NCBI RefSeq assembly: GCF_000169435.1
Contig: NZ_AAYB01000001.1
Location: forward strand, 620,001 to 684,000
Length of the DNA stretch: 64,000 nucleotides
Source: Roseobacter sp. CCS2
GTDB lineage: Bacteria; Pseudomonadota; Alphaproteobacteria; Rhodobacterales; Rhodobacteraceae
Reading direction: 5' to 3'
Under the pieces are notes generated by a model. That model had not been told where the DNA came from. It made no database searches and saw only the letters and a list, made by a program, of their open reading frames with translations. The translations under genes were made by a program, and so were the position numbers. Positions 1 to 64,000 of the stretch are shown one piece after another (position 1 is the first letter of the stretch; every line of letters begins with the position of its first letter).

Positions 1-80
1 TTCTGCTTTTGTTGTGAAAGGTCTATCGGTGCGCCGTGCAAAGGCGCTTGTGCAAATGTGCAGGTTTTGTGCAGAGGTTC

Positions 81-764
81 TTAGACCGCAGCAGCAGCCC
101 GGATCGCGCGGATGTTGTCGCCATAAGGGGCCGGATCGGTCACAGACCCGCCGCGAAACACCGCAGAGCCTGCCACAAGAACATCCGCCCCGGCCGCGGC
201 AACCAAGGGTGCGGTCGCAGGATCGACCCCGCCATCAATTTCGATATGAATGGGTCGGTCCCCGATCATCGCGCGTAACTCGCGGACCTTTTCGATCTGA
301 CTATAAATGAACTTTTGCCCCCCAAAGCCGGGGTTCACTGTCATCACGCAAACCAGATCAACCATGTCCAGCAGCATCTCAACCGATGCGGCTGGCGTGC
401 CAGGGTTCAGCGCGACACCGGCCTTGGCCCCTGCCCCACGGATTGCCTGCAAGGTGCGGTGAATATGTGGACCAGCCTCAACATGGGCGGTGATCACATC
501 GGCACCGGCTTTGGCAAACCCTTCAATATAGGGATCAACCGGGGCAATCATCAGATGCACATCCATCACGCCTTTGATGTGAGGGCGGATCGCAGCACAG
601 GTCGCAGGGCCAAAGGTGATGTTGGGCACAAAGTGGCCATCCATGACATCCACATGCACCCAGTCAGCGCCCTGCGCCTCAATCGCTTCGCATTCCGCGC
701 CAAAGTTGGCGAAATCTGCGGATAGGATGGATGGGGCAATCTTGATGGAACGGTCAAATGACAT
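81..764 (-). CDS. rpe: Ribulose-phosphate 3-epimerase
   Basis: Interconverts D-ribulose 5-phosphate and D-xylulose 5-phosphate in the pentose phosphate and Calvin pathways (cytosolic TIM barrel). The 227-aa product opens with the family signature [14 protein letters not shown], then has the metal/acid residues in [17 protein letters not shown], a central HLMI segment and the C-terminal [12 protein letters not shown] phosphate-binding stretch. I chose the ATG at 764, not the longer in-frame start at 830, because the family begins just before the PSIL motif and AGGTGCC lies upstream. It is full length for the family. It is divergent from the plus-strand genes that follow. Function is secure from the motifs. 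Confidence 0.95.
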
Positions 765-885
765 GAGGGCACCTTTGTAGCAGCTAAAGGGGCCATAGCA
801 TGATGACACAAGGGTTCGGAATACCCGCATTACCCAAAATGCAGACGACTTGCATCGTTCTGCTATATTGTGAGGACAATTTTCG

Positions 886-1079
886 ATGAATATGCTCTTT
901 CTTTCTCTAACAGTGATGATTATCGGCGTTGTGGCGGTGCTGGCTTTTCAGGCATCTTGAACGCCGCGCTGATCATCGACACGAGCTGTCTGCTGGGGTT
1001 AGCAACCCAAAAGATCAGCATTGCGCGTATGACATCCATCGTCTTGGTCGCAATCGGCGTCATTCTGTCATACCGATAA
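886..1079 (+). pseudogene. Collapsed remnant of a YdcZ/DUF606 (DMT-type) transporter
   Basis: An ATG at 886 opens a frame reading [18 protein letters not shown], a typical first membrane helix of YdcZ-type small DMT transporters, but it stops at 958-960. In the next frame, from about 965 to the TAA at 1077-1079, the sequence reads LIIDTSCLLGLATQKISIAR followed by MTSIVLVAIGVILSYR. This matches the family's last helices (a conserved Asp, then Q-x-[IL]-S-x-x-R and a final helix). About 80-100 middle residues are missing and the two ends are frameshifted, so I read this as an internally deleted gene. The family call rests on remembered motif patterns and the ends are short. Confidence 0.5.
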
Positions 1080-1120
1080 ATTCGTGCTGCAATGCAGCAA
1101 TTCATGTGTTATTCGGATGT

Positions 1121-1954
1121 ATGGTTCAGAAATTGCTTTATAAAGATATCCTGCAACCGGGCAGACAAGTGCGCCTGACGCGTGCGACTTTGACCCCTGC
1201 ACGTCCGAAGTCCCTGCATGATCACGACTTTTTTGAACTGTTTTGGGTGCTAAACGGCACTATTCGGCACCATCTGACCAGCGGGGCCGAGACATTGAAG
1301 GAAGGTAGCGTCGTTTTCATCCGCCCAGGTCAGGAACATGCGCTACAAGGGCGCGGCGAACACGCACTTGTTGTTTCGCTCTGCATTCATCCTGATACGG
1401 TTAAATCGCTCGCCAAGCGCCACCCCAACTTGAAAGGTCATCTTTTTTGGTCACACGGTGACCCGGTCAAGGCACACCGTGACATCAGGCAAATGACCGC
1501 ATTGAACCAAGGTGCGGTTCAACTTGAAAACAGCCCCTGCGATACGCTCGCAACAGAGGCATTTTTATTGCCTTTATGTGCCGAACTGACCGCCGCCAGC
1601 TTTGCGGAAGACGTTCCCGTTTGGCTGGCGAATGCTTGCGCGGCGGCTAAATCGCCTGATGTGTTCCGTGATGGCTCTGCCGGTTTGGTCGCAATCGCTG
1701 GCAAGGCGCACTCTCATGTCAGTCGGATGATGCGCAAGCACCTGGGGCAAACGCCGTCTGATTACGTGAACAATATACGCATGCAGCACGCGGCCCGGGC
1801 ACTGACCACAGACGATCAGGCCATCAGCGAAATTGCTGCCGATTGCGGCATTCCCAACATGTCACATTTCCATAAACTCTTTCGGGCGGCGTATGGCCTG
1901 ACACCACTGCAATACCGGCAAAAATTCCAACGGCAGGTTGCCCAACCAACCTAA
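1121..1954 (+). CDS. AraC-family transcriptional regulator with N-terminal cupin
   Basis: DNA-binding regulator of 277 aa. The N-terminal half is a cupin-type sensor: HDHDFFELFWVLNGTIRHH, then LKEGSVVFIRPGQEHAL, which places the metal/ligand-binding His residues as in ChbR-like proteins. The C-terminal ~100 residues form two helix-turn-helix units, ending in the family signature around ISEIAADCGIPNMSHFHKLF and YGLTPLQYR. I use the ATG at 1121 because the frame upstream of it is non-coding in character and overlaps the transporter remnant. It lies 99 bases before deoC on the same strand and may control the deoC-aldehyde dehydrogenase pair. The ligand is unknown. Confidence 0.85.
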   Translation: MVQKLLYKDILQPGRQVRLTRATLTPARPKSLHDHDFFELFWVLNGTIRHHLTSGAETLKEGSVVFIRPGQEHALQGRGEHALVVSLCIHPDTVKSLAKRHPNLKGHLFWSHGDPVKAHRDIRQMTALNQGAVQLENSPCDTLATEAFLLPLCAELTAASFAEDVPVWLANACAAAKSPDVFRDGSAGLVAIAGKAHSHVSRMMRKHLGQTPSDYVNNIRMQHAARALTTDDQAISEIAADCGIPNMSHFHKLFRAAYGLTPLQYRQKFQRQVAQPT

Positions 1955-2053
1955 GGGACGCGACGGCACACGACATAGTATTTGACCAAACGGTCAAAAC
2001 TTGCCAAGAGAGGCCCAAAGTGCCACCCTTACACGGCACCGCAGGAGGCCACC

Positions 2054-3049
2054 TTGCAAACCACGCAGTCCCCCACTTTGACGGCCACTCAGTTGCCGCA
2101 AGTCCATCTACCACGCAACCAAGGCATGCCGCTTGATCTTGATTGGGTCATGGCAGTGCAAGCCAATACATCTGCGATTGAACGGCGGGCGAAAACACTG
2201 CCGGGGCGGCGCAGCGTAAAAAAGGACTATCAGGCCGCATGGCTTTGCAAGGCGATCAGCCTGATGGACCTGACAACGCTTTCGGGTGACGACAGCGAAG
2301 GGCGCGTCCGGCGGCTCTGCGCTAAAGCGCGCCAGCCGGTGTCCAAGTCGCTCCTAGACGCTTTGGACATGGAAGGCCTGACGACCGGGGCCGTGTGCGT
2401 TTATCATGACATGGTGCCGACGGCAGTTGATGCGCTGCAAGGGACCAGTATTCCGGTCGCCGCTGTTTCCACCGGCTTTCCCGCAGGCTTGTCCCCTTTC
2501 CATCAGCGCATCGCCGAAATCGGCGAAAGCGTTGCAGCGGGTGCGCAAGAGATCGACATTGTCATCAGCCGCCGCCATGTGCTGACCGGAAACTGGCAGG
2601 CGCTTTATGATGAGATGAAGGAAATGCGCGCGGCCTGCGGCGACGCCCATGTCAAAGCAATCCTTGCCACTGGTGAACTTGGCACGTTGCGCAACGTCGC
2701 CCGCGCATCACTGGTCTGCATGATGGCCGGGGCAGATTTCATTAAAACATCCACGGGTAAAGAACCGATCAATGCCACCCTGCCCGTCACCCTGACCATG
2801 ATCCGCGCAATCCGCGATTATGAGGATCGGACCGGTGCGAAGGTCGGCTACAAACCGGCAGGCGGGATCAGCAAAGCCAAAGACGCGCTGGTCTATCTGG
2901 CAATGATCAAAGACGAGCTTGGCGACCGCTGGCTGCAACCTGACCTTTTCCGTTTTGGCGCGTCCAGTCTGCTGGGTGATATCGAACGGCAACTCGAACA
3001 TCACGTCACCGGGGCCTATTCGGCCTCATGGCGGCACGCGATTGGATAA
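2054..3049 (+). CDS. deoC: Deoxyribose-phosphate aldolase
   Basis: Cleaves 2-deoxy-D-ribose 5-phosphate to glyceraldehyde 3-phosphate and acetaldehyde. The 331-aa protein carries the Schiff-base lysine in DFIKTSTGKEPINATL and the second active-site lysine in KVGYKPAGGISKAKDAL. The N-terminal extension (NTSAIERRAKTLPGRRSVKK) is typical of the long bacterial/eukaryotic DeoC type. I chose the TTG at 2054, not the ATG at 1982, because a perfect AGGAGG sits at 2043-2048 with 5-base spacing, and because homologues start near the ATQLPQ segment. The next gene begins 3 bases after the stop, so acetaldehyde production and oxidation are probably co-expressed. Confidence 0.93.
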   Translation: MQTTQSPTLTATQLPQVHLPRNQGMPLDLDWVMAVQANTSAIERRAKTLPGRRSVKKDYQAAWLCKAISLMDLTTLSGDDSEGRVRRLCAKARQPVSKSLLDALDMEGLTTGAVCVYHDMVPTAVDALQGTSIPVAAVSTGFPAGLSPFHQRIAEIGESVAAGAQEIDIVISRRHVLTGNWQALYDEMKEMRAACGDAHVKAILATGELGTLRNVARASLVCMMAGADFIKTSTGKEPINATLPVTLTMIRAIRDYEDRTGAKVGYKPAGGISKAKDALVYLAMIKDELGDRWLQPDLFRFGASSLLGDIERQLEHHVTGAYSASWRHAIG

Positions 3050-3052
3050 GCC

Positions 3053-5371
3053 ATGACAATCAAAGAAATCTTCGACACCATGGACTATGGCCCCGCCCCT
3101 GAAAGCAGCGCCGAGGCGCTGAAATGGCTGGCTGATCGTGGCGGCATCGCGGGCCATTATATCAACGGCAAATGGGGCCCGCTGCGCGATGACTTCGCGT
3201 CCAACAATCCCGCCACCGGTGAAAAGCTGGCAGGGGTGACCAAAGGGACCGCCGACGAAATCGCAACCGCCGTCGCTGCCGCACGCAAGGCCCAACCCGC
3301 ATGGGCCAAGTCAGGCCACAAACGCGCCCGTGTCCTCTATGCGATCGCACGGCTAATGCAGAAACACAGCCGCCTGCTGGCGGTGATGGAGACGCTCGAC
3401 AACGGCAAACCCATCCGCGAAAGCCGCGATATCGACGTGCCATTAGCAATCCGGCATTTCTACCATCACGCAGGCTTTGCCCAGTTGATGAAAGCCGAAC
3501 TGCCAGAGCGTGAAGCTTTGGGTGTCTGCGGCCAAATCATCCCGTGGAACTTCCCCTTGCTGATGCTGGCATGGAAAATCGCGCCCGCATTGGCAATGGG
3601 GAACACGGTCGTGTTGAAACCTGCCGAATACACATCGCTTTCAGCAATGATATTCGCCGAAATCTGCACTGAAGCGGGCGTGCCGCCCGGTGTCGTCAAT
3701 ATCGTCACAGGCGACGGCGAAACAGGTGCCGCGCTTGTCGACGCCGATGTCGACAAAATCGCCTTTACCGGGTCCACCGAAGTGGGCCGCAAAATCCGCG
3801 AAGCAACGGCCGGATCGGGCAAGGCCCTTTCACTCGAATTGGGCGGCAAATCCCCCTACATTGTGTTCGAAGATGCAGACATCGACAGCGCGGTTGAGGG
3901 CCTCGTCGATGCGATCTGGTTCAACCAAGGCCAGGTGTGCTGCGCCGGGTCGCGCCTGCTGGTCCAAGAAGGTATTGCAGATCGGTTCTACACCAAACTT
4001 AAAACCCGCATGGATGGGCTGCGCATCGGCGACCCTTTGGACAAATGCATCGACGTGGGCGCCATCGTGGACCCGGTTCAGCTGGATCAGATCACCAAAA
4101 TGGTCAACGCCAATACCGAAGGCGAAACCTATCAAATCAAAGCGCCCGAAGGCTGCTTTTATCCACCAACGCTGATCACCGGCCTGTCGCCAGCATCCAC
4201 ACTGATGCAGGAAGAAGTCTTCGGCCCAGTCTTGGCCGCGACAACCTTCCGCACACCTGCTGAAGCGGTCGAAATCGCCAACAACACCCGCTATGGGCTG
4301 GCCGCTTCTGTCTGGTCTGAAAACATCAACCTCGCGCTGAATATCGCCCCAAAACTGGCGTCCGGCATTGTTTGGGTGAACGGCACCAATATGATGGACG
4401 CCGCCGCCGGTTTCGGCGGCGTGCGCGAAAGCGGGTTCGGGCGCGAAGGTGGTTGGGAAGGGCTGGCTGGCTATACCAAACCCAAAGGCACGGCCAAACC
4501 GCTTAAGAAAATCGACGCTTTCACAACCGACGACGGCCACCCCGCCGACCCGCTGGATCGCACCGCGAAACTGTATATCGGTGGCAAACAGGCGCGGCCC
4601 GACGGCGGCTATTCAACGCCTGTCTACAGCCCCCGCGGCAAGCTGCTTGGTCACGCATCCACCGCCAATCGCAAGGATATCCGCAACGCGGTCGAGGCCT
4701 GTAACGCCGCCAAAGGATGGTCCAAAACCACCGGGCATCTGCGGGCACAAATCCTCTATTATATTGCTGAAAACCTGTCCGCCCGCGCTGACGAATTTGC
4801 AACGCGCATTAACCAGATGACCGGCGGGCGTAGCGGCGCGGATGAGGTGGAAACATCCATCCGCACGCTATTTACCTATGCCGCATGGGCTGACAAATAT
4901 GACGGTCAGGCACACGGCGTCCCGATCCGCGGTGTCGCACTCGCCATGAAAGAACCTGTCGGCAACATCGGCATCCTGTGCGACGATGCAGCCCCACTTG
5001 CCGGGCTTATCAACGCCATGGCCCCCGCCATTGCGATGGGCAATCGCGTGGTCCTTACGGCCAGCGAATCTTTCCCACTTGCCGCAACGGACTTTTATCA
5101 GGTCTTGGAAACATCCGATGTGCCAGCAGGCGTCGTCAACATCATCACCGGCAGCCATGCAGAGCTGGCACCCACGATGGCCAAACACCTCGACATCGAG
5201 GCAGTCTGGTCTTTCTCCAGCACTGACCTCAGCGCCGCGATCGAAAAAGCCAGCGCAGGCAACCTCAAGCGCACATGGGTGAACAATGGTATGGCTATCA
5301 CACCTTCAACTGCTGACTATCTTGCAGCCAGCACGGAAGTAAAAAACATCTGGATACCTTACGGCGAATAA
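3053..5371 (+). CDS. Two-domain aldehyde dehydrogenase (ALDH16 type)
   Basis: NAD(P)-dependent aldehyde dehydrogenase of 772 aa, about 280 residues longer than ordinary ALDHs. Residues ~30-500 are a complete catalytic domain, with IIPWNFPLLM, FTGSTEVG, the general base Glu262 in LELGGKSP and the catalytic Cys296 in NQGQVCCAGSR. Residues ~505-772 repeat an ALDH-like fold (LYIGGK, YSPRGKLLGHAS, VGNIGILCDDAAPLAGLI, GNRVVLTAS) but have no catalytic Cys. This full-plus-pseudo-domain architecture is that of ALDH16. It sits 3 bases after deoC, which suggests oxidation of the acetaldehyde released by DeoC, although ALDH16 substrates are poorly defined in the family. Confidence 0.92.
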   Translation: MTIKEIFDTMDYGPAPESSAEALKWLADRGGIAGHYINGKWGPLRDDFASNNPATGEKLAGVTKGTADEIATAVAAARKAQPAWAKSGHKRARVLYAIARLMQKHSRLLAVMETLDNGKPIRESRDIDVPLAIRHFYHHAGFAQLMKAELPEREALGVCGQIIPWNFPLLMLAWKIAPALAMGNTVVLKPAEYTSLSAMIFAEICTEAGVPPGVVNIVTGDGETGAALVDADVDKIAFTGSTEVGRKIREATAGSGKALSLELGGKSPYIVFEDADIDSAVEGLVDAIWFNQGQVCCAGSRLLVQEGIADRFYTKLKTRMDGLRIGDPLDKCIDVGAIVDPVQLDQITKMVNANTEGETYQIKAPEGCFYPPTLITGLSPASTLMQEEVFGPVLAATTFRTPAEAVEIANNTRYGLAASVWSENINLALNIAPKLASGIVWVNGTNMMDAAAGFGGVRESGFGREGGWEGLAGYTKPKGTAKPLKKIDAFTTDDGHPADPLDRTAKLYIGGKQARPDGGYSTPVYSPRGKLLGHASTANRKDIRNAVEACNAAKGWSKTTGHLRAQILYYIAENLSARADEFATRINQMTGGRSGADEVETSIRTLFTYAAWADKYDGQAHGVPIRGVALAMKEPVGNIGILCDDAAPLAGLINAMAPAIAMGNRVVLTASESFPLAATDFYQVLETSDVPAGVVNIITGSHAELAPTMAKHLDIEAVWSFSSTDLSAAIEKASAGNLKRTWVNNGMAITPSTADYLAASTEVKNIWIPYGE

Positions 5372-5380
5372 ACCTTTCAC

Positions 5381-5433
5381 CTTCTCATGTTCCCAAATAC
5401 CTCGGGGGAGCCGAAGGCGGGGGCAGCGCCCCC
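5381..5433. repeat. Intergenic repeat copy A with GC-rich hairpin
   Basis: This begins CTTCTCATGTTCCCAAATAC and shares its first ~23 bases, with few changes, with copies at 10080 and 37188. Here the tail is different: a 6-bp GC stem (5419-5424 with 5428-5433, three-base loop). It lies between the convergent aldehyde dehydrogenase and DUF1523 genes. The hairpin lacks a T-run, so a terminator role is possible but unsupported. Confidence 0.7.
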
Positions 5434-5442
5434 ATATGACGG

Positions 5443-6141
5443 TCAGTCGATGGGGCGGTTTTTGTTTTTGTCCCGCCACGTCCCAAACCAACGGGACATG
5501 CGCCCCTTACGCTCGGCCACATCCGCCTGCACCTCGTCAATCTGGTGGCCTGCGGCATCCAGCAATGGATCAACCGACCGTTCGCGAAACTGCCGCCACA
5601 TCGCGCGAATGAACAAGATCGCCGCCATCAGGAAAATGAAGAAAAAGATATTGAACCACGGAATAATCGTGACGTGTGGCCCCGCGACGGGACGGATCGC
5701 AATCGCATTGGGAAAGGCAGAGACATATTCATTGCGCCAGCCGTAATGGGTCATCACGGCCCATTTTGGGGTCTCAGCCGTTGACACCAAATCATCCGCT
5801 TCTGTTTGCAGGTTTGCGGTGTCAAACTTGAAATAAAACGGCCAGCCCCAGCCAGTATCCTCATTGCGATACACCATCACTTCGGTCGTTTCACGCGGGA
5901 TAAAGCCCAAGGCCCAAGTCCGCTTTTTTACCGTCTGAATGAACTGCACATCGCGGTTGACCAATGTTGCAGATTGATCGTCCGGGCGTGCCCAGAAAAT
6001 CCGTGTCCAATCATTAAGGTCCTGACGTTCCTGATACGTATTCACCACCCGAACCACATCATGCTGCGGCAACGCGTAGTGCAGCAAACTGCCCAGCACC
6101 AAAAAGACAAGAACACGGAAAATGATTTTGATCCTACGCAT
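5443..6141 (-). CDS. DUF1523-family membrane protein
   Basis: A 232-aa protein of unknown function that I recognise as the DUF1523 family, seen mainly in Rhodobacterales. It has an N-terminal membrane anchor (IIFRVLVFLVLGSLLHYAL), a large extracytoplasmic domain rich in aromatic residues (for example NDWTRIFWARPDD and TGWGWPFYFKFDTANLQ), and a second helix near residues 170-190 (IIPWFNIFFFIFLMAAILFI) followed by a basic cytoplasmic tail. I place the start at the ATG at 6141, which follows GAAGGA with good spacing. It is the last gene of an eight-gene minus-strand cluster and converges with the aldehyde dehydrogenase gene. Confidence 0.75.
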   Translation of the reverse strand: MRRIKIIFRVLVFLVLGSLLHYALPQHDVVRVVNTYQERQDLNDWTRIFWARPDDQSATLVNRDVQFIQTVKKRTWALGFIPRETTEVMVYRNEDTGWGWPFYFKFDTANLQTEADDLVSTAETPKWAVMTHYGWRNEYVSAFPNAIAIRPVAGPHVTIIPWFNIFFFIFLMAAILFIRAMWRQFRERSVDPLLDAAGHQIDEVQADVAERKGRMSRWFGTWRDKNKNRPID

Positions 6142-6151
6142 GAGCCGTCCT

Positions 6152-6427
6152 TCAGTTCGCATTAATCATATAGACGATCGTCCCAAGCACGACGGTCGGA
6201 ACAACATAAACCAGCCCAATCAGCTTAGGCCGGATAGAGGCATCATAGGACTGCAACCCCTCTGACACAAAGGCATCGCGGGCGTCGGATGTGCCATCTT
6301 CGGGGTGATTGGCTTCGTATTCATCTTCCAACCGCTCTTTACGGACAGAACGGGAATAAATCGAGACGGAGAAATAAATAACCGTCAAACCAATGAACCC
6401 AAAAATCACAAGTTTGATAAAACCCAT
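6152..6427 (-). CDS. Small two-helix membrane protein of unknown function
   Basis: A 91-aa protein with two membrane helices (about residues 2-22 and 68-88) separated by a hydrophilic, acidic linker (KERLEDEYEANHPEDGTSDA). I do not recognise a family. The start at 6427 follows GAGGAAGGCG and its first base coincides with the last base of the upstream gene, a sign of translational coupling. The short hairpin topology suggests a membrane partner for the larger cluster proteins; that is inference. Confidence 0.7.
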   Translation of the reverse strand: MGFIKLVIFGFIGLTVIYFSVSIYSRSVRKERLEDEYEANHPEDGTSDARDAFVSEGLQSYDASIRPKLIGLVYVVPTVVLGTIVYMINAN

Positions 6428-7779
6428 CAGCGCCTTCCTCTTGTCACCGCACCCCACGGCCCGACACGCGTGATCAAATCAGGTTGTCTGATCCGTGGTA
6501 TTTCTGTCATCGGGTCCTCGTGCCCGAACAACGCCTCGCGCGTACCTGCCTTATCGACTTGGTACTCGCGGTCAAGAAAATCAACGACATAAGCACGCTT
6601 TTCGTCGGACCAGTCGGCATATTTGCGGTAGAATACCTCTTTGTGGCAAATGAATAGCTGACGAATATCCAGCGGCGTCAGTTCTGCCAGCAACATATTT
6701 ACAAGGTCCGCATCCGGGTGCGCCTTGGCGCGCAATGTATAAAAATAGGCCGGATGCTCTGACGTGATGGTAGGCCAGGGCCCGTCCTCTTCGGCCCAAC
6801 GCAGCAGTGCGGCTAACCCCTGCCATGCCTCTGGCAACTGATCCGCATATTGCCGCCCCAACCGGCGCAGATCGCGACGGGTGGCACCGGCCAAATCCTC
6901 TTTCATCTCAGCCGCGACAGAGGCCACGATGAAATCCATCTTCTGATGCAAAATCGCCGCCGAATCTACGCCGCGCGCTTCCATGATCGGTTCGACCAGG
7001 TCGTTTAGCGTCAGGAATTTCGCAATTGCCGAACGGTCATCAAAATCAAAAACAAAGGGGATCGGCAGTGCGCCAATCTCATCCTTCTGTGTCGCCACAA
7101 TCGCCGCCGGATGCGCCACCCCGCGAAATACATACATTCCGCCAAAATGATCGGTCCAGAAATTCTCTTGCCCGAACGTCATCTGCCGCAGGGCCACCGG
7201 GTTACGCACCACATCGCCCGTTTTCTTGGCCATCCCGATCATGTCAGCGATCAGCACATCGTCGTACCACCCATTCGGTTCCGTCTTGAAACGATCAATC
7301 ATTGCGCCCAGTTTCTTGGCCGTCGCAACTGTGCCACTTGTCGTGTCCGCCTCAATCGCGATCTTGCGAATATTGAACAGTTTTGCAGGCGTATCCGCCA
7401 CATAGACCGAATTCACCAATTCACCCGCAACCGCATCACGCGCCGTCAGCGCAAAAAGCTCTGCCCGATTTTCTGTGATAAATTGACGTAAGATGCTGCG
7501 TGATGTCGAAAATTTCGCGTTGAGCAAAGGCGCTGTCGCCTGTTCGGTCGTCAACAATATAAACTGCCGATTGACGCCTTTATGGTTTAGGTAAAGGTCA
7601 TCCTCCAACTCATCCCCGATTTCAGGTGAGTATCCGGAAATATCAATATGGAACACTTCCTGTTCTGTTTTGAGGCCTGTAAGGTGATTAAGCGCACGAT
7701 TGTAGCGTTCTACCAAGATCGGCGAATCCACCCTGATCAGGTTCCCAAACATCAGCCCTTTTTCAATTAACCGATGCAT
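6427..7779 (-). CDS. Conserved protein of unknown function (probably DUF6638)
   Basis: A 450-aa soluble protein without a signal peptide or membrane helix. I believe it belongs to the family catalogued as DUF6638, conserved in Rhodobacterales, but I have no known function to assign. The sequence is mixed alpha/beta in the first half (FHIDISGYSPEIGDELEDDLYL, RQFILLTTEQATAPLL). The second half is helical, with conserved aromatic/charged segments (LFICHKEVFYRKYADWSDEKR). It begins 1 base after the stop of the small membrane protein upstream and overlaps the next gene by 1 base, so it is surely co-translated with membrane partners in the AAA+ cluster. Confidence 0.7.
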   Translation of the reverse strand: MHRLIEKGLMFGNLIRVDSPILVERYNRALNHLTGLKTEQEVFHIDISGYSPEIGDELEDDLYLNHKGVNRQFILLTTEQATAPLLNAKFSTSRSILRQFITENRAELFALTARDAVAGELVNSVYVADTPAKLFNIRKIAIEADTTSGTVATAKKLGAMIDRFKTEPNGWYDDVLIADMIGMAKKTGDVVRNPVALRQMTFGQENFWTDHFGGMYVFRGVAHPAAIVATQKDEIGALPIPFVFDFDDRSAIAKFLTLNDLVEPIMEARGVDSAAILHQKMDFIVASVAAEMKEDLAGATRRDLRRLGRQYADQLPEAWQGLAALLRWAEEDGPWPTITSEHPAYFYTLRAKAHPDADLVNMLLAELTPLDIRQLFICHKEVFYRKYADWSDEKRAYVVDFLDREYQVDKAGTREALFGHEDPMTEIPRIRQPDLITRVGPWGAVTRGRR

Positions 7780-7780
7780 T

Positions 7781-8125
7781 CTACCACGTTTCCTTTACCC
7801 ATTTGCGCGGCAAGCTTGCGACAGATAATACCATGATCGGCGCCCATATCAGTGCGGCGATCAGGCCCAGCCGTCCAAACAGTGCAACACTCGTGACCAC
7901 ACCCGGTTCAAGTACTTCTGCGATACTCAGCCCTTGCCAAAGGTAGAGGCAAAAGAAAAACAGCGCTGACAGAACGAAAAGTAGGATAGTCGACAGAAAC
8001 GCATTCAGCATCAGGGGCTTCACCCCTTCCGGTAAGGCACGCGCCAAAACACGCGGCACTGCAAAAGAAACAAGTCCAAGCACAAGCGCCGGCAGAAATA
8101 ATGCATCTGAAAAAAGCGTGCTCAC
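7781..8125 (-). CDS. Three-helix membrane protein of unknown function
   Basis: A 114-aa hydrophobic protein with three predicted membrane segments (about residues 8-28, 42-66 and 82-103) and short charged loops (RALPEGVKP, PRKWVKE). I recognise no family. It overlaps the end of the AAA+ ATPase gene by 4 bases (ATGA type) and is followed after 1 base by the 450-aa DUF protein. This tight coupling suggests that it anchors the ATPase complex to the cytoplasmic membrane. Confidence 0.7.
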   Translation of the reverse strand: MSTLFSDALFLPALVLGLVSFAVPRVLARALPEGVKPLMLNAFLSTILLFVLSALFFFCLYLWQGLSIAEVLEPGVVTSVALFGRLGLIAALIWAPIMVLSVASLPRKWVKETW

Positions 8126-10068
8126 GAGCCAGCCTTCCCCTCCAGATACCGCTTCTTGGCAATTTCTTGGCGGCCAAAATCACGCACCATATTTTCAATC
8201 GCGACCTCGTCAGACTTATCAGCATAACGGAATTCACTGTCGGCATAGCGGTTGATTTCTTGGATCACCATTTCAACCGTAATTGGCTGGCGCAGTTCGG
8301 ATATCATGCCCTTCTTGGTGTCATAATCCTTAAACAGGAACAGATCGGGTTCTTCCATCCACTCATCGGGCAGTTCAAAATCCATCGCGCGGACCTTCAC
8401 CGCATCGGTGATGTTCTTGATCGCACGGCCGGTAAAGCGCGGATCCGCCTCCTGAATGCCCTTCAAATATGTACCCAGCTTGGCAATCGTATCAAGATCA
8501 CCAATCTCACCACGCACCCGCTCAAAGACCTTCTGAAGGCCTTCTTCATGCGGTCGGGCGTGGCTTTCAAAACTGGCTGTGACGGCCTTTTTGATCTCTT
8601 GCGCATCAAACACCTCATGCGCACCAACGGGAATATCGTGGTTCTTACCCATCAGCAGATAAAGGATGTCGATATAATCCTCACGCGTCTGCGGCCCATC
8701 CACCAGAAACCGCGCACCAGCCCGTTGGCGCAGCGCATCGTCCACGTTTTCTGGATAGTTCGAGAACATTCCAAAGGTGCAATTGCCCCGCACGACCGTG
8801 TTAGCCCCCGCAAAGCTTTCCATCAGCACCGCCGTAATTTCGAGCTGACCCGCAGAGGATTGCCTGTCGCCGCGCTTGCCAGCCAGCTGATCAATGTCAT
8901 CAATCGTCCCAAACCCGATCACACCGGGATCAAGTACATTATTGATAAACGCTTTGGCATTCTGACCTGATTTACCCTGATAGCTGTCGATATTGTCGGT
9001 TGAAAGGTTCTGATAGCGAAACGGATAGCCCGCCGTCTGACAATACTCATTCACCAAACCCGCCATCATCTGGATCAGGGTGGTCTTACCCGTACCGGGC
9101 GCGCCATCCCCCATGAACGTAAAGATAAACCCGCCCAATTCGGCAAAAGGGTTCAGCTTGCGGTCAAAGTCATAGGCCATCAGCATCTTGGACAGTTTCA
9201 TCGCCTGATATTTGGCAATGTGGTTGCCCACGACCTCATTGGGCTTTTTGAAGGTCATTGTCAGGGCACTGCCCTTGGCCTTGCGGGCAGGCGTAAACCC
9301 TTGGACGACAAAATCATCTTCTTCCACCCGCCACGACGACGCATTAAACGACGCCAACCGCCCCGCGGTGGACGCCCGCAATGACACCTTCGCCATCAAC
9401 TGTTCAGCATAGGCCAGCATCGTGGCAATCAGGGTTGGCTCATCCTTGGCAAACTGCCCCAGCTTCTGGTCCAACTCCCAAATCGCACCGTGCAAGGCCA
9501 GCGGGGCGTTGTCAGTCAGAACTTCATCCACACTGCCAACATCAACACTCTGCTCACCCGCTTGGGTCGCCAATAGAAACGAAGTGGCATTGGCAAAGGT
9601 GTACAGGGCCACCAAGGACTCAGCCGTCAGATACTCGGTAAATTCAACCGACCGATCCTGCGGCAATCGCCCTTCCAGATTAATGCGCTTCAACTCCGTC
9701 AAAGCCGTCTGATCGGAAAACGCATCCGCCACCGTCAAAGCAATGGACAAGGCACGGCGTAGTGCATGGGCGACAGCGGCCTGCGCAGGCGAGGTCAGCG
9801 GATCATCATCATCCGTCTCTGCAATGCGATCCAACAGCCGCACACCACCCGAAGGCGCTGAGGTCCGCGACAACAACCCTGGTGTCGTGGAACGGAACCT
9901 GCGACGGGTCGCCGCGACATCCGGCGATTTCTCCGGCGCCTCCAGCGACAAGCGTGCTTTGGCCAAGCGCGGGCTATGATCCAGATGCATCAACATCTCA
10001 GCCGCAGGAATATAGTGTTTGCGGATATCCTCTTCGCGCAATTCCATTTGATCACTTGACTGGCTCAT
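8122..10068 (-). CDS. AAA+ ATPase of unknown role (cluster core)
   Basis: A 648-aa protein. The first ~300 residues are a helical domain of unknown type. An AAA+ module follows: Walker A GAPGTGKT (322-329), Walker B-like GTIDDID (387-393), a sensor-1 Asn in TFGMFSNYP (Asn437) and Arg-finger candidates in DDALRQRAGARF (about 443-454). The last ~150 residues are helical, with an acidic C-terminal region. The start at 10068 follows AAGGATG. It resembles CDC48/MoxR-like remodelling ATPases more than transport or repair ATPases. Its neighbours are membrane proteins and a TelA-like coiled-coil protein, which suggests a membrane-associated remodelling or stress machine. The substrate is unknown. Confidence 0.8.
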   Translation of the reverse strand: MSQSSDQMELREEDIRKHYIPAAEMLMHLDHSPRLAKARLSLEAPEKSPDVAATRRRFRSTTPGLLSRTSAPSGGVRLLDRIAETDDDDPLTSPAQAAVAHALRRALSIALTVADAFSDQTALTELKRINLEGRLPQDRSVEFTEYLTAESLVALYTFANATSFLLATQAGEQSVDVGSVDEVLTDNAPLALHGAIWELDQKLGQFAKDEPTLIATMLAYAEQLMAKVSLRASTAGRLASFNASSWRVEEDDFVVQGFTPARKAKGSALTMTFKKPNEVVGNHIAKYQAMKLSKMLMAYDFDRKLNPFAELGGFIFTFMGDGAPGTGKTTLIQMMAGLVNEYCQTAGYPFRYQNLSTDNIDSYQGKSGQNAKAFINNVLDPGVIGFGTIDDIDQLAGKRGDRQSSAGQLEITAVLMESFAGANTVVRGNCTFGMFSNYPENVDDALRQRAGARFLVDGPQTREDYIDILYLLMGKNHDIPVGAHEVFDAQEIKKAVTASFESHARPHEEGLQKVFERVRGEIGDLDTIAKLGTYLKGIQEADPRFTGRAIKNITDAVKVRAMDFELPDEWMEEPDLFLFKDYDTKKGMISELRQPITVEMVIQEINRYADSEFRYADKSDEVAIENMVRDFGRQEIAKKRYLEGKAGS

Positions 10069-10079
10069 GCCGCATCCTT

Positions 10080-10112
10080 CTTCTCATGTTTCCAAATACC
10101 TCCGCCGGAGGC
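10080..10112. repeat. Intergenic repeat copy B
   Basis: This starts CTTCTCATGTTTCCAAATAC and continues through CTCCGCCGGAGGC, a short palindrome. It lies just upstream of the AAA+ ATPase start, in the largest gap inside the eight-gene cluster. The CTTCTCATGTT and AAATACCTC blocks match copy A (5381), and the CTCCGCCGGAGGC tail matches copy C (37188). Confidence 0.75.
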
Positions 10113-10171
10113 ATCCATCACGTCAAAATAAACCGGCATCTGCCATCAGTGCAAAACAGCGCGGCGCGTAA

Positions 10172-10189
10172 GGTGGGTTTTCACCCACC
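10172..10189 (-). promoter_or_regulatory. Hairpin directly after the 371-aa gene
   Basis: A perfect 7-bp stem (GGTGGGT at 10172-10178 with ACCCACC at 10183-10189) with a four-base loop starts immediately downstream of the minus-strand stop codon at 10190. No U-tract follows, so it may stabilise the mRNA 3' end or partly attenuate transcription before the AAA+ gene, rather than act as a full terminator. Confidence 0.45.
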
Positions 10190-11305
10190 CTATCTGTAAC
10201 TCAATACCCGTCCGCTATCGCTGACGACAAACTTGCGCACATCCCGAAAGCCCGCCGGATTACGCTCCGCCAACGCCTGATAGGGGCGTTCCGGCATAAT
10301 CAATGACCGCTCCATCCGGCTGGCACCCGTCTCTGCACCACCACACTCGAAGGGATCTAACGCAAAGATCTGGCGCTCCACTGATCCAAACCAGCCCGAT
10401 TTCACATTCTCAACGCGCTCCGACACCAACTCTTCCTCCGTCCAGACCAAAGCCCAGTCTTCACCGGCTGGCGCATTCGCCTCACGCAGCACATCGCGCA
10501 ACGGCCCGGTCTGGCGGGTAAACGCATTGCTATACATCGGGCCGATATGAAATCGGCGCAGGCGCGTCGGATGCAAATCCCCAAAATCCTCATCAAATCC
10601 CTTCGCAATCGTCAGTAACTTGAGATGCGCAAGCGACTGCGCCATCAAATGCGCCTGCGCTTCGGGCCAACGGTGCTCATCCTTGGGCAGCCCCGTGCGC
10701 CCTGTATCTTCCAACTCCATCAGATAGATCGTGGGCAGGTTCACCTGACTGTCGTAGACCGCCCAATGCACCAGAAACCGACGCCGGTCGCCTTCATTTC
10801 CCAGCCACAAACACTGCGGATCATTACGCGCCCAGAACTGATCCCCGCGCGAAAGCTCTTCATAGTAAAGCCGCTGCGACAGCGCATATTGCAGCTTGGT
10901 CGGGATTTCCTGCTCACTCAGGATCACCCGCACCATCTGATCTTTCAGATCGCCTGCATTGGGCTGCGCCTCAAGGTGGCGATCCGCTTGCAACGCATCA
11001 TTCGCCATCTCCAAAAGCTCTTGATAGACGGGAAATCCACTTTCACGCCGATCAAACGTCAGCTTACCCGCATGGGCAAAACGCCCCGCAAAATGATACT
11101 TGTGCGCCAGCGCAGTGAACGTCCAATTGAGGCCAATCAGATAGCGCGCCATCACCTCGATCTCTTTGCGATCAAAGCGACCCTCCGCTTCCATCGTCGC
11201 GGCCACCTTGGTCAGATAGCCCGTGATCTTGGCGAACTTATCAAAATACCGGCGCGTGACGCGAGTATCTTCCAGCTTCATATGATCGGCTTGGAGGTCA
11301 GTCAT
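10190..11305 (-). CDS. Conserved soluble protein of unknown function in the AAA+ cluster
   Basis: A 371-aa protein without membrane segments or a recognised domain. The N-terminal half is helical and charged (YFDKFAKITGYLTKVAATME, FDRKEIEVMARYLIGLNWTF). The middle has alternating hydrophobic strands (FLVHWAVYDSQVNLPTIYLMELED). The C-terminal third contains a WTEEELVSERVE segment and ends FVVSDSGRVLSYR. I prefer the ATG at 11305 over the longer frame at 11353, because 11305 overlaps the upstream small membrane gene by only 8 bases. Its position between the two-helix protein and the ATPase suggests that it is an adaptor or regulatory subunit; this is inference from context only. Confidence 0.65.
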   Translation of the reverse strand: MTDLQADHMKLEDTRVTRRYFDKFAKITGYLTKVAATMEAEGRFDRKEIEVMARYLIGLNWTFTALAHKYHFAGRFAHAGKLTFDRRESGFPVYQELLEMANDALQADRHLEAQPNAGDLKDQMVRVILSEQEIPTKLQYALSQRLYYEELSRGDQFWARNDPQCLWLGNEGDRRRFLVHWAVYDSQVNLPTIYLMELEDTGRTGLPKDEHRWPEAQAHLMAQSLAHLKLLTIAKGFDEDFGDLHPTRLRRFHIGPMYSNAFTRQTGPLRDVLREANAPAGEDWALVWTEEELVSERVENVKSGWFGSVERQIFALDPFECGGAETGASRMERSLIMPERPYQALAERNPAGFRDVRKFVVSDSGRVLSYR

Positions 11306-11528
11306 GACGATGCCAAGGCAGTGGGCCAAGCCATTCTTGCACCTGAATGCCAAGAAGTGTTATCCGCGGTGAAAAGCGGCCAGCGATGAACAAGACAACG
11401 TCCAGTGCTGCGAGCATTTGCGTGATCAAAAAAACTGTGATCGCCACACCACTTGGCATGCGTGTGAATATCAGTGCAATCAATAGGATAACTCCCAGCA
11501 ATTGAATTGCATCACGACGATGGTACAC
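11298..11528 (-). CDS. Small two-helix membrane protein in the AAA+ cluster
   Basis: A 76-aa protein read from a GTG start at 11528, 8 bases after the stop of the TelA-like gene. It has two adjacent hydrophobic helices (AIQLLGVILLIALIF and VAITVFLITQMLAALDVVLF) and a short C-terminal amphipathic tail with Trp residues. I recognise no family. Its 3' end overlaps the next gene by 8 bases. The ribosome-binding site is weak, so expression probably depends on translational coupling. Confidence 0.6.
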   Translation of the reverse strand: MYHRRDAIQLLGVILLIALIFTRMPSGVAITVFLITQMLAALDVVLFIAGRFSPRITLLGIQVQEWLGPLPWHRHD

Positions 11529-11536
11529 CCGCCGCT

Positions 11537-12619
11537 TCAGGTCTGATCCCCATACTGATTACTATCATGCTTCTTCACGATCTCTTGGAACCGGCGCACA
11601 AAGCGTTCGTCCGCTTTCGCCTTCTGCTCCAGCACCTCGCGAGCGAAGACCATGTGATCTTCATGCGCTTCCATCATATCGGCCATCCGTGATGTCGTCG
11701 CAGCCCCAATTGCCGCCATCGCCGATTGCGCCTCTTGGTCGGTCTTCACACCAATCTCGTTGATCTGGTGGGCCACGTCCTGCTGCTGTGCGGTCTTCAA
11801 GGACTTCGACAGTGCATCATACAACACAACACGCTGCTTGGTATCTGTCTGCAATTTGTTGATCAGCACCATCTGCGTCGCCGCCTGGTTCTGCAAACTG
11901 TCGATCCAGGTTTTACCTTTCTCGATATAGCGCTCAAGCGTCTGGCTTTTCGCCAATTGCACCTGCTCGTTTTGGATCATCTCATTGTACTGGCCATTCA
12001 ACCCAGCCAATTCAGTTTCCAGCTTAGTGCGCGCAGCCGCGTCCTGTTCAACCGAGATCTTGTTCTCAAGCTCAATAATCTTGGGATCCATCCCAAGAAT
12101 CTCCGCACGCAGCGCTTCCAGTTCACCAACGGTCACTTCACGCTCTTCCAGCGTGCCGCCAAGGTTCTTCTCAACGCTGACCTTTTGCTCGTTCAGGACA
12201 GCCAACTGGCCTTCCAACAACTGCATGATCACGTCGGATTTGCTGATCAGATCTTGCAATTTATCGTCAATGGACGCGGTACGCATACGCTCTTGACGCA
12301 TGCTGTCGGCCTTACCCTTGCTGAAAAACCCAATAAGGCTTTCCATGCCCGTTTTCGACCGCATCTCATCAAAATCTTTGGAAAAGGCGGATGTGACGTC
12401 ATCAAGACCCATGATCAGTTCAGCAATATTGGCATTCATCAACTCGGTATGGGCGTGCACATCCTCTAGACTGGCATTTTCGATATCGACAGAGATATCG
12501 GTGCCTTCTGCCATTTTCGTGCGCGCAATCTCAATCCGGCTGGTCAGCTCTGAAATTTTGCTTTGTGCCTCGGCGACTTGCGCCTGGCTGTCCTTAATCT
12601 GTGTCTCGAAATTCGCCAT
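11537..12619 (-). CDS. TelA-like coiled-coil protein
   Basis: A 360-aa, mostly helical protein. Residues ~1-60 and ~140-235 look like long coiled coils (for example EIARTKMAEG and TVGELEALRAEILGMDPKI). The C-terminal half (IEKGKTWIDSLQNQAATQMV through VVLYDALSKSLKTAQQQDVA) resembles the toxic-anion-resistance TelA family pattern of helical repeats. There is no signal peptide or membrane helix. It is the first gene of the eight-gene minus-strand cluster, with GAGGGATGAT before the ATG. TelA proteins are known from stress and tellurite-resistance gene neighbourhoods with AAA+ ATPases, which fits this context, but the homology is suggested by pattern only. Confidence 0.6.
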   Translation of the reverse strand: MANFETQIKDSQAQVAEAQSKISELTSRIEIARTKMAEGTDISVDIENASLEDVHAHTELMNANIAELIMGLDDVTSAFSKDFDEMRSKTGMESLIGFFSKGKADSMRQERMRTASIDDKLQDLISKSDVIMQLLEGQLAVLNEQKVSVEKNLGGTLEEREVTVGELEALRAEILGMDPKIIELENKISVEQDAAARTKLETELAGLNGQYNEMIQNEQVQLAKSQTLERYIEKGKTWIDSLQNQAATQMVLINKLQTDTKQRVVLYDALSKSLKTAQQQDVAHQINEIGVKTDQEAQSAMAAIGAATTSRMADMMEAHEDHMVFAREVLEQKAKADERFVRRFQEIVKKHDSNQYGDQT

Positions 12620-12749
12620 ATATCATCCCTCATTTTTTCTTTGATAACAGATACGTAAGCACTGTTGTCGTAATTTTCAACATACGCCCGCACCACAGCG
12701 CGCCGTCTCAGACGCAAGTCTGAACGTCAATCATCATAAAGAAAAGGGG

Positions 12750-13544
12750 TTATACGCCGTCTAATTCAGGCGGACGATCTCTTGCAACAGCATCATCCCC
12801 CAACAATTCCTCTGCAGAGATGATTTTTGGCGGCAATTCAATCCCACGATCAAAGTTTTCGGGATCAACGCGCATAGACTCCTCGGGTGATCGAATGACC
12901 ACTTTCATCGGGGCTTCAATCTGATTGTAAAGGTGGATCACGTCCTGATTGAACATGCGAATACAGCCCGCAGATCCTGAATTACCGATAGATTCCAAAT
13001 CGTTGGTGCCATGAATACGGTAATGGGTATCGCGGCTACCCCTAAACAGGTACAGCGCACGCGCGCCCAATGGGCTGCGCAGACCGCCGGGAATGCCTGC
13101 ACGAAACGGGCCATACACCTCTGGTTCGGTGCGCAACATATTCTGGGTCGGTGTCCAACCGGGCCACTGGCGCATGAATTTCATGGTCGTGGTCCCGCGG
13201 ATCGACCGGCCAGCGCGGCCCACCCCGACAGGATAACGCGTTGTCGTGCCGTCTTCGCGGACGTGGTAAAGAAACTTGGCGTAAGGATCGACATCCAGGG
13301 TGTTTGGGCCCGCTTCGCCGTTGTAAATCCCTGATCTGCGGCGATTCACGCCTTGCAGATACTTTGATGGGATACCCGGCAGAATGTATCCTGCGTCCTC
13401 AATCGGGCCATACCCTTCGACGAAAGACATGGGGCCTGATGGCGCAACTTCTGTTATTGGCACACGGGGTCCACAGGCAGCGGCTGCGCTGGCCAACGCC
13501 ATTGCCGTAAACGAGCGGCGAGAGAGATTTTTAACTGACGACAT
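12750..13544 (-). CDS. Exported L,D-transpeptidase (YkuD domain)
   Basis: Makes 3-3 peptidoglycan cross-links or attaches proteins to peptidoglycan in the periplasm. The 264-aa product begins with a twin-arginine-like stretch (SRRSFTAMALASAAAAC) that also fits a lipobox, so it is probably an exported lipoprotein. The YkuD catalytic motif is complete: His178 in HGT and Cys194 in GSAGCIRM. The length is typical. It lies 130 bases upstream of the TelA-like gene on the same strand and could share transcription with the AAA+ cluster, which would connect that cluster with the envelope. Confidence 0.9.
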   Translation of the reverse strand: MSSVKNLSRRSFTAMALASAAAACGPRVPITEVAPSGPMSFVEGYGPIEDAGYILPGIPSKYLQGVNRRRSGIYNGEAGPNTLDVDPYAKFLYHVREDGTTTRYPVGVGRAGRSIRGTTTMKFMRQWPGWTPTQNMLRTEPEVYGPFRAGIPGGLRSPLGARALYLFRGSRDTHYRIHGTNDLESIGNSGSAGCIRMFNQDVIHLYNQIEAPMKVVIRSPEESMRVDPENFDRGIELPPKIISAEELLGDDAVARDRPPELDGV

Positions 13545-13681
13545 TGCGCTACCTTGAAATATCCGAATCTGGTCATACCACTCTGACCGGGGCAGATAAA
13601 ACGGCGATCAGGCGGATTTTCGCGAATATTGTCAAAAGCGTAACATTCACGGTATTCGCGCAGTACCGGGTGCAATGCGCA

Positions 13682-14581
13682 TCAATCAATAACCGCACCA
13701 AGTGCCAGACCTTTCAAAACCTCATCTGCCGACATGGCTTTCTTTCCGGCACGCTGCGCTTGAGTAACCTCAACAGCCCCTCTGCCACATGCGATCGTAA
13801 ATCCGGACATCACCCGCCCCGGTGGCCCCGCCCCATCTACAATCCGGGCACTAAGCAGCTTCACACGCTCACCAGCCACATCACACCATGCACCGGGAAA
13901 CGGGGATAGGCCGCGGATTAACCGGCTCACGTCTTCGGCTGATTTTGACCAATCAATGCGCGCTTCGGATTTGTCGATCTTGGCTGCATAGGTCACGCCT
14001 TGGTCCGGCTGCGGTACAGGCGCATACAAGCTTGGGTGCGACAGTACTTTCACAATCAAATCCGCGCCCATTCGCGAAAGCCTGTCATGCAGTTGCCCCG
14101 TCGTTTCTTCAGCGCCAATCGCCGTCGCCTCACGCAATAAGACCGGGCCGGTGTCCAGCCCTGCTTCCATCTGCATAATACAAACACCGGTTTCGGCATC
14201 ACCCGCCATAATCGCGCGATGAATAGGCGCCGCCCCGCGCCAGCGCGGCAAAAGAGACGCGTGAATATTCAAACACCCTGCCTTTGGCGCATCCAATATC
14301 GCTTGCGGCAGGATCAAACCATAGGCAACCACCACCGCGATATCAGCATCCAACGTCAGAAACGCGGCTTGTTCTGCCGCCCCCTTCAGCGATACCGGAT
14401 ATCGGACATGCAGCCCCAACGCCTCGGCGCGCAACTGTACAGGCGACGGTCGGTCTTTCTTTCCGCGACCGGCCGGGCGCGGCGGCTGGCAGTACACCGC
14501 AGCAACCTCGTGCCCGGCATCGACCAACGCATCCAGAACAGGGACCGAAAAATCAGGTGTTCCCATAAAGATAATTCGCAT
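13682..14581 (-). CDS. fmt: Methionyl-tRNA formyltransferase
   Basis: Formylates the initiator Met-tRNA using 10-formyltetrahydrofolate. The 299-aa protein starts [20 protein letters not shown], contains the folate/formyl-transfer motif [18 protein letters not shown] with the catalytic Asn-His-Asp set (N in [12 protein letters not shown] in AGLDTGP), and ends with the smaller C-terminal tRNA-binding domain. It closes a def-def-def-fmt block on the minus strand, so formylation and deformylation genes are co-located as usual in alphaproteobacteria. Confidence 0.96.
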
Positions 14582-14633
14582 GGCCTATCGACTTTCTATA
14601 TTTATTCAAACGCCCGCTGGCAGAGTTCCGGCA

Positions 14634-15134
14634 TCAGCCGCGTCGCAGCTTGGCCGATTTCTTAATCAACATATCCCGCTTCACCCGTGTCAGGTGGTCA
14701 AAGAACATTTTTCCAGACAGGTGATCAATCTGGTGCTGCACTGATGTCGCCCAAAGCCCGACAAAATCCTGCCTGTCCCACTGACCATCTGCATTCAGAA
14801 ATCGTACGGTTACCGCACGTGGACGTGTGACCTTTGCCCAGACACCCGGCAAGTTGGGTGACCCTTCCTCATGAACGCGCGGCTCTACGCTGCTGTGCAG
14901 GATCGTCGGGTTCGCCATGCGGATCGCCTGTCCGCGCTCTTCCGAAGCATCAATAACCGCCAGCGCCATTTCGACCCCCAGCTGCGGGGCCGCCAGCCCG
15001 ACACCCGGCATGGTATCCATCGCCACGATCATCTCATCCCAGATTGCGCGTACCTCATCCGTGATCACGGCAACTGGCGTTGCCGCCGTGCGCAACGCGG
15101 GGTGTGGCCACATAACAAAGGGGCGGTGCGTCAT
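14634..15134 (-). CDS. Peptide deformylase paralogue, predicted inactive
   Basis: A 166-aa member of the peptide deformylase family. The first motif is intact (MPGVGLAAPQLG), but the second, normally E-G-C-L-S-x-P-G, reads EEGSPNLPG, so the metal-binding Cys is absent. The third, normally HExxH, reads HQIDH, so the catalytic Glu is Gln. By family chemistry this should not deformylate. It overlaps the second deformylase by 4 bases. It may bind ribosomes or peptides, or be a decaying copy; its reading frame is intact and its length normal, which argues against simple decay. Confidence 0.88.
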   Translation of the reverse strand: MTHRPFVMWPHPALRTAATPVAVITDEVRAIWDEMIVAMDTMPGVGLAAPQLGVEMALAVIDASEERGQAIRMANPTILHSSVEPRVHEEGSPNLPGVWAKVTRPRAVTVRFLNADGQWDRQDFVGLWATSVQHQIDHLSGKMFFDHLTRVKRDMLIKKSAKLRRG

Positions 15135-15592
15135 TGCAACGTTCCTGTTTGGGTGATCAAAAGCCCCTCAAGGTGATCAAACTCGTGGCAAATGCAAACG
15201 GCATCTACATCTGTGAAGCGGCCTTCGTGCCATGCGCCGTCCAAATCCTGCCACTTCAGTGCAACCCAAACAGGACGACTGACATCAAAGCTTTGGTCAG
15301 GGATGGATAAGCAAGCCTCGGTGCCCAAGGCCTCTTCCTCAGCATGTGCAGTAATTTGCGGGTTCACAAAAATCATCGGCGCGGGGTCAGCCTCTTTCCA
15401 CGTGGTGTCCACCACGAACACACGGCGACTGACGCCGACCTGCGGGGCGGCCAAGCCGCGTCCGGGTGCGTCGTACATGGTTTCAAACATATCGCGAACA
15501 AGGGTCGCCAGTGAAGCGTCAAACGCCTCAACCGGTGCTGCCGTTTCCAGCAAAACCGGATCACCTTCAAACCGGATCTGGCGAACAGCCAA
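15131..15592 (-). CDS. def: Peptide deformylase, second copy
   Basis: Removes the N-formyl group from nascent proteins. The 153-aa protein keeps all three motifs: GRGLAAPQVG, EACLSIPDQ (Gly to Ala before the metal Cys) and CHEFDHLEG with intact HExxH. It is short at the C-terminus compared with the first copy. It starts 3 bases after the first def gene and overlaps the third by 4 bases, so all are co-translated. It is probably active, perhaps with altered substrate preference. Confidence 0.9.
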   Translation of the reverse strand: MAVRQIRFEGDPVLLETAAPVEAFDASLATLVRDMFETMYDAPGRGLAAPQVGVSRRVFVVDTTWKEADPAPMIFVNPQITAHAEEEALGTEACLSIPDQSFDVSRPVWVALKWQDLDGAWHEGRFTDVDAVCICHEFDHLEGLLITQTGTLQ

Positions 15593-15595
15593 CCC

Positions 15596-16117
15596 TTAGC
15601 CCCGCGCCATTTCGCGTTTCAGCTTTTGCATTTTACGGGTGATCATCTGGCGTTTAAGCGGCTTGAGGTAGTCGATAAAAAGTTTGCCATCCAAATGATC
15701 AATCTCATGCTGCACACACGTTGCCCATAGGCCATCAAACCGTTCGCGCTTGGCCTGACCGTCAAGGTTGGTCCACGTCACCTCAACCTCGGTCGGGCGT
15801 TCCACTTCGGCGTATTGCTCGGGGATCGACAGGCAGCCCTCTTCATAAACGTTTTGCTCTTCCGAGGTCCAGACAACCTCTGGATTGATCAGCACCATAG
15901 GCTCTGGTGTTGCATCGTCTTCCTTGGCGCAATCCATCACCAACATACGGTTCATCACCGCGATCTGCGGGGCGGCCAGCCCAATACCGGGGGCATCATA
16001 CATTGTCTCAAGCATGTCATCGGCCAAGCGACGCAGATCATCATTCACAGACGGCACAGGGGTCGCCACTTTCTTTAGACGCGGGTCAGGATGAATAAGG
16101 ATGTTTCGCAAAGCCAT
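15596..16117 (-). CDS. def: Peptide deformylase, canonical copy
   Basis: The housekeeping deformylase of the block: 173 aa with canonical motifs GIGLAAPQ, EEGCLSIPEQ and QHEIDHLDG, plus the usual basic C-terminal helix (LKRQMITRKMQKLKRE). It is the first gene of the def-def-def-fmt operon and is divergent from the membrane protein/XRE pair, whose operators lie about 50-95 bases upstream of this gene. Confidence 0.96.
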   Translation of the reverse strand: MALRNILIHPDPRLKKVATPVPSVNDDLRRLADDMLETMYDAPGIGLAAPQIAVMNRMLVMDCAKEDDATPEPMVLINPEVVWTSEEQNVYEEGCLSIPEQYAEVERPTEVEVTWTNLDGQAKRERFDGLWATCVQHEIDHLDGKLFIDYLKPLKRQMITRKMQKLKREMARG

Positions 16118-16164
16118 ACCGCTGATTTAGGCCGCAAATCGCGGAATTGCAACTCAGCCATAGT

Positions 16165-16180
16165 GTAACCTTGACGTTAC
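16165..16180. promoter_or_regulatory. Distal operator, GTAAC inverted repeat
   Basis: GTAACCTTGACGTTAC is an imperfect palindrome with GTAAC/GTTAC arms. Its centre is 32 bp (about three helical turns) from an almost identical site at 16197. It lies between the divergent def and membrane-protein genes. It is the probable binding site of the XRE protein encoded at 16639. Confidence 0.65.
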
Positions 16181-16196
16181 ATAACCGATCAAATAT

Positions 16197-16212
16197 GTAA
16201 CCTACAGGTTAC
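16197..16212. promoter_or_regulatory. Proximal operator, perfect GTAACCT palindrome
   Basis: GTAACCTACAGGTTAC is a perfect 16-bp palindrome, 22 bases before the start of the membrane-protein gene. With the site at 16165 it forms a two-operator arrangement that suits negative autoregulation by the small XRE protein of the same operon. Confidence 0.7.
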
Positions 16213-16234
16213 GCGATCAGAAAGAGGAGACGTC

Positions 16235-16642
16235 ATGCCTGCAAACCCCATCAGCCGCGCCCGCCTTTTTGGAAGCATCGCCACTGTCGTAACCACACTG
16301 ACCGCCATCATCATGGCGTCGCTCTCAGTAGGGCCATCAGGCCTGATCTGGGCAGGCGTTATAGCCACTGTCGCACTTGGCTATGCGCTGTGGTCATTCA
16401 TACTACACGTGCGTCACCCCAAAGCCGCAGATGCCGCTTGGGATGAACAAAACACCATCGCACATCGCGATAGCCTGATCTTTGGGTTTTGGGCTGTGCT
16501 GTGGGTCTTTATTGCATTTCTGGGGCTTAGCGTGACAGGCCATATGGACCCCGCGGTTGCGTTTTATTGGCTGGGGCCGGTGCTGGGGGCGGTGCCACCC
16601 GCCCACTACGTCGTGTCTGTGCTACGTGGCCGTGCCGAATGA
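16235..16642 (+). CDS. Four-helix membrane protein paired with an XRE regulator
   Basis: A 135-aa protein with four hydrophobic segments (about residues 12-33, 38-58, 80-101 and 108-128) and a short charged loop in the middle (HVRHPKAADAAWDEQN). The start follows AGAGGAGACGTC. I recognise no named family, although the two-gene layout, a small membrane protein overlapping a YgzD/YozG-type HTH gene by 4 bases, is common in bacteria. The two palindromes upstream suggest that the pair is autoregulated. Confidence 0.75.
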   Translation: MPANPISRARLFGSIATVVTTLTAIIMASLSVGPSGLIWAGVIATVALGYALWSFILHVRHPKAADAAWDEQNTIAHRDSLIFGFWAVLWVFIAFLGLSVTGHMDPAVAFYWLGPVLGAVPPAHYVVSVLRGRAE

Positions 16643-16845
16643 CAACAAAACTGATTGTGCACCTGCGGGCGCACCGCACGCAGGCCAAGCTGACCCAGGC
16701 GGAACTGGCGGATCTGGTTGGCGTCTCGCGTAAAACTATCAACACCATCGAAAACGGCGTTTTCACGCCCTCCACAACACTTGCGCTGACACTTGCGGAT
16801 CAGTTGGGCTGCAGCGTGCATGATCTGTTCGCACTGCCACAATAG
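16639..16845 (+). CDS. Small XRE-family repressor
   Basis: A 68-aa protein that is almost entirely a Cro/CI-type helix-turn-helix (LTQAELADLVGVSRKTINTI, then a conserved ENG and PSTTLALTLADQLGCSVHDLF). It matches the short YgzD/YozG-like class. Its ATG overlaps the stop of the membrane-protein gene (ATGA). It most likely binds the two GTAAC palindromes at 16165 and 16197 and represses its own operon; the signal is unknown. Confidence 0.85.
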   Translation: MTTKLIVHLRAHRTQAKLTQAELADLVGVSRKTINTIENGVFTPSTTLALTLADQLGCSVHDLFALPQ

Positions 16846-16901
16846 CGCTTGCACTCACCGCCCCGCTGCTTAGCTTGATCCGGCCAAGACAGGAGTACGC
16901 C

Positions 16902-18071
16902 ATGACATTCGACCACGCCCCCGACCGCCGGAACACCCACTGCGTCAAATGGGACAGCATGGAAGCGCTTTACGGCGTCCGCCCGGACGAAGGGATTTCA
17001 ATGTGGGTGGCCGATATGGAATTTGCGGCAGCACCCTGCATCCAGAAATCTGTGCAGGATATGGTTGATCACGGGGTCTATGGCTATTTTGGCGATGACA
17101 GCAAATACAAGGCCGCGATCCAATGGTGGATGGAAACCCGCCATAACTGGGCGATTGATCCGGCATGGATTTTCACGACACACGGGCTGGTCAACGGCAC
17201 AGCGATGTGTGTGGACGCCTTTACCAACCCCGGTGATGGTATCGTGTTGTTTACCCCAGTCTATCACGCTTTCGCCCGCGTGATTGAGGCCGCCGACCGG
17301 CAGGTCGTGGAATGTGAACTGGTCAACAACGATGGCCGCTATGAAATGGACTTTACCGCTTACGACGCGCAGATGACGGGACACGAGCGGATGGTTATCC
17401 TCTGCTCACCTCACAACCCCGGCGGGCGCGTCTGGACCAAGGCCGAACTACAGGCCGTCGCCGCCTTTGCCAAACGGCATGAGTTGATCCTTGTTTCGGA
17501 CGAAATCCATCACGATCTAACCATGCCCGGTCAGACCCACATCCCGATGGCGCATATCGACGGCATCACCGACCGGCTGGTGATGATGACAGCGACAACC
17601 AAGACCTTCAACATCGCAGGCAGCCATTCCGGTAACGTCATTATCGAAGACCCCGACCTGCGCGCACGCTTTGGCAAACGCATGGCAGCACTTGGGCTGT
17701 CGGCCAATAGTTTTGGCCTGTTCATGGCAACTGCCGCCTATTCGCCGGAAGGGGCAGCATGGGTTGATGAGTTGCGTGGCTATCTGGACCAGAACCGGCA
17801 AATCTTTGATGCAGGCGTCAATGCCATCCCCGGCCTGGCGTCCATGAACCTAGAGGCCACATATCTTGCTTGGGTCGATTTCGCCAATACAGGTATGTCG
17901 CGCGACGAATTCACAGCGCGCGTGCAGGACAAAGCGAAAATCGCCGCGAACCATGGGCCAACATTTGGCAAAGGCGGTGATAGCTTCCTAAGGTTCAACC
18001 TCGGCGCGCCAAAGGCACAGATCGAAGATGCGGTTGCACGTCTGCAAAGCGCCTTCGCTGATTTACAATAG
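16902..18071 (+). CDS. MalY/PatB-family PLP-dependent C-S lyase/aminotransferase
   Basis: A fold-type I PLP enzyme of 389 aa resembling MalY/PatB cystathionine beta-lyases. Visible motifs: the N-terminal MWVADMEFAAAP, CSPHNPGGRVW with the PLP-contacting Asn, VSDEIHHDL with Asp and His, and the Schiff-base Lys in TATTKTFNIAGSHSGN. The start at 16902 follows ACAGGAGTACGCC. The likely reaction is beta-elimination from cystathionine or cysteine conjugates, but MalY relatives also transaminate. It is transcribed alone, 56 bases after the XRE gene, and its 3' end meets the convergent next gene. Confidence 0.85.
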   Translation: MTFDHAPDRRNTHCVKWDSMEALYGVRPDEGISMWVADMEFAAAPCIQKSVQDMVDHGVYGYFGDDSKYKAAIQWWMETRHNWAIDPAWIFTTHGLVNGTAMCVDAFTNPGDGIVLFTPVYHAFARVIEAADRQVVECELVNNDGRYEMDFTAYDAQMTGHERMVILCSPHNPGGRVWTKAELQAVAAFAKRHELILVSDEIHHDLTMPGQTHIPMAHIDGITDRLVMMTATTKTFNIAGSHSGNVIIEDPDLRARFGKRMAALGLSANSFGLFMATAAYSPEGAAWVDELRGYLDQNRQIFDAGVNAIPGLASMNLEATYLAWVDFANTGMSRDEFTARVQDKAKIAANHGPTFGKGGDSFLRFNLGAPKAQIEDAVARLQSAFADLQ

Positions 18072-18072
18072 G

Positions 18073-18420
18073 CTAGCGGCCGATCAGGCCCGCGGGCACA
18101 AAATCGGGGCGCACAAAATCGGCAGCAGGCTCTGTTGCGACAGGCGTCGCCCATTTGAACTCAAACACCCGCTCAAAATCCTCATCAACCGAGGATACGA
18201 CAAGGCAGGTATAAAGGTGCTTGGGACCGTCATAAATATCGACATGACCACGCAGACGATCTGACCCATCAAGGTCCAGCGCAAAGCCGCCATCCCAAAA
18301 CCGCCGAATGCGATAGGTGTCATCCCCATCATGAACTGACAGGCGATCCTTGCGCTTTAACGCTGCTTTGCGTGCTTCTTCTAAACCCTGACGTACAGCA
18401 TCAGGCAAAAACGTATACAT
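18073..18420 (-). CDS. Small conserved protein of unknown function
   Basis: A 115-aa cytosolic-looking protein: a short N-terminal helix (LPDAVRQGLEEARKAALKRK), then an alternating beta-rich region (YRIRRFWDGGFALDLDGSDR, YTCLVVSSVDEDFERVFEFK). The pattern DRLRGHVDIYDG suggests a compact beta barrel. I recognise no family. It converges with the MalY gene (1 base between stops) and precedes cobM in the same orientation; the 152-base gap downstream to the cobM stop makes co-regulation doubtful. Confidence 0.65.
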   Translation of the reverse strand: MYTFLPDAVRQGLEEARKAALKRKDRLSVHDGDDTYRIRRFWDGGFALDLDGSDRLRGHVDIYDGPKHLYTCLVVSSVDEDFERVFEFKWATPVATEPAADFVRPDFVPAGLIGR

Positions 18421-18509
18421 ACCAAGCCCCTCCAGACTATGTGAAAGATGACCCGAGATAGGTAAAATTCAAATGACAAAATCCGCCGCAGTGCAGAAAC
18501 AGCTTAATT

Positions 18510-19277
18510 TTATGCCTTCACACGCGGTCGCAGCACATGCGGTTTGGCCGCATCATAGAGTGCGCTATCAGGAAACCCGTGCGAATCGGCCAAGGCCGGG
18601 CCAACAAGGATCAAGGCAGTGCGCGTGATCTTTGCCGCCCGCACCTTTTCGCGGACATCCATTAACGTGCCCCGAATAATCATCTGATCTGGCCACCCGA
18701 CACGATAAATCACAGCGACTGGGCAGTCCGCGCCATAGTGTGGGGCCAGCTGCCGCTCAATCTCGCGCAGCGCCCGAATACCTAGATGGATCGCAAGAGT
18801 GGCCCCGGTGCGTGCGAAATTTTCAAGCGTCTCACCTTCAGGCATCCCTGTCGATTTCATCGACATGCGGGTCAGGATGATCGATTGCGCCACCTCTGGC
18901 ACGGTCAATTCGGTCCCTAACGCCGCCGCCGCAGCGGCATAGGCAGGCACACCGGGGATAATCTGATAATCAATACCATCTGCTTTCAACCGCCGGATCT
19001 GTTCTGCAATCGCCCCGTAAAGCGACGGGTCACCAGAATGCACGCGTGCCACGTCCTGACCCTTGGCGTGGGCCTTTAAAATCTCACCATGGGTATCATC
19101 CAGCGTCATCGGTGCGGTATCCATCACCAACGCCCCCTTTGGCGCACAAGCAACAACCTCTGCTGGCACCAATGATCCTGCATAAAGACACACAGGACAG
19201 GCCCCAATCATCCGCGCGGCCTTTAACGTCAGCAGTTCAGGATCACCGGGACCCGCACCAATAAAGTAAACGGTCAT
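18510..19277 (-). CDS. cobM: Precorrin-4 C11-methyltransferase
   Basis: SAM-dependent methylation of precorrin-4 at C-11 in the corrin pathway. The 255-aa protein has the tetrapyrrole methylase pattern: VYFIGAGPGDPELLTLKAAR at the N-terminus, ARVHSGDPSLYGA (the GxPxxxxxG-like substrate loop) and VIPGVPAYAAAAA. The stretch MPEGETLENFARTGATLAIHL is typical of CobM/CbiF. It overlaps the CbiG-CobJ gene by 4 bases and is the last gene of the minus-strand cobalamin operon. Confidence 0.95.
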   Translation of the reverse strand: MTVYFIGAGPGDPELLTLKAARMIGACPVCLYAGSLVPAEVVACAPKGALVMDTAPMTLDDTHGEILKAHAKGQDVARVHSGDPSLYGAIAEQIRRLKADGIDYQIIPGVPAYAAAAAALGTELTVPEVAQSIILTRMSMKSTGMPEGETLENFARTGATLAIHLGIRALREIERQLAPHYGADCPVAVIYRVGWPDQMIIRGTLMDVREKVRAAKITRTALILVGPALADSHGFPDSALYDAAKPHVLRPRVKA

Positions 19278-21082
19278 CCCGCCAAATCCCCATCAATCTT
19301 GCGGGCATACCCGCGCGGCGTATACATCCGTGGCCCTTCACCAAGGGCAGCCAACCGCGAATGCGATGATCCAATTAATACAACCGTCAACATATCTACC
19401 TCGTCCACTTCCAGTTCATCCAAACGGCGATAGCGCACATGCTCCTCCGGGCGTCCAAGGGACGAGGCCAACATCACAGGCGTATCCGGCGGACGGTGCT
19501 GCAACAGAATTTCGCGCGCTTCCGCCAGCAAGGTCCGACGTCGCATCGACACCGGATTGTAAAAGGCGATCACAAAATCCCCTTCCGCCGCTGCCTTTAA
19601 CCGTTGCACGATATCTTCTCGCGGGGTCAACAAATCCGATAGTGAAATCGCACAGAAATCATGACCCAAAGGCGCACCCGCCCGGGCCGCCGCCCCTTGC
19701 AACGCACTTACCCCAGGCGAACACACCACTTCAACCCGGCGTGCCGCATCCGTCACACCCATCTGATCTGGCCCGCGATCCAGCAGTTCAAACACCAAAG
19801 CTGCCATTGCATAAATCCCTGCATCGCCTGAACAGACCAAAGCCACGTTTTTGCCCTGCCCTGCCTGCTCCAATGCATAGCGACACCGTTCTTCTTCACC
19901 GCCCAATGGAAAATCGGACCGCGCTTTGCCCACAGCCAATGGCCCCAGCAAATCAATATAAAGCCCATAGCCCACCAGCTCTTCCGCCTCAGACACCAAG
20001 CGCGATACCTCAGGCGTCCGCCACGCGGCCTGCCCCGGACCGATACCCACAACAGACAAACGCCCGCGCGCGCGACCCGCGAAATCCACCAATGGCTCAG
20101 GTGTTACAACCAAAGCGCAGGTGGCATTGGCGGTCTTGCGTTTGGGCACCAGAAATGCGCCCGCATCACCGGCCTGCGCCAATGCTGCCGCCTCAGACAC
20201 GCCATGGGCGCCCACTTCAGCAAAAACCACGTCAGAGGGGGTCTGCAACCTTGGTGTCTGTGCTTCCAGTACGTCAGCTTCAAACAGGCGCAGTGGCACA
20301 CCCAAATCAGCAGCCAAATTAATGATCGCTGGCTCATCCGCCTTCAGCGAAATTGTGTTCACCGAGTGTACAGCTTCGGGCGCGACACCCGCTTCATCCA
20401 AGACATCGGCGACCAGTGTCGCCAGTTCGTCCGCAGGGCAATTGCGCGCGCAACCAACACCCAAGGTCAGGCGCTGTGGTGCAAACTGCAAATGTGTATC
20501 ACCCAGATCGTCCTGGCGATCCATCGTGCAGGACAGGCGCACCGCATCACCCTTTGGCAACTTGGCCAACCAAGGTACCGCGCCAATCACCTCAGCGCCC
20601 TCTCCGGCCAGCAAGGCCGCCATCGCCGCTTTCGCGTCATCCCGATTGACCAGCCGCCACCCTTTGGGCGGCTCGTCCAATGCGATGCCCAGCGCCACGT
20701 CTCCTGCGGTGGTCACTGCGGAAACCGCGCCTAAAGCCTGCGCTATCTGCGCGGAAAGCTTGTTTGCCCCGCGATGCCCCCCCAAAAGCGGGACCACCAC
20801 CGCGCCATCATCAGACACAGAAATCACCGGCGGTTCGGTTGTCTTATCCACCAATAATGGGGCAACGGCCCGGATCAGAATACCAGACGCGCAAACCCCC
20901 ACAATCGGTACACCTGCCGCAAACAAATCACGCGCGTGATCCAATGCATTGGCAAAGAACGCGTCCGCCTGATCAACGCGACCTTCACGCCCATGCACCT
21001 GCGCACCAAGGGTCGCCGCTATACGATGCGCGGTCGCCTCACCAGAGCGCGAGAGCGCCAATACTACGGGTTTCAAAGCCAA
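19274..21082 (-). CDS. cobJ: CbiG-CobJ fusion: cobalt-precorrin-5A hydrolase-like / precorrin-3B C17-methyltransferase
   Basis: A 602-aa fusion. Residues ~1-340 are CbiG-like: ALSRSGEATAHRIAATLGAQ, PLLGGHRGANKLSAQIA with its invariant Gly-Gly-His, and the CbiG/CobE C-terminal LGVGCARNCPADEL. From ~345 it is a CobJ/CbiH methylase: LSVVGIGPGQAAWRTPEV, GYGLYIDLLG, VALVCSGDAGIYAMA and IAFYNPVSMRRR. CobJ methylates C-17 with ring contraction. CbiG removes the C2 fragment in the anaerobic route, and its CobE-like part accompanies the aerobic route. It overlaps cobI by 10 bases. Confidence 0.93.
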   Translation of the reverse strand: MALKPVVLALSRSGEATAHRIAATLGAQVHGREGRVDQADAFFANALDHARDLFAAGVPIVGVCASGILIRAVAPLLVDKTTEPPVISVSDDGAVVVPLLGGHRGANKLSAQIAQALGAVSAVTTAGDVALGIALDEPPKGWRLVNRDDAKAAMAALLAGEGAEVIGAVPWLAKLPKGDAVRLSCTMDRQDDLGDTHLQFAPQRLTLGVGCARNCPADELATLVADVLDEAGVAPEAVHSVNTISLKADEPAIINLAADLGVPLRLFEADVLEAQTPRLQTPSDVVFAEVGAHGVSEAAALAQAGDAGAFLVPKRKTANATCALVVTPEPLVDFAGRARGRLSVVGIGPGQAAWRTPEVSRLVSEAEELVGYGLYIDLLGPLAVGKARSDFPLGGEEERCRYALEQAGQGKNVALVCSGDAGIYAMAALVFELLDRGPDQMGVTDAARRVEVVCSPGVSALQGAAARAGAPLGHDFCAISLSDLLTPREDIVQRLKAAAEGDFVIAFYNPVSMRRRTLLAEAREILLQHRPPDTPVMLASSLGRPEEHVRYRRLDELEVDEVDMLTVVLIGSSHSRLAALGEGPRMYTPRGYARKIDGDLAG

Positions 21083-21774
21083 GGATCAGCCCCTTTCGTG
21101 AGCAAAATCATCGAAAAATACGGTGCCTTTTCAGGGGCATCTGCCAGCGGCAGCACCACCTCTTCCGCCAGCGTTGCACGCGCGACATACATGGCATCCG
21201 CAGTCAGCCCAAGGGCGTCAATCACGCCACGGATCTTGGCCAGATGGCGCCCTACTTTCATGATGACAACGCTTTCAGCGCCTTCGATCCGCGCACGCAA
21301 TTCATCTTCGGGCAATGGCCCCGGCAGCACGGTCAACCGTTCATTGCGGGCAGCAAGCGGCATACAGGCGGCAGCGGCACAGGCCGTGACAGATGTCACA
21401 CCCGGGACAACTTCGGTTTGGTAAGTTTCGGACAACCGCGCGAACAGATACATGAAAGAGCCATAAAAGAAGGGATCACCTTCGCAAAGGCACACCACGT
21501 TCTGACCGGCATCTAAAGCTGCTGCAATTTCAATCGCCCCTTTGTCATAGGCAGCCTGTGCCGGGGCGCGTTCCACCGACATGGGCACATCCATCACAAT
21601 CTCCCGCACCCCCGGCGCGATCAGATCAGCGGCAATGGATCGCGCAAAACTATCTGCACCGGCCAGCGTGGGGTAGGCCACAACCGCAGCCCCTTTGATC
21701 AGGCGTGCTGCACGCAGCGTCATCAGATCAGGTGCCCCGGGGCCCAGACCAACACCATAAAGAACACCCGTCAT
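21073..21774 (-). CDS. cobI: Precorrin-2 C20-methyltransferase
   Basis: Methylates precorrin-2 (or its cobalt form) at C-20. The 233-aa protein begins MTGVLYGVGLGPGAPDLMTL and carries FLARL-type CobI features: DVPMSVERAPAQAAYD, VCLCEGDPFFYGSFMYLF and VVPGVTSVTACAAAA, all typical of CobI/CbiL. I chose the ATG at 21774 because it overlaps the end of cobL by 4 bases. It sits between cobL and the CbiG-CobJ fusion, in normal operon order. Confidence 0.94.
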   Translation of the reverse strand: MTGVLYGVGLGPGAPDLMTLRAARLIKGAAVVAYPTLAGADSFARSIAADLIAPGVREIVMDVPMSVERAPAQAAYDKGAIEIAAALDAGQNVVCLCEGDPFFYGSFMYLFARLSETYQTEVVPGVTSVTACAAAACMPLAARNERLTVLPGPLPEDELRARIEGAESVVIMKVGRHLAKIRGVIDALGLTADAMYVARATLAEEVVLPLADAPEKAPYFSMILLTKGADPWL

Positions 21775-22973
21775 CGCTTCACCAGGCTCCACTGCGTCAC
21801 AGGCATCAGCGGGCGCCAACCTGTCAGACGCCCAACAGGTTCCGCCCTGTGAACCGATAGCTTCACCAGATTACCGCCATGGGTCTTGTGCAGGTCGATC
21901 AATGCGGCCTCGCTTTCCAATGTCACCGCGTTAGCCACCAATCGGCCCAAAGGGCGCAACGCAGCCCATGCAGCGTCAAAAGTTTCGCGGCTCAGCCCTC
22001 CCCCGATGAAGATCGCATCGGGTGCGTCCAGCCCATCGAGCGCGTCTGGCACCGATCCTTCGATGATGACCAGTTTCGGCACACCCAGCGCCAATGCGTT
22101 CGCAGCGGCCATCGCACGGCGATCCGCGCGCGGCTCAATCCCCACAGCGCGGGCATAGCGGGCCGCACGCATCCATTCGATGGCGACCGATCCACAGCCG
22201 CAGCCAATGTCCCAAAGCAATGCACCGCGCATCGGCATCAGTTTGGCGACGGTAGCGGCGCGCACTTCCTGTTTGGTCATTGTACCGTCAGATTGAAACA
22301 AATCATCCGCCAGACCCGGCACGCGTGGCAGCAATGCCGCGTCAGGGGCCGCAACGCAATGCACCGCCAAAGTGTTGAAAGCCGGCACCGTATGATCCCA
22401 ATCCTCGGCCAATCCATCGAAACGGGCTTCGTCCTTGCCGCCCATCGCGGCCAAGACGGTCATCTTTGATTTGCCAAAACCACGCGCGGTCAGGAAGGCC
22501 GCGATCTGCGCGGGTGTTTCGGCACCGGTCGTCAGAACCAGTAATTGCGCATCCGGCTGAATGAACGCAATCATCTGTTCCACCGGGCGACCATGAACGG
22601 TCAGCGTTTCCACATCAGGCAGCGACCAGCCCATGCGGGCCGCGGCTAGTTGGAATGCCGATAGTTGCGGATGATAAATAATCTCGGACGGGTCAATCGC
22701 GCGACCAATACGGGCACCGACGGAAAACCATAAAGGATCGCCCGTTGCCAGAATAACGACGCGCTTGCCGCGCAAGTCTTCAATCGTCGAAATCAGCGCA
22801 TCAAACGGGTGCGGCCAGGCAAGGCGTGCGGCCGTCAGATTTTCAGTCAGCGTATGATGACGCTCACCACCGATGATGATCTCTGCGGCCTCGACCACCG
22901 CGCGCGTGGCGGGGACAAGACCATCCATACCGTCTTCGCCAATGCCGACAATATGCAGCCAGGGATCAGCCAT
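21771..22973 (-). CDS. cobL: Precorrin-6Y C5,15-methyltransferase (decarboxylating)
   Basis: Methylates C-5 and C-15 and decarboxylates the C-12 acetate side chain. It is 400 aa in two parts: a CbiE-like methylase (IVGIGEDGMDGLVPATRAVV, ILATGDPLWFSVG) to about residue 210, and a CbiT-like Rossmann methylase with MTKQEVRAATVAKLMPMRGA then LLWDIGCGCGSVAIEWM. The start at 22973 follows a GGGGG Shine-Dalgarno that is locked in a hairpin (22983-22996). It overlaps cobI by 4 bases. Confidence 0.95.
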   Translation of the reverse strand: MADPWLHIVGIGEDGMDGLVPATRAVVEAAEIIIGGERHHTLTENLTAARLAWPHPFDALISTIEDLRGKRVVILATGDPLWFSVGARIGRAIDPSEIIYHPQLSAFQLAAARMGWSLPDVETLTVHGRPVEQMIAFIQPDAQLLVLTTGAETPAQIAAFLTARGFGKSKMTVLAAMGGKDEARFDGLAEDWDHTVPAFNTLAVHCVAAPDAALLPRVPGLADDLFQSDGTMTKQEVRAATVAKLMPMRGALLWDIGCGCGSVAIEWMRAARYARAVGIEPRADRRAMAAANALALGVPKLVIIEGSVPDALDGLDAPDAIFIGGGLSRETFDAAWAALRPLGRLVANAVTLESEAALIDLHKTHGGNLVKLSVHRAEPVGRLTGWRPLMPVTQWSLVKR

Positions 22974-22982
22974 TGCTTGTCA

Positions 22983-22996
22983 CCCCCTGTCGGGGG
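22983..22996 (-). promoter_or_regulatory. Hairpin that pairs the cobL ribosome-binding site
   Basis: On the minus-strand RNA, CCCCC-GACA-GGGGG folds into a five-bp GC stem. The GGGGG arm (22983-22987) is the apparent Shine-Dalgarno, nine bases before the cobL ATG. Together with the hairpin at 23008-23022 it fills the short cobH-cobL gap. Confidence 0.6.
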
Positions 22997-23007
22997 CTTC
23001 GCGCAGA

Positions 23008-23022
23008 ATGCCCGAAGGGCAT
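23008..23022 (-). promoter_or_regulatory. Second intercistronic hairpin, cobH-cobL
   Basis: ATGCCCTTCGGGCAT (minus strand) forms a perfect 6-bp stem with a three-base loop, 13 bases after the cobH stop. It is not followed by a U-tract. It may be an mRNA processing or stability element, or part of a dispersed repeat. Confidence 0.5.
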
Positions 23023-23035
23023 GAAAAGCGTTTGA

Positions 23036-23671
23036 TCACGCATCTTCTGGCAATCCCGCCGCCAAAGCATTCACCGCCGCTGAGGCCATCGCCGATCCAC
23101 CACGCCGCCCGCGCAAGGCCACGAAATCGCACCCCCGCGGACGTGCGGCCAATTCAGCCTTGCTTTCGGCGGCCCCAACGAAACCGACGGGAAATCCAAG
23201 AATGACCGCAGGCTTTGGCCACCCGGCATCAAGCAGCTCAAGCAGATGAAAAAGCGCCGTAGGTGCATTGCCAATGGCGACGATGGCCCCTTCGATGTGG
23301 TTTTCCCAAAGTTCTACTGCCGCCGCAGACCGCGTATTTCCAATATCAGTTGCACGCGCAGGCACTGTCGGATCGTTTAATGTAACGATTACCTCGTTCT
23401 TTGCAGGCAAATAGCGGCGAATAATCCCGGCACCGACCATTTCGCAATCACACAGGACCGGCGCACCCGCCTGCAATGCATTGTGCCCTGCTGATGCGGC
23501 GTCTTCCGAAAAAGCCAAACGGTCTGCGATTTCAACCATACCGCAAGCGTGGATCAACCGCGTGATCATCGGCTGCATTGCCGGGGCAAAGCGCTCCAAC
23601 CGCGCTTCCGCGCGCACCGTCGCAAAACTTTGCGCGTAAATTGCAGAAGGGTCTGTTTGGTAGGGACGCAA
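23036..23671 (-). CDS. cobH: Precorrin-8X methylmutase
   Basis: Moves the methyl group from C-11 to C-12, forming hydrogenobyrinate. The 211-aa protein shows the CobH/CbiC pattern: RLIHACGMVEIADRLAFSED with the catalytic His, GAPVLCDCEMVGAGI, GNAPTALFHLLELLD and the C-terminal LRGRRGGSAMASAAVNALA. It lies 66 bases after cbiX and 62 bases before cobL, the only two real gaps in this operon. Confidence 0.95.
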   Translation of the reverse strand: MRPYQTDPSAIYAQSFATVRAEARLERFAPAMQPMITRLIHACGMVEIADRLAFSEDAASAGHNALQAGAPVLCDCEMVGAGIIRRYLPAKNEVIVTLNDPTVPARATDIGNTRSAAAVELWENHIEGAIVAIGNAPTALFHLLELLDAGWPKPAVILGFPVGFVGAAESKAELAARPRGCDFVALRGRRGGSAMASAAVNALAAGLPEDA

Positions 23672-23737
23672 GAGGCAGGCCTTTGTTTGTTATAGCACCC
23701 GCCAGAGCCTTTGGTAGGCGTTCAGCGGGCAAGATGA

Positions 23738-24934
23738 TTAGCGGACTTTGGTTTTCCGCGCGCTTTCAGGCCCATGGGGGTGTTTGGCATGCGGGTATGG
23801 CGCATGATGATGGTCATGGTCGTGATGATGATCATGCCCATGGTGATGATGATGGTGATGATCAGCGGCCTGCAACCGACACATCCCAGTGCAGAACGTA
23901 TCACAAAGCATACAGTCAGCCACATTGGACCCGGGTGCGTTGGCACCTTGCCCTTCGACGTGGTGGTGATGGCTTTCCTGCACGGCACCCACTTCGCCTT
24001 CAAAGCCCAGTACGGCGGTGCGGTACTTACACAAAACACATGTTGGCGGCGGAACAGCCCCAAAGGCGGGGTGTGCGCGGTCCTCAGCGCTGATGTGGTG
24101 ATGTGCGCCTTCTTCCAGTGCCAGCACCTGACTGCGGTAACCACAAATGCCACAGTTGGGCGGTGGTGTATCGCTGACCTGTTCCATGATCCGTTCGGCA
24201 AAGGTTTCCAGCACCTTTGGGTGGTCGCCCAGATAGCCAGCTTTGATGAATTGCATATCGCTGTGTTCGGCCGCGACCTGATCAGTGTAACCATAGATGC
24301 GGTCGATCAGAATGCCCGAGAACAGGAAATACGGAAACACAATGACCCGCTTGTAAGGCAAGCGCGCCACATGTTGCAGACAGGGTTCGACCAAGGGGAA
24401 AGTTACACCAGAATAGCCCACCTCGCACCAGCCAAAGCCCATGCCCTCTTGCAGCATCCTTGCAATCTTGGCCACGTTGCCATTGGCATCCGGGTCGGAC
24501 GCGCCGCGCCCGATCACAACAAGACAGGTTTCAGTCAGGGGCATGTCGCCGTGATCGGCATTGGCCTGATCAACTGCGTCCTGAATGCGGCCAGCGGCGG
24601 CAGCGATCATCTTGGGATCCACACCCAATTCGCGGCCATATTGCACCGTCATGCCGTGTTTGGCGGCATAGGTATTCAGCACCGTCGGAATATCATTCTT
24701 GGCATGCATTGCCGCAAATAGCATACCGGGAACCGCCAGAATGCGTTCGCATCCCGCCTCGCGCAGTTTGTCCAGACCGTCACGGATCACGGGGTTCGCA
24801 AATTCCAGATACCCATAGTCGGTCATCCAGTCATCGGGCAGATAGGCCGGTAGTTTGTCCGCCAAGGTCGCGAATTCATCAACAGCAGACTGGCTGCGCG
24901 ACCCGTGACCGCAAATCATGACACCGGTTTTCAT
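23738..24934 (-). CDS. cbiX: Long sirohydrochlorin cobaltochelatase with Cys motifs and His-rich tail
   Basis: Inserts cobalt (or another metal) into sirohydrochlorin. The 398-aa protein has two chelatase half-domains: the first with CGHGSRSQSA (His10) and AMHAKNDIP (His77), the second with VVIGRGASDPDANGN and FPYFLFSGILIDRI. Then come three Cys pairs, CGIC (261-264), CVLC (299-302) and CMLCDTFCTGMC (341-352), and a His-rich tail (about 359-386). Cys clusters and His tracts are known in long CbiX proteins, where an Fe-S cluster has been described. Here they probably store or deliver metal. It overlaps the upstream small gene by 4 bases. Confidence 0.92.
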   Translation of the reverse strand: MKTGVMICGHGSRSQSAVDEFATLADKLPAYLPDDWMTDYGYLEFANPVIRDGLDKLREAGCERILAVPGMLFAAMHAKNDIPTVLNTYAAKHGMTVQYGRELGVDPKMIAAAAGRIQDAVDQANADHGDMPLTETCLVVIGRGASDPDANGNVAKIARMLQEGMGFGWCEVGYSGVTFPLVEPCLQHVARLPYKRVIVFPYFLFSGILIDRIYGYTDQVAAEHSDMQFIKAGYLGDHPKVLETFAERIMEQVSDTPPPNCGICGYRSQVLALEEGAHHHISAEDRAHPAFGAVPPPTCVLCKYRTAVLGFEGEVGAVQESHHHHVEGQGANAPGSNVADCMLCDTFCTGMCRLQAADHHHHHHHGHDHHHDHDHHHAPYPHAKHPHGPESARKTKVR

Positions 24935-25146
24935 GCGGTTTCCTCTTCCAGCTCTTCTTCGCTGTTAGCTTCGGCTTCTCTTTCTTTCTTGCCCTTCATG
25001 GCACCCCAGATTGCGGCCAGCCCGGCCAGGCCAATCGCAATGCCTGCGGCCCAATGGTCGTGACCGGCTACATCGGCCAAGTGACCGGGGTGGGCCATGA
25101 CCGATGACCCGGTACAGATAAGCAAAACTGTTAGCAACTCCCGCAT
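24931..25146 (-). CDS. Small exported/membrane protein heading the cob operon (DUF6732-like)
   Basis: A 71-aa protein with a signal peptide (LLTVLLICTGSSVMAHPG), a short His-containing segment (GHLADVAGHDHW), one membrane helix (AAGIAIGLAGLAAIWGAM) and a highly charged cytoplasmic tail rich in Glu. The ATG at 25146 follows AAGGGGGAACACCC. I think it corresponds to the DUF6732 family, whose function is unknown. The four-base overlap with cbiX and the His residues on the periplasmic side suggest a role in cobalt handling; this is inference. Confidence 0.65.
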   Translation of the reverse strand: MRELLTVLLICTGSSVMAHPGHLADVAGHDHWAAGIAIGLAGLAAIWGAMKGKKEREAEANSEEELEEETA

Positions 25147-25171
25147 GGGTGTTCCCCCTTGTTGTCGCACT

Positions 25172-25257
25172 GCCAGAGAGCCCGTTTACCGGGTTTTCGA
25201 CGATGAGATGCACTGTCCCCGTTTTGGGTCAACCGTGCGCTCTCCAACCTCTCTGGC
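25172..25257 (-). ncRNA. Structured 5' leader of the cobalamin operon (candidate cis-regulatory RNA)
   Basis: On the minus-strand RNA a perfect 9-bp stem closes the element: GCCAGAGAG (25257-25249) pairs with CTCTCTGGC (25180-25172). Inside are two arms. One pairs GAGA..GCAC (25244-25235) with GTGC.TCTC (25213-25205) and carries an inner CCC-AAAAC-GGG hairpin. The other is CCCG-GTAAA-CGGG. This is a three-way junction ending 25 bases before the ATG of the first operon gene. I cannot match it to the cobalamin riboswitch or any other class I know. The pairing is seen in the sequence; the regulatory role is inferred. Confidence 0.5.
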
Positions 25258-25460
25258 CATTGCATTGGCTTCGTCTGCAACAGGTATAGGCGGCAGGGCT
25301 GCGTAGAGCAAACGCTTAAGCGACCCAAATGCGGCAAGGGGCGGCAACATCACGCTTTGGGGTATTGTGCATGAACGCACCGACGATGCGCCCTTATGCC
25401 GGTTTGTTCGCGGATGCTAAGGCGCTACCTCAACCTTAATGCAATAAAGGGATGATACAG

Positions 25461-26438
25461 ATGGGCCAATTGGTTGACGGCGTATGGCATGATGTTTGGT
25501 ACGACACCAAAAAGACAGGCGGAGCATTCGTGCGCAAAGACGCGCAATTTCGCAACTGGATCACGGCAGATGGGGCGGCAGGGCCATCCGGGACCGATGG
25601 TTTCAAGGCCGAAAGCGGACGCTATCATCTTTATGTGTCGTATGCCTGCCCGTGGGCGCATCGCGCGTTGGTCTTTCGGCAGCTTAAAGACCTGACCGAT
25701 CACATCAGCATTTCAGCGGTTCACCCGGACATGTTGTCCGATGGCTGGACTTTCGAAACGGACGCGCATGGTGCAACGGGCGATACGCTTTTCGGGCTAC
25801 CCTTTGCCCGCGATATCTACACCAAGGCGCTGCCGGATATGAACGGTCGGGTGACAGTGCCAATCCTGTGGGACAAGGAACGTGACACCATCGTATCAAA
25901 CGAAAGCTCAGAGATTATTCGGATGTTCAACACAGCCTTCGACGCGATTACGGGAAATACCAAAGACTATTGGCCCGAAGAATTGCGCGACGACATCGCG
26001 CCGGTGAACGACCGTATTTACGATACGTTGAACAACGGCGTCTACAAATCCGGTTTTGCGACATCACAAGAAGCATACGATAAATCCGTCCATGCCCTGT
26101 TTGACACACTGGACTGGCTGGAAGACCGGCTGAATACGAACCGTTACCTTATGGGCGACCGACTAACCGAGGCAGACTGGCGGCTTTGGACCACGCTTGT
26201 GCGTTTTGACCCCGTTTATCACCTACATTTCAAATGCAACCGCAAACGCATCGCCGACTATCCAAACCTGTCAGGCTACATGCGCGAACTCTACCAAATG
26301 CCGGGGATCGCCGCGACGGTGAACATGCACCATATTGTGCGCCACTATCACTACAGTCACGAAACCATTAATCCGCACAGAATTATCCCGATCAACCCGG
26401 AACTGGACTATGATGCGCCGCACGGTCGGGGTGACTGA
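25461..26438 (+). CDS. Glutathionyl-hydroquinone reductase (Xi-class GST, YqjG/PcpF-like)
   Basis: Reduces glutathionyl-hydroquinones to hydroquinones using glutathione. The 325-aa protein has the Xi-class catalytic Cys63 in YACPWAHRAL, the long N-terminal segment typical of the class (TGGAFVRKDAQFRNWI), a WDKERDTIVSNESSEIIRM glutathione-binding stretch and the C-terminal RLTEADWRLWTTLVRFDPVY. I prefer the ATG at 25461 over 25452 because of its better spacing from AAAGGG. Its 3' end overlaps the convergent receiver gene by 47 bases. Confidence 0.9.
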   Translation: MGQLVDGVWHDVWYDTKKTGGAFVRKDAQFRNWITADGAAGPSGTDGFKAESGRYHLYVSYACPWAHRALVFRQLKDLTDHISISAVHPDMLSDGWTFETDAHGATGDTLFGLPFARDIYTKALPDMNGRVTVPILWDKERDTIVSNESSEIIRMFNTAFDAITGNTKDYWPEELRDDIAPVNDRIYDTLNNGVYKSGFATSQEAYDKSVHALFDTLDWLEDRLNTNRYLMGDRLTEADWRLWTTLVRFDPVYHLHFKCNRKRIADYPNLSGYMRELYQMPGIAATVNMHHIVRHYHYSHETINPHRIIPINPELDYDAPHGRGD

Positions 26439-26790
26439 TCCCATAGTGATGCACGATCGCAGCAAGGTCTTTGGGCGGTGTTGCAGTTTCAATCAATGCG
26501 CGGGCGTTGGCCGCGTGATTAAAGATTGACCCGTCTGAAAAGAAGGTCGTATCCGTTACAAAGACAACATTCGCGTCAGGCTGGCGGAACCGTGCAAGAT
26601 CCGCCACCGCAAAGGCGCTGCCCTCGGCCAGCACCAAGTCCAGCACGATGACATCAAAGGTCGCATTTTCAAGCGCTGCCAAGGCAGATGCAGCGCTGTT
26701 GACCAACATCACATCGACATCAAGACGGGAAAGGTGACGCTGCCAGAGGCCACCCAAATCTGTATTTCTATGAACAATTAACGCGCGCAT
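26392..26790 (-). CDS. Stand-alone receiver-domain protein with degenerate active site
   Basis: A 132-aa single-domain response-regulator homologue without an output domain. The phospho-acceptor position is kept (DVIVLDLVLAEG). However, the N-terminal acidic pair is replaced by HRN (RALIVHRNTDLG), and the conserved Lys near the end appears to be absent (IETATPPKDL). It may therefore act without normal phosphorylation. A consensus CtrA box lies 83-98 bases upstream. The 47-base tail-to-tail overlap with the GST gene is unusual for this compact window but leaves the receiver core intact. Confidence 0.7.
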   Translation of the reverse strand: MRALIVHRNTDLGGLWQRHLSRLDVDVMLVNSAASALAALENATFDVIVLDLVLAEGSAFAVADLARFRQPDANVVFVTDTTFFSDGSIFNHAANARALIETATPPKDLAAIVHHYGISHPDRAAHHSPVPG

Positions 26791-26872
26791 CTATCCCCCC
26801 ACGGGTCTGGCGCCACAAACAGCGCCGCAAACGAATTTTTAACCGAACATGACCATCGGAGCGCCTAATTCG

Positions 26873-26888
26873 TTAACGAATGGTTAAC
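26873..26888. promoter_or_regulatory. CtrA-type binding site, TTAA-N7-TTAAC
   Basis: TTAACGAATGGTTAAC matches the full alphaproteobacterial CtrA consensus with exact 7-base spacing. Its left half is part of the palindrome TTCGTTAACGAA (26869-26880). It lies in the 199-base gap between the divergent receiver gene (minus) and the DUF1636-cobC operon (plus) and could serve either. Confidence 0.65.
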
Positions 26889-26989
26889 GCGGGTTGGGCA
26901 CCTGTACCAAAGAACATGATCTCGCCGATGGGCTTGTGTTCAGAGCGAGAATCCGCTTGAAAGTGCGCATAAAAATGAGGCAACGCAGC

Positions 26990-27364
26990 ATGACAACCTG
27001 GATTACGATTTGCGATACCTGCAAGCAGGAAGGCTGGGAATCAGGCGATATGGCCCAGACTGACGGCGAAGCCCTTGCCACATTGATTGAAGCCACAGCA
27101 ACCGGCCTGCAAGATGTGAAGACCCGGCGCGTCTCTTGCCTGATGGGGTGTAAACGGGCTTGCAACGTGGCCATTCAAGGGGCGGGCAAGCTGAACTACA
27201 CTTTAGGCGAATTCGAACCAACAACCGATGCGGCCAGCGGCATCGTGGCTTACGCAATGGCTCATGCAGAATCGGATACCGGTCAAGTACCGTACCGGGA
27301 CTGGCCGCAAGCCATCAAAGGCCATTTCGTTACCCGCCACCCGCCATTGCCCCAAGACGAATGA
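26990..27364 (+). CDS. DUF1636 family Cys-rich protein
   Basis: A 124-aa protein of the DUF1636 family (thioredoxin-like ferredoxin fold), with four Cys arranged as CDTC (N-terminal) and CLMGCKRAC (middle), a pattern suited to binding an Fe-S cluster or a metal. The ATG at 26990 follows GAGG. It overlaps cobC by 4 bases (ATGA), so it is translated with cobalamin genes. DUF1636 genes are often found beside cobalamin or cobalt genes, but the reaction is unknown. The conserved C-terminal segment PYRDWPQAIKGHFVTRHPP fits the family. Confidence 0.8.
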   Translation: MTTWITICDTCKQEGWESGDMAQTDGEALATLIEATATGLQDVKTRRVSCLMGCKRACNVAIQGAGKLNYTLGEFEPTTDAASGIVAYAMAHAESDTGQVPYRDWPQAIKGHFVTRHPPLPQDE

Positions 27365-28296
27365 GTGAAAAGCGCGATCATGGCGGCGGTCTTGATGCCG
27401 CGATTGCGCAATATGGCGGGACGCGTGCAGATTGGCTGGACCTGTCGACGGGCATCAATCCGGTCCCTTACCCCATGCCCGCGTTGCCACCGGATGCATG
27501 GACCGCCTTACCTGATGAAGCCGCATTCGCGCGGCTTTACGCATTGGCACGGCGCTTTTGGACCATTCCTGACGAGGCCGCGATCATCGGCGCAACCGGT
27601 GCGTCAGCCATTATAGCAGCACTTCCCCGTGTGATCCCGCAAGGGGATGTCTGCATTCCGGGGCCCACATACAACGAACACGGGGCGGCCTTTGCCGCAT
27701 CGGGGTGGAACTTGGGTCAAGACCCAAGCCACGCGCTGGTCGCGGTGCATCCGAATAATCCAGACGGGCACAGATGGCAGATCAAGGATTTTGACGCCAC
27801 CTATACCATCATCGACGAAAGCTTTTGCGATGTAACGCCAGACCAGTCTTTGGTCCATCTTGCCGCCCGCCCCGGAACAATCATCCTGAAAAGTTTTGGA
27901 AAGTTCTGGGGGCTCGCTGGTCTGCGTCTGGGTTTTGCCATCGGCGACCCAAAAATCATCGCCCGATTGACCGACATTCTGGGGCCCTGGCAGATCTCTG
28001 GTCCGGCCCTGTCTATCGGGGCCGAGGCGCTGTCTGACCCAGCATGGGCCGATGACACGCGCGCGCGCTTGGATGCAGATTCAGCAAGGCTGGACGCGAT
28101 GATGACACAAAACGGGGCACAGCTGATTGGCGGGACGACCCTGTTTCGTCTTTACAATGTGAACGATGCGCAAAACGCACAAGACCGTCTGGCCCAGCAT
28201 CACGTCTGGTCGCGCACTTTTCCTTACGCGCAAGATTGGCTGCGGCTGGGGCTGCCGGCACCAGACCGCTGGGCGCAATTGGAAGCCGCGTTTTGA
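27361..28296 (+). CDS. cobC: Threonine-phosphate decarboxylase / cobyrinic acid aminopropanol-attachment protein
   Basis: PLP enzyme that supplies (R)-1-amino-2-propanol O-phosphate for adenosylcobinamide. It is 311 aa with DHGGGLDAAIAQYGG, WLDLSTGINPVPYP, VHPNNPDGH (PLP-binding Asn), IIDESFCDV (Asp) and the Schiff-base Lys in LKSFGKFWGLAGLRLGF. The start at 27361 gives a 4-base overlap with DUF1636, and the 3' end overlaps cobD. The position next to cobD matches consecutive pathway steps. Confidence 0.94.
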   Translation: MSEKRDHGGGLDAAIAQYGGTRADWLDLSTGINPVPYPMPALPPDAWTALPDEAAFARLYALARRFWTIPDEAAIIGATGASAIIAALPRVIPQGDVCIPGPTYNEHGAAFAASGWNLGQDPSHALVAVHPNNPDGHRWQIKDFDATYTIIDESFCDVTPDQSLVHLAARPGTIILKSFGKFWGLAGLRLGFAIGDPKIIARLTDILGPWQISGPALSIGAEALSDPAWADDTRARLDADSARLDAMMTQNGAQLIGGTTLFRLYNVNDAQNAQDRLAQHHVWSRTFPYAQDWLRLGLPAPDRWAQLEAAF

Positions 28297-29192
28297 CCCT
28301 CATCCTTGGGATGTTGTTGGATGCGATCTTGGGGGAACCAAAGTGGCTCTGGTCCCGCTTCCCCCACCCTGCGGTTTTGATGGGTCGGCTGATCGGATGG
28401 TGCGATCAGACCTTTAACCATGATGATCGCAAGGGCCTGATGGGTTTTATAACCATCGCCGCACTTTGTATTGGGGTAGGTTTGTTGGGTTGGATCATCC
28501 AACTGGCACCCGGGTATGTCCTTGATGTGATCGTAGTTGCTATATTACTGGCGCAGAAATCGCTGGTCGAACATGTGCAGGCTGTGGGCGATGCCTTGCG
28601 TCTGTCGCTGGGGGATGGGCGGCGCAGCGTGGCGATGATCGTGGGACGCGACACCAAAGAAATGGATCAATCAGCCGTCGCCCGATCTGCCATTGAAAGC
28701 GCGGCTGAAAATCTGTCCGATGGCGTCATCGCGCCGATTTTCTGGTTCGCAGTCGCGGGCCTGCCGGGCCTGTTGATCTATAAGATCACCAACACCGCCG
28801 ACAGCATGATTGGCTACCGCACACCAAGACATGCCGAATTCGGTTGGGCCTCTGCCAGGTTGGATGATCTACTGAACCTGATCCCTGCACGGTTGACCGC
28901 CTTGCTGATCTGGACGGTAACCGCCCGCCCCAACCCCAAACCGATCTTTAAAGACGCCCCGCTTCACCGGTCCCCCAATGCAGGCTGGCCAGAGGCGGCG
29001 ATGGCACATGGGCTTGATATCGCACTTAGCGGTCCGCGCAGTTATGACGGCGAAGCCCGAAACTATCCTTTCGTCAATGGCACGGGCGAACGCGTATTGA
29101 ACGCAGATCATATAGACCATGCTGTCGCCGTTCTTTGGAAAACCTGGGCGCTGACACTTGGGGTGGCTTTTGTGGCGATGATCCTCATTTAA
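28293..29192 (+). CDS. cobD: Adenosylcobinamide-phosphate synthase (CbiB type)
   Basis: Membrane protein that joins aminopropanol (phosphate) to adenosylcobyric acid. It is 299 aa, with an N-terminal hydrophobic segment then LDAILGEPKWLWSRFPHPAV, several membrane helices, VGRDTKEMDQSAVARSAIES, NLSDGVIAPIFWFAVAGLPG and TADSMIGYRTPRHAEFGWAS, all CbiB hallmarks. I chose the TTG at 28293, which overlaps the cobC stop by 4 bases and gives the usual N-terminus; the next candidate is the ATG at 28311, which would remove only six residues. Confidence 0.93.
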   Translation: MTLILGMLLDAILGEPKWLWSRFPHPAVLMGRLIGWCDQTFNHDDRKGLMGFITIAALCIGVGLLGWIIQLAPGYVLDVIVVAILLAQKSLVEHVQAVGDALRLSLGDGRRSVAMIVGRDTKEMDQSAVARSAIESAAENLSDGVIAPIFWFAVAGLPGLLIYKITNTADSMIGYRTPRHAEFGWASARLDDLLNLIPARLTALLIWTVTARPNPKPIFKDAPLHRSPNAGWPEAAMAHGLDIALSGPRSYDGEARNYPFVNGTGERVLNADHIDHAVAVLWKTWALTLGVAFVAMILI

Positions 29193-29288
29193 TCGGCGGC
29201 TTGCTTTGCGCAACTCAATTGGCACTGGACTTGCGCTGACTGATGTCCCTGCTACGCTTGCTGCAACATAAATGTCCGGAGACCGCAA

Positions 29289-30455
29289 ATGCGCACCGCA
29301 GCCCTTGTTCTTTCGCTTTTCGCCAGCACAGCCACAGCGCAAACATGTGGGGGGCCTGTGGGCGCATTCATCGACGGGGTCAAAGCCGAGGCGCGGGCCG
29401 AAGGCATTCCGGCACAAACCATCGACGCTTTCTTTCAAGGCGCGCGCATTGAACAGTCCGTCATCAACGCAGACCGCGCCCAAGGCGTCTTTCAACGGGA
29501 TTTCATCAGTTTCTCACGGGCGCTGATCAGCCAAAACCGGATCGACAACGGGCGGGTCTATGGGCAGCGTTTTGACAGCACTTTTGACACAATCGAAGCG
29601 CGGTTTGGCATCCCCCGCGGTGTACTTCTGGCCTTTTGGGCATTTGAAACCGACTACGGGCAAGTGCAGGGCAGCTTCAATACACGCAACGCGCTGCTCA
29701 CCCTCGCGCATGATTGCAGGCGGCCAGACCTTTTTCGCCCGCAACTGATCGCCGCGATTGAGCTTTACCGCCGCGGCGGGATGAACCCGGCCACAACGAC
29801 CGGGGCATGGGCAGGCGAAATCGGGCAACTCCAGAAACTCCCACGCGAGATTGTACGCCAAGGTATGGATGGTGATGGCGACGGGGTGGTCGACCTGAAG
29901 GGGTCATCGCCAGATGCGCTGATGACCGGGGCCAATGTGCTGTCGTCACTGGGCTGGCGCGCGAACGAGCCTTGGTTGCAGGAAATCGTCGTGCCCGAAA
30001 ACCTTGATTGGTCACAAACCGGTCTGAACCACAAAGCATCCGTGCGTGATTGGGCCGCACGTGGGGTGCGGGCGCGCGAAAGCAGTCTGGGACCATCAAA
30101 CCTGCCCGCCTCAATCCTTTTGCCCATGGGCCGCAATGGGCCAGCCTTTCTTGCCTACCCAAATTTCGAAGTTTATTTCGATTGGAACAAAAGTTTCGTC
30201 TACGTCACCACAGCCGCCTATTTCGCAACCCGCCTTGGCGGTGCCGCAGTCTATGACGCAGGAAATCCAACCCCCGCACTCAGTGGGTCGCAAATGCAGC
30301 AGCTGCAACAAAAGCTGACGCGACGGGGGCATGATGTGGGTGGTATTGATGGCATCTTAGGGGCGATGACACGCGCCGCCGTTCAAGCAGAACAAGTACG
30401 CTTGGGACTGCCCGCTGATGCATGGCCAACAATCGACCTGCTCAACAGGCTTTAA
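29289..30455 (+). CDS. Periplasmic lytic murein transglycosylase (MltB family)
   Basis: Cleaves glycan strands of peptidoglycan, leaving 1,6-anhydromuramic ends. The 388-aa protein has a signal peptide (MRTAALVLSLFASTATA), an SLT_2 domain with the catalytic Glu120 in AFWAFETDYG, the following AGEIGQLQKLPREIVRQGMD and DLKGSSPDALMTGANVL, and a C-terminal peptidoglycan-binding domain from about 325 (QMQQLQQKLTRRGHDVGGID). The start follows CCGGAG. Its stop overlaps the convergent smc stop by 4 bases. Confidence 0.92.
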   Translation: MRTAALVLSLFASTATAQTCGGPVGAFIDGVKAEARAEGIPAQTIDAFFQGARIEQSVINADRAQGVFQRDFISFSRALISQNRIDNGRVYGQRFDSTFDTIEARFGIPRGVLLAFWAFETDYGQVQGSFNTRNALLTLAHDCRRPDLFRPQLIAAIELYRRGGMNPATTTGAWAGEIGQLQKLPREIVRQGMDGDGDGVVDLKGSSPDALMTGANVLSSLGWRANEPWLQEIVVPENLDWSQTGLNHKASVRDWAARGVRARESSLGPSNLPASILLPMGRNGPAFLAYPNFEVYFDWNKSFVYVTTAAYFATRLGGAAVYDAGNPTPALSGSQMQQLQQKLTRRGHDVGGIDGILGAMTRAAVQAEQVRLGLPADAWPTIDLLNRL

Positions 30456-33400
30456 GCCACCATTGCCGCTGCGCGTTTCAGATCAACTGAAACCAGCTGC
30501 GACACACCTTGTTCGCCCATCGTCACACCAAAAAGACGATCCATCCTGCTCATCGTCACCGCATGGTGCGTAATGATCAGGAAACGCGTTTCCGTACGGC
30601 GGGTCATTTCATCCAGCAGGTCACAAAAACGCGTCACATTGGCATCGTCCAAAGGCGCATCAACCTCGTCCAGCACACATATCGGCGCGGGATTGGCAAG
30701 AAACACCGCAAAGATCAGGGCCAGTGCGGTCAGCGTCTGCTCACCACCTGACAACAATGACAGTGTGCTCAGTTTCTTGCCGGGCGGCTGACACATAATC
30801 TCAAGCCCTGCTTCCAGTGGATCATCGGATTCAACCAATACAAGCTTGGCCTCACCGCCCCCAAAAAGATGCGTAAAGAGCAGGCCAAAGTTCTCATTCA
30901 CCTGCTCAAAGGCTGTCAAAAGCCGTTCGCGCCCTTCCTTGTTCAGGCTCGCGATACCGGACCGTAAGGCCGCTATCGCCGCCTCAAGATCGGCTTTCTC
31001 GGACACCAGCCCATCATGTTCAACCTGCACTTCCTTTGCGTCTTCTTCGGCACGCAAGTTCACAGCACCCAAACTGTCCCGCTGACGTTTCAACGCATTG
31101 ACCTGACCTTCGATCACCTCTGCCGCCGGCATCTGATCGACATCAGTCTCAAGCGTCTCAAGCAGCTTCTCAGGCGTGACCTCTTGCGCTTCCATGATCC
31201 GCTCGGCCGCATAGGCCACCGTTTCCTTGGCTGCATCCGACCGCGCCTCGGACCGTGCCCGCGCTTCGCGTGCTTCCGATGCATGGCGCTCCGCTTCGCG
31301 CTCTTGATGGCCCGCCTCGCGCAACACGTTATCGGCCTCTGCCAGTTTGTCTGCTGACGCTTTGCGACGTACCTCTGCCTCGTCAATCGCATCAGCCAAT
31401 TCAGCGCGTTTCGCGGCAATTTCCTCGGGCGCGGCAGTCGCTTCGGCCAAGGCTTCTTCGGACTCAGTCTTGCGCTCCGCCAGTTCTGCTGTCCGCTTGT
31501 TGGCTGTTTCCAACCGGTGCTTCCAGCCGCTGATTTCCTTGGTGATTTCCTGACTGCGCTTCAAACGCGCCTCGCCTTCGCGACGCACCTCGTCATGGGC
31601 AGACCGGCGCGACATCATCGTGATCCGCGCGGCCTCGACTGTCATTTTGACGTCTTCAACCGACGCGCGAGCTGTATCCAGATCGCCTAAATCTTCTGCG
31701 GCTTTCTCGGCCGCGGTCAAAGCGCGACGCGCCGTCAACGCCTCTTCTTCATGCCGCTTCAAGGCCAACCCAAGGCTTTCCAACTTGCCCTGCGACAGGT
31801 TGCGATCTGCCTCGGCGCGGCTGGCCGCACGGTTCGCATCAGCAACCGCACGATCCGCATCGCGGCGCGCTTGACGGGCCGCATGATCCGCCTCTGTCTG
31901 TGTTTTGAGCATACCTGTGAGTGCTTCATGCGCCTGTGCCGCACCCATTGCAGTGGCGGACGCTTCTTCCAGATCACGTTTCAGCTCTGTCAACCGGTTC
32001 AACTGCTGCAAACGCAACGCAGCCGCCGAAGGCGCATCCTCTGCTCCTGCACGAAACCCGTCCCAACGCCATAGATCGCCTTCGATGGACACCAGCCGTT
32101 GCCCGGGTTTCAAATCAGCCTGCAAACGCGGGCCATCTGCGGCATCGACCAAGCCCACCTGGCTCATGCGGCGCGCAAGCACCTCAGGCACGGTCACGTA
32201 GTTCGTCAGCGCCAATACGTCTTCGGGTAAGGTCTGCGCAGACCCATAGCTTGGCAACAAAGCCCAGCCCGATTTTGCGCTCGCATCCACCGCAGGCGCA
32301 CGCAGGTCGTCGGCCAACGCCGCACCCAGCGCTTTTTCGTATCCGCCCTGTACGCGCAGCAGGTCAAGCACCTGCCCGCCTTCGGCTGTATCGCGCTCGA
32401 CCAGCTTGGCAAGGGCCGCAACTTCGGCACGCAAGGCATTCGCCTCGCCCTCCGCCTCGGACCGCAAGGCACGTGCATCGCTTTCGCGCGCTTGCGTGTC
32501 AGCCCGTGTGCTTTCGGCCTCAAGCAGCGCCTTATCAGCGGCTTCGGCAGCGGCAACAGCCGCTTTTTCAGCTTCACCAGCCGCCGCAAAATCAGCCTCG
32601 GCCTTTGTCAACGCCACCTCAGCCTCTGCCATGGCAGCTTTTGCCCGTTCCGCTTCACCTTCGCTTTTCGACAACGTCGTCCGGTTGTCATCCAACAAGC
32701 GTTGCGCGGATTGGTGCCGCGCGGCCAGTCGCGCTACATCTTCGGTCAATTGCGCCAGATCGGCCTCGCGCTGCTGCAAAACACCCGCCGCTTCGCGCGC
32801 CGCAACCTGTGCTTCTTCCAGACGCGCATCATGGCCTTCGCCTGCTTTGCCAATTTCCCGCGCTTCCCACTCCAGCCGCGCGATCGTTTCGCCAGCGTCC
32901 TTGTTCAGCCCGCTTTCGCGCTCCATGTCGTGGGTTAGCTGTTCAATACGACCGCGCAACGTCTCGATCATATCCAGCGCGCGCTGTTCCTGATCTTTCA
33001 ACGTATCACGCTGGACCTGCAAACGCTGCAAGACGGCAGCGGCAATCGCCTCTTCTTCGCGCAATGGCGGCAAGGCTTCTTCGGCGGCGGTACGGCCCTT
33101 GGCCGCCTCACGCGCCGCCTTTTCTGCCTGCGCGGCCGTTGTCGTGCGCTCACGTAACTGATCCGCCGCAGCCAGCAGTGCCTCATCCGCCTCTTTCCAG
33201 CGGCGGAACAACAACATGCCTTCAGCCTTGCGCAGCTTATCGCCAATCTCGCGATATCGCGCCGCTTGCTTGGCCTGCCGCGCCAACTGACCCAATTGCG
33301 CGGCTAGCTGTTCAATCACGTCATCCACGCGGGTCAGGTTGGTCTCAGCACCCTTCAGCTTCAACTCCGCCTCATGGCGACGTTGATAAAGACCTGAAAT

Positions 33401-33907
33401 CCCCGCCGCCTCTTCCAGAATACGGCGCCGCGCCTTCGGTTTGGCATTGATCAATTCCGATATCTGCCCCTGCCGCACCAAGGCAGGCGAATGCGCCCCG
33501 GTCGAGGCATCTGCAAACAGCATCTGCACATCACGCGCACGCACGTCTTTCGCACCGACCTTATAGGCAGAGCCCGCATCGCGTGTAATCCGGCGGATGA
33601 TCTCAAGATTATCGTCATCATTGAACGCCGCTGGGGCCAAACGCTCACCATTGTCGATAACCAAAGATACTTCGGCAAAGTTCCGGGCAGGCCGCGTGGC
33701 CGCACCGGCAAAGATAACATCCTCCATGCCGCCGCCGCGCATCGCGGTCGGGCGGTTTTCACCCATGACCCAGCGCAAGGCTTCCAACAAATTCGACTTG
33801 CCACAACCATTTGGTCCCACAACGCCTGTCAAACCATCAGCGATGATCAGATCAGTGGGGTCTACGAAGCTTTTAAAGCCGTTCAGTCGCAGTTTGCTAA
33901 AGCGCAA
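30452..33907 (-). CDS. smc: Chromosome segregation protein SMC
   Basis: Condensin ATPase that organises and helps segregate the chromosome. It is 1151 aa. The N-terminal head has Walker A GPNGCGKS (31-38); then a long coiled coil, a hinge around residues 510-640 (VLDLLRVQGGYEKALGAALA), a returning coiled coil rich in Ala/Glu, and the C-terminal head with signature LLSGGEQTLTALALIF and Walker B CVLDEVDAPLDDANV. The length is normal. Large apparent frames on the opposite strand are shadows of its GC-rich coiled coil. Confidence 0.97.
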   Translation of the reverse strand: MRFSKLRLNGFKSFVDPTDLIIADGLTGVVGPNGCGKSNLLEALRWVMGENRPTAMRGGGMEDVIFAGAATRPARNFAEVSLVIDNGERLAPAAFNDDDNLEIIRRITRDAGSAYKVGAKDVRARDVQMLFADASTGAHSPALVRQGQISELINAKPKARRRILEEAAGISGLYQRRHEAELKLKGAETNLTRVDDVIEQLAAQLGQLARQAKQAARYREIGDKLRKAEGMLLFRRWKEADEALLAAADQLRERTTTAAQAEKAAREAAKGRTAAEEALPPLREEEAIAAAVLQRLQVQRDTLKDQEQRALDMIETLRGRIEQLTHDMERESGLNKDAGETIARLEWEAREIGKAGEGHDARLEEAQVAAREAAGVLQQREADLAQLTEDVARLAARHQSAQRLLDDNRTTLSKSEGEAERAKAAMAEAEVALTKAEADFAAAGEAEKAAVAAAEAADKALLEAESTRADTQARESDARALRSEAEGEANALRAEVAALAKLVERDTAEGGQVLDLLRVQGGYEKALGAALADDLRAPAVDASAKSGWALLPSYGSAQTLPEDVLALTNYVTVPEVLARRMSQVGLVDAADGPRLQADLKPGQRLVSIEGDLWRWDGFRAGAEDAPSAAALRLQQLNRLTELKRDLEEASATAMGAAQAHEALTGMLKTQTEADHAARQARRDADRAVADANRAASRAEADRNLSQGKLESLGLALKRHEEEALTARRALTAAEKAAEDLGDLDTARASVEDVKMTVEAARITMMSRRSAHDEVRREGEARLKRSQEITKEISGWKHRLETANKRTAELAERKTESEEALAEATAAPEEIAAKRAELADAIDEAEVRRKASADKLAEADNVLREAGHQEREAERHASEAREARARSEARSDAAKETVAYAAERIMEAQEVTPEKLLETLETDVDQMPAAEVIEGQVNALKRQRDSLGAVNLRAEEDAKEVQVEHDGLVSEKADLEAAIAALRSGIASLNKEGRERLLTAFEQVNENFGLLFTHLFGGGEAKLVLVESDDPLEAGLEIMCQPPGKKLSTLSLLSGGEQTLTALALIFAVFLANPAPICVLDEVDAPLDDANVTRFCDLLDEMTRRTETRFLIITHHAVTMSRMDRLFGVTMGEQGVSQLVSVDLKRAAAMVA

Positions 33908-34214
33908 GGTTTTTGGCCTATATGATTCCTAAAGGTGCGAAAGCATCACCCTCTGTCGCACCACGAGTCAACGCCCAGAACCCCGCATGTGCTATGTTCC
34001 GCCATCTTATCCACAAGATATTGCGGTTTTCGTGCTATTTTCGGCGAAATCATGTGAAACAAGAGCCGTTCATGCGCCCATAAATGTCAATTTCCATCTA
34101 GACGGCGCGGCCCATTCAAAAGCACAAAAGGTCGCGACCCCAAGACACCTCTTGAAACTTGCCTCACGTGACGCGACAACCATCCAGCACATGCATTTCT
34201 GATAGGACGCTGCC
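33908..34214. other. Divergent intergenic region smc-cobW
   Basis: A 307-base region between the divergent smc and cobW genes with no convincing ORF. It holds a perfect DnaA-box sequence, TTATCCACA (34007-34015), which may be chance, and presumably both promoters. I see no cobalamin riboswitch motif in front of cobW. Confidence 0.6.
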
Positions 34215-35282
34215 ATGCCCGCCAAGATCCCTGCTACCGTCGTCACCGGATTTCTGGGCGCTGGTAAAACCACGCTGATCCGCCACATGCTGCAAAATGC
34301 CCAAGGCAAGAAAATCGCGCTGATCATCAACGAATTTGGCGACCTTGGGGTTGATGGCGATATCCTTAAGGGCTGCGGGGACGAGGTGTGCACCGAAGAC
34401 GATATCGTTGAACTGTCCAACGGTTGCATCTGTTGCACCGTCGCCGATGACTTTATTCCGACGATGGAGGCGCTGCTGGCGCGCGATGTCAAACCCGATC
34501 ACATCGTGATCGAAACCTCTGGCCTGGCCTTGCCGCAACCTTTGGTGCGCGCGTTCAACTGGCCCGGCATTTCCACCAAAGTGACAGTCGACGGCGTCGT
34601 GACCGTTGTGGATGGCCGCGCCGTCCACGACGGCCAGTTTGCGCATAACGTGGCCGCAGTAGATGCCCAGCGCGCGCAGGATGAAAACCTTGATCATGAA
34701 ACACCGCTGTCCGAGTTGTTCGAAGATCAGGTCGCCTGCGCGGATATGATCGTGGTGAATAAAACCGACCTTCTGGCAGCGTCAGAAGCGGAAGAACTGA
34801 CAGGCAAACTCAAGTCCGACTCCCGCGACGGTGTGCAAGTTATCAAAGCCTCCATGGGCGCGCTGCCGGTCGATGTATTGCTTGGCCAAGGCATCGGCGC
34901 CGAAGCTGACCTCGCCGCACGCCACGAAGTGCATCACCATCATCACCACGATGATGACGAGGACGATCACCACCATGATCACGCACACGAACATGGCCAT
35001 GACGAATTCGAAAGCTTCATTGTCAGCCGTGGGGAAATCGCCGACGCCGCTGCATTTGTAGAACAAGTCGCCGACGTTATTCGCGCCCACAACATCCTGC
35101 GCCTCAAAGGGTTCGTTGCCATTGCAGGCAAACCCATGCGCCTGACCCTCCAAGCCGTCGGCCCGCGCGTCGACACGTATTTCGACCAACCTTTCGGCGA
35201 CGCCCCGCGCGAAACCCGTCTGGTCGTTATCGGCGAAACAGGCCTTGACCAATCGGCAATCACCGCTGCCCTGCAAGCATGA
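34215..35282 (+). CDS. cobW: CobW-family GTP-dependent metallochaperone
   Basis: COG0523 GTPase that probably supplies cobalt to cobaltochelatase. The 355-aa protein has Walker A GFLGAGKTT (12-20), the metal motif CICC (Cys71, Cys73, Cys74), NKTD guanine recognition (VVNKTDLL), a His/Asp-rich linker at about 237-262 and a CobW C-terminal domain (LRLKGFVAIAGKPMRLTLQA). It is the first gene of the long plus-strand operon and overlaps the GNAT gene by 4 bases; cobN is the next but one. Placement with cobN supports cobalt rather than zinc. Confidence 0.93.
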   Translation: MPAKIPATVVTGFLGAGKTTLIRHMLQNAQGKKIALIINEFGDLGVDGDILKGCGDEVCTEDDIVELSNGCICCTVADDFIPTMEALLARDVKPDHIVIETSGLALPQPLVRAFNWPGISTKVTVDGVVTVVDGRAVHDGQFAHNVAAVDAQRAQDENLDHETPLSELFEDQVACADMIVVNKTDLLAASEAEELTGKLKSDSRDGVQVIKASMGALPVDVLLGQGIGAEADLAARHEVHHHHHHDDDEDDHHHDHAHEHGHDEFESFIVSRGEIADAAAFVEQVADVIRAHNILRLKGFVAIAGKPMRLTLQAVGPRVDTYFDQPFGDAPRETRLVVIGETGLDQSAITAALQA

Positions 35283-35731
35283 TCATCGTCGAACGGACAG
35301 ATCCGCATCACCCACAGGCAACCGCTTTGCTCAAGCAAAGCCACGCCTTGATGGAAAGCCTGTTTCCGCCCGAAGATAATTTTTACCTTGATGTGGGCGA
35401 TTTGGTGTCGCCTGACATTCATTTTTACACCGCCCGCGAGGGCGAAACAGTGTTGGGAACCGGTGCGTTGATGATCAAATCCGCATACGGCGAAGTGAAA
35501 TCCATGTTCGTGTCCGAGGCCGCCCGTGGCAAAGGCATTGCCGCCGCGCTGCTACGCCAAATCGAAGATACGGCGCGCGAAGAAGGCGTGACAATCCTTA
35601 AACTCGAAACCGGCAATCTGCTGCACGCTGCCCACCGGCTCTATGCCCGCCATGGGTTCACAACATGCGATGTGTTTGGTGATTATGTCACCGGCAAAAG
35701 TTCAATCTTCATGGAAAAGCCCCTCACCTGA
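35279..35731 (+). CDS. GNAT-family N-acetyltransferase inside the cob operon
   Basis: A 150-aa protein with a complete GNAT fold: motif A VSEAARGKGIAAALLRQIED (acetyl-CoA pyrophosphate loop R-G-K-G-I-A), the following strand ILKLETGN and motif B AHRLYARHGFTTC. The substrate is unknown. It overlaps cobW by 4 bases and cobN by 1 base, so it is translated with cobaltochelatase genes. It may modify a small molecule or simply ride in the operon. Confidence 0.85.
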   Translation: MIIVERTDPHHPQATALLKQSHALMESLFPPEDNFYLDVGDLVSPDIHFYTAREGETVLGTGALMIKSAYGEVKSMFVSEAARGKGIAAALLRQIEDTAREEGVTILKLETGNLLHAAHRLYARHGFTTCDVFGDYVTGKSSIFMEKPLT

Positions 35732-38700
35732 TGCACCTGCTCGCCGCCACCCCCGGAGCTATCTCGGACGGCACAGAACCCGTCGATCTGGGGCAGACGC
35801 CAGCCGATGTGGTGATCATTTCGGCTGCTGATACCGAACTGGCCGCCCTGTCAGACGCACGCGCCGAAATGATCGATGCGCCAACACTGCGGTTGGCCAA
35901 TATGATGCACCTGACCCACCCCATGTCGGTCGATCTGCATCTGGACGATTGCGCGACCAAATCGCGCCTCGTCATCGCGCGCATCCTGGGCGGTGCAGGC
36001 TATTGGAAATACGGGCTGACCCAATATGCCGCCCACCTGCGCGACGCAGGCATCCCCTTCGCCGCCCTCCCCGGCGACGATAAACCGGACCCCGAATTGC
36101 GCGCACTCTCAACCGTCAACAGTGAAGATTACGACACACTCTGGTCATACCTCGTCGAAGGCGGGCCGGAAAACAGCACCAACCTGCTGGCCTACGCCAA
36201 AGCCATGCTTGATGGCGGCGACAGACCAAGCGCGCCCGCGCCTTTGCTGCGCGCCGGCGTTTATTGGCCCGGTGCAGGCATCGCCGACCTGAAAGCCGCG
36301 CAAGCGGGTTGGACCAAAGACGCGCCCATCGTGCCCATCATCTTTTACCGCGCCCTTGTGCAAGGCGGTGGGCTCAACCCCATCAACCGCCTGACCCGCA
36401 GCCTATCGCGCGCAGGGCTCAACCCGCTACCCATCTTCGTGGCCAGCCTCAAAGACCCCGTTAGCACCGCGACCTTGCACCAAATCTTCACCGATGCGCC
36501 CCCTGACGTCATACTCAACTGCACCGCCTTTGCTGTCGGCAGCCCACATGACGGCGACGACAGCCCGCAAAACCCCCTGCTGAACAACGACGCGCCTATC
36601 TTCCAAGTTATCCTATCCGGCGCATCCGAGGCCACTTGGGCCGAAGGCCTGCACGGCCTTACTGCGCGCGATATCGCCATGAATGTGGCCCTGCCAGAGG
36701 TCGACGGACGCGTCCTTTCCCGCGCTGTCAGCTTCAAAGGCGAGGCGTTCTTTGACGACGCCACCGAATGCCCGATCGCGACCTATCAAGCCCGTGGCGA
36801 CCGGATCGACTTCGTCACGCAACTGACGAAAAACTGGGCCATCCTGCGGCGCACGCCCGCCGAGACGAAGAAAACAGCCCTCATCCTCGCCAACTACCCC
36901 AACAAAGACGGACGGCTCGCCAATGGTGTCGGGCTTGATACACCTGCCGCCACAGTCCACGTGCTCAACCTGCTCAAATCTAATGGCCATAACGTCACAC
37001 CTCCCCATGACAGCGCCGCGCTGATGGCGCAGATCATGGCGGGGCCCACGAACTGGCTCACCGACCGGGCTGACAAGGAAGGCGGCGCCTTCCTGCCACT
37101 CGATCTCTACATGCAATACTTCGACGCCCTCCCTTGGGACATCAAAGACCAAATCACGACCAGCTGGGGCACACCCAACCAAGACCCCTTCTCATGTTCA
37201 AAAATACCTCCGCCGGAGGCTCCAACATCAGCCCCGCAAACCGGCTTCGCCCTCAGCATCCACCGTTTCGGCAACGCCGTCGTCGGCCTGCAACCCGCGC
37301 GTGGCTATAACATCGACCCAACCGACACCTACCATTCGCCTGATCTGGTCCCGCCACACAACTATCTGGCATTCTACTTCTGGCTGCGGCACTACTGGGG
37401 CGCCGACGCCATCGTGCATATGGGCAAACATGGCAATCTCGAATGGCTGCCGGGTAAGGCGGTGGCCCTATCCGAAACCTGCTGGCCCGAAGCTGTCTTT
37501 GGACCTACGCCGCACATCTACCCTTTCATCGTCAATGACCCCGGCGAAGGTACGCAGGCCAAACGGCGCACATCTGCGGTGATCATCGATCACCTGACCC
37601 CACCGCTGACGCGCGCCGAAAGTTATGGCCCCTTGCGCGATCTTGAAGCACTGGTTGACGAATACTATGAGGCCGCAGGCGTCGACCCGCGCCGGATTGA
37701 TCACCTGCGCAAAGAGATCCTGTCGCTCTCAGACGTGACGGGGCTTGCCAAAGACGCAGGCTTCACCGGCGACCAAGACGGCGATCTGGGCAAGCTTGAT
37801 GCCTATCTTTGCGAGCTCAAAGAGGCACAAATCCGCGATGGGCTGCATATCTTTGGCCAATCGCCAACAGGGCAACAGGAACGCGACCTCGCCATCGCAT
37901 TGGCCCGTGTTCCACGCGGCACTGGCAAAGCCGAAAACGCATCACTGCTACGCGCACTGGCCACCGACCTGAACCTCAGCATCGACCCACTGGATTGCGA
38001 TATGGCTGCCGCACCACCCGAAAAACCGGATGCGCTCGCCGATGGCACAACATGGCGCACCAACGGCGATACCATCGAAAAACTCGAAGCGCTTTCGCAA
38101 CGCCTCGTCTCCAGCGAAGAGAGCCCGCCAGGGCCGATGAGCACAGCGGTCCTGAACAAAATCAAATCGTACATCTTGCCAATCGTCCAAGCCTGCGGCG
38201 ACGCCGAAGGATCAGCGCTGCTTACCGCACTCGCAGGTAAATTCGTCCCCCCCGGCCCGTCCGGCGCACCCACACGCGGGCGGATGGATGTCCTGCCCAC
38301 AGGCCGCAACTTCTACTCCGTGGACAGCCGCGCGGTCCCCACACCCACAGCATGGGCATTGGGGTGGAAATCCGCAAACTTGCTGATCGAAAAACACCTG
38401 CAAGACCATGGCGACTGGCCCCGTAGTATGCTCGTCACCGCTTGGGGCACAGCCAATATGCGCACCGGCGGCGATGATATCGCCCAAGCGCTGGCGCTGA
38501 TGGGCGTTAAACCCAAATGGGACAGCGCCAACCGGCGCGTGACCGGGTTCGACGTGCTCCCACAATCGGTACTGGGTCGCCCACGCGTTGACGTCACCTT
38601 GCGCATCTCCGGCTTCTTCCGCGACGCCTTCCCGCAACTGATCGCCTTGGTCGATAGTGCGGCCCGCGCCGTGCAGGCGTTGAACGAACCCGCCGATCTG

Positions 38701-39429
38701 AACCCCGCCGCCGCCCGCACCAAAAAGGGCGAAGACCAAACCCGCGTCTTCGGCTCCAAACCCGGCGCATATGGGGCAGGTCTGCAAGCCTTGATCGATG
38801 AACGGATCTGGGCTGACAAATCCGACTTCGCCGAAGCCTATCTTGAGTGGGGCAGTTACGCTTACGGCAAAGGCGCTAAGGGCCGGAAGGACCGAAAAGC
38901 CTTTGAAGAACGCCTAACGCAAGCCGAAGCGGTGGTGCAGAACCAAGACAATCGCGAACACGATATCCTCGACAGTGATGACTATTACCAGTTCGAAGGC
39001 GGGGCCGCCGCCGCCATCAGCACCCTGCAAGGACAAGACCGCCCGATCTATCACAACGACCATTCGCGCCCCGAACGGCCCGTGATCCGCACGCTGGACG
39101 ATGAAATCGGACGGGTCGTGCGCAGCCGCGTCGTAAACCCCAAATGGATCGACGGTGTGAAACGCCACGGCTACAAAGGCGCATTCGAAATTGCCGCCAC
39201 GGTCGATTACCTGTTCGCCTTTGCAGCCACCACCGGGGCTGTGCGGAACCACCATTTCGATCTGGTGGAAGAGGCCTTCATCAAAGACGACGCCACCCGC
39301 GATTTCATCGCAGATGCCAACGCCCCCGCGCTCAAGGAAATCGCCCAGCGCCTGCAAGAGGCCATCGACCGCAATCTCTGGCAGCCCAAATCCAACTCTG
39401 CCCGTGCGCGCATCGCCGGGTTACTATAG
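35731..39429 (+). CDS. cobN: Cobaltochelatase large subunit CobN
   Basis: The large subunit of the ATP-dependent cobaltochelatase (CobN-CobS-CobT) that inserts cobalt into hydrogenobyrinic acid a,c-diamide. The 1232-aa protein has the CobN/BchH-type core: RGYNIDPTDTYHSPDLVPPH, AIVHMGKHGNLEWLPGKAVA, YPFIVNDPGEGTQAKRR and TGRNFYSVDSRAVPTPTAW. At codons ~486-497 it contains an in-frame copy of the window's repeat (PFSCSKIPPPEAP), in a surface-loop region between conserved blocks. cobS and cobT are not in the window. The next gene, cobO, follows after 34 bases. Confidence 0.96.
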   Translation: MHLLAATPGAISDGTEPVDLGQTPADVVIISAADTELAALSDARAEMIDAPTLRLANMMHLTHPMSVDLHLDDCATKSRLVIARILGGAGYWKYGLTQYAAHLRDAGIPFAALPGDDKPDPELRALSTVNSEDYDTLWSYLVEGGPENSTNLLAYAKAMLDGGDRPSAPAPLLRAGVYWPGAGIADLKAAQAGWTKDAPIVPIIFYRALVQGGGLNPINRLTRSLSRAGLNPLPIFVASLKDPVSTATLHQIFTDAPPDVILNCTAFAVGSPHDGDDSPQNPLLNNDAPIFQVILSGASEATWAEGLHGLTARDIAMNVALPEVDGRVLSRAVSFKGEAFFDDATECPIATYQARGDRIDFVTQLTKNWAILRRTPAETKKTALILANYPNKDGRLANGVGLDTPAATVHVLNLLKSNGHNVTPPHDSAALMAQIMAGPTNWLTDRADKEGGAFLPLDLYMQYFDALPWDIKDQITTSWGTPNQDPFSCSKIPPPEAPTSAPQTGFALSIHRFGNAVVGLQPARGYNIDPTDTYHSPDLVPPHNYLAFYFWLRHYWGADAIVHMGKHGNLEWLPGKAVALSETCWPEAVFGPTPHIYPFIVNDPGEGTQAKRRTSAVIIDHLTPPLTRAESYGPLRDLEALVDEYYEAAGVDPRRIDHLRKEILSLSDVTGLAKDAGFTGDQDGDLGKLDAYLCELKEAQIRDGLHIFGQSPTGQQERDLAIALARVPRGTGKAENASLLRALATDLNLSIDPLDCDMAAAPPEKPDALADGTTWRTNGDTIEKLEALSQRLVSSEESPPGPMSTAVLNKIKSYILPIVQACGDAEGSALLTALAGKFVPPGPSGAPTRGRMDVLPTGRNFYSVDSRAVPTPTAWALGWKSANLLIEKHLQDHGDWPRSMLVTAWGTANMRTGGDDIAQALALMGVKPKWDSANRRVTGFDVLPQSVLGRPRVDVTLRISGFFRDAFPQLIALVDSAARAVQALNEPADLNPAAARTKKGEDQTRVFGSKPGAYGAGLQALIDERIWADKSDFAEAYLEWGSYAYGKGAKGRKDRKAFEERLTQAEAVVQNQDNREHDILDSDDYYQFEGGAAAAISTLQGQDRPIYHNDHSRPERPVIRTLDDEIGRVVRSRVVNPKWIDGVKRHGYKGAFEIAATVDYLFAFAATTGAVRNHHFDLVEEAFIKDDATRDFIADANAPALKEIAQRLQEAIDRNLWQPKSNSARARIAGLL
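37188..37220. repeat. Repeat copy C, in frame inside cobN
   Basis: CTTCTCATGTTCAAAAATAC followed by CTCCGCCGGAGGC. It matches copy B (10080) at all but a few positions and shares the CTTCTCATGTT and AAATACCTC blocks with copy A (5381). The other copies are intergenic. Here it adds about 11-12 codons to cobN without breaking the frame. Confidence 0.75.
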
Positions 39430-39463
39430 GATGGGTGCAACCCACGGACCGAAAGTGAACGCC

Positions 39464-40099
39464 ATGACCGAAGACCGCACCCCAGACGCCCCGAACAGGG
39501 ACGATGATCGCCACGCCATGAAAATGGCCAAGAAGAAGGCCGCCCGCGACAAGATCATGGCGACCAAGACCGATAAAAAAGGTCTGGTCATCGTCCATAC
39601 GGGTAAAGGCAAAGGTAAATCCTCTGCCGCGTTTGGGATGATCTTTCGCTGCATCGCGCATGACATGCAATGCGCCGTCGTGCAGTTCATCAAAGGCGGC
39701 ATGTCCACTGGCGAACGTGATCTGATCCTCGCCAAATTCAGCGACACCTGTGCGTTTCACACAATGGGCGAAGGGTTCACGTGGGAAACCCAAGACAAAT
39801 CCCGCGACACGGAAATGGCGCAGGCGGCTTGGGCCAAAGCCAAAGAACTGATCCTGGATGAGGCCAACCACATGGTGCTGCTGGATGAAATCAACATCGC
39901 GATCCGTTATGATTACGTGAGTGCCGCCGAAGTTGTGGCCTTCCTGCGCGACCATAAACCAGAAATGACCCATGTCGTCCTAACCGGACGCAACGCCCAT
40001 GAAGACCTGATTGAACTCGCTGACCTCGTGACTGAGATGGAATTGGTCAAGCACCCCTTCCGGTCGGGCATCAAAGCGCAAATCGGCGTCGAATTTTAA
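39464..40099 (+). CDS. cobO: Corrinoid adenosyltransferase (CobA/CobO/BtuR type)
   Basis: Transfers the adenosyl group from ATP to cob(I)yrinic acid a,c-diamide. The 211-aa protein has the P-loop TGKGKGKSS (about 46-54), VVQFIKGGMSTGERDLI, LLDEINIAIRYDYV, VVLTGRNAHEDLIELADLVT and the conserved C-terminal KHPFRSGIKAQIGVEF. I chose the ATG at 39464 because the upstream frame overlaps cobN; a GTG at 39455 is a possible alternative. It lies directly after cobN, matching the order of cobalt insertion and then adenosylation. Confidence 0.95.
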   Translation: MTEDRTPDAPNRDDDRHAMKMAKKKAARDKIMATKTDKKGLVIVHTGKGKGKSSAAFGMIFRCIAHDMQCAVVQFIKGGMSTGERDLILAKFSDTCAFHTMGEGFTWETQDKSRDTEMAQAAWAKAKELILDEANHMVLLDEINIAIRYDYVSAAEVVAFLRDHKPEMTHVVLTGRNAHEDLIELADLVTEMELVKHPFRSGIKAQIGVEF

Positions 40100-40113
40100 A
40101 GACGCGTCACAGG

Positions 40114-40773
40114 ATGCTCCACCTTAACCCCGACGACCAAATTGCAACTGGCGTACAGCGCGCGGTTTTCCTGCATCCGCATGACAGCGGCAAACTGGTC
40201 AAGGTTCTCAAAGACGCCAGCACCATGCCCCGGCGTACCAACTTCAACGGGGTGATGGACCGGTTGTTTCCAAGCACACGGCTGCGGCAAATTCGCAAGG
40301 AATATCAAGAATACCTGCGGGTCATGCTCACCCATCCCGACCCGGCGTTTCACGCGCCAATATCGCATATGTTCGGTTTTGCGACCACCAACCTTGGCGT
40401 GGGCTGTCTGACCGAACGGGTGATGGAACCTGATGGCACGCTTGGACAAACCGTCGGTGCGAAAGCCAAGGCTGGAACGCTGGAGGACGCGGACATCGCC
40501 CTTCTGAATGACGCCATCAGTCGTATCTACGGTTATGGCATCAGGGCCAGCGACATGAACCCGAAGAACTTTGTCATTGGCCACCGCAAAGACGGCAGTG
40601 ACCTGGGCCCGCGTGAATGTGTTCTGGTGGATGGTTTTGGCGATATCCACGCCATCCCCGTCCGGTCGCTATCCAACTGGACCAATCAATTGGGGCTGGA
40701 TGACAGTTGCGCGCGGCTTGCCAAAAATACAAAACTGCAATGGAACGCACAGACGCGTCAAATCCATCGGTAA
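40114..40773 (+). CDS. YrbL-like kinase-fold protein
   Basis: A 219-aa protein resembling YrbL, a PhoP-regulated protein of the kinase-like fold: an N-terminal Lys-containing strand (KLVKVLKD), YQEYLRVML, the segment GFATTNLGVGCLTERVMEPD, and DMNPKNFVIG, which resembles the catalytic-loop D-x-x-x-x-N of kinase folds. Function is unknown. It sits 14 bases after cobO and 15 bases before the Lin0512 pair, with no promoter gap, so a link with cobalamin maturation or its control is plausible. Confidence 0.7.
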   Translation: MLHLNPDDQIATGVQRAVFLHPHDSGKLVKVLKDASTMPRRTNFNGVMDRLFPSTRLRQIRKEYQEYLRVMLTHPDPAFHAPISHMFGFATTNLGVGCLTERVMEPDGTLGQTVGAKAKAGTLEDADIALLNDAISRIYGYGIRASDMNPKNFVIGHRKDGSDLGPRECVLVDGFGDIHAIPVRSLSNWTNQLGLDDSCARLAKNTKLQWNAQTRQIHR

Positions 40774-40788
40774 AGGAAAATAGCCGCT

Positions 40789-41133
40789 ATGCCCAAACAC
40801 CGCGTCCTGACTGAATTCGGCATGGGCACCAGCCTGCGCCGCCAAGATTATACACAAGCCGCGCGGCGCGGTTTGCAAGACGCGCTCTGGCACAACTCCA
40901 TCAATATGGCCGAACTTTTTGGCTTTCCGAAAGAGGCGATGCTGATTGATGTGCAGATCGGCGTGCAAGAACCAGATCAAGTTGATACTGCCAGTCTGTT
41001 GGATATTTTTCCCTACGGCCAACCCACAATCACGGTCCACCATGGCGGCCTTGATATACCGCGACCCGATGGCAAACCGACCGTCATCGCGAATGTCGCG
41101 ATCAACGTATCGTTTGAGATGGAGCGCGCATAA
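40789..41133 (+). CDS. Lin0512-family protein, first of a tandem pair
   Basis: A 114-aa protein of the Lin0512 family (function unknown), recognisable from the opening EFGMGTSLRRQDYTQAARRG, the middle DVQIGVQEPDQVD and the ending GGLDIPRPDGK with a following strand. It shares the same layout with the next gene, so the two probably form a heteromer. It overlaps its partner by 1 base and belongs to the cobW-bluB operon. The likely fold is a small alpha/beta sandwich; no catalytic residue is evident. Confidence 0.8.
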   Translation: MPKHRVLTEFGMGTSLRRQDYTQAARRGLQDALWHNSINMAELFGFPKEAMLIDVQIGVQEPDQVDTASLLDIFPYGQPTITVHHGGLDIPRPDGKPTVIANVAINVSFEMERA

Positions 41134-41492
41134 TGGAACAACGCATCATCATCGAAATGGGCATGGGCAACAACTTGCATGGGATGGACTATCAAAAGGC
41201 CGCCGCCCGCGCGATTGAGGATGCGATCCGCCATTCGACCCTACCTATTTTTCAAAGCATCGACATGCCCCACACCGAAATGCGCGTGCAGGTGACGGTT
41301 GGGGTGCAGGAGCCCAATAAAATCAACGCTGACGCGCTCACATCAGGGCTACCGCGTGGCCGGGCCGTTGTCAGCGTTTTGCAAGGTGGGCTGAATATCC
41401 CAAATCCTGAGACGGGCGATACGGCTGTTGTCGCGACTGCCGCAGTGGAGGCCTTTTTGCCCTCGCAAGCAGGTAAGTGGGTTCAAACCTGA
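41133..41492 (+). CDS. Lin0512-family protein, second of a tandem pair
   Basis: A 119-aa paralogue of the preceding protein: EMGMGNNLHGMDYQKAAARA, VQVTVGVQEPNKIN and QGGLNIPNPETGD align with the same three blocks of the first copy. It begins on the last base of its partner's stop codon and ends directly before the bluB ATG. The back-to-back arrangement in front of bluB ties the pair to lower-ligand synthesis or attachment, but nothing in the sequence gives a reaction. Confidence 0.8.
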   Translation: MEQRIIIEMGMGNNLHGMDYQKAAARAIEDAIRHSTLPIFQSIDMPHTEMRVQVTVGVQEPNKINADALTSGLPRGRAVVSVLQGGLNIPNPETGDTAVVATAAVEAFLPSQAGKWVQT

Positions 41493-42116
41493 ATGGAACT
41501 GACGCAAGCGCATCGTGACGCATTGCAAGATATCTTGCTGTGGCGGCGGGATGTGCGGCATTTTTTGCCGGACCCCGTACCCCAAGATGTGCTGGATCGG
41601 CTGCGCAAGGCGATGGATTTTGCGCCTTCCGTTGGGAACGCCCGCCCTTGGCGTGTGTTGCATGTCAAATCAACAAAGCGGCGCAATGCGGTCATCCAGA
41701 ACTTCGAAGCCGAAAATGCGAAGGCGGCAAAGCTTTACCAAGATGATCAGCGCGCCGCCTATAATGCATTAAAGCTCGCAGGATTACGTGAAGCGCCTGT
41801 ACATCTGGCCATCTTTACCGAAACCGAACCGGATGCCGGGCATGGGCTGGGCCGTCAGACGATGCCAGAGATGCTGAACTATTCCACCGTCGCTGCGATC
41901 CATACACTTTGGCTGGCAGCGCGGGCGGAAAACCTTGGTGTGGGTTGGGTGTCGATCCTTGATCCCAAAGCTGTCGCGCAGGCGCTTGATGCCGTGCCGA
42001 ACTGGCAACTCACCGGTTATCTTTGCATTGGCAAAGCGGCCTCTGATGATGACACGCCACTGCTGCATCGCAACGCATGGCAAGCGAACGCCATGACAAA
42101 GTGGCAGGAGATCTGA
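41493..42116 (+). CDS. bluB: 5,6-dimethylbenzimidazole synthase
   Basis: Converts reduced FMN and oxygen to 5,6-dimethylbenzimidazole, the lower ligand of cobalamin. The 207-aa nitroreductase-fold protein has the BluB features RRDVRHFLPDPVPQDVL, DFAPSVGNARPWRVLHV, the QTMPEMLNYSTVAAIHTLWL helix and ENLGVGWVSILDP. It is the last gene of the plus-strand cobW operon, starting on the base after the Lin0512 stop. Its presence implies that this organism makes true aerobic B12. Confidence 0.94.
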   Translation: MELTQAHRDALQDILLWRRDVRHFLPDPVPQDVLDRLRKAMDFAPSVGNARPWRVLHVKSTKRRNAVIQNFEAENAKAAKLYQDDQRAAYNALKLAGLREAPVHLAIFTETEPDAGHGLGRQTMPEMLNYSTVAAIHTLWLAARAENLGVGWVSILDPKAVAQALDAVPNWQLTGYLCIGKAASDDDTPLLHRNAWQANAMTKWQEI

Positions 42117-43769
42117 TCAGGTCTTCTGCGCTGCTTGGCGCACCGCACTTAGGGTTGCGCCAGTTGCAAGCGCCTCTTCGTCGACCTGGCATTCGATCAC
42201 AGCGACTGTTTCCGCGGCCTGTGCCCGCGCAAATGCCTCTGGGAAATCATCTGACCGTGTCACCATTTCCCCGTGCCCGCCGTAGGCCCGCGCCAGTGCT
42301 GCGAAATCTGGGTTGATCAAAGCGGTCCCTGACACTCGCCCCGGATACGTCTTTTCCTGATGCATGCGGATCGTGCCATAGCGCCCGTTATTCATCACGA
42401 TAACAATGGGCTTCGCGCCGTGTTGGATTGCCGTCGACATCTCATTACAGGTCATCTGGAAGCAGCCATCACCGGCCAGGCAAACGACGGTGCGGTCAGG
42501 ATGCGCCAGCGAAGCAGAGGTCGCGGCAGGAAACCCATAACCCATTGAGCCAGAGGTCGGGGCAAGCTGTGTTCCGTATTGTTTATAAACGAAATAGCGA
42601 TGCAACCACGCAGCATAGTTGCCAGCCCCATTCGTCAGGATCGCGTCATCTGGCAAGTGATCGGACAACCATTTGATCACATCCTCTTGCTTAAGCGCGC
42701 CGGGGCTTTCCTGTGGCGTCAACCAACTTTCATAATCCGTGCGGGCTTCGGCAGTCCAACCGGCCCATTCACCCGCATGTTCCGCATTTGCCAACGCACG
42801 AAGCACAGCAGGTGCTGTCGCATTGATCGCAATATCAGGTGTGTAGACGCGCCCCAATTCATCGGCGTCTGCGTGAACATGCACGATCCGCTTGCCCGGA
42901 TCTGCCGGATCAACCAAGGTGTATCCTTGCGTTTCAATGTCGCCGAAACGCGTGCCTATCAAGATCAGCGTATCAGCATCACGCACCCGCTGCGCGAGCT
43001 TTGGATTGATACCGACATTCAGGTCCCCCACGTAATTGGCATGGTGATTGTCCATGTAATCCTGACGGCGAAAACCTGCGGCGATAGGCACCTGCTGGTT
43101 TTCAGCAAAGGCTTGCAAATCAGCTTGCGCTTGCGCAGACCAATGCGGGCCGCCAACCACAACCAGCGGACGCGCGGATTGCGCAATTTCGTGAAGAATG
43201 GTGCGTGCGGTTGTCTCAGGCAATGGTTGGGATATCGCTTCGGGGATCGTCAGATCAGGCACATCCGCGCTGGCGCTTAGCATGTTTTCGGGAAGTGCCA
43301 GAACCACCGGACCGGGGCGCCCTGACATGGCGATACGGAATGCGCGACCAATGTATTCTGGCAGACGGTCGGTGTCATTCACCTGTGCCACCCATTTCGC
43401 CAACCCGCCAAAGACCGCTTTGTAATCAACCTCTTGAAACGTCTCGCGATCCGTATGCCGGTTATCAATCTGCCCAACAAACAAAACCATCGGCGTGCTA
43501 TCCTGCATCGCAATATGAATACCGGCAGAGGCGTTGGTTGCCCCCGGCCCGCGCGTGACAAAGCACACGCCGGGCTGACCTGTCATCTTGCCGTAAGCGT
43601 CTGCCATCATCGCGGCACCGCCTTCTTGGCGGCACACGATGTTGGGAATGCTGCTATCGTAAAGGCCATCAAGGGCGGCAAGAAAGCTTTCTCCAGGGAC
43701 AGAAAAGACGCGTTTGACGCCTAGCTTAACCAATTGATCGCTCAGTATTTTTCCGCCATGCCGGATCAT
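42117..43769 (-). CDS. Thiamine pyrophosphate-dependent enzyme, acetolactate-synthase-like
   Basis: A 550-aa TPP enzyme with the three-domain layout of acetolactate synthase/benzoylformate decarboxylase: an N-terminal PYR domain with the catalytic Glu in CRQEGGAAMMADAYGK, a central domain, and a C-terminal PP domain with GDGCFQMTCNEMSTAIQ as the TPP-Mg motif. The start at 43769 follows GGGAGCG. It is not next to ilvN, so it is probably not the biosynthetic synthase; such stand-alone proteins include oxalyl-CoA decarboxylase-like and sulfoacetaldehyde-type enzymes. The exact substrate is unknown. It is convergent with bluB, with adjoining stops. Confidence 0.8.
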   Translation of the reverse strand: MIRHGGKILSDQLVKLGVKRVFSVPGESFLAALDGLYDSSIPNIVCRQEGGAAMMADAYGKMTGQPGVCFVTRGPGATNASAGIHIAMQDSTPMVLFVGQIDNRHTDRETFQEVDYKAVFGGLAKWVAQVNDTDRLPEYIGRAFRIAMSGRPGPVVLALPENMLSASADVPDLTIPEAISQPLPETTARTILHEIAQSARPLVVVGGPHWSAQAQADLQAFAENQQVPIAAGFRRQDYMDNHHANYVGDLNVGINPKLAQRVRDADTLILIGTRFGDIETQGYTLVDPADPGKRIVHVHADADELGRVYTPDIAINATAPAVLRALANAEHAGEWAGWTAEARTDYESWLTPQESPGALKQEDVIKWLSDHLPDDAILTNGAGNYAAWLHRYFVYKQYGTQLAPTSGSMGYGFPAATSASLAHPDRTVVCLAGDGCFQMTCNEMSTAIQHGAKPIVIVMNNGRYGTIRMHQEKTYPGRVSGTALINPDFAALARAYGGHGEMVTRSDDFPEAFARAQAAETVAVIECQVDEEALATGATLSAVRQAAQKT

Positions 43770-43886
43770 TTTGCGCTCCCGTTTCTTCGGCCTCACAATG
43801 TGCCAACCGACACCGCCTTGCAAGTCTTGTGCTGGCCAGCGCGCGCCCATGCGCTACCTCTGCTCAAACCAGTAAAAGGAACACCC

Positions 43887-44417
43887 ATGACCAAACTTCT
43901 TGGCATCTCAGGATCGCTGCGCAAAGCGTCAACGAACACACTGCTTATTCACAACGCAGCCCGCATTTTCGGGGCGGATGAATTCACCCTCGCTGATATT
44001 AATGTCCCCCTTTACGACGGTGATCTGGAAGAGGCGAAAGGCGTGCCTGCCAAGGTGCAAACCCTGTCCGATCAGATCGCGGCGGCGGATGCCGTGATCA
44101 TCTCAACCCCTGAATATAACAAGGCAATTTCGGGGTCTTTGAAAAATGCACTGGATTGGGTCAGCCGTACGGAAGGTGGACCATGGAACGGTAAGCCAGT
44201 GGCGATTATGTCGGCTGCTGCAGGGCGCGCAGGTGGTGAACGCGCGCAGTTTTCACTGCGGCTGGCGATGATGGCGTTTCGCCCGGACATCTTGCAGGGG
44301 CCAGAGGTTTTGGTGGCCAATTCCAGCAATGAGTTCGATGAAAACGGCCAGTTAACGGGTGAGATGTACATCAAACTGCTGACCGAGCTGATGGATGCTT
44401 TGAAAGCCCGCATTTAA
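43887..44417 (+). CDS. NAD(P)H-dependent FMN reductase
   Basis: A 176-aa flavodoxin-fold reductase of the SsuE/chromate-reductase group. Motifs: LLGISGSLRKASTN (phosphate-binding loop for FMN), ISTPEYNKAISGSLKNALDW and MSAAAGRAGGERAQ. The ATG at 43887 follows AAAGGA. It is divergent from the TPP enzyme gene, 118 bases apart. It could supply reduced FMN to BluB, located 1.8 kb away, but no operon link is visible. Confidence 0.85.
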   Translation: MTKLLGISGSLRKASTNTLLIHNAARIFGADEFTLADINVPLYDGDLEEAKGVPAKVQTLSDQIAAADAVIISTPEYNKAISGSLKNALDWVSRTEGGPWNGKPVAIMSAAAGRAGGERAQFSLRLAMMAFRPDILQGPEVLVANSSNEFDENGQLTGEMYIKLLTELMDALKARI

Positions 44418-44418
44418 C

Positions 44419-44462
44419 GTACAGATCGCGTACACAACCTGTACACAAGCTGTACATACACG
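44419..44462. repeat. Four GTACA repeats at 11-bp spacing
   Basis: GTACA occurs at 44419, 44430, 44441 and 44452, exactly 11 bp apart, within an array ending near 44462. The central copies read GTACACAA(C/G)CT. They begin 1 base after the FMN reductase stop and end about 70 bases before the next membrane-protein gene. The helical phasing suggests cooperative binding of a regulator on one DNA face. Confidence 0.75.
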
Positions 44463-44529
44463 TGTGTGGCTGGCAAAAGCGCGGGGGCGGCCCTAAACTC
44501 TGCCGCAAGACCACAAACGGGAGACACCG

Positions 44530-44922
44530 ATGGCAAGAGGCGCAGGCGGCAGTGACGGCGGGACCGGCACATTTCTGATCGGGCTGATCATGATGGTGGG
44601 CGGTGGCTATCTGCTGCTGAACGGCATCGTAGTACGGCCCAACTTTGGGTTCGGGTCGCGGGTTTTTGGTATCGGTGGCGTGCCGATCACGTCAGGTATG
44701 ATCCTGATCCCGTTCATGTTTGGTGTGGGGATGATTTTCTACAATTCCAAAAACCTGATCGGCTGGGGTATCGCCGGGGCGGCACTGATCGCCCTGATCT
44801 TTGGCGTCATCGCGAATATGACACTGCAACTGGCGCGGATGAGCGCATTTGATCTGATTGTGATTTTGGTGCTGCTGGTTGGCGGGATCGGGTTGTTTTT
44901 GCGGTCGTTGAGGGCGGGGTAA
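44530..44922 (+). CDS. Four-helix membrane protein of unknown function
   Basis: A 130-aa Gly-rich membrane protein with four predicted helices (about residues 14-34, 53-70, 75-97 and 103-125) and an N-terminal Gly/Ser stretch. It shows a conserved-looking RPNFGFGSRVFGIGGVPITS loop. I recognise no family. The start follows GGGAGACACCG. The four 11-bp repeats just upstream suggest specific regulation. Confidence 0.75.
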   Translation: MARGAGGSDGGTGTFLIGLIMMVGGGYLLLNGIVVRPNFGFGSRVFGIGGVPITSGMILIPFMFGVGMIFYNSKNLIGWGIAGAALIALIFGVIANMTLQLARMSAFDLIVILVLLVGGIGLFLRSLRAG

Positions 44923-44934
44923 GCGAAAGCGACG

Positions 44935-45186
44935 TCAACCGATGATTTGTTCTTTGCAGCTAGCGATCAGGTAGGTCCACAAGGTTAGCGGAACAATCAC
45001 AGTGAATACGTAAAAACTAATAATCATTGGCGTAAGGCGCACTTTCCTAATGCCAAACATAACCAGCAATGTCTCTTTGATACTCAGTTGGTAGGTTCTA
45101 GCTGTGATGATGCTTGTGACCATAACGCTGATCCAAAAAATTATCATTGGCCAGTGTTGCGTCATGCCGATACAGTTGCTTTCCAT
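44935..45186 (-). CDS. Possible small two-helix membrane protein
   Basis: An 83-aa reading frame with two hydrophobic segments (HWPMIIFWISVMVTSIITA and LTPMIISFYVFTVIVPLTLW) joined by a basic linker. AAGGA precedes the ATG at 45186. Its composition is richer in A/T than the neighbours, and I recognise no family. It fills the gap between the convergent membrane protein and gamma-glutamyltransferase genes. It may be real or a chance frame. Confidence 0.4.
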   Translation of the reverse strand: MESNCIGMTQHWPMIIFWISVMVTSIITARTYQLSIKETLLVMFGIRKVRLTPMIISFYVFTVIVPLTLWTYLIASCKEQIIG

Positions 45187-45222
45187 CCGTCTAAGGATCC
45201 TTCTTTTGCCAACGAACCTGTA

Positions 45223-46797
45223 TCAATACCCAATCGCGCACCCGTCTTTCCGCGGGTCACTTCCCCCCTCTAGCACGCCATCCTTATGCAGCAGGATCGC
45301 TTGTGAACCGCCGATCGCTGTGTCGGGCCGGACAACGTTGTGGCCCAGCGCGCTCAACTCATCTTTCACCGTGTCGCTATAGCCATCCTCGACCCGCAGT
45401 TCGTCGCCTTCGGCAAAGCAGCGCGGCGCATCCATTGCGGCTTGCGGTGACAGCCCGAAATCGCTGATGTTCGTCACGAAACGTGCGTGGCCGGTGGACT
45501 GGTATTGCCCGCCCATGACGCCGAAGGGCATGTGCACTTTGCCCTCTTTCTTCAGCATCGCGGGGATGATCGTGTGCATGGGGCGTTTGCCGGGGCCGAC
45601 TTCGTTCGGGTGACCCTTTTCCAGCGTGAAACCTGCGCCGCGGTTCTGGAACAGCACGCCGAATTTATCCGATGCGATACCGGACCCGAAGGAATGGAAG
45701 ACCGAATAGATCAGCGACACGCACATGCGGTCTTTGTCGACGACTGTGATGTAGATGGTGTCTTTGTGCACCGCCTCGGCCCCCGGCAGCCCTGCTGGCA
45801 TCGCCTTTTTGGGGTCGATAAGCGCTGCGAGTTTTGCTGCCGTGTCGGGTGATGTCATATAATCCAGCCGCGTCATGTGATCGGGATCAGCAAGGAAGCG
45901 GTTGCGTGCGTCATAGGCCAGTTTGGTGGCTTCCGCTTCGATATGTGCGCGCTGCGCGCCCCATGGATCCATGCCTGCGATGTCGAAGTGTTTGAGCATA
46001 TTCAGCAGCAGGATCGCGGTTGCCCCCTGCCCGTTGGGTGGATGCTCGTACAGGTCCAGCCCGCCATAATCGCCCATGATCGGGTCAGTATAATCGCAGG
46101 CGGTGTTTGCGAAATCATCCAGCGTATGGGTGCCGCCCAAGGCGTTCAGGCTGGCGACCATATCTTCCGCGACGTCGCCTTCATAAAACCCTTCGCGCCC
46201 GTCCATGGCGATGCGCCGCAAAACCTTTGCCTGTTCGGGTGCGCGGAAAAGCTGCCCTGCTTTGGGGGCGGATTTGTTCAATAGGTACAGATCGCGGGCG
46301 TGGCCAGATAGGTTACCCACAGCTTGCGCCCAATCAAAGGCAACGCGTTCTGCAACCGGGATACCTGCCTCGGCATAGTGGATTGATGGCGCAAGAACGG
46401 CCTTCAGCCCCAGTTTGCCCCAATCCTTGGACAGTTTGCAAAATGCGTCCACAGCACCGGGAATGGTCACAGCGTCGGCTGTGTAAGGTGCGATCGTCGC
46501 ACCTTTGCTGCGCAGGGCCGCTGCATCAATCCCCGCAGGTGCCCGGCCCGATCCGTTCAACGCCACGACCCTGTCTTCGCCCGGCGGTGTCATCAGCACA
46601 AAGCAATCGCCGCCGATGCCCGTCATTTGCGGTTCGCACAAGCCCAGCAACACCGCGCCTGCGATGGCCCCGTCCATGGCGTTACCGCCTGCTTCCATCA
46701 TTTGCACCGCAACTTTGGCCGCCAGCGGATGCGATGTGGCGCACATTCCGTTTGTTGCATAGACGGGTGATCGGCCGGGATGATGGAAGTTACGCAT
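45223..46797 (-). CDS. Gamma-glutamyltransferase family hydrolase
   Basis: An Ntn hydrolase of 524 aa. The self-cleavage/catalytic Thr lies in KDTIYITVVDKDRMCVSLIY, aligned with the TTH-x-S-VVD motif of GGT, although the second Thr and the His are replaced. The C-terminal GPGKRPMHTIIPAML and GVMGGQYQSTGHARFV match the family. The N-terminal NGMCATSHPLAAKVAVQMME is typical. I chose the ATG at 46797 after AAAGGAC. No signal peptide is present, so it is probably a cytosolic YwrD-like GGT or acylase rather than a periplasmic GGT. Confidence 0.85.
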   Translation of the reverse strand: MRNFHHPGRSPVYATNGMCATSHPLAAKVAVQMMEAGGNAMDGAIAGAVLLGLCEPQMTGIGGDCFVLMTPPGEDRVVALNGSGRAPAGIDAAALRSKGATIAPYTADAVTIPGAVDAFCKLSKDWGKLGLKAVLAPSIHYAEAGIPVAERVAFDWAQAVGNLSGHARDLYLLNKSAPKAGQLFRAPEQAKVLRRIAMDGREGFYEGDVAEDMVASLNALGGTHTLDDFANTACDYTDPIMGDYGGLDLYEHPPNGQGATAILLLNMLKHFDIAGMDPWGAQRAHIEAEATKLAYDARNRFLADPDHMTRLDYMTSPDTAAKLAALIDPKKAMPAGLPGAEAVHKDTIYITVVDKDRMCVSLIYSVFHSFGSGIASDKFGVLFQNRGAGFTLEKGHPNEVGPGKRPMHTIIPAMLKKEGKVHMPFGVMGGQYQSTGHARFVTNISDFGLSPQAAMDAPRCFAEGDELRVEDGYSDTVKDELSALGHNVVRPDTAIGGSQAILLHKDGVLEGGSDPRKDGCAIGY

Positions 46798-46925
46798 GAG
46801 ATGTCCTTTATCTGCCTTGCAGCGAAACTTAGACCGATCCCCCACAGGCGCAACGACAATGTTGAGGGCTTTTCCTTTTGCCACGGCAGGCGTAGCTTTG
46901 ACGGCAGCTATAGGAAGGCCAGAAC

Positions 46926-48080
46926 ATGCGCGATGTATTCATCACCGGAGCAGCCCGCACGCCGATGGGCGGGTTTCAGGGAATTTTCTCGACTGTGGAT
47001 GCACCCAGTTTAGGCGGTGCCGCGATCAAGGCTGCAGTTGAAGGTGCAGGCGTCAATACTGTCGATGAAGTGCTGATGGGTTGTGTTCTGCCCGCAGGTC
47101 AAGGGCAGGCCCCTGCCCGGCAGGCCGGGTTTTTGGCCGGACTGGATGACAGCGTGCCGGCGACGACGCTGAATAAAATGTGTGGGTCTGGTATGAAAAC
47201 GGCGATGATGGCGTTTGATCAGATTGCACGAGAGGGTGCCGAAACGATGGTTGCAGGCGGCATGGAAAGCATGACCAACGCCCCCTATCTGATGCCCAAG
47301 ATGCGTAGCGGCGCCCGGATCGGGCATCAAACCGTGCAGGACAGCATGTTCCTGGATGGGCTGGAGGATGCCTATGACAAAGGCCGTCTGATGGGTACGT
47401 TTGCCGAAGACTGCGCCGAAAAGTATCAATTCACCCGCGAAGCGCAGGATCAATACGCGATTGCGTCGCTGTCAAATGCACTGGATGCAGAGCGGTCAGG
47501 TGCCTTTGATGCTGAGATCACGCCGGTCACGGTCCATGCCCGCACTGGTGAAGAGGTCATTACCCGGGATGAACAGCCAAGTAAGGCGCGCCCTGAGAAG
47601 ATCCCGACATTGAAACCTGCGTTCCGCCCCGACGGCACTGTGACGGCCGCAAATGCATCAAGCATTTCGGATGGCGCGGCAGCTGTGGTTTTGTCAGCCG
47701 ATGGCACGAACGCCCGCGCCCGTATTGTCGGCCATGCCAGCCATGCGCAAGCGCCGGGGTGGTTTACCACGGCCCCTGTGCCTGCTGCACAAAAGCTTTT
47801 GACAGCGATTGGCTGGGCCGTCGACGATGTCGACCTGTGGGAGGTGAATGAAGCCTTTGCCGTGGTTCCGATGGCTTTCATGCAAGAGATGCACATTTCC
47901 CGCGATATCGTGAACGTGAATGGCGGGGCATGTGCTTTGGGTCATCCCATCGGGGCGTCGGGGACACGGATTATCGTGACCTTGCTTAACGCGCTAGAGA
48001 CCCGGGGGCTGAAGCGCGGGGTGGCCGCGATCTGTATCGGTGGTGGCGAAGGCACGGCCATCGCGATTGAGCGCGTGTAG
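46926..48080 (+). CDS. Acetyl-CoA C-acetyltransferase (thiolase)
   Basis: A 384-aa thiolase with catalytic Cys86 in NKMCGSGMKT, the NEAFAVVPMA His-region motif equivalent (VNEAFAV), the second active-site His in GGACALGHPIGASG with its Cys, and the C-terminal CIGGGEGTAIAIE. It condenses two acetyl-CoA or cleaves acetoacetyl-CoA, and could act in polyhydroxyalkanoate or fatty-acid metabolism. It stands alone, divergent from gamma-glutamyltransferase. Confidence 0.92.
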   Translation: MRDVFITGAARTPMGGFQGIFSTVDAPSLGGAAIKAAVEGAGVNTVDEVLMGCVLPAGQGQAPARQAGFLAGLDDSVPATTLNKMCGSGMKTAMMAFDQIAREGAETMVAGGMESMTNAPYLMPKMRSGARIGHQTVQDSMFLDGLEDAYDKGRLMGTFAEDCAEKYQFTREAQDQYAIASLSNALDAERSGAFDAEITPVTVHARTGEEVITRDEQPSKARPEKIPTLKPAFRPDGTVTAANASSISDGAAAVVLSADGTNARARIVGHASHAQAPGWFTTAPVPAAQKLLTAIGWAVDDVDLWEVNEAFAVVPMAFMQEMHISRDIVNVNGGACALGHPIGASGTRIIVTLLNALETRGLKRGVAAICIGGGEGTAIAIERV

Positions 48081-48255
48081 ACGACCAACGTCTTCAAACC
48101 TCTTTTCCAACCTTTTGTGAATAGCTCAGCACGCTCATGCGTAGACGTCGTGATGTTGCATCAAGTTTTTGCCGTGATTGCGGCAGATGACCTGTGCGGC
48201 GACAACTTTTGCTTGAGGGATCGTATTCCTTGACCTGATACATGAGAACACTGTG

Positions 48256-48417
48256 ATGACCACGCCTGCGCCTAAACTTTTGCTGACCAGCGCGCTGATC
48301 ACTCTTGCTGCCTGTGGTGGCGGCGGTGAGTCCGACCCTGACGCACAACAACTCGGGCTATTTTTCGGCAGCACGAACTCGTATGTGGCGTTGCCTTTTG
48401 GTAGCGCGCAAGCATAG
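48256..48417 (+). CDS. Small putative lipoprotein
   Basis: A 53-aa frame, too short for most gene finders: MTTPAPKLLLTSALITLAAC followed by GGGGESDPDAQQ. The signal segment ends in a good lipobox (LAAC) with a Gly-rich linker after the Cys, as in entericidin-like lipoproteins. The C-terminal half (LGLFFGSTNSYVALPF) is weakly hydrophobic. The ribosome-binding site is poor. It precedes the methionine sulfoxide reductase gene by 35 bases. Confidence 0.5.
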   Translation: MTTPAPKLLLTSALITLAACGGGGESDPDAQQLGLFFGSTNSYVALPFGSAQA

Positions 48418-48452
48418 CTTGCGCTGTCTTGTCCCCTACCGAAAGCACCCGC

Positions 48453-48905
48453 ATGCGCGTTGACTATTCCCAGTTGTTGAACACTGTCACGGCCCTGACG
48501 GAGGGCGAAGATGACGTCGTCGCGTTAATGGCCACGGTCGCCTGCGAGGTGCACCACAGCGACGACCGCTTTGACTGGACAGGGTTTTACCGGGTGACCG
48601 CACCTGAATTATTGAAAATCGGCCCCTATCAGGGCGGTCATGGCTGTCTGGTGATCCCGTTTGAACGTGGCGTTTGTGGTGCTGCGGCACGCACCGGTCA
48701 GGTGCAGCTTGTACCGGATGTTGATGCCTTTCCCGGCCATATCGCCTGCGCCAGCAGCACACGTTCGGAACTGGTATTACCCGTCTTTGACCACACTGAT
48801 AAGTTGATCGGTGTTTTTGATATCGATAGCAATCAGCCGGATGCCTTTACGCAAGCAGACGCTACAGAATTGCAGAAGATGCTGAAAATGACCTTTAAAA
48901 AGTAG
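48453..48905 (+). CDS. msrC: Free methionine-(R)-sulfoxide reductase (GAF fold)
   Basis: Reduces free methionine-R-sulfoxide using a Cys relay in a GAF domain. The 150-aa protein has the three family Cys residues: Cys65 in GGHGCLVIPF, Cys75 in ERGVCGAAA and Cys99 in FPGHIACASST. The acidic substrate-site stretch PDVDAFPGHIA is also present. I chose the ATG at 48453 over a TTG at 48429. It lies in a mixed-function stretch without an evident operon partner. Confidence 0.9.
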   Translation: MRVDYSQLLNTVTALTEGEDDVVALMATVACEVHHSDDRFDWTGFYRVTAPELLKIGPYQGGHGCLVIPFERGVCGAAARTGQVQLVPDVDAFPGHIACASSTRSELVLPVFDHTDKLIGVFDIDSNQPDAFTQADATELQKMLKMTFKK

Positions 48906-48972
48906 TCCTTTAGTGGCACTGTTTGCGGATTGAAAAGATTGCTAAAAAGTGAGGCTGGATTTATGAACCGGT

Positions 48973-49563
48973 ATGGATATTTTTCACGGCACAACCATGC
49001 CGGATGATCGTCTGACAGTTCCGTCGCTTGGCGCTGACGTGCGTGCGATCCGCAAGGCCCGCAAGATGACGTTGATTGATCTATCCGATGCGATGGGCCG
49101 GTCCGTTGGCTGGTTAAGTCAGGTTGAACGCGACAAGTCCTATCCCACGATTGCGGACCTTAATAAAATGGCTGCCTTGCTGGATGTTTCGGTGTCCAGT
49201 TTTCTGCAAGTGGGTACAATGCCCGGTGAAGAAGGGGTGATTGTACGCTCGCATGCGCGCAGGCCCATCGGCAGCCGCACGCCCGGCCTGACCGAGGCGT
49301 TGCTGTCACCCGATCTGACCGATGATTTTGAGGTTATCCATTCAACCTTTGCCCCTAATTCATATCTGCCAGAGCCGTTGACCCGACCAACCCAAGAAGT
49401 CTGCTACATTCTAAGCGGCAGCTTTGAGATTGCGCTGAACGGCAAGCGTTTCCTTTTGGAGCAGGGCGATAGTTTCCGTTTGCGCGGTGAAGAATTTCAG
49501 TGGTGGAACCGCGGTGATACCCCGTGCGAGATCGTCTGGGTGATCTCGCCTCCGATCTATTAG
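48973..49563 (+). CDS. XRE-cupin transcriptional regulator
   Basis: A 196-aa regulator: an N-terminal Cro/CI helix-turn-helix at about residues 20-72 (KMTLIDLSDAMGRSVGWLSQ, then YPTIADLNKMAALLDVSVSS) and a C-terminal cupin at about 125-190 (EVCYILSGSFEIALNGKRFL, GDSFRLRGEEFQWWNRGDTP). Proteins of this build often control amine, polyamine or amino-acid catabolism. It is 8 bases upstream of the GFA gene and precedes the FAD/GcvT dehydrogenase operon, which makes it a likely regulator of that operon. Confidence 0.88.
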   Translation: MDIFHGTTMPDDRLTVPSLGADVRAIRKARKMTLIDLSDAMGRSVGWLSQVERDKSYPTIADLNKMAALLDVSVSSFLQVGTMPGEEGVIVRSHARRPIGSRTPGLTEALLSPDLTDDFEVIHSTFAPNSYLPEPLTRPTQEVCYILSGSFEIALNGKRFLLEQGDSFRLRGEEFQWWNRGDTPCEIVWVISPPIY

Positions 49564-49571
49564 GGAACGGA

Positions 49572-49955
49572 ATGGCGTTGCATGGACACTGCGAATGCGG
49601 CGCTGTCGCCTTTGAGGTGGCCCGCGCGCGCGACACCATCACCTTTTGCCATTGTAGCCAGTGCCGCCGCACCAGCGGCCATTACTGGGCCTCGACCCGT
49701 GCGGATTTGGCGAATGTGACTTTTACGCGCGATGATGGGTTGGCGTGGTTTCAGTCATCCGACACGGCGCGCCGGGGCTTTTGCAAAAAATGCGGCTCAA
49801 GCCTTTTTTATCAACCGATTGGCGCAAATCACCTTGGTATTGCCGCAGGTTGCCTTGACCTGCCCACGGGTATGACCCCTGCTAAGCATATCTTTACTGC
49901 TGATGCAGGCGATTATTATACCGTTCCGGATGATGCCCCGCACATCCCCGACTAG
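49572..49955 (+). CDS. GFA-family (glutathione-dependent formaldehyde-activating-like) protein
   Basis: A 127-aa zinc-binding protein of the GFA/CENP-V fold. Its metal Cys residues are visible in HCECGAVAF, FCHCSQCRRTSG and GFCKKCGSSLFY. The ATG at 49572 follows AGGGAAC. GFA relatives bind the glutathione adduct of formaldehyde in some species, though many have other roles. The position between the XRE-cupin regulator and an oxidative demethylase that would release formaldehyde or its folate adduct fits a formaldehyde-handling role; this is inference. Confidence 0.85.
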   Translation: MALHGHCECGAVAFEVARARDTITFCHCSQCRRTSGHYWASTRADLANVTFTRDDGLAWFQSSDTARRGFCKKCGSSLFYQPIGANHLGIAAGCLDLPTGMTPAKHIFTADAGDYYTVPDDAPHIPD

Positions 49956-49969
49956 AAAAGGCGAATGAT

Positions 49970-52423
49970 ATGGCTGATTTTCCAACGACGGCGCGTGTTG
50001 TGATTATCGGTGGCGGTGTTGTGGGCGTGTCGACCCTATACCATCTGGCCAAAATGGGCTGGACCGATTGCGTTCTGCTGGAAAAGAACGAACTGACCGC
50101 CGGGTCCACGTGGCATGCCGCAGGCAACTGTCCAAACTTTGCCCCCAACTGGGCCGTGATGAATATGCAGCGCTATTCGCTGGAGATGTACCGGACGCTG
50201 GCCGACGATGTTGATTATCCGATGAATTATCACATGACCGGCGCGCTGCGTCTGGGCCACACCAAAGAGCGCCGTCAAGAATTCGCACGCGTTGCAGGCC
50301 AAGCCAAGGGGATGGGTCTGCCGCTGGAAATGATCGGCATTGATGAGGTCAAGAATTACAACCCGTTCGTGGAAACCCATGATCTGTCAGGCGTTCTTTG
50401 GGACCCGCTTGATGGTGACATTGACCCTGCTCAACTGACCCAAGCCTTGGCCAAAGGTGCGCGCGATCTGGGTGCCAAGATTGAACGCTTCTGCCCGGCC
50501 ACCGGCGTAACGCAGAAAGACAGCGGCGATTGGGTTGTGCATACCGACAAAGGCGACATCACCTGCGAAAAGATTGTGAATGCTGCCGGTTACTATGCCG
50601 CCCGTGTGGGTGAATGGTTCAAGCCTTATGGTGGCCGTGATGTGCCGCTGACGGTCATGTCGCACCAATATTTCCTGACCGAGGAGATCGACGAAATCAA
50701 AGCCTGGACCAAGGAAAACGGCAAAAAGACCCCGATGATCCGTGATGTGGATAGTTCCTACTATCTGCGTCAGGACAAGAACGGTCTGAACCTTGGTCCT
50801 TACGAGCGGAACTGTAAGGCCCATTGGGTGACGCCCGAAGACCCGATGCCGCATGATTTCAGCTTCCAGCTGTACCCTGACGATCTGGACCGGTTGGAGT
50901 GGTATATTGAGGATGCGATGGCGCGTGTGCCAGTCTTGGGCACAGGCGGCGTTGGTCGCAACATCAACGGCCCGATCCCCTATGCCCCCGATGGCCTGCC
51001 AATGATCGGCCCGATGCCCGGTGTGAAGAACGCGTTTGAGGCGCATTCCTTTACCTTTGGCATCGTGCAGGGTGGCGGTGCCGGCAAGGTCATGGCCGAA
51101 TGGCTGACCGAAGGCGAGACAGAGATGGATATGTGGGCCGTCGATCCGCGGCGGTATACTGATTACACTGACAAAGACTACACCCATGCCAAGGCGCTAG
51201 AGACTTATGGCCACGAATACGGCATGCATTTCCCACATAAGATGTGGCCAGCTGGCCGTGACAAGAAGCTGTCGCCAGTTGATGGACGCGTCCGCGCGCT
51301 GGGTGGCCAGATGGGCGCATATAATGGGTGGGAGCGCGCAAACTGGTTCGCCAAAGATGGTGACGATACATCCACTGCAGCGACCGAGACGTGGGAACGT
51401 GACGGCCCCTGGAAGATCCGCGTGCAGGAAGAATGCGAAGCGGTGCGCGATGGTGTCGGCGTTCTGGACTTGCCCGGCTTTTCGCGCTTCAATCTGGAAG
51501 GCGAAGGCGCGGCAGAATTCCTGCGTGGCATGATCGCAGGTGCGCTGCCCAAGATTGGGCGCATGAACCTTGCCTATTTCCCCGACAGCCAAGGCCGTAT
51601 CCTGACCGAGATGTCGTTGATCCGCCATGATGATGATCACTTTACGCTGATCACTGCGGCTTCTGCCCAGTGGCACGACTATGATATTCTGGACAAATAT
51701 CTGCCTGCGGGCCTGACCCTGACAGATATCACACGCGATTTTTCGACGCTTATTGTGACCGGACCGAAGGCGCGCGATTTGTTCACCGCCATGGGCACTG
51801 ATGCGGACCTTAGCCTTGGTTGGCTGACGCACCAATCCGCGACAGTCGCTGGCCAGCCCTGCAAACTGGCCCGCGTCATCTTTGCTGGTGAGTTGGGTTG
51901 GGAAATCCACGCGCGTATGGACAAGATACCAGCGCTTTATGATGCCGTTCTGGCCGCTGGTGCGACACCATTTGGCATGTTCGCGCTGAATGCACTGCGG
52001 ATTGAGAAGGGATATCGCGCGTGGAAGGGTGATTTGTCCACGGACTACACCTTGTTGGAAGGCGGAATGGAGCGGTTTATCAAGTTCGACAAACCCCAGG
52101 ACTTTCCCGGCAAGGCCGCTTTGCTGGGTGAAAAACAGCGTGGGCGCAGCCGCGGCTTTGCTATGCTGACCATCGACACTCCCGGCCCGGCTGACGCGCC
52201 ATATATGTCGCCGATTTGGGTAGGTGATGAAAAAGTTGGCGAAACGACCTCTGGCGACTGGGGGTTCCGGGTGAACAAGTCCATCGCACTTGGCATGCTT
52301 CGCACAGACGTCAACACACTTGGCAGCAAGGTCGAGGTCGAAATTTATGGCGAACGCTACGTGGCGACCGTGCAGGAAAATCAACCGCTGTGGGACCCGC
52401 AAAACGAACGGATCCGCGCCTGA
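49970..52423 (+). CDS. FAD/GcvT dehydrogenase, dimethylglycine/sarcosine dehydrogenase-like (copy 1)
   Basis: An 817-aa enzyme: an N-terminal FAD domain (VVIIGGGVVGVSTLYHLAK; His49 in STWHAAG is the expected flavin-attachment His), an FAO-type linker, and a C-terminal aminomethyltransferase (GcvT) domain from about residue 430 that passes one-carbon units to tetrahydrofolate (NALRIEKGYRAWKGDLS is the folate-domain signature). It oxidatively demethylates an N-methyl amine. After His49 the sequence GNCPNFAPNWAVMNM differs from the usual G-L-x-x-x-x-R seen in copy 2, suggesting a different substrate. Its stop overlaps the next gene by 1 base. Confidence 0.85.
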   Translation: MADFPTTARVVIIGGGVVGVSTLYHLAKMGWTDCVLLEKNELTAGSTWHAAGNCPNFAPNWAVMNMQRYSLEMYRTLADDVDYPMNYHMTGALRLGHTKERRQEFARVAGQAKGMGLPLEMIGIDEVKNYNPFVETHDLSGVLWDPLDGDIDPAQLTQALAKGARDLGAKIERFCPATGVTQKDSGDWVVHTDKGDITCEKIVNAAGYYAARVGEWFKPYGGRDVPLTVMSHQYFLTEEIDEIKAWTKENGKKTPMIRDVDSSYYLRQDKNGLNLGPYERNCKAHWVTPEDPMPHDFSFQLYPDDLDRLEWYIEDAMARVPVLGTGGVGRNINGPIPYAPDGLPMIGPMPGVKNAFEAHSFTFGIVQGGGAGKVMAEWLTEGETEMDMWAVDPRRYTDYTDKDYTHAKALETYGHEYGMHFPHKMWPAGRDKKLSPVDGRVRALGGQMGAYNGWERANWFAKDGDDTSTAATETWERDGPWKIRVQEECEAVRDGVGVLDLPGFSRFNLEGEGAAEFLRGMIAGALPKIGRMNLAYFPDSQGRILTEMSLIRHDDDHFTLITAASAQWHDYDILDKYLPAGLTLTDITRDFSTLIVTGPKARDLFTAMGTDADLSLGWLTHQSATVAGQPCKLARVIFAGELGWEIHARMDKIPALYDAVLAAGATPFGMFALNALRIEKGYRAWKGDLSTDYTLLEGGMERFIKFDKPQDFPGKAALLGEKQRGRSRGFAMLTIDTPGPADAPYMSPIWVGDEKVGETTSGDWGFRVNKSIALGMLRTDVNTLGSKVEVEIYGERYVATVQENQPLWDPQNERIRA

Positions 52424-52878
52424 TGTTGACGGCAGCGATGAAAGATCTGATCGCCACGTTCCCGCTAGGGTTCGTGGCGACGGTAACTGCGGACGGTGCA
52501 CCTGCGGTATCGCCCAAGGGCACGTTTTTGGTACTGGATGATACAACCATCGCCTACAGTGACATCCGTTCACCCGGCACGCGCCGCAACCTGATGGGCA
52601 ATCCGGCGGTTGAGATAAATTTCATTGATCCGTTTAAACGCAAGGCTGTCTGGGTCGGCGGCAATGCGGTGATCCATCCAAAAGGCACCGACTGGTTCAC
52701 ACAGATGCACCCCAAATGGCACGACGCTTTTGGCGATTTGGCCAAACGCATCTCAGCCTTGGTTGTGATCAATCTGGACAGCGCATCCGAAATATGGACC
52801 CCGCCTTATGATGATGGTGTGACCGAAGACGAAATGATAGCGACATATAAAGCAAGATTCGGAGCGCTTTATACGTGA
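52423..52878 (+). CDS. PNPOx-like flavin/split-barrel protein
   Basis: A 151-aa member of the pyridoxamine 5'-phosphate oxidase-like split-barrel superfamily: FPLGFVATVTADGAPAVSPK, the strand pair FLVLDDTTIAYSDIRSPGTR and NPAVEINFIDPF. These proteins bind FMN or F420 and have varied roles. It begins on the last base of the dehydrogenase stop (TGATG) and overlaps the next gene by 4 bases, so it belongs to the same translational unit. The substrate is unknown. Confidence 0.8.
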   Translation: MLTAAMKDLIATFPLGFVATVTADGAPAVSPKGTFLVLDDTTIAYSDIRSPGTRRNLMGNPAVEINFIDPFKRKAVWVGGNAVIHPKGTDWFTQMHPKWHDAFGDLAKRISALVVINLDSASEIWTPPYDDGVTEDEMIATYKARFGALYT

Positions 52879-53753
52879 CAGACATCATTCTTCTTGATGG
52901 CGGCATGGGTCAGGAATTGGTCCATCGTGCGGGCGACCGCCCGACGCCGTTGTGGTCGACCCAAGTGATGATTGACCACCCCGGATTGGTCGCCAAGGTT
53001 CATGCAGATTATGCCGCCGCAGGTGCAACGGTGCACACCACAAATACCTATGCCATTTTGCATGATCGTCTGGATGGCACCGGGATGGAGGACCAGTTCG
53101 CCGCACTTTATACGGCCGCTTTGAAAGAGGCCGAGGGTGCGGGTGTTCTGGCAGGTGCTATCGGGCCACTGGGGGCATCTTATCGCCCTGATCTGATGCC
53201 TGCCCATGATGTCGCGGTCGCCACATATACCGAGGTTGCAAACCTTCTTGCCCCCAAAGTTGACCTGATCATTTGTGAAACAGTCGCCTCGGTCGCCCAT
53301 GCGCGCGCTATACTTGAGGCGACTGTCGCGACAGCTAAACCGGTTTGGCTGGCGCTGACTGTGGATGATGCGGACGGCACCAAACTGCGCTCGGGAGAGC
53401 CGTTGGCGGATGTGTTCGCCGTTGCAGGTGCCGCAGATGCCATTCTGGCAAACTGTTCATCCCCCGAAGCAATCAGCGCGGCAATTGATGTACTTGCCAC
53501 AGGCGACAAACCTTTTGGTGGCTATGCCAACGGGTTCACCCAGATCAGCGAAGGGTTTCTGGGTGACAAACCAACCGTGGATGCCCTGACTGCGCGCCAT
53601 GACCTTGGCCCCGATGAATATGCGGCATTCGCGATGCAATGGGTCGCGCAGGGGGCCACAATCGTGGGCGGCTGCTGCGAGGTAGGGCCAGCGCATATTG
53701 CCAAACTTGCGGATAGCATCACAGCCGCCGGGCACCGCATCGTCGCGCCATGA
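52875..53753 (+). CDS. Homocysteine S-methyltransferase family protein (betaine-homocysteine type)
   Basis: A zinc-dependent methyltransferase of 292 aa in a TIM barrel: LLDGGMGQELVHRAG at the start, TTNTYAIL, GAIGPLGASYRPD, and the three zinc Cys residues, Cys193 in LANCSSPEAI and Cys267-Cys268 in GGCCEVGPAHI. It transfers a methyl group from a donor such as betaine or S-methylmethionine to homocysteine. It uses a GTG start, overlaps both neighbours by 4 bases and lies between two N-methylglycine dehydrogenases. A betaine-to-dimethylglycine step feeding those enzymes is the obvious reading. Confidence 0.88.
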   Translation: MTDIILLDGGMGQELVHRAGDRPTPLWSTQVMIDHPGLVAKVHADYAAAGATVHTTNTYAILHDRLDGTGMEDQFAALYTAALKEAEGAGVLAGAIGPLGASYRPDLMPAHDVAVATYTEVANLLAPKVDLIICETVASVAHARAILEATVATAKPVWLALTVDDADGTKLRSGEPLADVFAVAGAADAILANCSSPEAISAAIDVLATGDKPFGGYANGFTQISEGFLGDKPTVDALTARHDLGPDEYAAFAMQWVAQGATIVGGCCEVGPAHIAKLADSITAAGHRIVAP

Positions 53754-54694
53754 GCGCGCCATGTGTTTTTGATATCTTCGTCGCCGACGGGTTTGTCCTG
53801 ACCGAATTTGCAGGGGTTGTCGAAGTGATCCGGTTGGCCAATCGGATCAATGCAAGCCCGCTGTTTGAATGGCATGTCAGATCAGCCACAGGCGGGCAGA
53901 TCACGGCAAGCTGTGCGGTTACTGTCGACAGTACACCCCTGCCTATACGGCCTGATGCAGATTATCTTTTAGTGCTGGGTAACAGCGATCCTGACTGCCC
54001 CGCTTTGTCGCTGGGCAAAGCATTGGCCAACTACACCAGTAGGCAAGCCCGGGTTGTTTTATTGTCAGAGGCAGCGGCCCGCTATATTTCTGAAACCAAG
54101 GGCGATCCTGGCACCCACACGACGCATTGGGAAAACCGAACGGTCCTGATGGAACGGCTGGGTCTGTTTGATACCAAGGCCACCCTTGCTGTGGAAAGCG
54201 GATCAATCATCACCTGCGCGGGGATGGGTGCGACCTTTGATATTGCACTGTCAATTGCCAGTCAGCATGCCGCGTCCTCTACGATGACGACGGTTGCGGA
54301 TATTCTGCTACATGAACGGGTCCGGCACTTTAACACGCTCCAACCCTTTGCGGGCAAAGAGGTCACGACCACGGGCGACACAGCGCTTGATGCCTGCCTT
54401 GCGTTGATGCAGGACAATATGGAGTTTCCCCTGCCAATCGGTGAAATCGCGCAGCGCGCCAACCTGTCAAAACGGTCGCTGGAGCGGAAATTCAATCGGC
54501 TGATGAAGATGACACCCAACGGATATTACCGCGGACTGCGGTTGAACAAGGCGAATAATTTGCTACTCAACACTGCCATGCGGATTAATGAGATCGGTCT
54601 GGCCTGCGGTTTTCCCAGCGGTTTCACAACGATCTATCGTGAAGCCTTTGGGATGACACCCAATGCGGCGCGCAAGAAAGGCCGTATCAAATAG
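53750..54694 (+). CDS. GlxA/GbdR-type AraC regulator with DJ-1-like domain
   Basis: A 314-aa regulator with an N-terminal DJ-1/PfpI-like sensor domain (FDIFVADGFVLTEFAGVVEV, ADYLLVLGNSDPD, ITCAGMGATFDIALSI) to about 190 and a C-terminal AraC domain (ISIG-type EIAQRANLSKRSLERKFNRL, then EIGLACGFPSGFTTIYREAF). GbdR, of this class, activates glycine betaine and dimethylglycine catabolism in other bacteria, which matches the neighbours on both sides. It overlaps the methyltransferase gene by 4 bases and is followed by a hairpin at 54702. Confidence 0.88.
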   Translation: MSAPCVFDIFVADGFVLTEFAGVVEVIRLANRINASPLFEWHVRSATGGQITASCAVTVDSTPLPIRPDADYLLVLGNSDPDCPALSLGKALANYTSRQARVVLLSEAAARYISETKGDPGTHTTHWENRTVLMERLGLFDTKATLAVESGSIITCAGMGATFDIALSIASQHAASSTMTTVADILLHERVRHFNTLQPFAGKEVTTTGDTALDACLALMQDNMEFPLPIGEIAQRANLSKRSLERKFNRLMKMTPNGYYRGLRLNKANNLLLNTAMRINEIGLACGFPSGFTTIYREAFGMTPNAARKKGRIK

Positions 54695-54701
54695 CTGATT
54701 T

Positions 54702-54717
54702 GCGTCAGAAGTGACGC
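54702..54717 (+). terminator. Hairpin after the GlxA-type regulator
   Basis: GCGTCA-GAAG-TGACGC: a perfect 6-bp stem with a four-base loop, 7 bases after the regulator stop and followed by CTTTC. The T-run is short, so it is a weak terminator. The same palindrome lies 70 bases before copy 2 of the dehydrogenase and could instead be an operator. Confidence 0.4.
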
Positions 54718-54786
54718 TTTCACAACTTAAAAATGATGCCGGGATGGCATAAATCGTCCGATCACCAGTCTACAGGAAATCAATTT

Positions 54787-57231
54787 ATGCCTACGCTTCC
54801 TTCTCATGCGCGTGCTGTCATTATCGGCGGCGGTGTCATCGGTTGCTCTGTTGCCTATCATCTGGCCAAGCTGGGCTGGACCGACGTGGTTGTGCTGGAA
54901 CGCAAACAACTGACATCGGGAACCACTTGGCATGCTGCCGGTCTGATTGCGCAACTGCGCGCGACGGCAAACATGACAAAGCTCGCAAGATATAGTCAGG
55001 AGCTTTATGGCAACCTTGAAGAAGAAACTGGCGTTGCAACCGGATTTAAGCGCTGCGGTTCGATCACGGTTGCGCTGACGGAGGAGCGCAAAGAAGAAAT
55101 CTTTCGCCAAGCCGGTATGGCGCGCGCTTTTGGTGTCGATGTGGAGGAAATTTCACCGCAAGAGGTAAAAGCCCGCTATGAGCACATGAACATCAATGGT
55201 GTCGCGGCAGGTGTCTATTTGCCCAAAGACGGACAAGGTGATCCTGCCAACATCGCGCTGGCATTGGCCAAGGGCGCACGTCAAAACGGTGCTGTTATTG
55301 CAGAACAGACCAAGGTGACCAAGATCAATAAAACCGGCCGCCGCGTGCAGTCGGTTGAATGGGCCCAAAACGGCGAAACGGGCACCATGACCTGCGATAT
55401 GATCGTGAACTGCGCGGGCATGTGGGGCCACGACGTTGGCCGCATGGCAGGGGTGAACGTGCCGCTGCATGCCTGTGAACATTTCTATATCGTGACAGAG
55501 GCGATTGCGGGGCTGACACAGATGCCCGTTCTGCGCGTGCCGGATGAGTGTGCGTATTACAAGGAAGACGCTGGCAAGATGCTGCTTGGGGCGTTTGAGC
55601 CGCATGCAAAGCCTTGGGCGATGGACGGTATCCCGGAGGATTTCGAATTCGATCAGTTACCCGAAGACTTTGACCATTTTGAACCAATCCTAGCGCATGC
55701 AGTTCAGCGTATGCCAATGCTGGCTGATGCCGGTATTCACACATTCTTTAACGGCCCCGAAAGCTTTACCCCGGACGACGCCTATCATCTGGGGTTGGCG
55801 CCCGAGATGGATAATGTCTGGGTCGCTGCTGGATTTAACTCGATCGGTATTCAATCTGCTGGTGGCGCAGGCATGGCCCTGTCGCAGTGGATGGATGCGG
55901 GTGAAAAGCCGTTTGATCTGGGCGACGTCGACATCAGCCGGATGCAGCCGTTTCAGGGCAACAAAACCTATCTGTTTGAACGGTCCAAGGAAACGCTGGG
56001 TCTGCTTTATGCCGATCACTTTCCCTTCCGCCAAAAGGCCACCGCACGCGGTATTCGCCGCACGCCGTTCCATCAGCATATGCTGGACAATGGCGGGGTA
56101 ATGGGTGAATTGGCCGGTTGGGAACGCGCAAATTGGTTCGCCGATGCAGGGCAAACCCCGGCCTATGAATACTCTTGGAAGCGTCAGAATTTCTTTGGCA
56201 ACGTAGGGCGCGAAGTTGAGGCCGTGCGCACCAATGTGGGCATGTACGACATGTCCTCTTTTGGCAAAATACGGGTCGAAGGCCGCGATGCGACAGCGTT
56301 CATGAACGACGTGGGCGGTGGTGATTACGATGTGCCGGTGGGCAAGATCGTCTACACCCAGTTCCTGAATAGTATGGGCGGGATTGAGGCAGACGTGACC
56401 GTCACCCGCATTTCCGAACTTTGCTATCTGGTCGTCACCCCCGCCGCGACACGCCTGGCTGATCAGACATGGATGCGGCGCCATGTTGGCGACTTTAACG
56501 TGGTGATCACAGATGTGACCGCTGGCGAAGGTGTGCTGGCCGTGATGGGGCCGAACAGCCGCAAACTGCTAGAGGCTGTTTCGCCTGCCGATTTCAGTAA
56601 CGCTGTGAACCCCTTTGGCACCGCGCAAGAGATTGAGATCGGCATGGGCCTCGCCCGGGTGCATCGCATCACGTACGTGGGTGAGTTGGGTTGGGAAGTT
56701 TATATGTCCTCGGATATGGCGGGCCATGTGTTTGAGACGCTGCACGACGCAGGTCAGGATATGGGGCTAAAGCTGTGCGGGATGCACATGATGGATGCCG
56801 CACGCATGGAGAAAGGCTTTCGACACTTTGGGCATGATATTACTGCCGAAGATCATGTGCTTGAGGCCGGGCTTGGCTTTGCGGTGAAGACTGACAAGCC
56901 GGATTTTATTGGTCGTGATGCCGTGCTGCGAAAGCGTGAGACGGGCTTGGAACGGCGATTGGTGCAGTTCAAGCTAACTGATCCTGAACCGCTGCTATAT
57001 CACAACGAACCCATCGTGCGGGACGGCGAAGTGGTCAGCTATCTGTCATCGGGCGGCTACGGTCACCACCTCGGTGCCGCGATTGGGATGGGTTATGTGC
57101 CATGCAAGGGTGAAAGCGTGGCGGAGCTGTTAGCAAGCGATTTCGAGATTGATGTCATGGGCACGCGGGTGAAGGCCGAAGCACAGTTGAAGCCGTTTTA
57201 TGATCCGACGAGTGAGCGGGTGAAGGTTTGA
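54787..57231 (+). CDS. FAD/GcvT dehydrogenase, dimethylglycine/sarcosine dehydrogenase-like (copy 2)
   Basis: An 814-aa paralogue of copy 1 with the same order: FAD domain (VIIGGGVIGCSVAYHLAK, flavin-linked His49 in TTWHAAG), FAO linker and GcvT folate domain (MDAARMEKGFRHFGHDIT). Here the segment after His49 is the common GLIAQLRATANMTKL type, as in dimethylglycine/sarcosine dehydrogenases. I chose the ATG at 54787 because AGGA lies upstream at suitable spacing. It is separated from the regulator by 92 bases and is probably transcribed from its own promoter. Confidence 0.87.
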   Translation: MPTLPSHARAVIIGGGVIGCSVAYHLAKLGWTDVVVLERKQLTSGTTWHAAGLIAQLRATANMTKLARYSQELYGNLEEETGVATGFKRCGSITVALTEERKEEIFRQAGMARAFGVDVEEISPQEVKARYEHMNINGVAAGVYLPKDGQGDPANIALALAKGARQNGAVIAEQTKVTKINKTGRRVQSVEWAQNGETGTMTCDMIVNCAGMWGHDVGRMAGVNVPLHACEHFYIVTEAIAGLTQMPVLRVPDECAYYKEDAGKMLLGAFEPHAKPWAMDGIPEDFEFDQLPEDFDHFEPILAHAVQRMPMLADAGIHTFFNGPESFTPDDAYHLGLAPEMDNVWVAAGFNSIGIQSAGGAGMALSQWMDAGEKPFDLGDVDISRMQPFQGNKTYLFERSKETLGLLYADHFPFRQKATARGIRRTPFHQHMLDNGGVMGELAGWERANWFADAGQTPAYEYSWKRQNFFGNVGREVEAVRTNVGMYDMSSFGKIRVEGRDATAFMNDVGGGDYDVPVGKIVYTQFLNSMGGIEADVTVTRISELCYLVVTPAATRLADQTWMRRHVGDFNVVITDVTAGEGVLAVMGPNSRKLLEAVSPADFSNAVNPFGTAQEIEIGMGLARVHRITYVGELGWEVYMSSDMAGHVFETLHDAGQDMGLKLCGMHMMDAARMEKGFRHFGHDITAEDHVLEAGLGFAVKTDKPDFIGRDAVLRKRETGLERRLVQFKLTDPEPLLYHNEPIVRDGEVVSYLSSGGYGHHLGAAIGMGYVPCKGESVAELLASDFEIDVMGTRVKAEAQLKPFYDPTSERVKV

Positions 57232-57732
57232 TGATGGGCCTGGGGAAGTTTGGTTTGAGCCCAAAGTGTCGAATGCTGCGTAGTGCCTGAACGGCAGCGG
57301 CGCGCGAAAGACGGACACCGCAAAATTGCAAACTCGGATCAGTCTATGGCGTTCGGACCGCCTAGTGTTCTATGCGATAGGGCTGATCCGGTGCTGTGCC
57401 AGTGATCAGAATTGCCGACCCTCGACCCGCTTGTAACATGTCGGTGCGGAGCTATCGTTTGTGGTAGATTTCAATCCGCTTCGGCTGCCCGGACGTTCGG
57501 GGCACTGCATACATCAACCACAAGGAAAATGCCCCGTTGTGGCGGCTACTGACGCGCTGTACCCTGCCTTTACGAAGATGTAGATTGATAGTCCAAAAGC
57601 CGTTTCTTGGGCAGATTACTCAAGGCATTTTGTTTAGCTGCGCTGTTGCAGGCCGATATGCGCCTTAGTTTTATCTATCTCTAATACACCTTTCGGAAGG
57701 CTCCACCGGGCCACAAAAAATAGGATGACATC
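57232..57732. other. 501-base region without a gene
   Basis: I see no credible ORF, tRNA or insertion sequence. The only regularity is an 8-bp inverted pair (CGGATCAG at 57335-57342 and CTGATCCG at 57383-57390), which is weak. Codon structure is absent in all frames, and I take it for decayed or foreign sequence. Confidence 0.6.
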
Positions 57733-58251
57733 ATGGATGGTACACTTGGTCTAGTCTGGCTGCTGACGAGTTTGACAGATATGGCGTTGAATGACTGCCC
57801 CAACGGTTGCCTTCGCACCGAAAAGCAAGAACCACAGATATTTTATCAGCTGGGACAACTGCAATCTGATGAATTTCAGAGTGCGAATGAGTTCTACCTT
57901 GGCTACGACAGCCATCGTCGACGCGGCCCCTCCCGCCCCACTTATGGCCTTTCGCTCACAACTGATGGGGCGGCATGGTTCGGGATTGGCGGGAAATGGA
58001 GCAGCCAATACGTTTACGATAGCCCATGGTTCGTCGAAACCTCGCTGATGCCTGGTTTTTACAGACAAGGTGACGGCGCTGATCTTGATGGGACTCTGCA
58101 ATTTCGAGCGGCACTTGGTATTGGTTATACGTTTGACAACGGCACTAACCTGACTGTCATCTACGACAGTATGTCCAATGCAGATTTTTTCGATGACAGC
58201 CCGAGCCGCGAAACGCTTGCCATCCGTTGGACGACAAACTGGGAGGGATAG
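57733..58251 (+). CDS. PagL-like outer-membrane barrel protein, degenerate active site
   Basis: A 172-aa protein with alternating beta-strand pattern typical of an eight-stranded outer-membrane barrel (FYLGYDSHRRRGPSRPTYGL, SSQYVYDSPWFVETSLMPGF, FRAALGIGYTF), ending in an aromatic strand. The C-terminal SMSNADFFDDSPSRETLAIRW resembles the lipid A 3-O-deacylase (PagL) catalytic segment H-x-S-N plus Glu, but the His position is Ser. The N-terminal leader is hydrophobic but lacks basic residues. AGGATGACATC precedes the ATG. The family assignment is tentative and enzyme activity is doubtful. Confidence 0.45.
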   Translation: MDGTLGLVWLLTSLTDMALNDCPNGCLRTEKQEPQIFYQLGQLQSDEFQSANEFYLGYDSHRRRGPSRPTYGLSLTTDGAAWFGIGGKWSSQYVYDSPWFVETSLMPGFYRQGDGADLDGTLQFRAALGIGYTFDNGTNLTVIYDSMSNADFFDDSPSRETLAIRWTTNWEG

Positions 58252-58540
58252 CGCCATCCTTCAAAAATGCTTGATGATAAAGATACCCGCGCAAGGCGGC
58301 CGCGTCTTTCGACACTACTGCCAAGCGCACTGGGTCGCTGTTACCAATCATATCGGCAATCTTTACCCTTCATGCAAACGCTGGCCCGTAACGCACATGG
58401 TGGCCGATAGGTCCATCCAATATCTTCTTTTGGCTGGTTTCTGCCATCGTCGGCAAACGCGCGAATGACGAACGTATCCGCACAGCGGACATTCCCGGCC
58501 CTATAGAAGTCGCTCCGATCACCCGCCCGACACACTCACC

Positions 58541-59272
58541 TTACTTCAGCGCCCGCGCCAAAAACGCCTTTGTCTCTTCCCGCTCAGGTGCATCAAACAA
58601 CGCCTCCGGCGGGCCTTCTTCGATGATTTTGCCATCTTTGAGGAAGCACACCTTATCTGCCGCATGACGCGCAAAGCCCATTTCGTGGGTGGCAAGTACC
58701 ATTGTCATGCCCTGCTGCTTTAGCATCAGCAGCACGTCCAGCACCTCGCCCACCAGTTGCGGGTCCAACGCTGAGGTGATTTCGTCGAACAGCATCACTT
58801 CAGGCCGCATCGCCAAGGCACGAATGATTGCGACGCGTTGTTGTTGCCCGCCCGACAACTGGTCGGGGTAATTCTGCATCCGGTCCGCCAGACCAAAGCG
58901 TTTGAACAGATCTTCGACCTCATCCACCAGATCCGCCTTTGATCGTCCATGTACGCGGCGCGGCGCCAGCATCGCGTTTTCAAGGGCGGTCATATGCGGG
59001 AACAGATTGAAGCTTTGAAAAACCATGCCGATACGGGCGCGCACGGCTTGGGGGTTCAGCCCCGGTTCAGCAATGTCTTCGCCATCAAGAAAAATCTCAC
59101 CGTCTTCGACAGCTTCCAGCAGGTTAATGCAGCGCAGCAATGTGGATTTGCCCGCCCCGGATGCCCCGATCAGGCAAACCATTTCCCCTTCGTCCACATC
59201 CAGATCGATGCCATCGCAAACGGTATTCGCGCCAAACTGTTTGACCACGCCGCGCAGGGAAAGCTTCGCCAT
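58541..59272 (-). CDS. Polar amino-acid ABC transporter, ATP-binding protein
   Basis: A 243-aa ABC ATPase of the GlnQ/HisP type: Walker A GASGAGKSTLL (about 36-46), the Q-loop region IGMVFQSFNLFPHMTALENA, signature LSGGQQQRVAI, Walker B VMLFDEITSALD and the H-loop Thr-His in LATHEMGFAR. It overlaps the permease gene by 1 base. It drives import of a small amino acid or similar polar solute. Confidence 0.95.
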   Translation of the reverse strand: MAKLSLRGVVKQFGANTVCDGIDLDVDEGEMVCLIGASGAGKSTLLRCINLLEAVEDGEIFLDGEDIAEPGLNPQAVRARIGMVFQSFNLFPHMTALENAMLAPRRVHGRSKADLVDEVEDLFKRFGLADRMQNYPDQLSGGQQQRVAIIRALAMRPEVMLFDEITSALDPQLVGEVLDVLLMLKQQGMTMVLATHEMGFARHAADKVCFLKDGKIIEEGPPEALFDAPEREETKAFLARALK

Positions 59273-60105
59273 CAGCTGCGGTCCCGCATTTGTTTGGCCA
59301 TCAGGTAATCGGCATAGCGGGTAGCGGGGATCGTCACGATCAGAAAAATGATCGCGGCGCCGACGTAGGGTGTGAAATTCGCGGTGAGCGATTTGAACAC
59401 ACCCGCTTGGCGGAATATCTCAACAGGGCCGATGAAGCTAAGCAGCGAGACGTCTTTTTGCAACGCAATCAGCATGTTCATCTGCGATGGGACCACGTTG
59501 CGGATGGCTTGGGGTAAGACGACATCGCGCATGACCTGCCTTTCGGACAGGCCCAATGACAGGGCCGCCGACCGCTGGCTTTGATGCACGCTGTCGATGC
59601 CGGAGCGGAAGATTTCGGCAACATAGGCCGAATAGGTCAGGATCAGTGCAAGCGATCCCCAGATGTAAGGTGAATTCCATGGGCGCGGCAGGCCAAGGCC
59701 GGGGATGCCGAAACCGATGAGGTAGACAGTCAAAATAACCGGCACGCCCCGGAAAACATCAGTGAAGGTCGCACCGAAGATGCGTAAGGGAAAAAGCGCT
59801 GGTGATTTTGCATCGCGCGCCAAAGCGATCAGCAAACCAAGGATTGCAATCGCGGGGGCGGACCACGAAAAGATCATCAGGTTAATCTTGAAGGCATCGA
59901 GCAGTTTGGGAAACGTATCAGCCAGTACAGCGCCGTTGAAAAAGCTGCGCTGCACCTTTTCCCAGCCCGGCGTCATGGGCACGAAAATGACAATGCAAGC
60001 AACAACCGCCAGCGTGCTGGTTGCGGCGATCATCAGCGACCGCTTGCGCTGTTGTGCCTCGTATCGTGCGCGGCGGGTCATGCCCGCCGCCTTGGTCGTG
60101 GTCAT
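59272..60105 (-). CDS. Polar amino-acid ABC transporter, permease
   Basis: A 277-aa HisM-type permease with several membrane helices (AATSTLAVVACIVIF near the N-terminus, then four to five more) and the ABC-interaction EAA loop around SAALSLGLSERQVMRDVVLP with AIRNVVPSQMN. One permease only is present here, so it probably works as a homodimer. It starts 1 base after the stop of the binding-protein gene. Confidence 0.93.
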   Translation of the reverse strand: MTTTKAAGMTRRARYEAQQRKRSLMIAATSTLAVVACIVIFVPMTPGWEKVQRSFFNGAVLADTFPKLLDAFKINLMIFSWSAPAIAILGLLIALARDAKSPALFPLRIFGATFTDVFRGVPVILTVYLIGFGIPGLGLPRPWNSPYIWGSLALILTYSAYVAEIFRSGIDSVHQSQRSAALSLGLSERQVMRDVVLPQAIRNVVPSQMNMLIALQKDVSLLSFIGPVEIFRQAGVFKSLTANFTPYVGAAIIFLIVTIPATRYADYLMAKQMRDRS

Positions 60106-60106
60106 A

Positions 60107-60925
60107 TTAGAAATCGATCAGCGGAACACCGGTGGTGTCCTGTAGCCAGGTCGCCTCAATCGCGGCCAGTTCACCGCTTTCGGTCAGGGCGACCAGTGCG
60201 TCATCCACGCAAGACTTGAGCGGATTGCCCTCTTCCATCAGCATGCCAAACTGATCTGGGTTATCGCTGGCGTCGGGCGCAAATTGACCGATGACTTTGG
60301 ACCCTTCGATCATCACCGCACTGAGGAACAATGCTGTTGGCAGATCAAACAGGGCTGCGTCGATCTGGTTTGCCGACATCGCCGCATTCACATCGGCGTT
60401 GTCGCCGTAAAGCAGTGGATCACTGGTGGGTTGGATCACGTTCGCCAGTTTCGGCACGGCGGTGGTCGATCCCATCGCACCCCATTTCAGATCACGCAGG
60501 GCATCCAAGGTGGGTTCTGTGTCCGTTGCATTGGGGCTGACAAGAACAGCCATAGGGGCGGTGTAATAAGGCATCGAGAAATCGACGATCTCATCGCGCG
60601 CGGCGCTGATCGAATACTGCTGAATGTTCACATCAAAATTCTTGGCACCCGGTTGGATCGCCTCATCAAAGGATGACCGGACCCAAACCACATCTTCGGC
60701 GGCAAAGCCCATTTCACCTGCAACCGCATAAGCGACAGCAGCTTCGAAACCTTCGCCGCTTTCGGGCGCATCATCAAGGACCCATGGGTAATAGGCCGGG
60801 TTGCCTGTTGCGATTGTCAGCTTGCCTTCGGTCAGCGTTTTGTCCGCAGCACAATGGCCGGCCGCAAAAGCAGCAGAGGTTGTCAGCGCGAGCGTCATCG
60901 CCGCAAGGGAAAGAGTTTTTGCCAT
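60107..60925 (-). CDS. Polar amino-acid ABC transporter, periplasmic binding protein
   Basis: A 272-aa solute-binding protein of family 3 with a Sec signal peptide (LSLAAMTLALTTSAAFAA) cleaved before GHCAADK. The first lobe has LTIATGNPAYYPWVLDD and GFEAAVAYAVAGEMGF; the ligand-side motif FDVNIQQYSISAARDEIVDF is typical of amino-acid binders. I chose the ATG at 60925. It is the first gene of the three-gene transporter operon. Confidence 0.93.
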   Translation of the reverse strand: MAKTLSLAAMTLALTTSAAFAAGHCAADKTLTEGKLTIATGNPAYYPWVLDDAPESGEGFEAAVAYAVAGEMGFAAEDVVWVRSSFDEAIQPGAKNFDVNIQQYSISAARDEIVDFSMPYYTAPMAVLVSPNATDTEPTLDALRDLKWGAMGSTTAVPKLANVIQPTSDPLLYGDNADVNAAMSANQIDAALFDLPTALFLSAVMIEGSKVIGQFAPDASDNPDQFGMLMEEGNPLKSCVDDALVALTESGELAAIEATWLQDTTGVPLIDF

Positions 60926-61052
60926 CGGTCTCACCTATTGTTGGATCAGTCAGGTGACACGGTAGTTTCACAACACACCGCTGTCCAGCAATCGGAGCGC
61001 GTTGGTTTGCTGACCGGGCCACATATCTGTCGCCCGGCCTGTGTATCAGGCA

Positions 61053-61976
61053 TTAGCCCATCAATTGACCTGCTTCTGGCACCCATTGGAACTCTGCGTC
61101 ATTGCTTCCGGTATCCACGTAACCGACAGCCGGGAACGGCATGTGATAGCCAATCGCTGGCACACGGTCTGCGGCAATCATGCCCAACACATTGCGGCGC
61201 GACGCGGCAGCGGCTTCTTTATCCGCATCAAAGCGGACTTCCCAATCAGGGCGCGCCAGCGACCAAACGGGGTGATTTGCAAGGTCAGCAAAAATCACAA
61301 GACCCTTGTCTGCGCTATCAAGCCGGTAAACCATGTGGCCGGGTGTATGCCCAAAAGCGGCCATGCCTGTGATCCCGCTGACAACATCATTGCCATCCCC
61401 GATGAAGGTCATCTGATCCGCCAAGGGGCGCACATTCGCCTCAAACCCGTCATTTTCAGCCGCGGCCCAGTGATCAAATTCAACTTGGCCGGTGACATAG
61501 CGGGCGTTGGCAAAGGTCGGCCCACCATTGTTCATCAGGCCACCAATGTGGTCGCCATGCATATGGGTCAGCACAACCACATCAACCTGATCGGCGCTGT
61601 ATCCTGCACCTTCAATGGCGCTAAGCGTGGCGGCGGCGTTCAATCCGGTATCAAACAACACCAGTTCTGATCCGGTATTCACCAGTGTCGGCGTAAAGAA
61701 GAACTGAGAGGCCTCTGTGGACAGGAAATTTTCCTCGCTCACCGTGGCGAATTCTTCTTCCGACACGTTCATGCCGAAGATGCCTTGCGGGTTTTCGCGC
61801 GGCGTCGTGCCACCAAGGATCGTCGTCACCTCAAAATCGCCGATCATGAAGCGGCGGTGCGAGGCAAAGCTTGCCCCTTTCATAGGGGCCTCGGCGCGGG
61901 CGGCACCAGCGGCCAATCCAACAAATGGCAGTGCCGTGCCGGCGGCAAGCATATTGCGGCGGGTCAATGTGGTCAT
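61053..61976 (-). CDS. Exported metallo-beta-lactamase-fold hydrolase
   Basis: A 307-aa MBL-fold protein with a Tat-type signal (LTRRNMLAAGTALPFVGLAA) and the metal motif THMHGDHIGG (His138, His140, Asp142, His143). Further ligands are likely in AAFGHTPGHMVY and the Asp/His near the end. It may hydrolyse lactones or esters, as many exported MBL relatives do. The start at 61976 follows AGGAGAG. It is transcribed alone. Substrate unknown. Confidence 0.88.
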   Translation of the reverse strand: MTTLTRRNMLAAGTALPFVGLAAGAARAEAPMKGASFASHRRFMIGDFEVTTILGGTTPRENPQGIFGMNVSEEEFATVSEENFLSTEASQFFFTPTLVNTGSELVLFDTGLNAAATLSAIEGAGYSADQVDVVVLTHMHGDHIGGLMNNGGPTFANARYVTGQVEFDHWAAAENDGFEANVRPLADQMTFIGDGNDVVSGITGMAAFGHTPGHMVYRLDSADKGLVIFADLANHPVWSLARPDWEVRFDADKEAAAASRRNVLGMIAADRVPAIGYHMPFPAVGYVDTGSNDAEFQWVPEAGQLMG

Positions 61977-62076
61977 GTCGTCTCTCCTGTTGGTCATACA
62001 AATCGGATGCATGACCAACAGATAGGGCGAAAGTGTCGCAGGTCACTCACACTGACGTGAGCACCCAAGACCGGCT

Positions 62077-63423
62077 TTAGTTATCCGCCTGTGCCGTCGG
62101 ACCCAGCGCATTCAGACCTTTGAGAATATCAATGGCATAGGCCAGCTGATAATCATCCTCGCGCAGGGCCGCTGCGGTTTCAGCGCGCGCGCGATCTTCT
62201 TCGATCTGGCGGATTTCATCCTCGCTCAGGCTGTCGTTTTCCAATGAACCACGCAGGCCTGCCTCTGACCGCTGTGCGCGTTCTTCGGCCTCTTCTTCGG
62301 TTTCTTCACGCGGGCGGGGTTGTTCAACGATAATATCGGGTGAAATGCCCAGCGATTGAATAGACCGGCCAGAGGGCGTGTAGTAACGCGCCGTTGTCAG
62401 GCGCATCGCACCATCCTGGCTAAGCGGGACAACCGTTTGCACAGACCCTTTGCCAAAGGAATTTGTCCCGATCACAATCGCACGGCGGTGATCCTGCAAT
62501 GCACCTGCCACGATTTCCGATGCAGAGGCAGAGCCACCGTTGATCAGCACAACAATCGGCTTGCCCTCGGCCAGATCACCCGGCGTTGCATTAAAACGGT
62601 CACCATCTGCGGCCTCGCGTCCGCGGGTTGATACGATCTCGCCTGCGTCAAGGAACGCGTCGGCGACATAAACTGCCTGACTAAGCAGGCCACCGGGGTT
62701 ATTACGCAGATCAAGTACAATCCCGTCGATATTGTCGAAACCGCCTGCTTCTTCGACCTGTTCTTCCATACCCGCGCTTAGGTTGGGGAAGGTCTGTTCG
62801 TTGAATGTCGTGATCCGCATAACAACGGCGTCGCCTTCCGTCCGGCCACGCACGGCGGTCAGTTTGATCGTATCGCGAATGATCGACACGTCGAATGGCT
62901 CAACCTCGCCTTCGCGCACGATGGTCACGATAATTTCGGCACCGACAGGTCCGCGCATCATGCGCACGGCTTCGTCCAAGGTCAGGCCCAGCACGCTTTC
63001 ACCATCCACAGCCGTGATGAAATCACCGGCCAAAACGCCGGCAGCTTCGGCCGGTGTGCCATCCATGGGTGAGACAACTTTGACCCAACCTTCTTCCTGT
63101 GTGACCTCGATCCCAAGACCGCCAAATTCGCCGGATGTGCTGACACGCATGCGTTGTGCGGCATCAGGGGACAGATAGCTGGAGTGCGGATCAAGCGATG
63201 TAAGCATCCCGTTGATCGCCGCTTCGATCAGCTCGCGGTCATCGACCTCTTCGACATAGTTTGATCGGATCCGTTCAAAGATATCGCCAAACAGGTCAAG
63301 TTGTTCATAAACGCTCGTGTTCGATTGCGTTTCCTGCGCGAGCACTGGCCCTGCAATCTGTGTTGTGGCCACCAGTCCGATTGCGGCACCACCAACAGCA
63401 GCAAAAATCATCTTCTTCATCAC
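62077..63423 (-). CDS. ctpA: C-terminal processing protease (S41, CtpA type)
   Basis: Periplasmic serine protease that trims proteins at their C-termini and in Gram-negatives controls cell-wall hydrolases. It is 448 aa with a signal anchor (MIFAAVGGAAIGLVATTQIAG), a PDZ domain at about 100-180 (GGLGIEVTQEEGWVKVVSPM) and the catalytic dyad: a Ser in GGSASASEI (about 296-304) and Lys325 in SFGKG. The Glu/Arg-rich C-terminal region is typical. The ATG could be 63423 or 63420. It is 10 bases downstream of the EnvC-like gene's stop, so the two are co-transcribed. Confidence 0.94.
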   Translation of the reverse strand: MMKKMIFAAVGGAAIGLVATTQIAGPVLAQETQSNTSVYEQLDLFGDIFERIRSNYVEEVDDRELIEAAINGMLTSLDPHSSYLSPDAAQRMRVSTSGEFGGLGIEVTQEEGWVKVVSPMDGTPAEAAGVLAGDFITAVDGESVLGLTLDEAVRMMRGPVGAEIIVTIVREGEVEPFDVSIIRDTIKLTAVRGRTEGDAVVMRITTFNEQTFPNLSAGMEEQVEEAGGFDNIDGIVLDLRNNPGGLLSQAVYVADAFLDAGEIVSTRGREAADGDRFNATPGDLAEGKPIVVLINGGSASASEIVAGALQDHRRAIVIGTNSFGKGSVQTVVPLSQDGAMRLTTARYYTPSGRSIQSLGISPDIIVEQPRPREETEEEAEERAQRSEAGLRGSLENDSLSEDEIRQIEEDRARAETAAALREDDYQLAYAIDILKGLNALGPTAQADN

Positions 63424-63433
63424 ATATCCTTAC

Positions 63434-64000
63434 CTACTCGACCGCAAACCACGTGTCGGGGTTTACCGGAGTTTGCCCATCTCGCACCTCAAGATAAAGG
63501 GCTTGTGGCGCTTGCCCACCCGCATTGCCCAAATTATCGGTCAAAATCCCGTCATCAAGCCCTTCAGAGGCACCTAAAAGCCCGACTGGCGCATTGGCAG
63601 GCAACACTTGGCCAGGCTCTCCAAAAACTTCGGCAAAGCCTGCGAGAATGAACATGACGTCAGCGGCCGGTTCCAAAATCACGACGGTGCCGTAGTTCAA
63701 CAATGGACCGTGAAACAGAATTGTCGCTGGCACGGGCGTCGTCACAAGGGCGCGTGGTTCAGCTGCAATGCGGATGCCGGACCGACCGCTGCCATCATCA
63801 GGCAAGACAACCCCAGACACCGGCAAAGGCAGATTACCGTCCGGTGCCAGCGCTGTGGTTCCTTCTGGTCGGGCTGTCGCAATCTGTGTTGCGAAATCAT
63901 CAAGGGTTTCGGCGCTTGCGACCAGCAAGGCGGTCTGCACAGGATCATCGGCAAAGCGGGTGGGCAGATCGGTCCGTTCTGACACCGCCAACGCCAATGA
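63434..64000 (-). CDS. EnvC-type murein hydrolase activator, C-terminal part
   Basis: This gene runs off the right edge; 188 residues plus the stop are present. The sequence follows the LytM/M23 fold (SGVVLPDDGSGRSGIRIAAE, LLNYGTVVILEPAADVMFIL, ALYLEVRDGQTPVNPDTWF). However, the zinc ligands of M23 peptidases are missing: no His at the first and third positions. EnvC-like activators of amidases have the same loss, and the downstream ctpA is the usual partner gene in alphaproteobacteria. It is therefore probably an amidase activator in cell separation rather than a peptidase. Confidence 0.8.
   Translation of the reverse strand, partial: SLALAVSERTDLPTRFADDPVQTALLVASAETLDDFATQIATARPEGTTALAPDGNLPLPVSGVVLPDDGSGRSGIRIAAEPRALVTTPVPATILFHGPLLNYGTVVILEPAADVMFILAGFAEVFGEPGQVLPANAPVGLLGASEGLDDGILTDNLGNAGGQAPQALYLEVRDGQTPVNPDTWFAVE

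Follow-up and report, generated by a model that had tools for sequence, protein, structure and literature searches.

Genes of the operon and the ATPase

The window analyzed here, a stretch of 64,000 nucleotides from Roseobacter sp. CCS2, contains eight tightly packed open reading frames (ORFs) on the minus strand at positions 5443 to 12619, and all eight of the ORFs listed there by a sequence-only reading were recovered. The first, g1 (11537-12619, minus strand), encodes a 360-amino-acid (aa) coiled-coil protein that is all helical and is, with g4, the most conserved member of the set. It is followed on the same strand by g2 (11298-11528; 76 aa, GTG start), g3 (10190-11305; a soluble core protein of 371 aa counted from its ATG), g4 (8122-10068; a 648-aa AAA+ ATPase), g5 (7781-8125; 114 aa), g6 (6427-7779; a 450-aa DUF6638 core protein), g7 (6152-6427; 91 aa from its ATG), and g8 (5443-6162; a 239-aa DUF1523 membrane protein). 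By hydropathy, two transmembrane (TM) segments are seen in each of g2, g7, and g8 (in the last at 13-31 and 167-185) and three in g5, with none in g1, g3, g4, or g6, and membrane association of the operon products is plausible. Two positions carry no strand of their own: slot A (11306..11536), an exchangeable cassette that runs from the g1 stop to the g3 start and contains g2 in the window, and slot B (7780..8121), which lies between the ATPase and DUF6638, holds g5, and has its content exchanged in other genera. The coordinates give an 8-base gap between g1 and g2, an 8-base overlap of g2 and g3, and a 121-base gap between g3 and g4, followed by a 4-base overlap (g4/g5), a 1-base gap (g5/g6), and overlaps of 1 base (g6/g7) and 11 bases (g7/g8). 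The window as a whole has 2 promoter-like sites, fewer than its shuffles (6.1), and 13 terminator-like sites, compared to 9.6 (standard deviation, 3.2) in shuffles; these counts are uninformative.

Pfam searches assigned g8 to DUF1523 (PF07509; 222 bits), g6 to DUF6638 (PF20343; 766.6 bits), and g4 to AAA (PF00004; 43.9 bits; cut-off, 21.2), the last of these confirming the earlier identification of g4 as an AAA+ ATPase, and found no family above its cut-off for g1, g2, g3, g5, or g7. In g4, the sequences GDGxPGTGKT, N437, and ALRQR are conserved in a set of 33 sequences, and we take these, from AAA+ motifs, to be Walker A (GDGAPGTGKT in the window, 9082..9111, minus strand, residues 320-329), the sensor-1 Asn, and the arginine-finger region, respectively. 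The Walker B motif of AAA+ proteins is usually Asp-Glu. In g4 (TIDDID, 8890..8907, minus strand, residues 388-393), the catalytic Glu is not present and the motif is instead Asp-Asp, with D390 and D391 invariant both in a 30-sequence alignment and in the 33-sequence set. Among PDB sequences, g4 comes closest to an i-AAA protease, Fidgetin-like 1, and Vps4, and in a profile search of the PDB only an i-AAA protease, through its ATPase domain, matched g4 at an E value of ≤0.001. The AlphaFold2 model of g3 (mean pLDDT, 89.0) has a helical N-terminal part and an alpha/beta C-terminal part and matched nothing in the PDB at an E value of ≤0.001. As the sequence-only reading had proposed, this is a conserved operon of AAA+, coiled-coil, and membrane proteins, and it matched none of the named systems in the libraries searched.

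A constant core and two exchangeable slots

Across 80 related loci of the Rhodobacteraceae type, some of which end at contig ends, g3 and g4 were present in all 80, g1 in 79, g6 in 77, and g7 and g8 in 74 each, with the order of the window kept, while g5 was recognized in just 23 and g2 in 1 of these loci with the same core. Apart from g2 and g5, the gene set co-occurs far beyond chance, and its constant cytosolic core is four genes, encoding the coiled-coil protein g1, g3, the AAA+ ATPase g4, and the DUF6638 protein g6. The conserved unit is not eight genes: the proposal of an eight-gene unit holds for the six that are regularly found together and fails for g2 and also, in loci beyond the clade of the window, for g5. 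That the eight genes form one machine is likewise not supported, because two of the four supposed membrane partners, g2 and g5, occupy exchangeable slots (1/80 and 23/80 loci). The L,D-transpeptidase gene noted upstream is real but is not a general neighbor, with a match anywhere in 25 of the 80 loci, and lies outside the conserved unit. Aldehyde dehydrogenase, deoC-like, L,D-transpeptidase, and flagellar-looking genes recur in the flanks of part of the loci only.

Rhizobial-type genomes carry the core too, as do a few Vibrio plasmids, and the membrane genes behind it differ by lineage, being g7 and DUF1523 in the Rhodobacteraceae and DUF2333 in 8 of 9 rhizobial-type copies. Its presence is patchy, with g1 carried by 14 of the 27 genomes sampled from the family and core presence varying inside two of the sampled genera; the core was absent from the phage collection and the viral contigs searched. 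In Ruegeria, g7 occurs as diverged alleles that are linked to g8.

The operon has two fixed slots whose genes differ between close relatives, slot A between g1 and g3 and slot B between the ATPase and DUF6638. Gaps of at least 150 bp are seen at slot A in 59 of 92 loci and at slot B in 80 of 88, compared to 8 of 92 between g3 and g4, 0 of 77 between g6 and g7, and 1 of 77 between g7 and g8. The operon strand carries ORFs with at least two TM segments in 35 of 59 A slots and 47 of 80 B slots, and the other strand carries them in none (0/59 and 0/80). By BLAST, 92 slot-B ORFs fall into 49 clusters and 56 slot-A ORFs into 42, counts that may divide small TM proteins among too many families. Among 13 Ruegeria loci whose ATPases are 94 to 97% identical, 64 of the 78 pairs had no slot-B similarity at the DNA or translated level and 70 of 78 had none in slot A, whereas core DNA was similar in 78 of 78 pairs for DUF6638 and in 74 of 78 from g7 onward. 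These slot-B values were counted on whole slots (14/78 similar, with the similarity in 7 of them spanning half or more of the shorter slot); with BLAST families of called ORFs, only 6 of 78 pairs share a slot-B family, a count that misses some sharing, as at locus L094, where a duplicated ATPase end causes the first cargo gene to be placed in another family. Within the clade of the window itself, slot A showed no similarity in 15 of 15 pairs and slot B, with the g5 family, was stable (36/36 pairs similar).

The borders of the slots are sharp. In nine close relatives, the DNA match to the window ends with g1 and resumes from the g3 start, with chance matches only in between, and homology at slot A is lost at the g1 stop or slightly ahead of it and restarts a little way into g3. 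In 46 of 71 loci, the start of the first ORF in slot B is no more than 20 nucleotides from the ATPase stop, and in 27 of the 71 this ORF and the stop overlap by 4 bases. In 3 loci, the slots hold partial copies of core-gene ends. Taken as a polymorphic cassette, each slot presents unrelated genes at a fixed site between conserved flanks. Ten copies (L102, L103, L108, L109, L111, L167, L222-L224, and L226) have no slot-B ORF of at least 60 aa.

The g5 family is the commonest slot-B cargo (20 of 92 ORFs) and has normal GC content. Slot-B cargo outside this family has a median GC 10.4 points under that of the ATPase (n = 73), compared to 0.6 points under for g6, and in slot A of the window, g2 has a GC content of 0.494 versus 0.545 for g4. 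In 71 slot-B proteins, Pfam (E ≤ 0.01) found AbiJ_NTD4 (2), DUF4145 (2), HATPase_c_2 (2), PIN_10 (1), and one each of DUF433, DUF2971, and DUF3825; PMC3710099 counts both AbiJ and DUF4145 among the HEPN conflict proteins. DUF559 (2) may be a mobile passenger, because it occurs as slot-B cargo in rhizobial-type loci only, has repeat-like sequence nearby, and in most cases shows no coupling to the ATPase. With PADLOC models (E ≤ 0.01), 11 families were found in the 71 slot-B proteins and 7 in 71 length-matched flank genes, numbers that do not separate the two sets, although their strongest matches differ (1e-23 and 8e-9 in slot B versus 8e-5 in the flank control). Against curated defense models, the core proteins gave weak matches only, the best being TRIP13 for g4 (2.2e-5) and REase_II for g1 (3.6e-5), which are comparable with the best flank control match (7.6e-5).

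What the operon may do

We tentatively favor the reading that the operon encodes a modular, membrane-associated AAA+ core with plug-in partners, which would act as a conflict or defense system against phages or other bacteria. The architecture, a constant core with two slots, is well supported; we infer the role in conflict and the sequence of steps. The slot products would be the plug-in partners of the core, serving as effectors or sensors. Membrane proteins would report envelope damage or phage entry, and the ATPase ring, with g3 and DUF6638 as adaptors, would then remodel the long coiled-coil g1 at the membrane. This remodeling would activate or release the slot-encoded protein, which would depolarize the membrane or cut RNA or DNA. 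Different small genes at fixed positions in close relatives are usual in arms-race systems, such as defense against viruses. The conflict reading has points against it, in that the commonest cargo, the g5 family, has a normal GC content, the clade of the window keeps a stable slot B, ten core copies have no slot-B ORF, the PADLOC counts do not set slot-B proteins apart from the flank control, the phage collection and viral contigs searched gave no core, and no core protein convincingly matches a named defense family. With less confidence, we suggest that the operon could represent an undescribed class of immune or competition system, built on an inner-membrane AAA+/coiled-coil core with plug-in effectors or sensors, whose cassettes are swapped when the core genes themselves recombine, so that near-identical cores carry different weapons. 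Such recombination would leave scars in the form of partial copies of the g3 start and the ATPase end.

Two other explanations turn on the nature of g1, whose AlphaFold2 model is weak (mean pLDDT, 65.9; long helices at 103-190 and 194-292) and for which Foldseek and VIA listed mostly generic helical proteins. The sequence-only reading had called g1 TelA-like, and a TelA/Ter-type tellurite or envelope stress system would follow the same line, g1 and TelA both being long and helical, with best local profile alignments that are collinear over most of both (e.g., 48-358 on 26-331). However, g1 does not match Pfam TelA (PF05816) at an E value of ≤1, and profile-profile comparison by hhalign, with 8 and then 26 TelA sequences, gave probabilities of 0.2 to 12.6% over all runs, which do not exceed those that TelA scored against PspA in these runs (13 to 23% for the first alignment); membership of g1 in TelA was rejected on these two comparisons. 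A TelA profile found nothing at an E value of ≤1e-3 in 103 loci, and the one TelA of this genome lies on another contig, all of which makes such a stress system highly improbable. Look-alike stretches of g1 and TelA picked out by eye, a W/G-F loop, an L-x-x-K-[IL] stretch, and a basic C-terminal helix, are without statistical support. The leading alternative, possible if on balance somewhat doubtful, is that the operon is instead a housekeeping or stress membrane-remodeling machine of the Vps4/ESCRT-III or Psp type, in which the AAA+ protein takes apart a polymer of g1 on the inner membrane and the slots are gaps that tolerate insertion and so accumulate mobile or defense genes. Consistent with this are the constant core, the pairing of a coiled coil with a classic-type AAA protein whose closest PDB sequences are those given above, the membrane genes behind the core in most copies, and the ten copies with no slot-B ORF; in the part of PMC11237479 concerned, PspA/Snf7 proteins are associated with classic AAA+ ATPases, which also counts for such a machine. 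Yet g1 has no match to PspA/Snf7 in Pfam and no significant similarity to PspA (0.8 to 21% by hhalign over all runs), insertions occur almost only at two positions and often overlap the upstream stop, and the core comes and goes within two sampled genera. Of 103 loci in a profile scan, one (L103) has PspA close to the core, with a TetR-like gene, recognized by eye, intervening on the other strand, and we dropped a PspA/ESCRT-III link from that locus for these reasons. A YiaA-like gene, also identified by eye, lies near the operon at L103.

The i-AAA protease ATPase domain as the sole PDB profile match, together with slot and anchor proteins that are mostly TM proteins, would also fit a membrane-protein quality-control unfoldase with the small slot membrane proteins as its adaptors or clients. 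We consider this unlikely, since Pfam and the further library searched gave no protease family for any of the eight genes and the soluble cargo (HEPN, AbiJ-type, PIN, and HATPase) does not resemble clients.

Place among known systems

In the open-access PMC literature on DUF6638, DUF1523, and DUF2333, including PMC5256989, we found no account of the operon in the text retrieved, with DUF1523 alone named in the DUF6638/DUF1523 search, and no defense or hypervariable context for it. SMc02733 presumably lies near choX. In the excerpt of a Sinorhizobium table in PMC3687685, it is a ChvI-bound fragment; a ChvI link to the operon was set aside, as SMc02733 was not confirmed as one of these genes. 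If the conflict reading is true, many marine Rhodobacteraceae and some rhizobia carry an undescribed modular defense or competition system, and the slots are a catalogue of unrecognized small membrane and nuclease effectors. Even otherwise, core proteins of no known function gain a common, testable context, among them g3, which has a confident model, no Pfam family, and no close solved fold, and the two slots offer a natural experiment, with the same core and a different partner.

Like TelA (PF05816), g1 is long, helical, and cytosolic, but it has no profile relation to that family, and this genome encodes its TelA elsewhere. The AbiJ_NTD4 and DUF4145/HEPN domains of the slot-B cargo are shared with HEPN/AbiJ abortive-infection proteins; in the portion of PMC3710099 on AbiJ, that protein is fused to N-terminal domains of its own, with some solos beside restriction-modification genes, whereas here they lie behind an AAA+ gene. 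ESCRT-III/Vps4 and PspA-AAA+ systems also have a classic-type AAA+ protein encoded with coiled-coil and membrane proteins, and the present operon differs from them in a g1 that is not detectably PspA/Snf7, a conserved Asp-Asp Walker B, two more core proteins, and exchangeable slots. Modular conflict systems work with interchangeable effectors, by CBASS-like logic or as polymorphic cassettes. This operon has a core that falls outside such systems by profile, two slots, and optional cargo, and it shares with them a constant core and a fixed place for variable genes, which here encode two-TM, HEPN, and PIN proteins.

The operon and its core proteins

We found the eight minus-strand genes at 5443-12619 (g1 to g8, in operon order) with the coordinates and layout that the sequence-only reading had given them. 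In Pfam, g4 is an AAA ATPase, g6 a DUF6638 protein, and g8 a DUF1523 protein; g1, g2, g3, g5, and g7 match no Pfam family above its cut-off, and none of the eight genes exceeds any NCBIfam cut-off. The genome carrying the window is 3.5 Mb in size, with Yoonia and Loktanella as its nearest named relatives in the ATPase search. The L,D-transpeptidase (YkuD) gene previously placed upstream of g1 is indeed found there, at 12750-13544, and adjoins g1 in the window's close relatives, but it is not a general neighbor.

The nearest PDB sequences to g4 were the ATPase domain of an i-AAA protease (E value, 2.5e-5), Fidgetin-like 1 (3.7e-4), and Vps4 (1.5e-3). Conserved motifs of g4 are a Walker A GDGxPGTGKT, an FSN/FTN stretch, and ALRQR. 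AAA+ proteins normally have Asp-Glu at Walker B; the g4 motif is IDDID or near to it, with D390 and D391 invariant in 30 sequences and also in a 33-sequence set. The g3 model is confident (mean pLDDT, 89.0), and no close solved fold was found for it. The coiled-coil protein g1 is predicted to be all helical (helices at residues 103 to 190 and 194 to 292) in a weak model (mean pLDDT, 65.9), whose fold matches were mostly generic helical proteins. Profile tests (Pfam and profile-profile) spoke against the earlier description of g1 as TelA-like, and profile comparison did not support a PspA identity either. The single TelA gene of this genome (360 bits to PF05816; L001 1438-2631, contig C10) lies on a different contig from the operon, directly downstream of another same-strand gene that may be XpaC-like. 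At one of 103 loci (L103 6599-7615), a PspA gene and a gene judged by eye to be YiaA-like lie close to the operon; the intervening gene, on the opposite strand, looks TetR-like by eye.

Conservation of the core

We collected 80 loci with the ATPase, which are the best 80 of at least 580 relatives and over-represent close ones, and several of which stop at contig ends. In these loci, g3 and g4 were present in 80, g1 in 79, g6 in 77, and g7 and g8 in 74 each, in the window's order, while g5 was found in 23 and g2 in 1; the proposed cluster stands for six of its genes but not for g2 or, outside the window's clade, g5. Of 299 genomes sampled across the phylum, 20 contain DUF6638, and each of these 20 also has g1. 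A g1 match was found in 30 of 398 sampled genomes; the one in genome G271 (E value, 0.0014) was rejected since it is part of a different 615-aa protein, and thus 29 of the 30 look real. Three genomes (G043, G107, and G253) have a diverged g1 but no DUF6638, and the fetched stretch contained no other core gene. Within the family, g1 is carried by 14 of 27 sampled genomes, with presence and absence both seen within two genera.

Among copies fetched from more distant genomes, those of Shinella, Sinorhizobium meliloti, and a Rhizobium leguminosarum plasmid preserve the gene order g1-g3-AAA-DUF6638, as do those in further genomes with rhizobial-looking neighbor genes and those on Vibrio vulnificus and V. 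parahaemolyticus plasmids of ~0.9 Mb (L222 and L223). These Vibrio plasmids have all four core genes and are typed as non-mobilizable. A protein database search with g3 from one Vibrio plasmid returned only three proteins. The core is followed by g7 and DUF1523 in the Rhodobacteraceae and by a DUF2333 gene in eight of nine rhizobial-type copies (L104-L106, L115, L165, L166, L221, and L226, not L224). Neither the phage collection nor the viral contigs searched yielded the ATPase. Some rhizobial genomes also contain a diverged g1 without an adjoining ATPase, g3, or DUF6638 (L225 5794-8148 and L162-L164), and the lone diverged g1 on an R. leguminosarum plasmid is followed by a DUF2333 gene. In the Frigidibacter copy (L058), a 533-aa ORF separates the ATPase from g3, and no DUF6638 was found within the locus.

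Two variable slots and their cargo

The genes are closely packed apart from two positions, slot A (between g1 and g3) and slot B (between g4 and g6). Measured to longest-ORF starts, gaps of at least 150 bp occur at 59 of 92 loci in slot A and 80 of 88 in slot B, compared to 8/92 for g3-g4, 0/77 for g6-g7, and 1/77 for g7-g8. ORFs with at least two transmembrane (TM) segments lie on the operon strand in 35 of 59 A slots and 47 of 80 B slots and on the other strand in none; with at least one TM segment, these numbers are 41 and 54 versus 2 and 4. By BLAST, 92 slot B ORFs (at least 75 aa) fell into 49 clusters, the largest being the g5 family (20), and 56 slot A ORFs (at least 60 aa) fell into 42, although the ORF sets will include spurious members and clustering easily over-splits small TM proteins. 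Yet g7, itself a small TM protein encoded in this operon, was recognized in 74 of the 80 loci, so that the diversity is not accounted for by small size alone. Iterative profile searching of the TM-type ORFs identified g5 relatives in 15 of 47 cases in slot B and g2 relatives in 0 of 35 in slot A; six further slot B proteins have a C-terminal WxP motif in common with g5 and may be distant relatives of it.

Slot content also differs between close relatives. Among 13 Ruegeria loci with ATPase identities of 94 to 97%, comparison of whole slots as DNA and translation (78 pairs) gave no similarity for 64 pairs in slot B (some similarity in 14, spanning half or more of the shorter slot in 7 of these) and for 70 pairs in slot A, while the DUF6638 start was similar in 78 pairs and the 600 nt from the g7 start in 74. 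In the window's clade, slot A showed no similarity in any of 15 pairs (the six loci having a slot A), and slot B was similar in 36 of 36, all with a g5 gene. On a quick ATPase tree, 12 slot B families shared among 33 loci need 26 changes (g5 family excluded and without a shuffle control). In Ruegeria, identity is at least 90% for g1, g3, and g4 and at least 84% for g6; g7 and g8 are split into two linked groups of alleles, and their lowest pairwise identities are 52% and 61%, respectively (L078 has no called g7).

The slot borders are sharp. Relative to L059, the DNA match of the 12 other Ruegeria loci breaks off at most 10 nt from the last ATPase codon in 10 cases and resumes at most 16 nt from the start of DUF6638 in 10 cases; at slot A, the corresponding distances are at most 8 nt from the last g1 codon and at most 9 nt from the g3 start in all 12. 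Between the window and its nine nearest relatives (L022-L030), the match runs to 0 to 11 nt before the g1 end and returns 2 to 9 nt inside g3, with only 8- to 10-nt matches between. Six of these nine have a slot A ORF of 66 to 111 aa, none of which was matched by a g2 search; L024, L025, and L030 have no such ORF. Copies of the g3 start lie inside slot A of L059 (56 bp) and L079 (53 bp), and slot B of L094 contains a 138-bp copy of the end of the ATPase gene. We infer that these are scars of cassette arrival by recombination in core genes.

When starts nearest to the upstream stop are used, a choice that favors closeness, the overlap between the first slot B ORF and the ATPase stop is exactly 4 bases at 27 of 71 loci, and this ORF starts no more than 20 nt from that stop at 46; slot A cargo starts within 20 nt at 41 of 51. 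The GC content of slot B cargo other than g5 is a median of 10.4 points below that of the ATPase (n = 73) and that of slot A cargo 8.9 points below (n = 55), compared to 0.6 for g6 and 5.8 for g7, with the g5 family not shifted. A Pfam scan of 71 slot B proteins (E ≤ 0.01) matched 13 families: AbiJ_NTD4, HATPase_c_2, and DUF4145 (two proteins each), DUF559 (two, both from rhizobial-type loci), PIN_10, DUF433, DUF2971, and DUF3825 (one each), and otherwise weak single matches plus an REase model matching the DUF559 proteins. In slot A there were ten single matches, mostly weak, including one to a Phd/YefM antitoxin and one of holin type. One cargo family (L042, L043, and L113) has, by eye, two Rx4H motifs in L043, a motif given as the signature of HEPN proteins in PMC3710099. 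Leptospira plasmids encode a relative with 40% identity to the Rx4H-bearing protein; the plasmid search found none for two other cargo proteins. With PADLOC (E ≤ 0.01), 11 families were detected in slot B and 7 in 71 length-matched flank genes, a weak contrast in which only the best scores differ (1e-23, not assigned to one protein, and 8e-9 versus 8e-5). The defense content of the cargo is therefore suggestive and not proven.

Interpretation of the constant and variable parts

What stays constant is a cytosolic AAA+ core, to which membrane genes are attached. The variable part turns over rapidly at its two fixed positions; it often overlaps the preceding core gene, often has a foreign composition, and includes abortive-infection and nuclease-type proteins. 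Interchangeable effectors of conflict systems behave in this way, and we tentatively favor such a role for the slot genes, a reading that we regard as plausible and short of probable. A housekeeping membrane-remodeling machine with tolerated insertions at the slots is an only slightly less likely alternative. The slot of rhizobial-type loci often has a DUF559 gene near repeat-like sequence, and that of S. meliloti also has an IS element, so part of the cargo may be mobile passengers. We did not find the operon described in the open-access literature searched.
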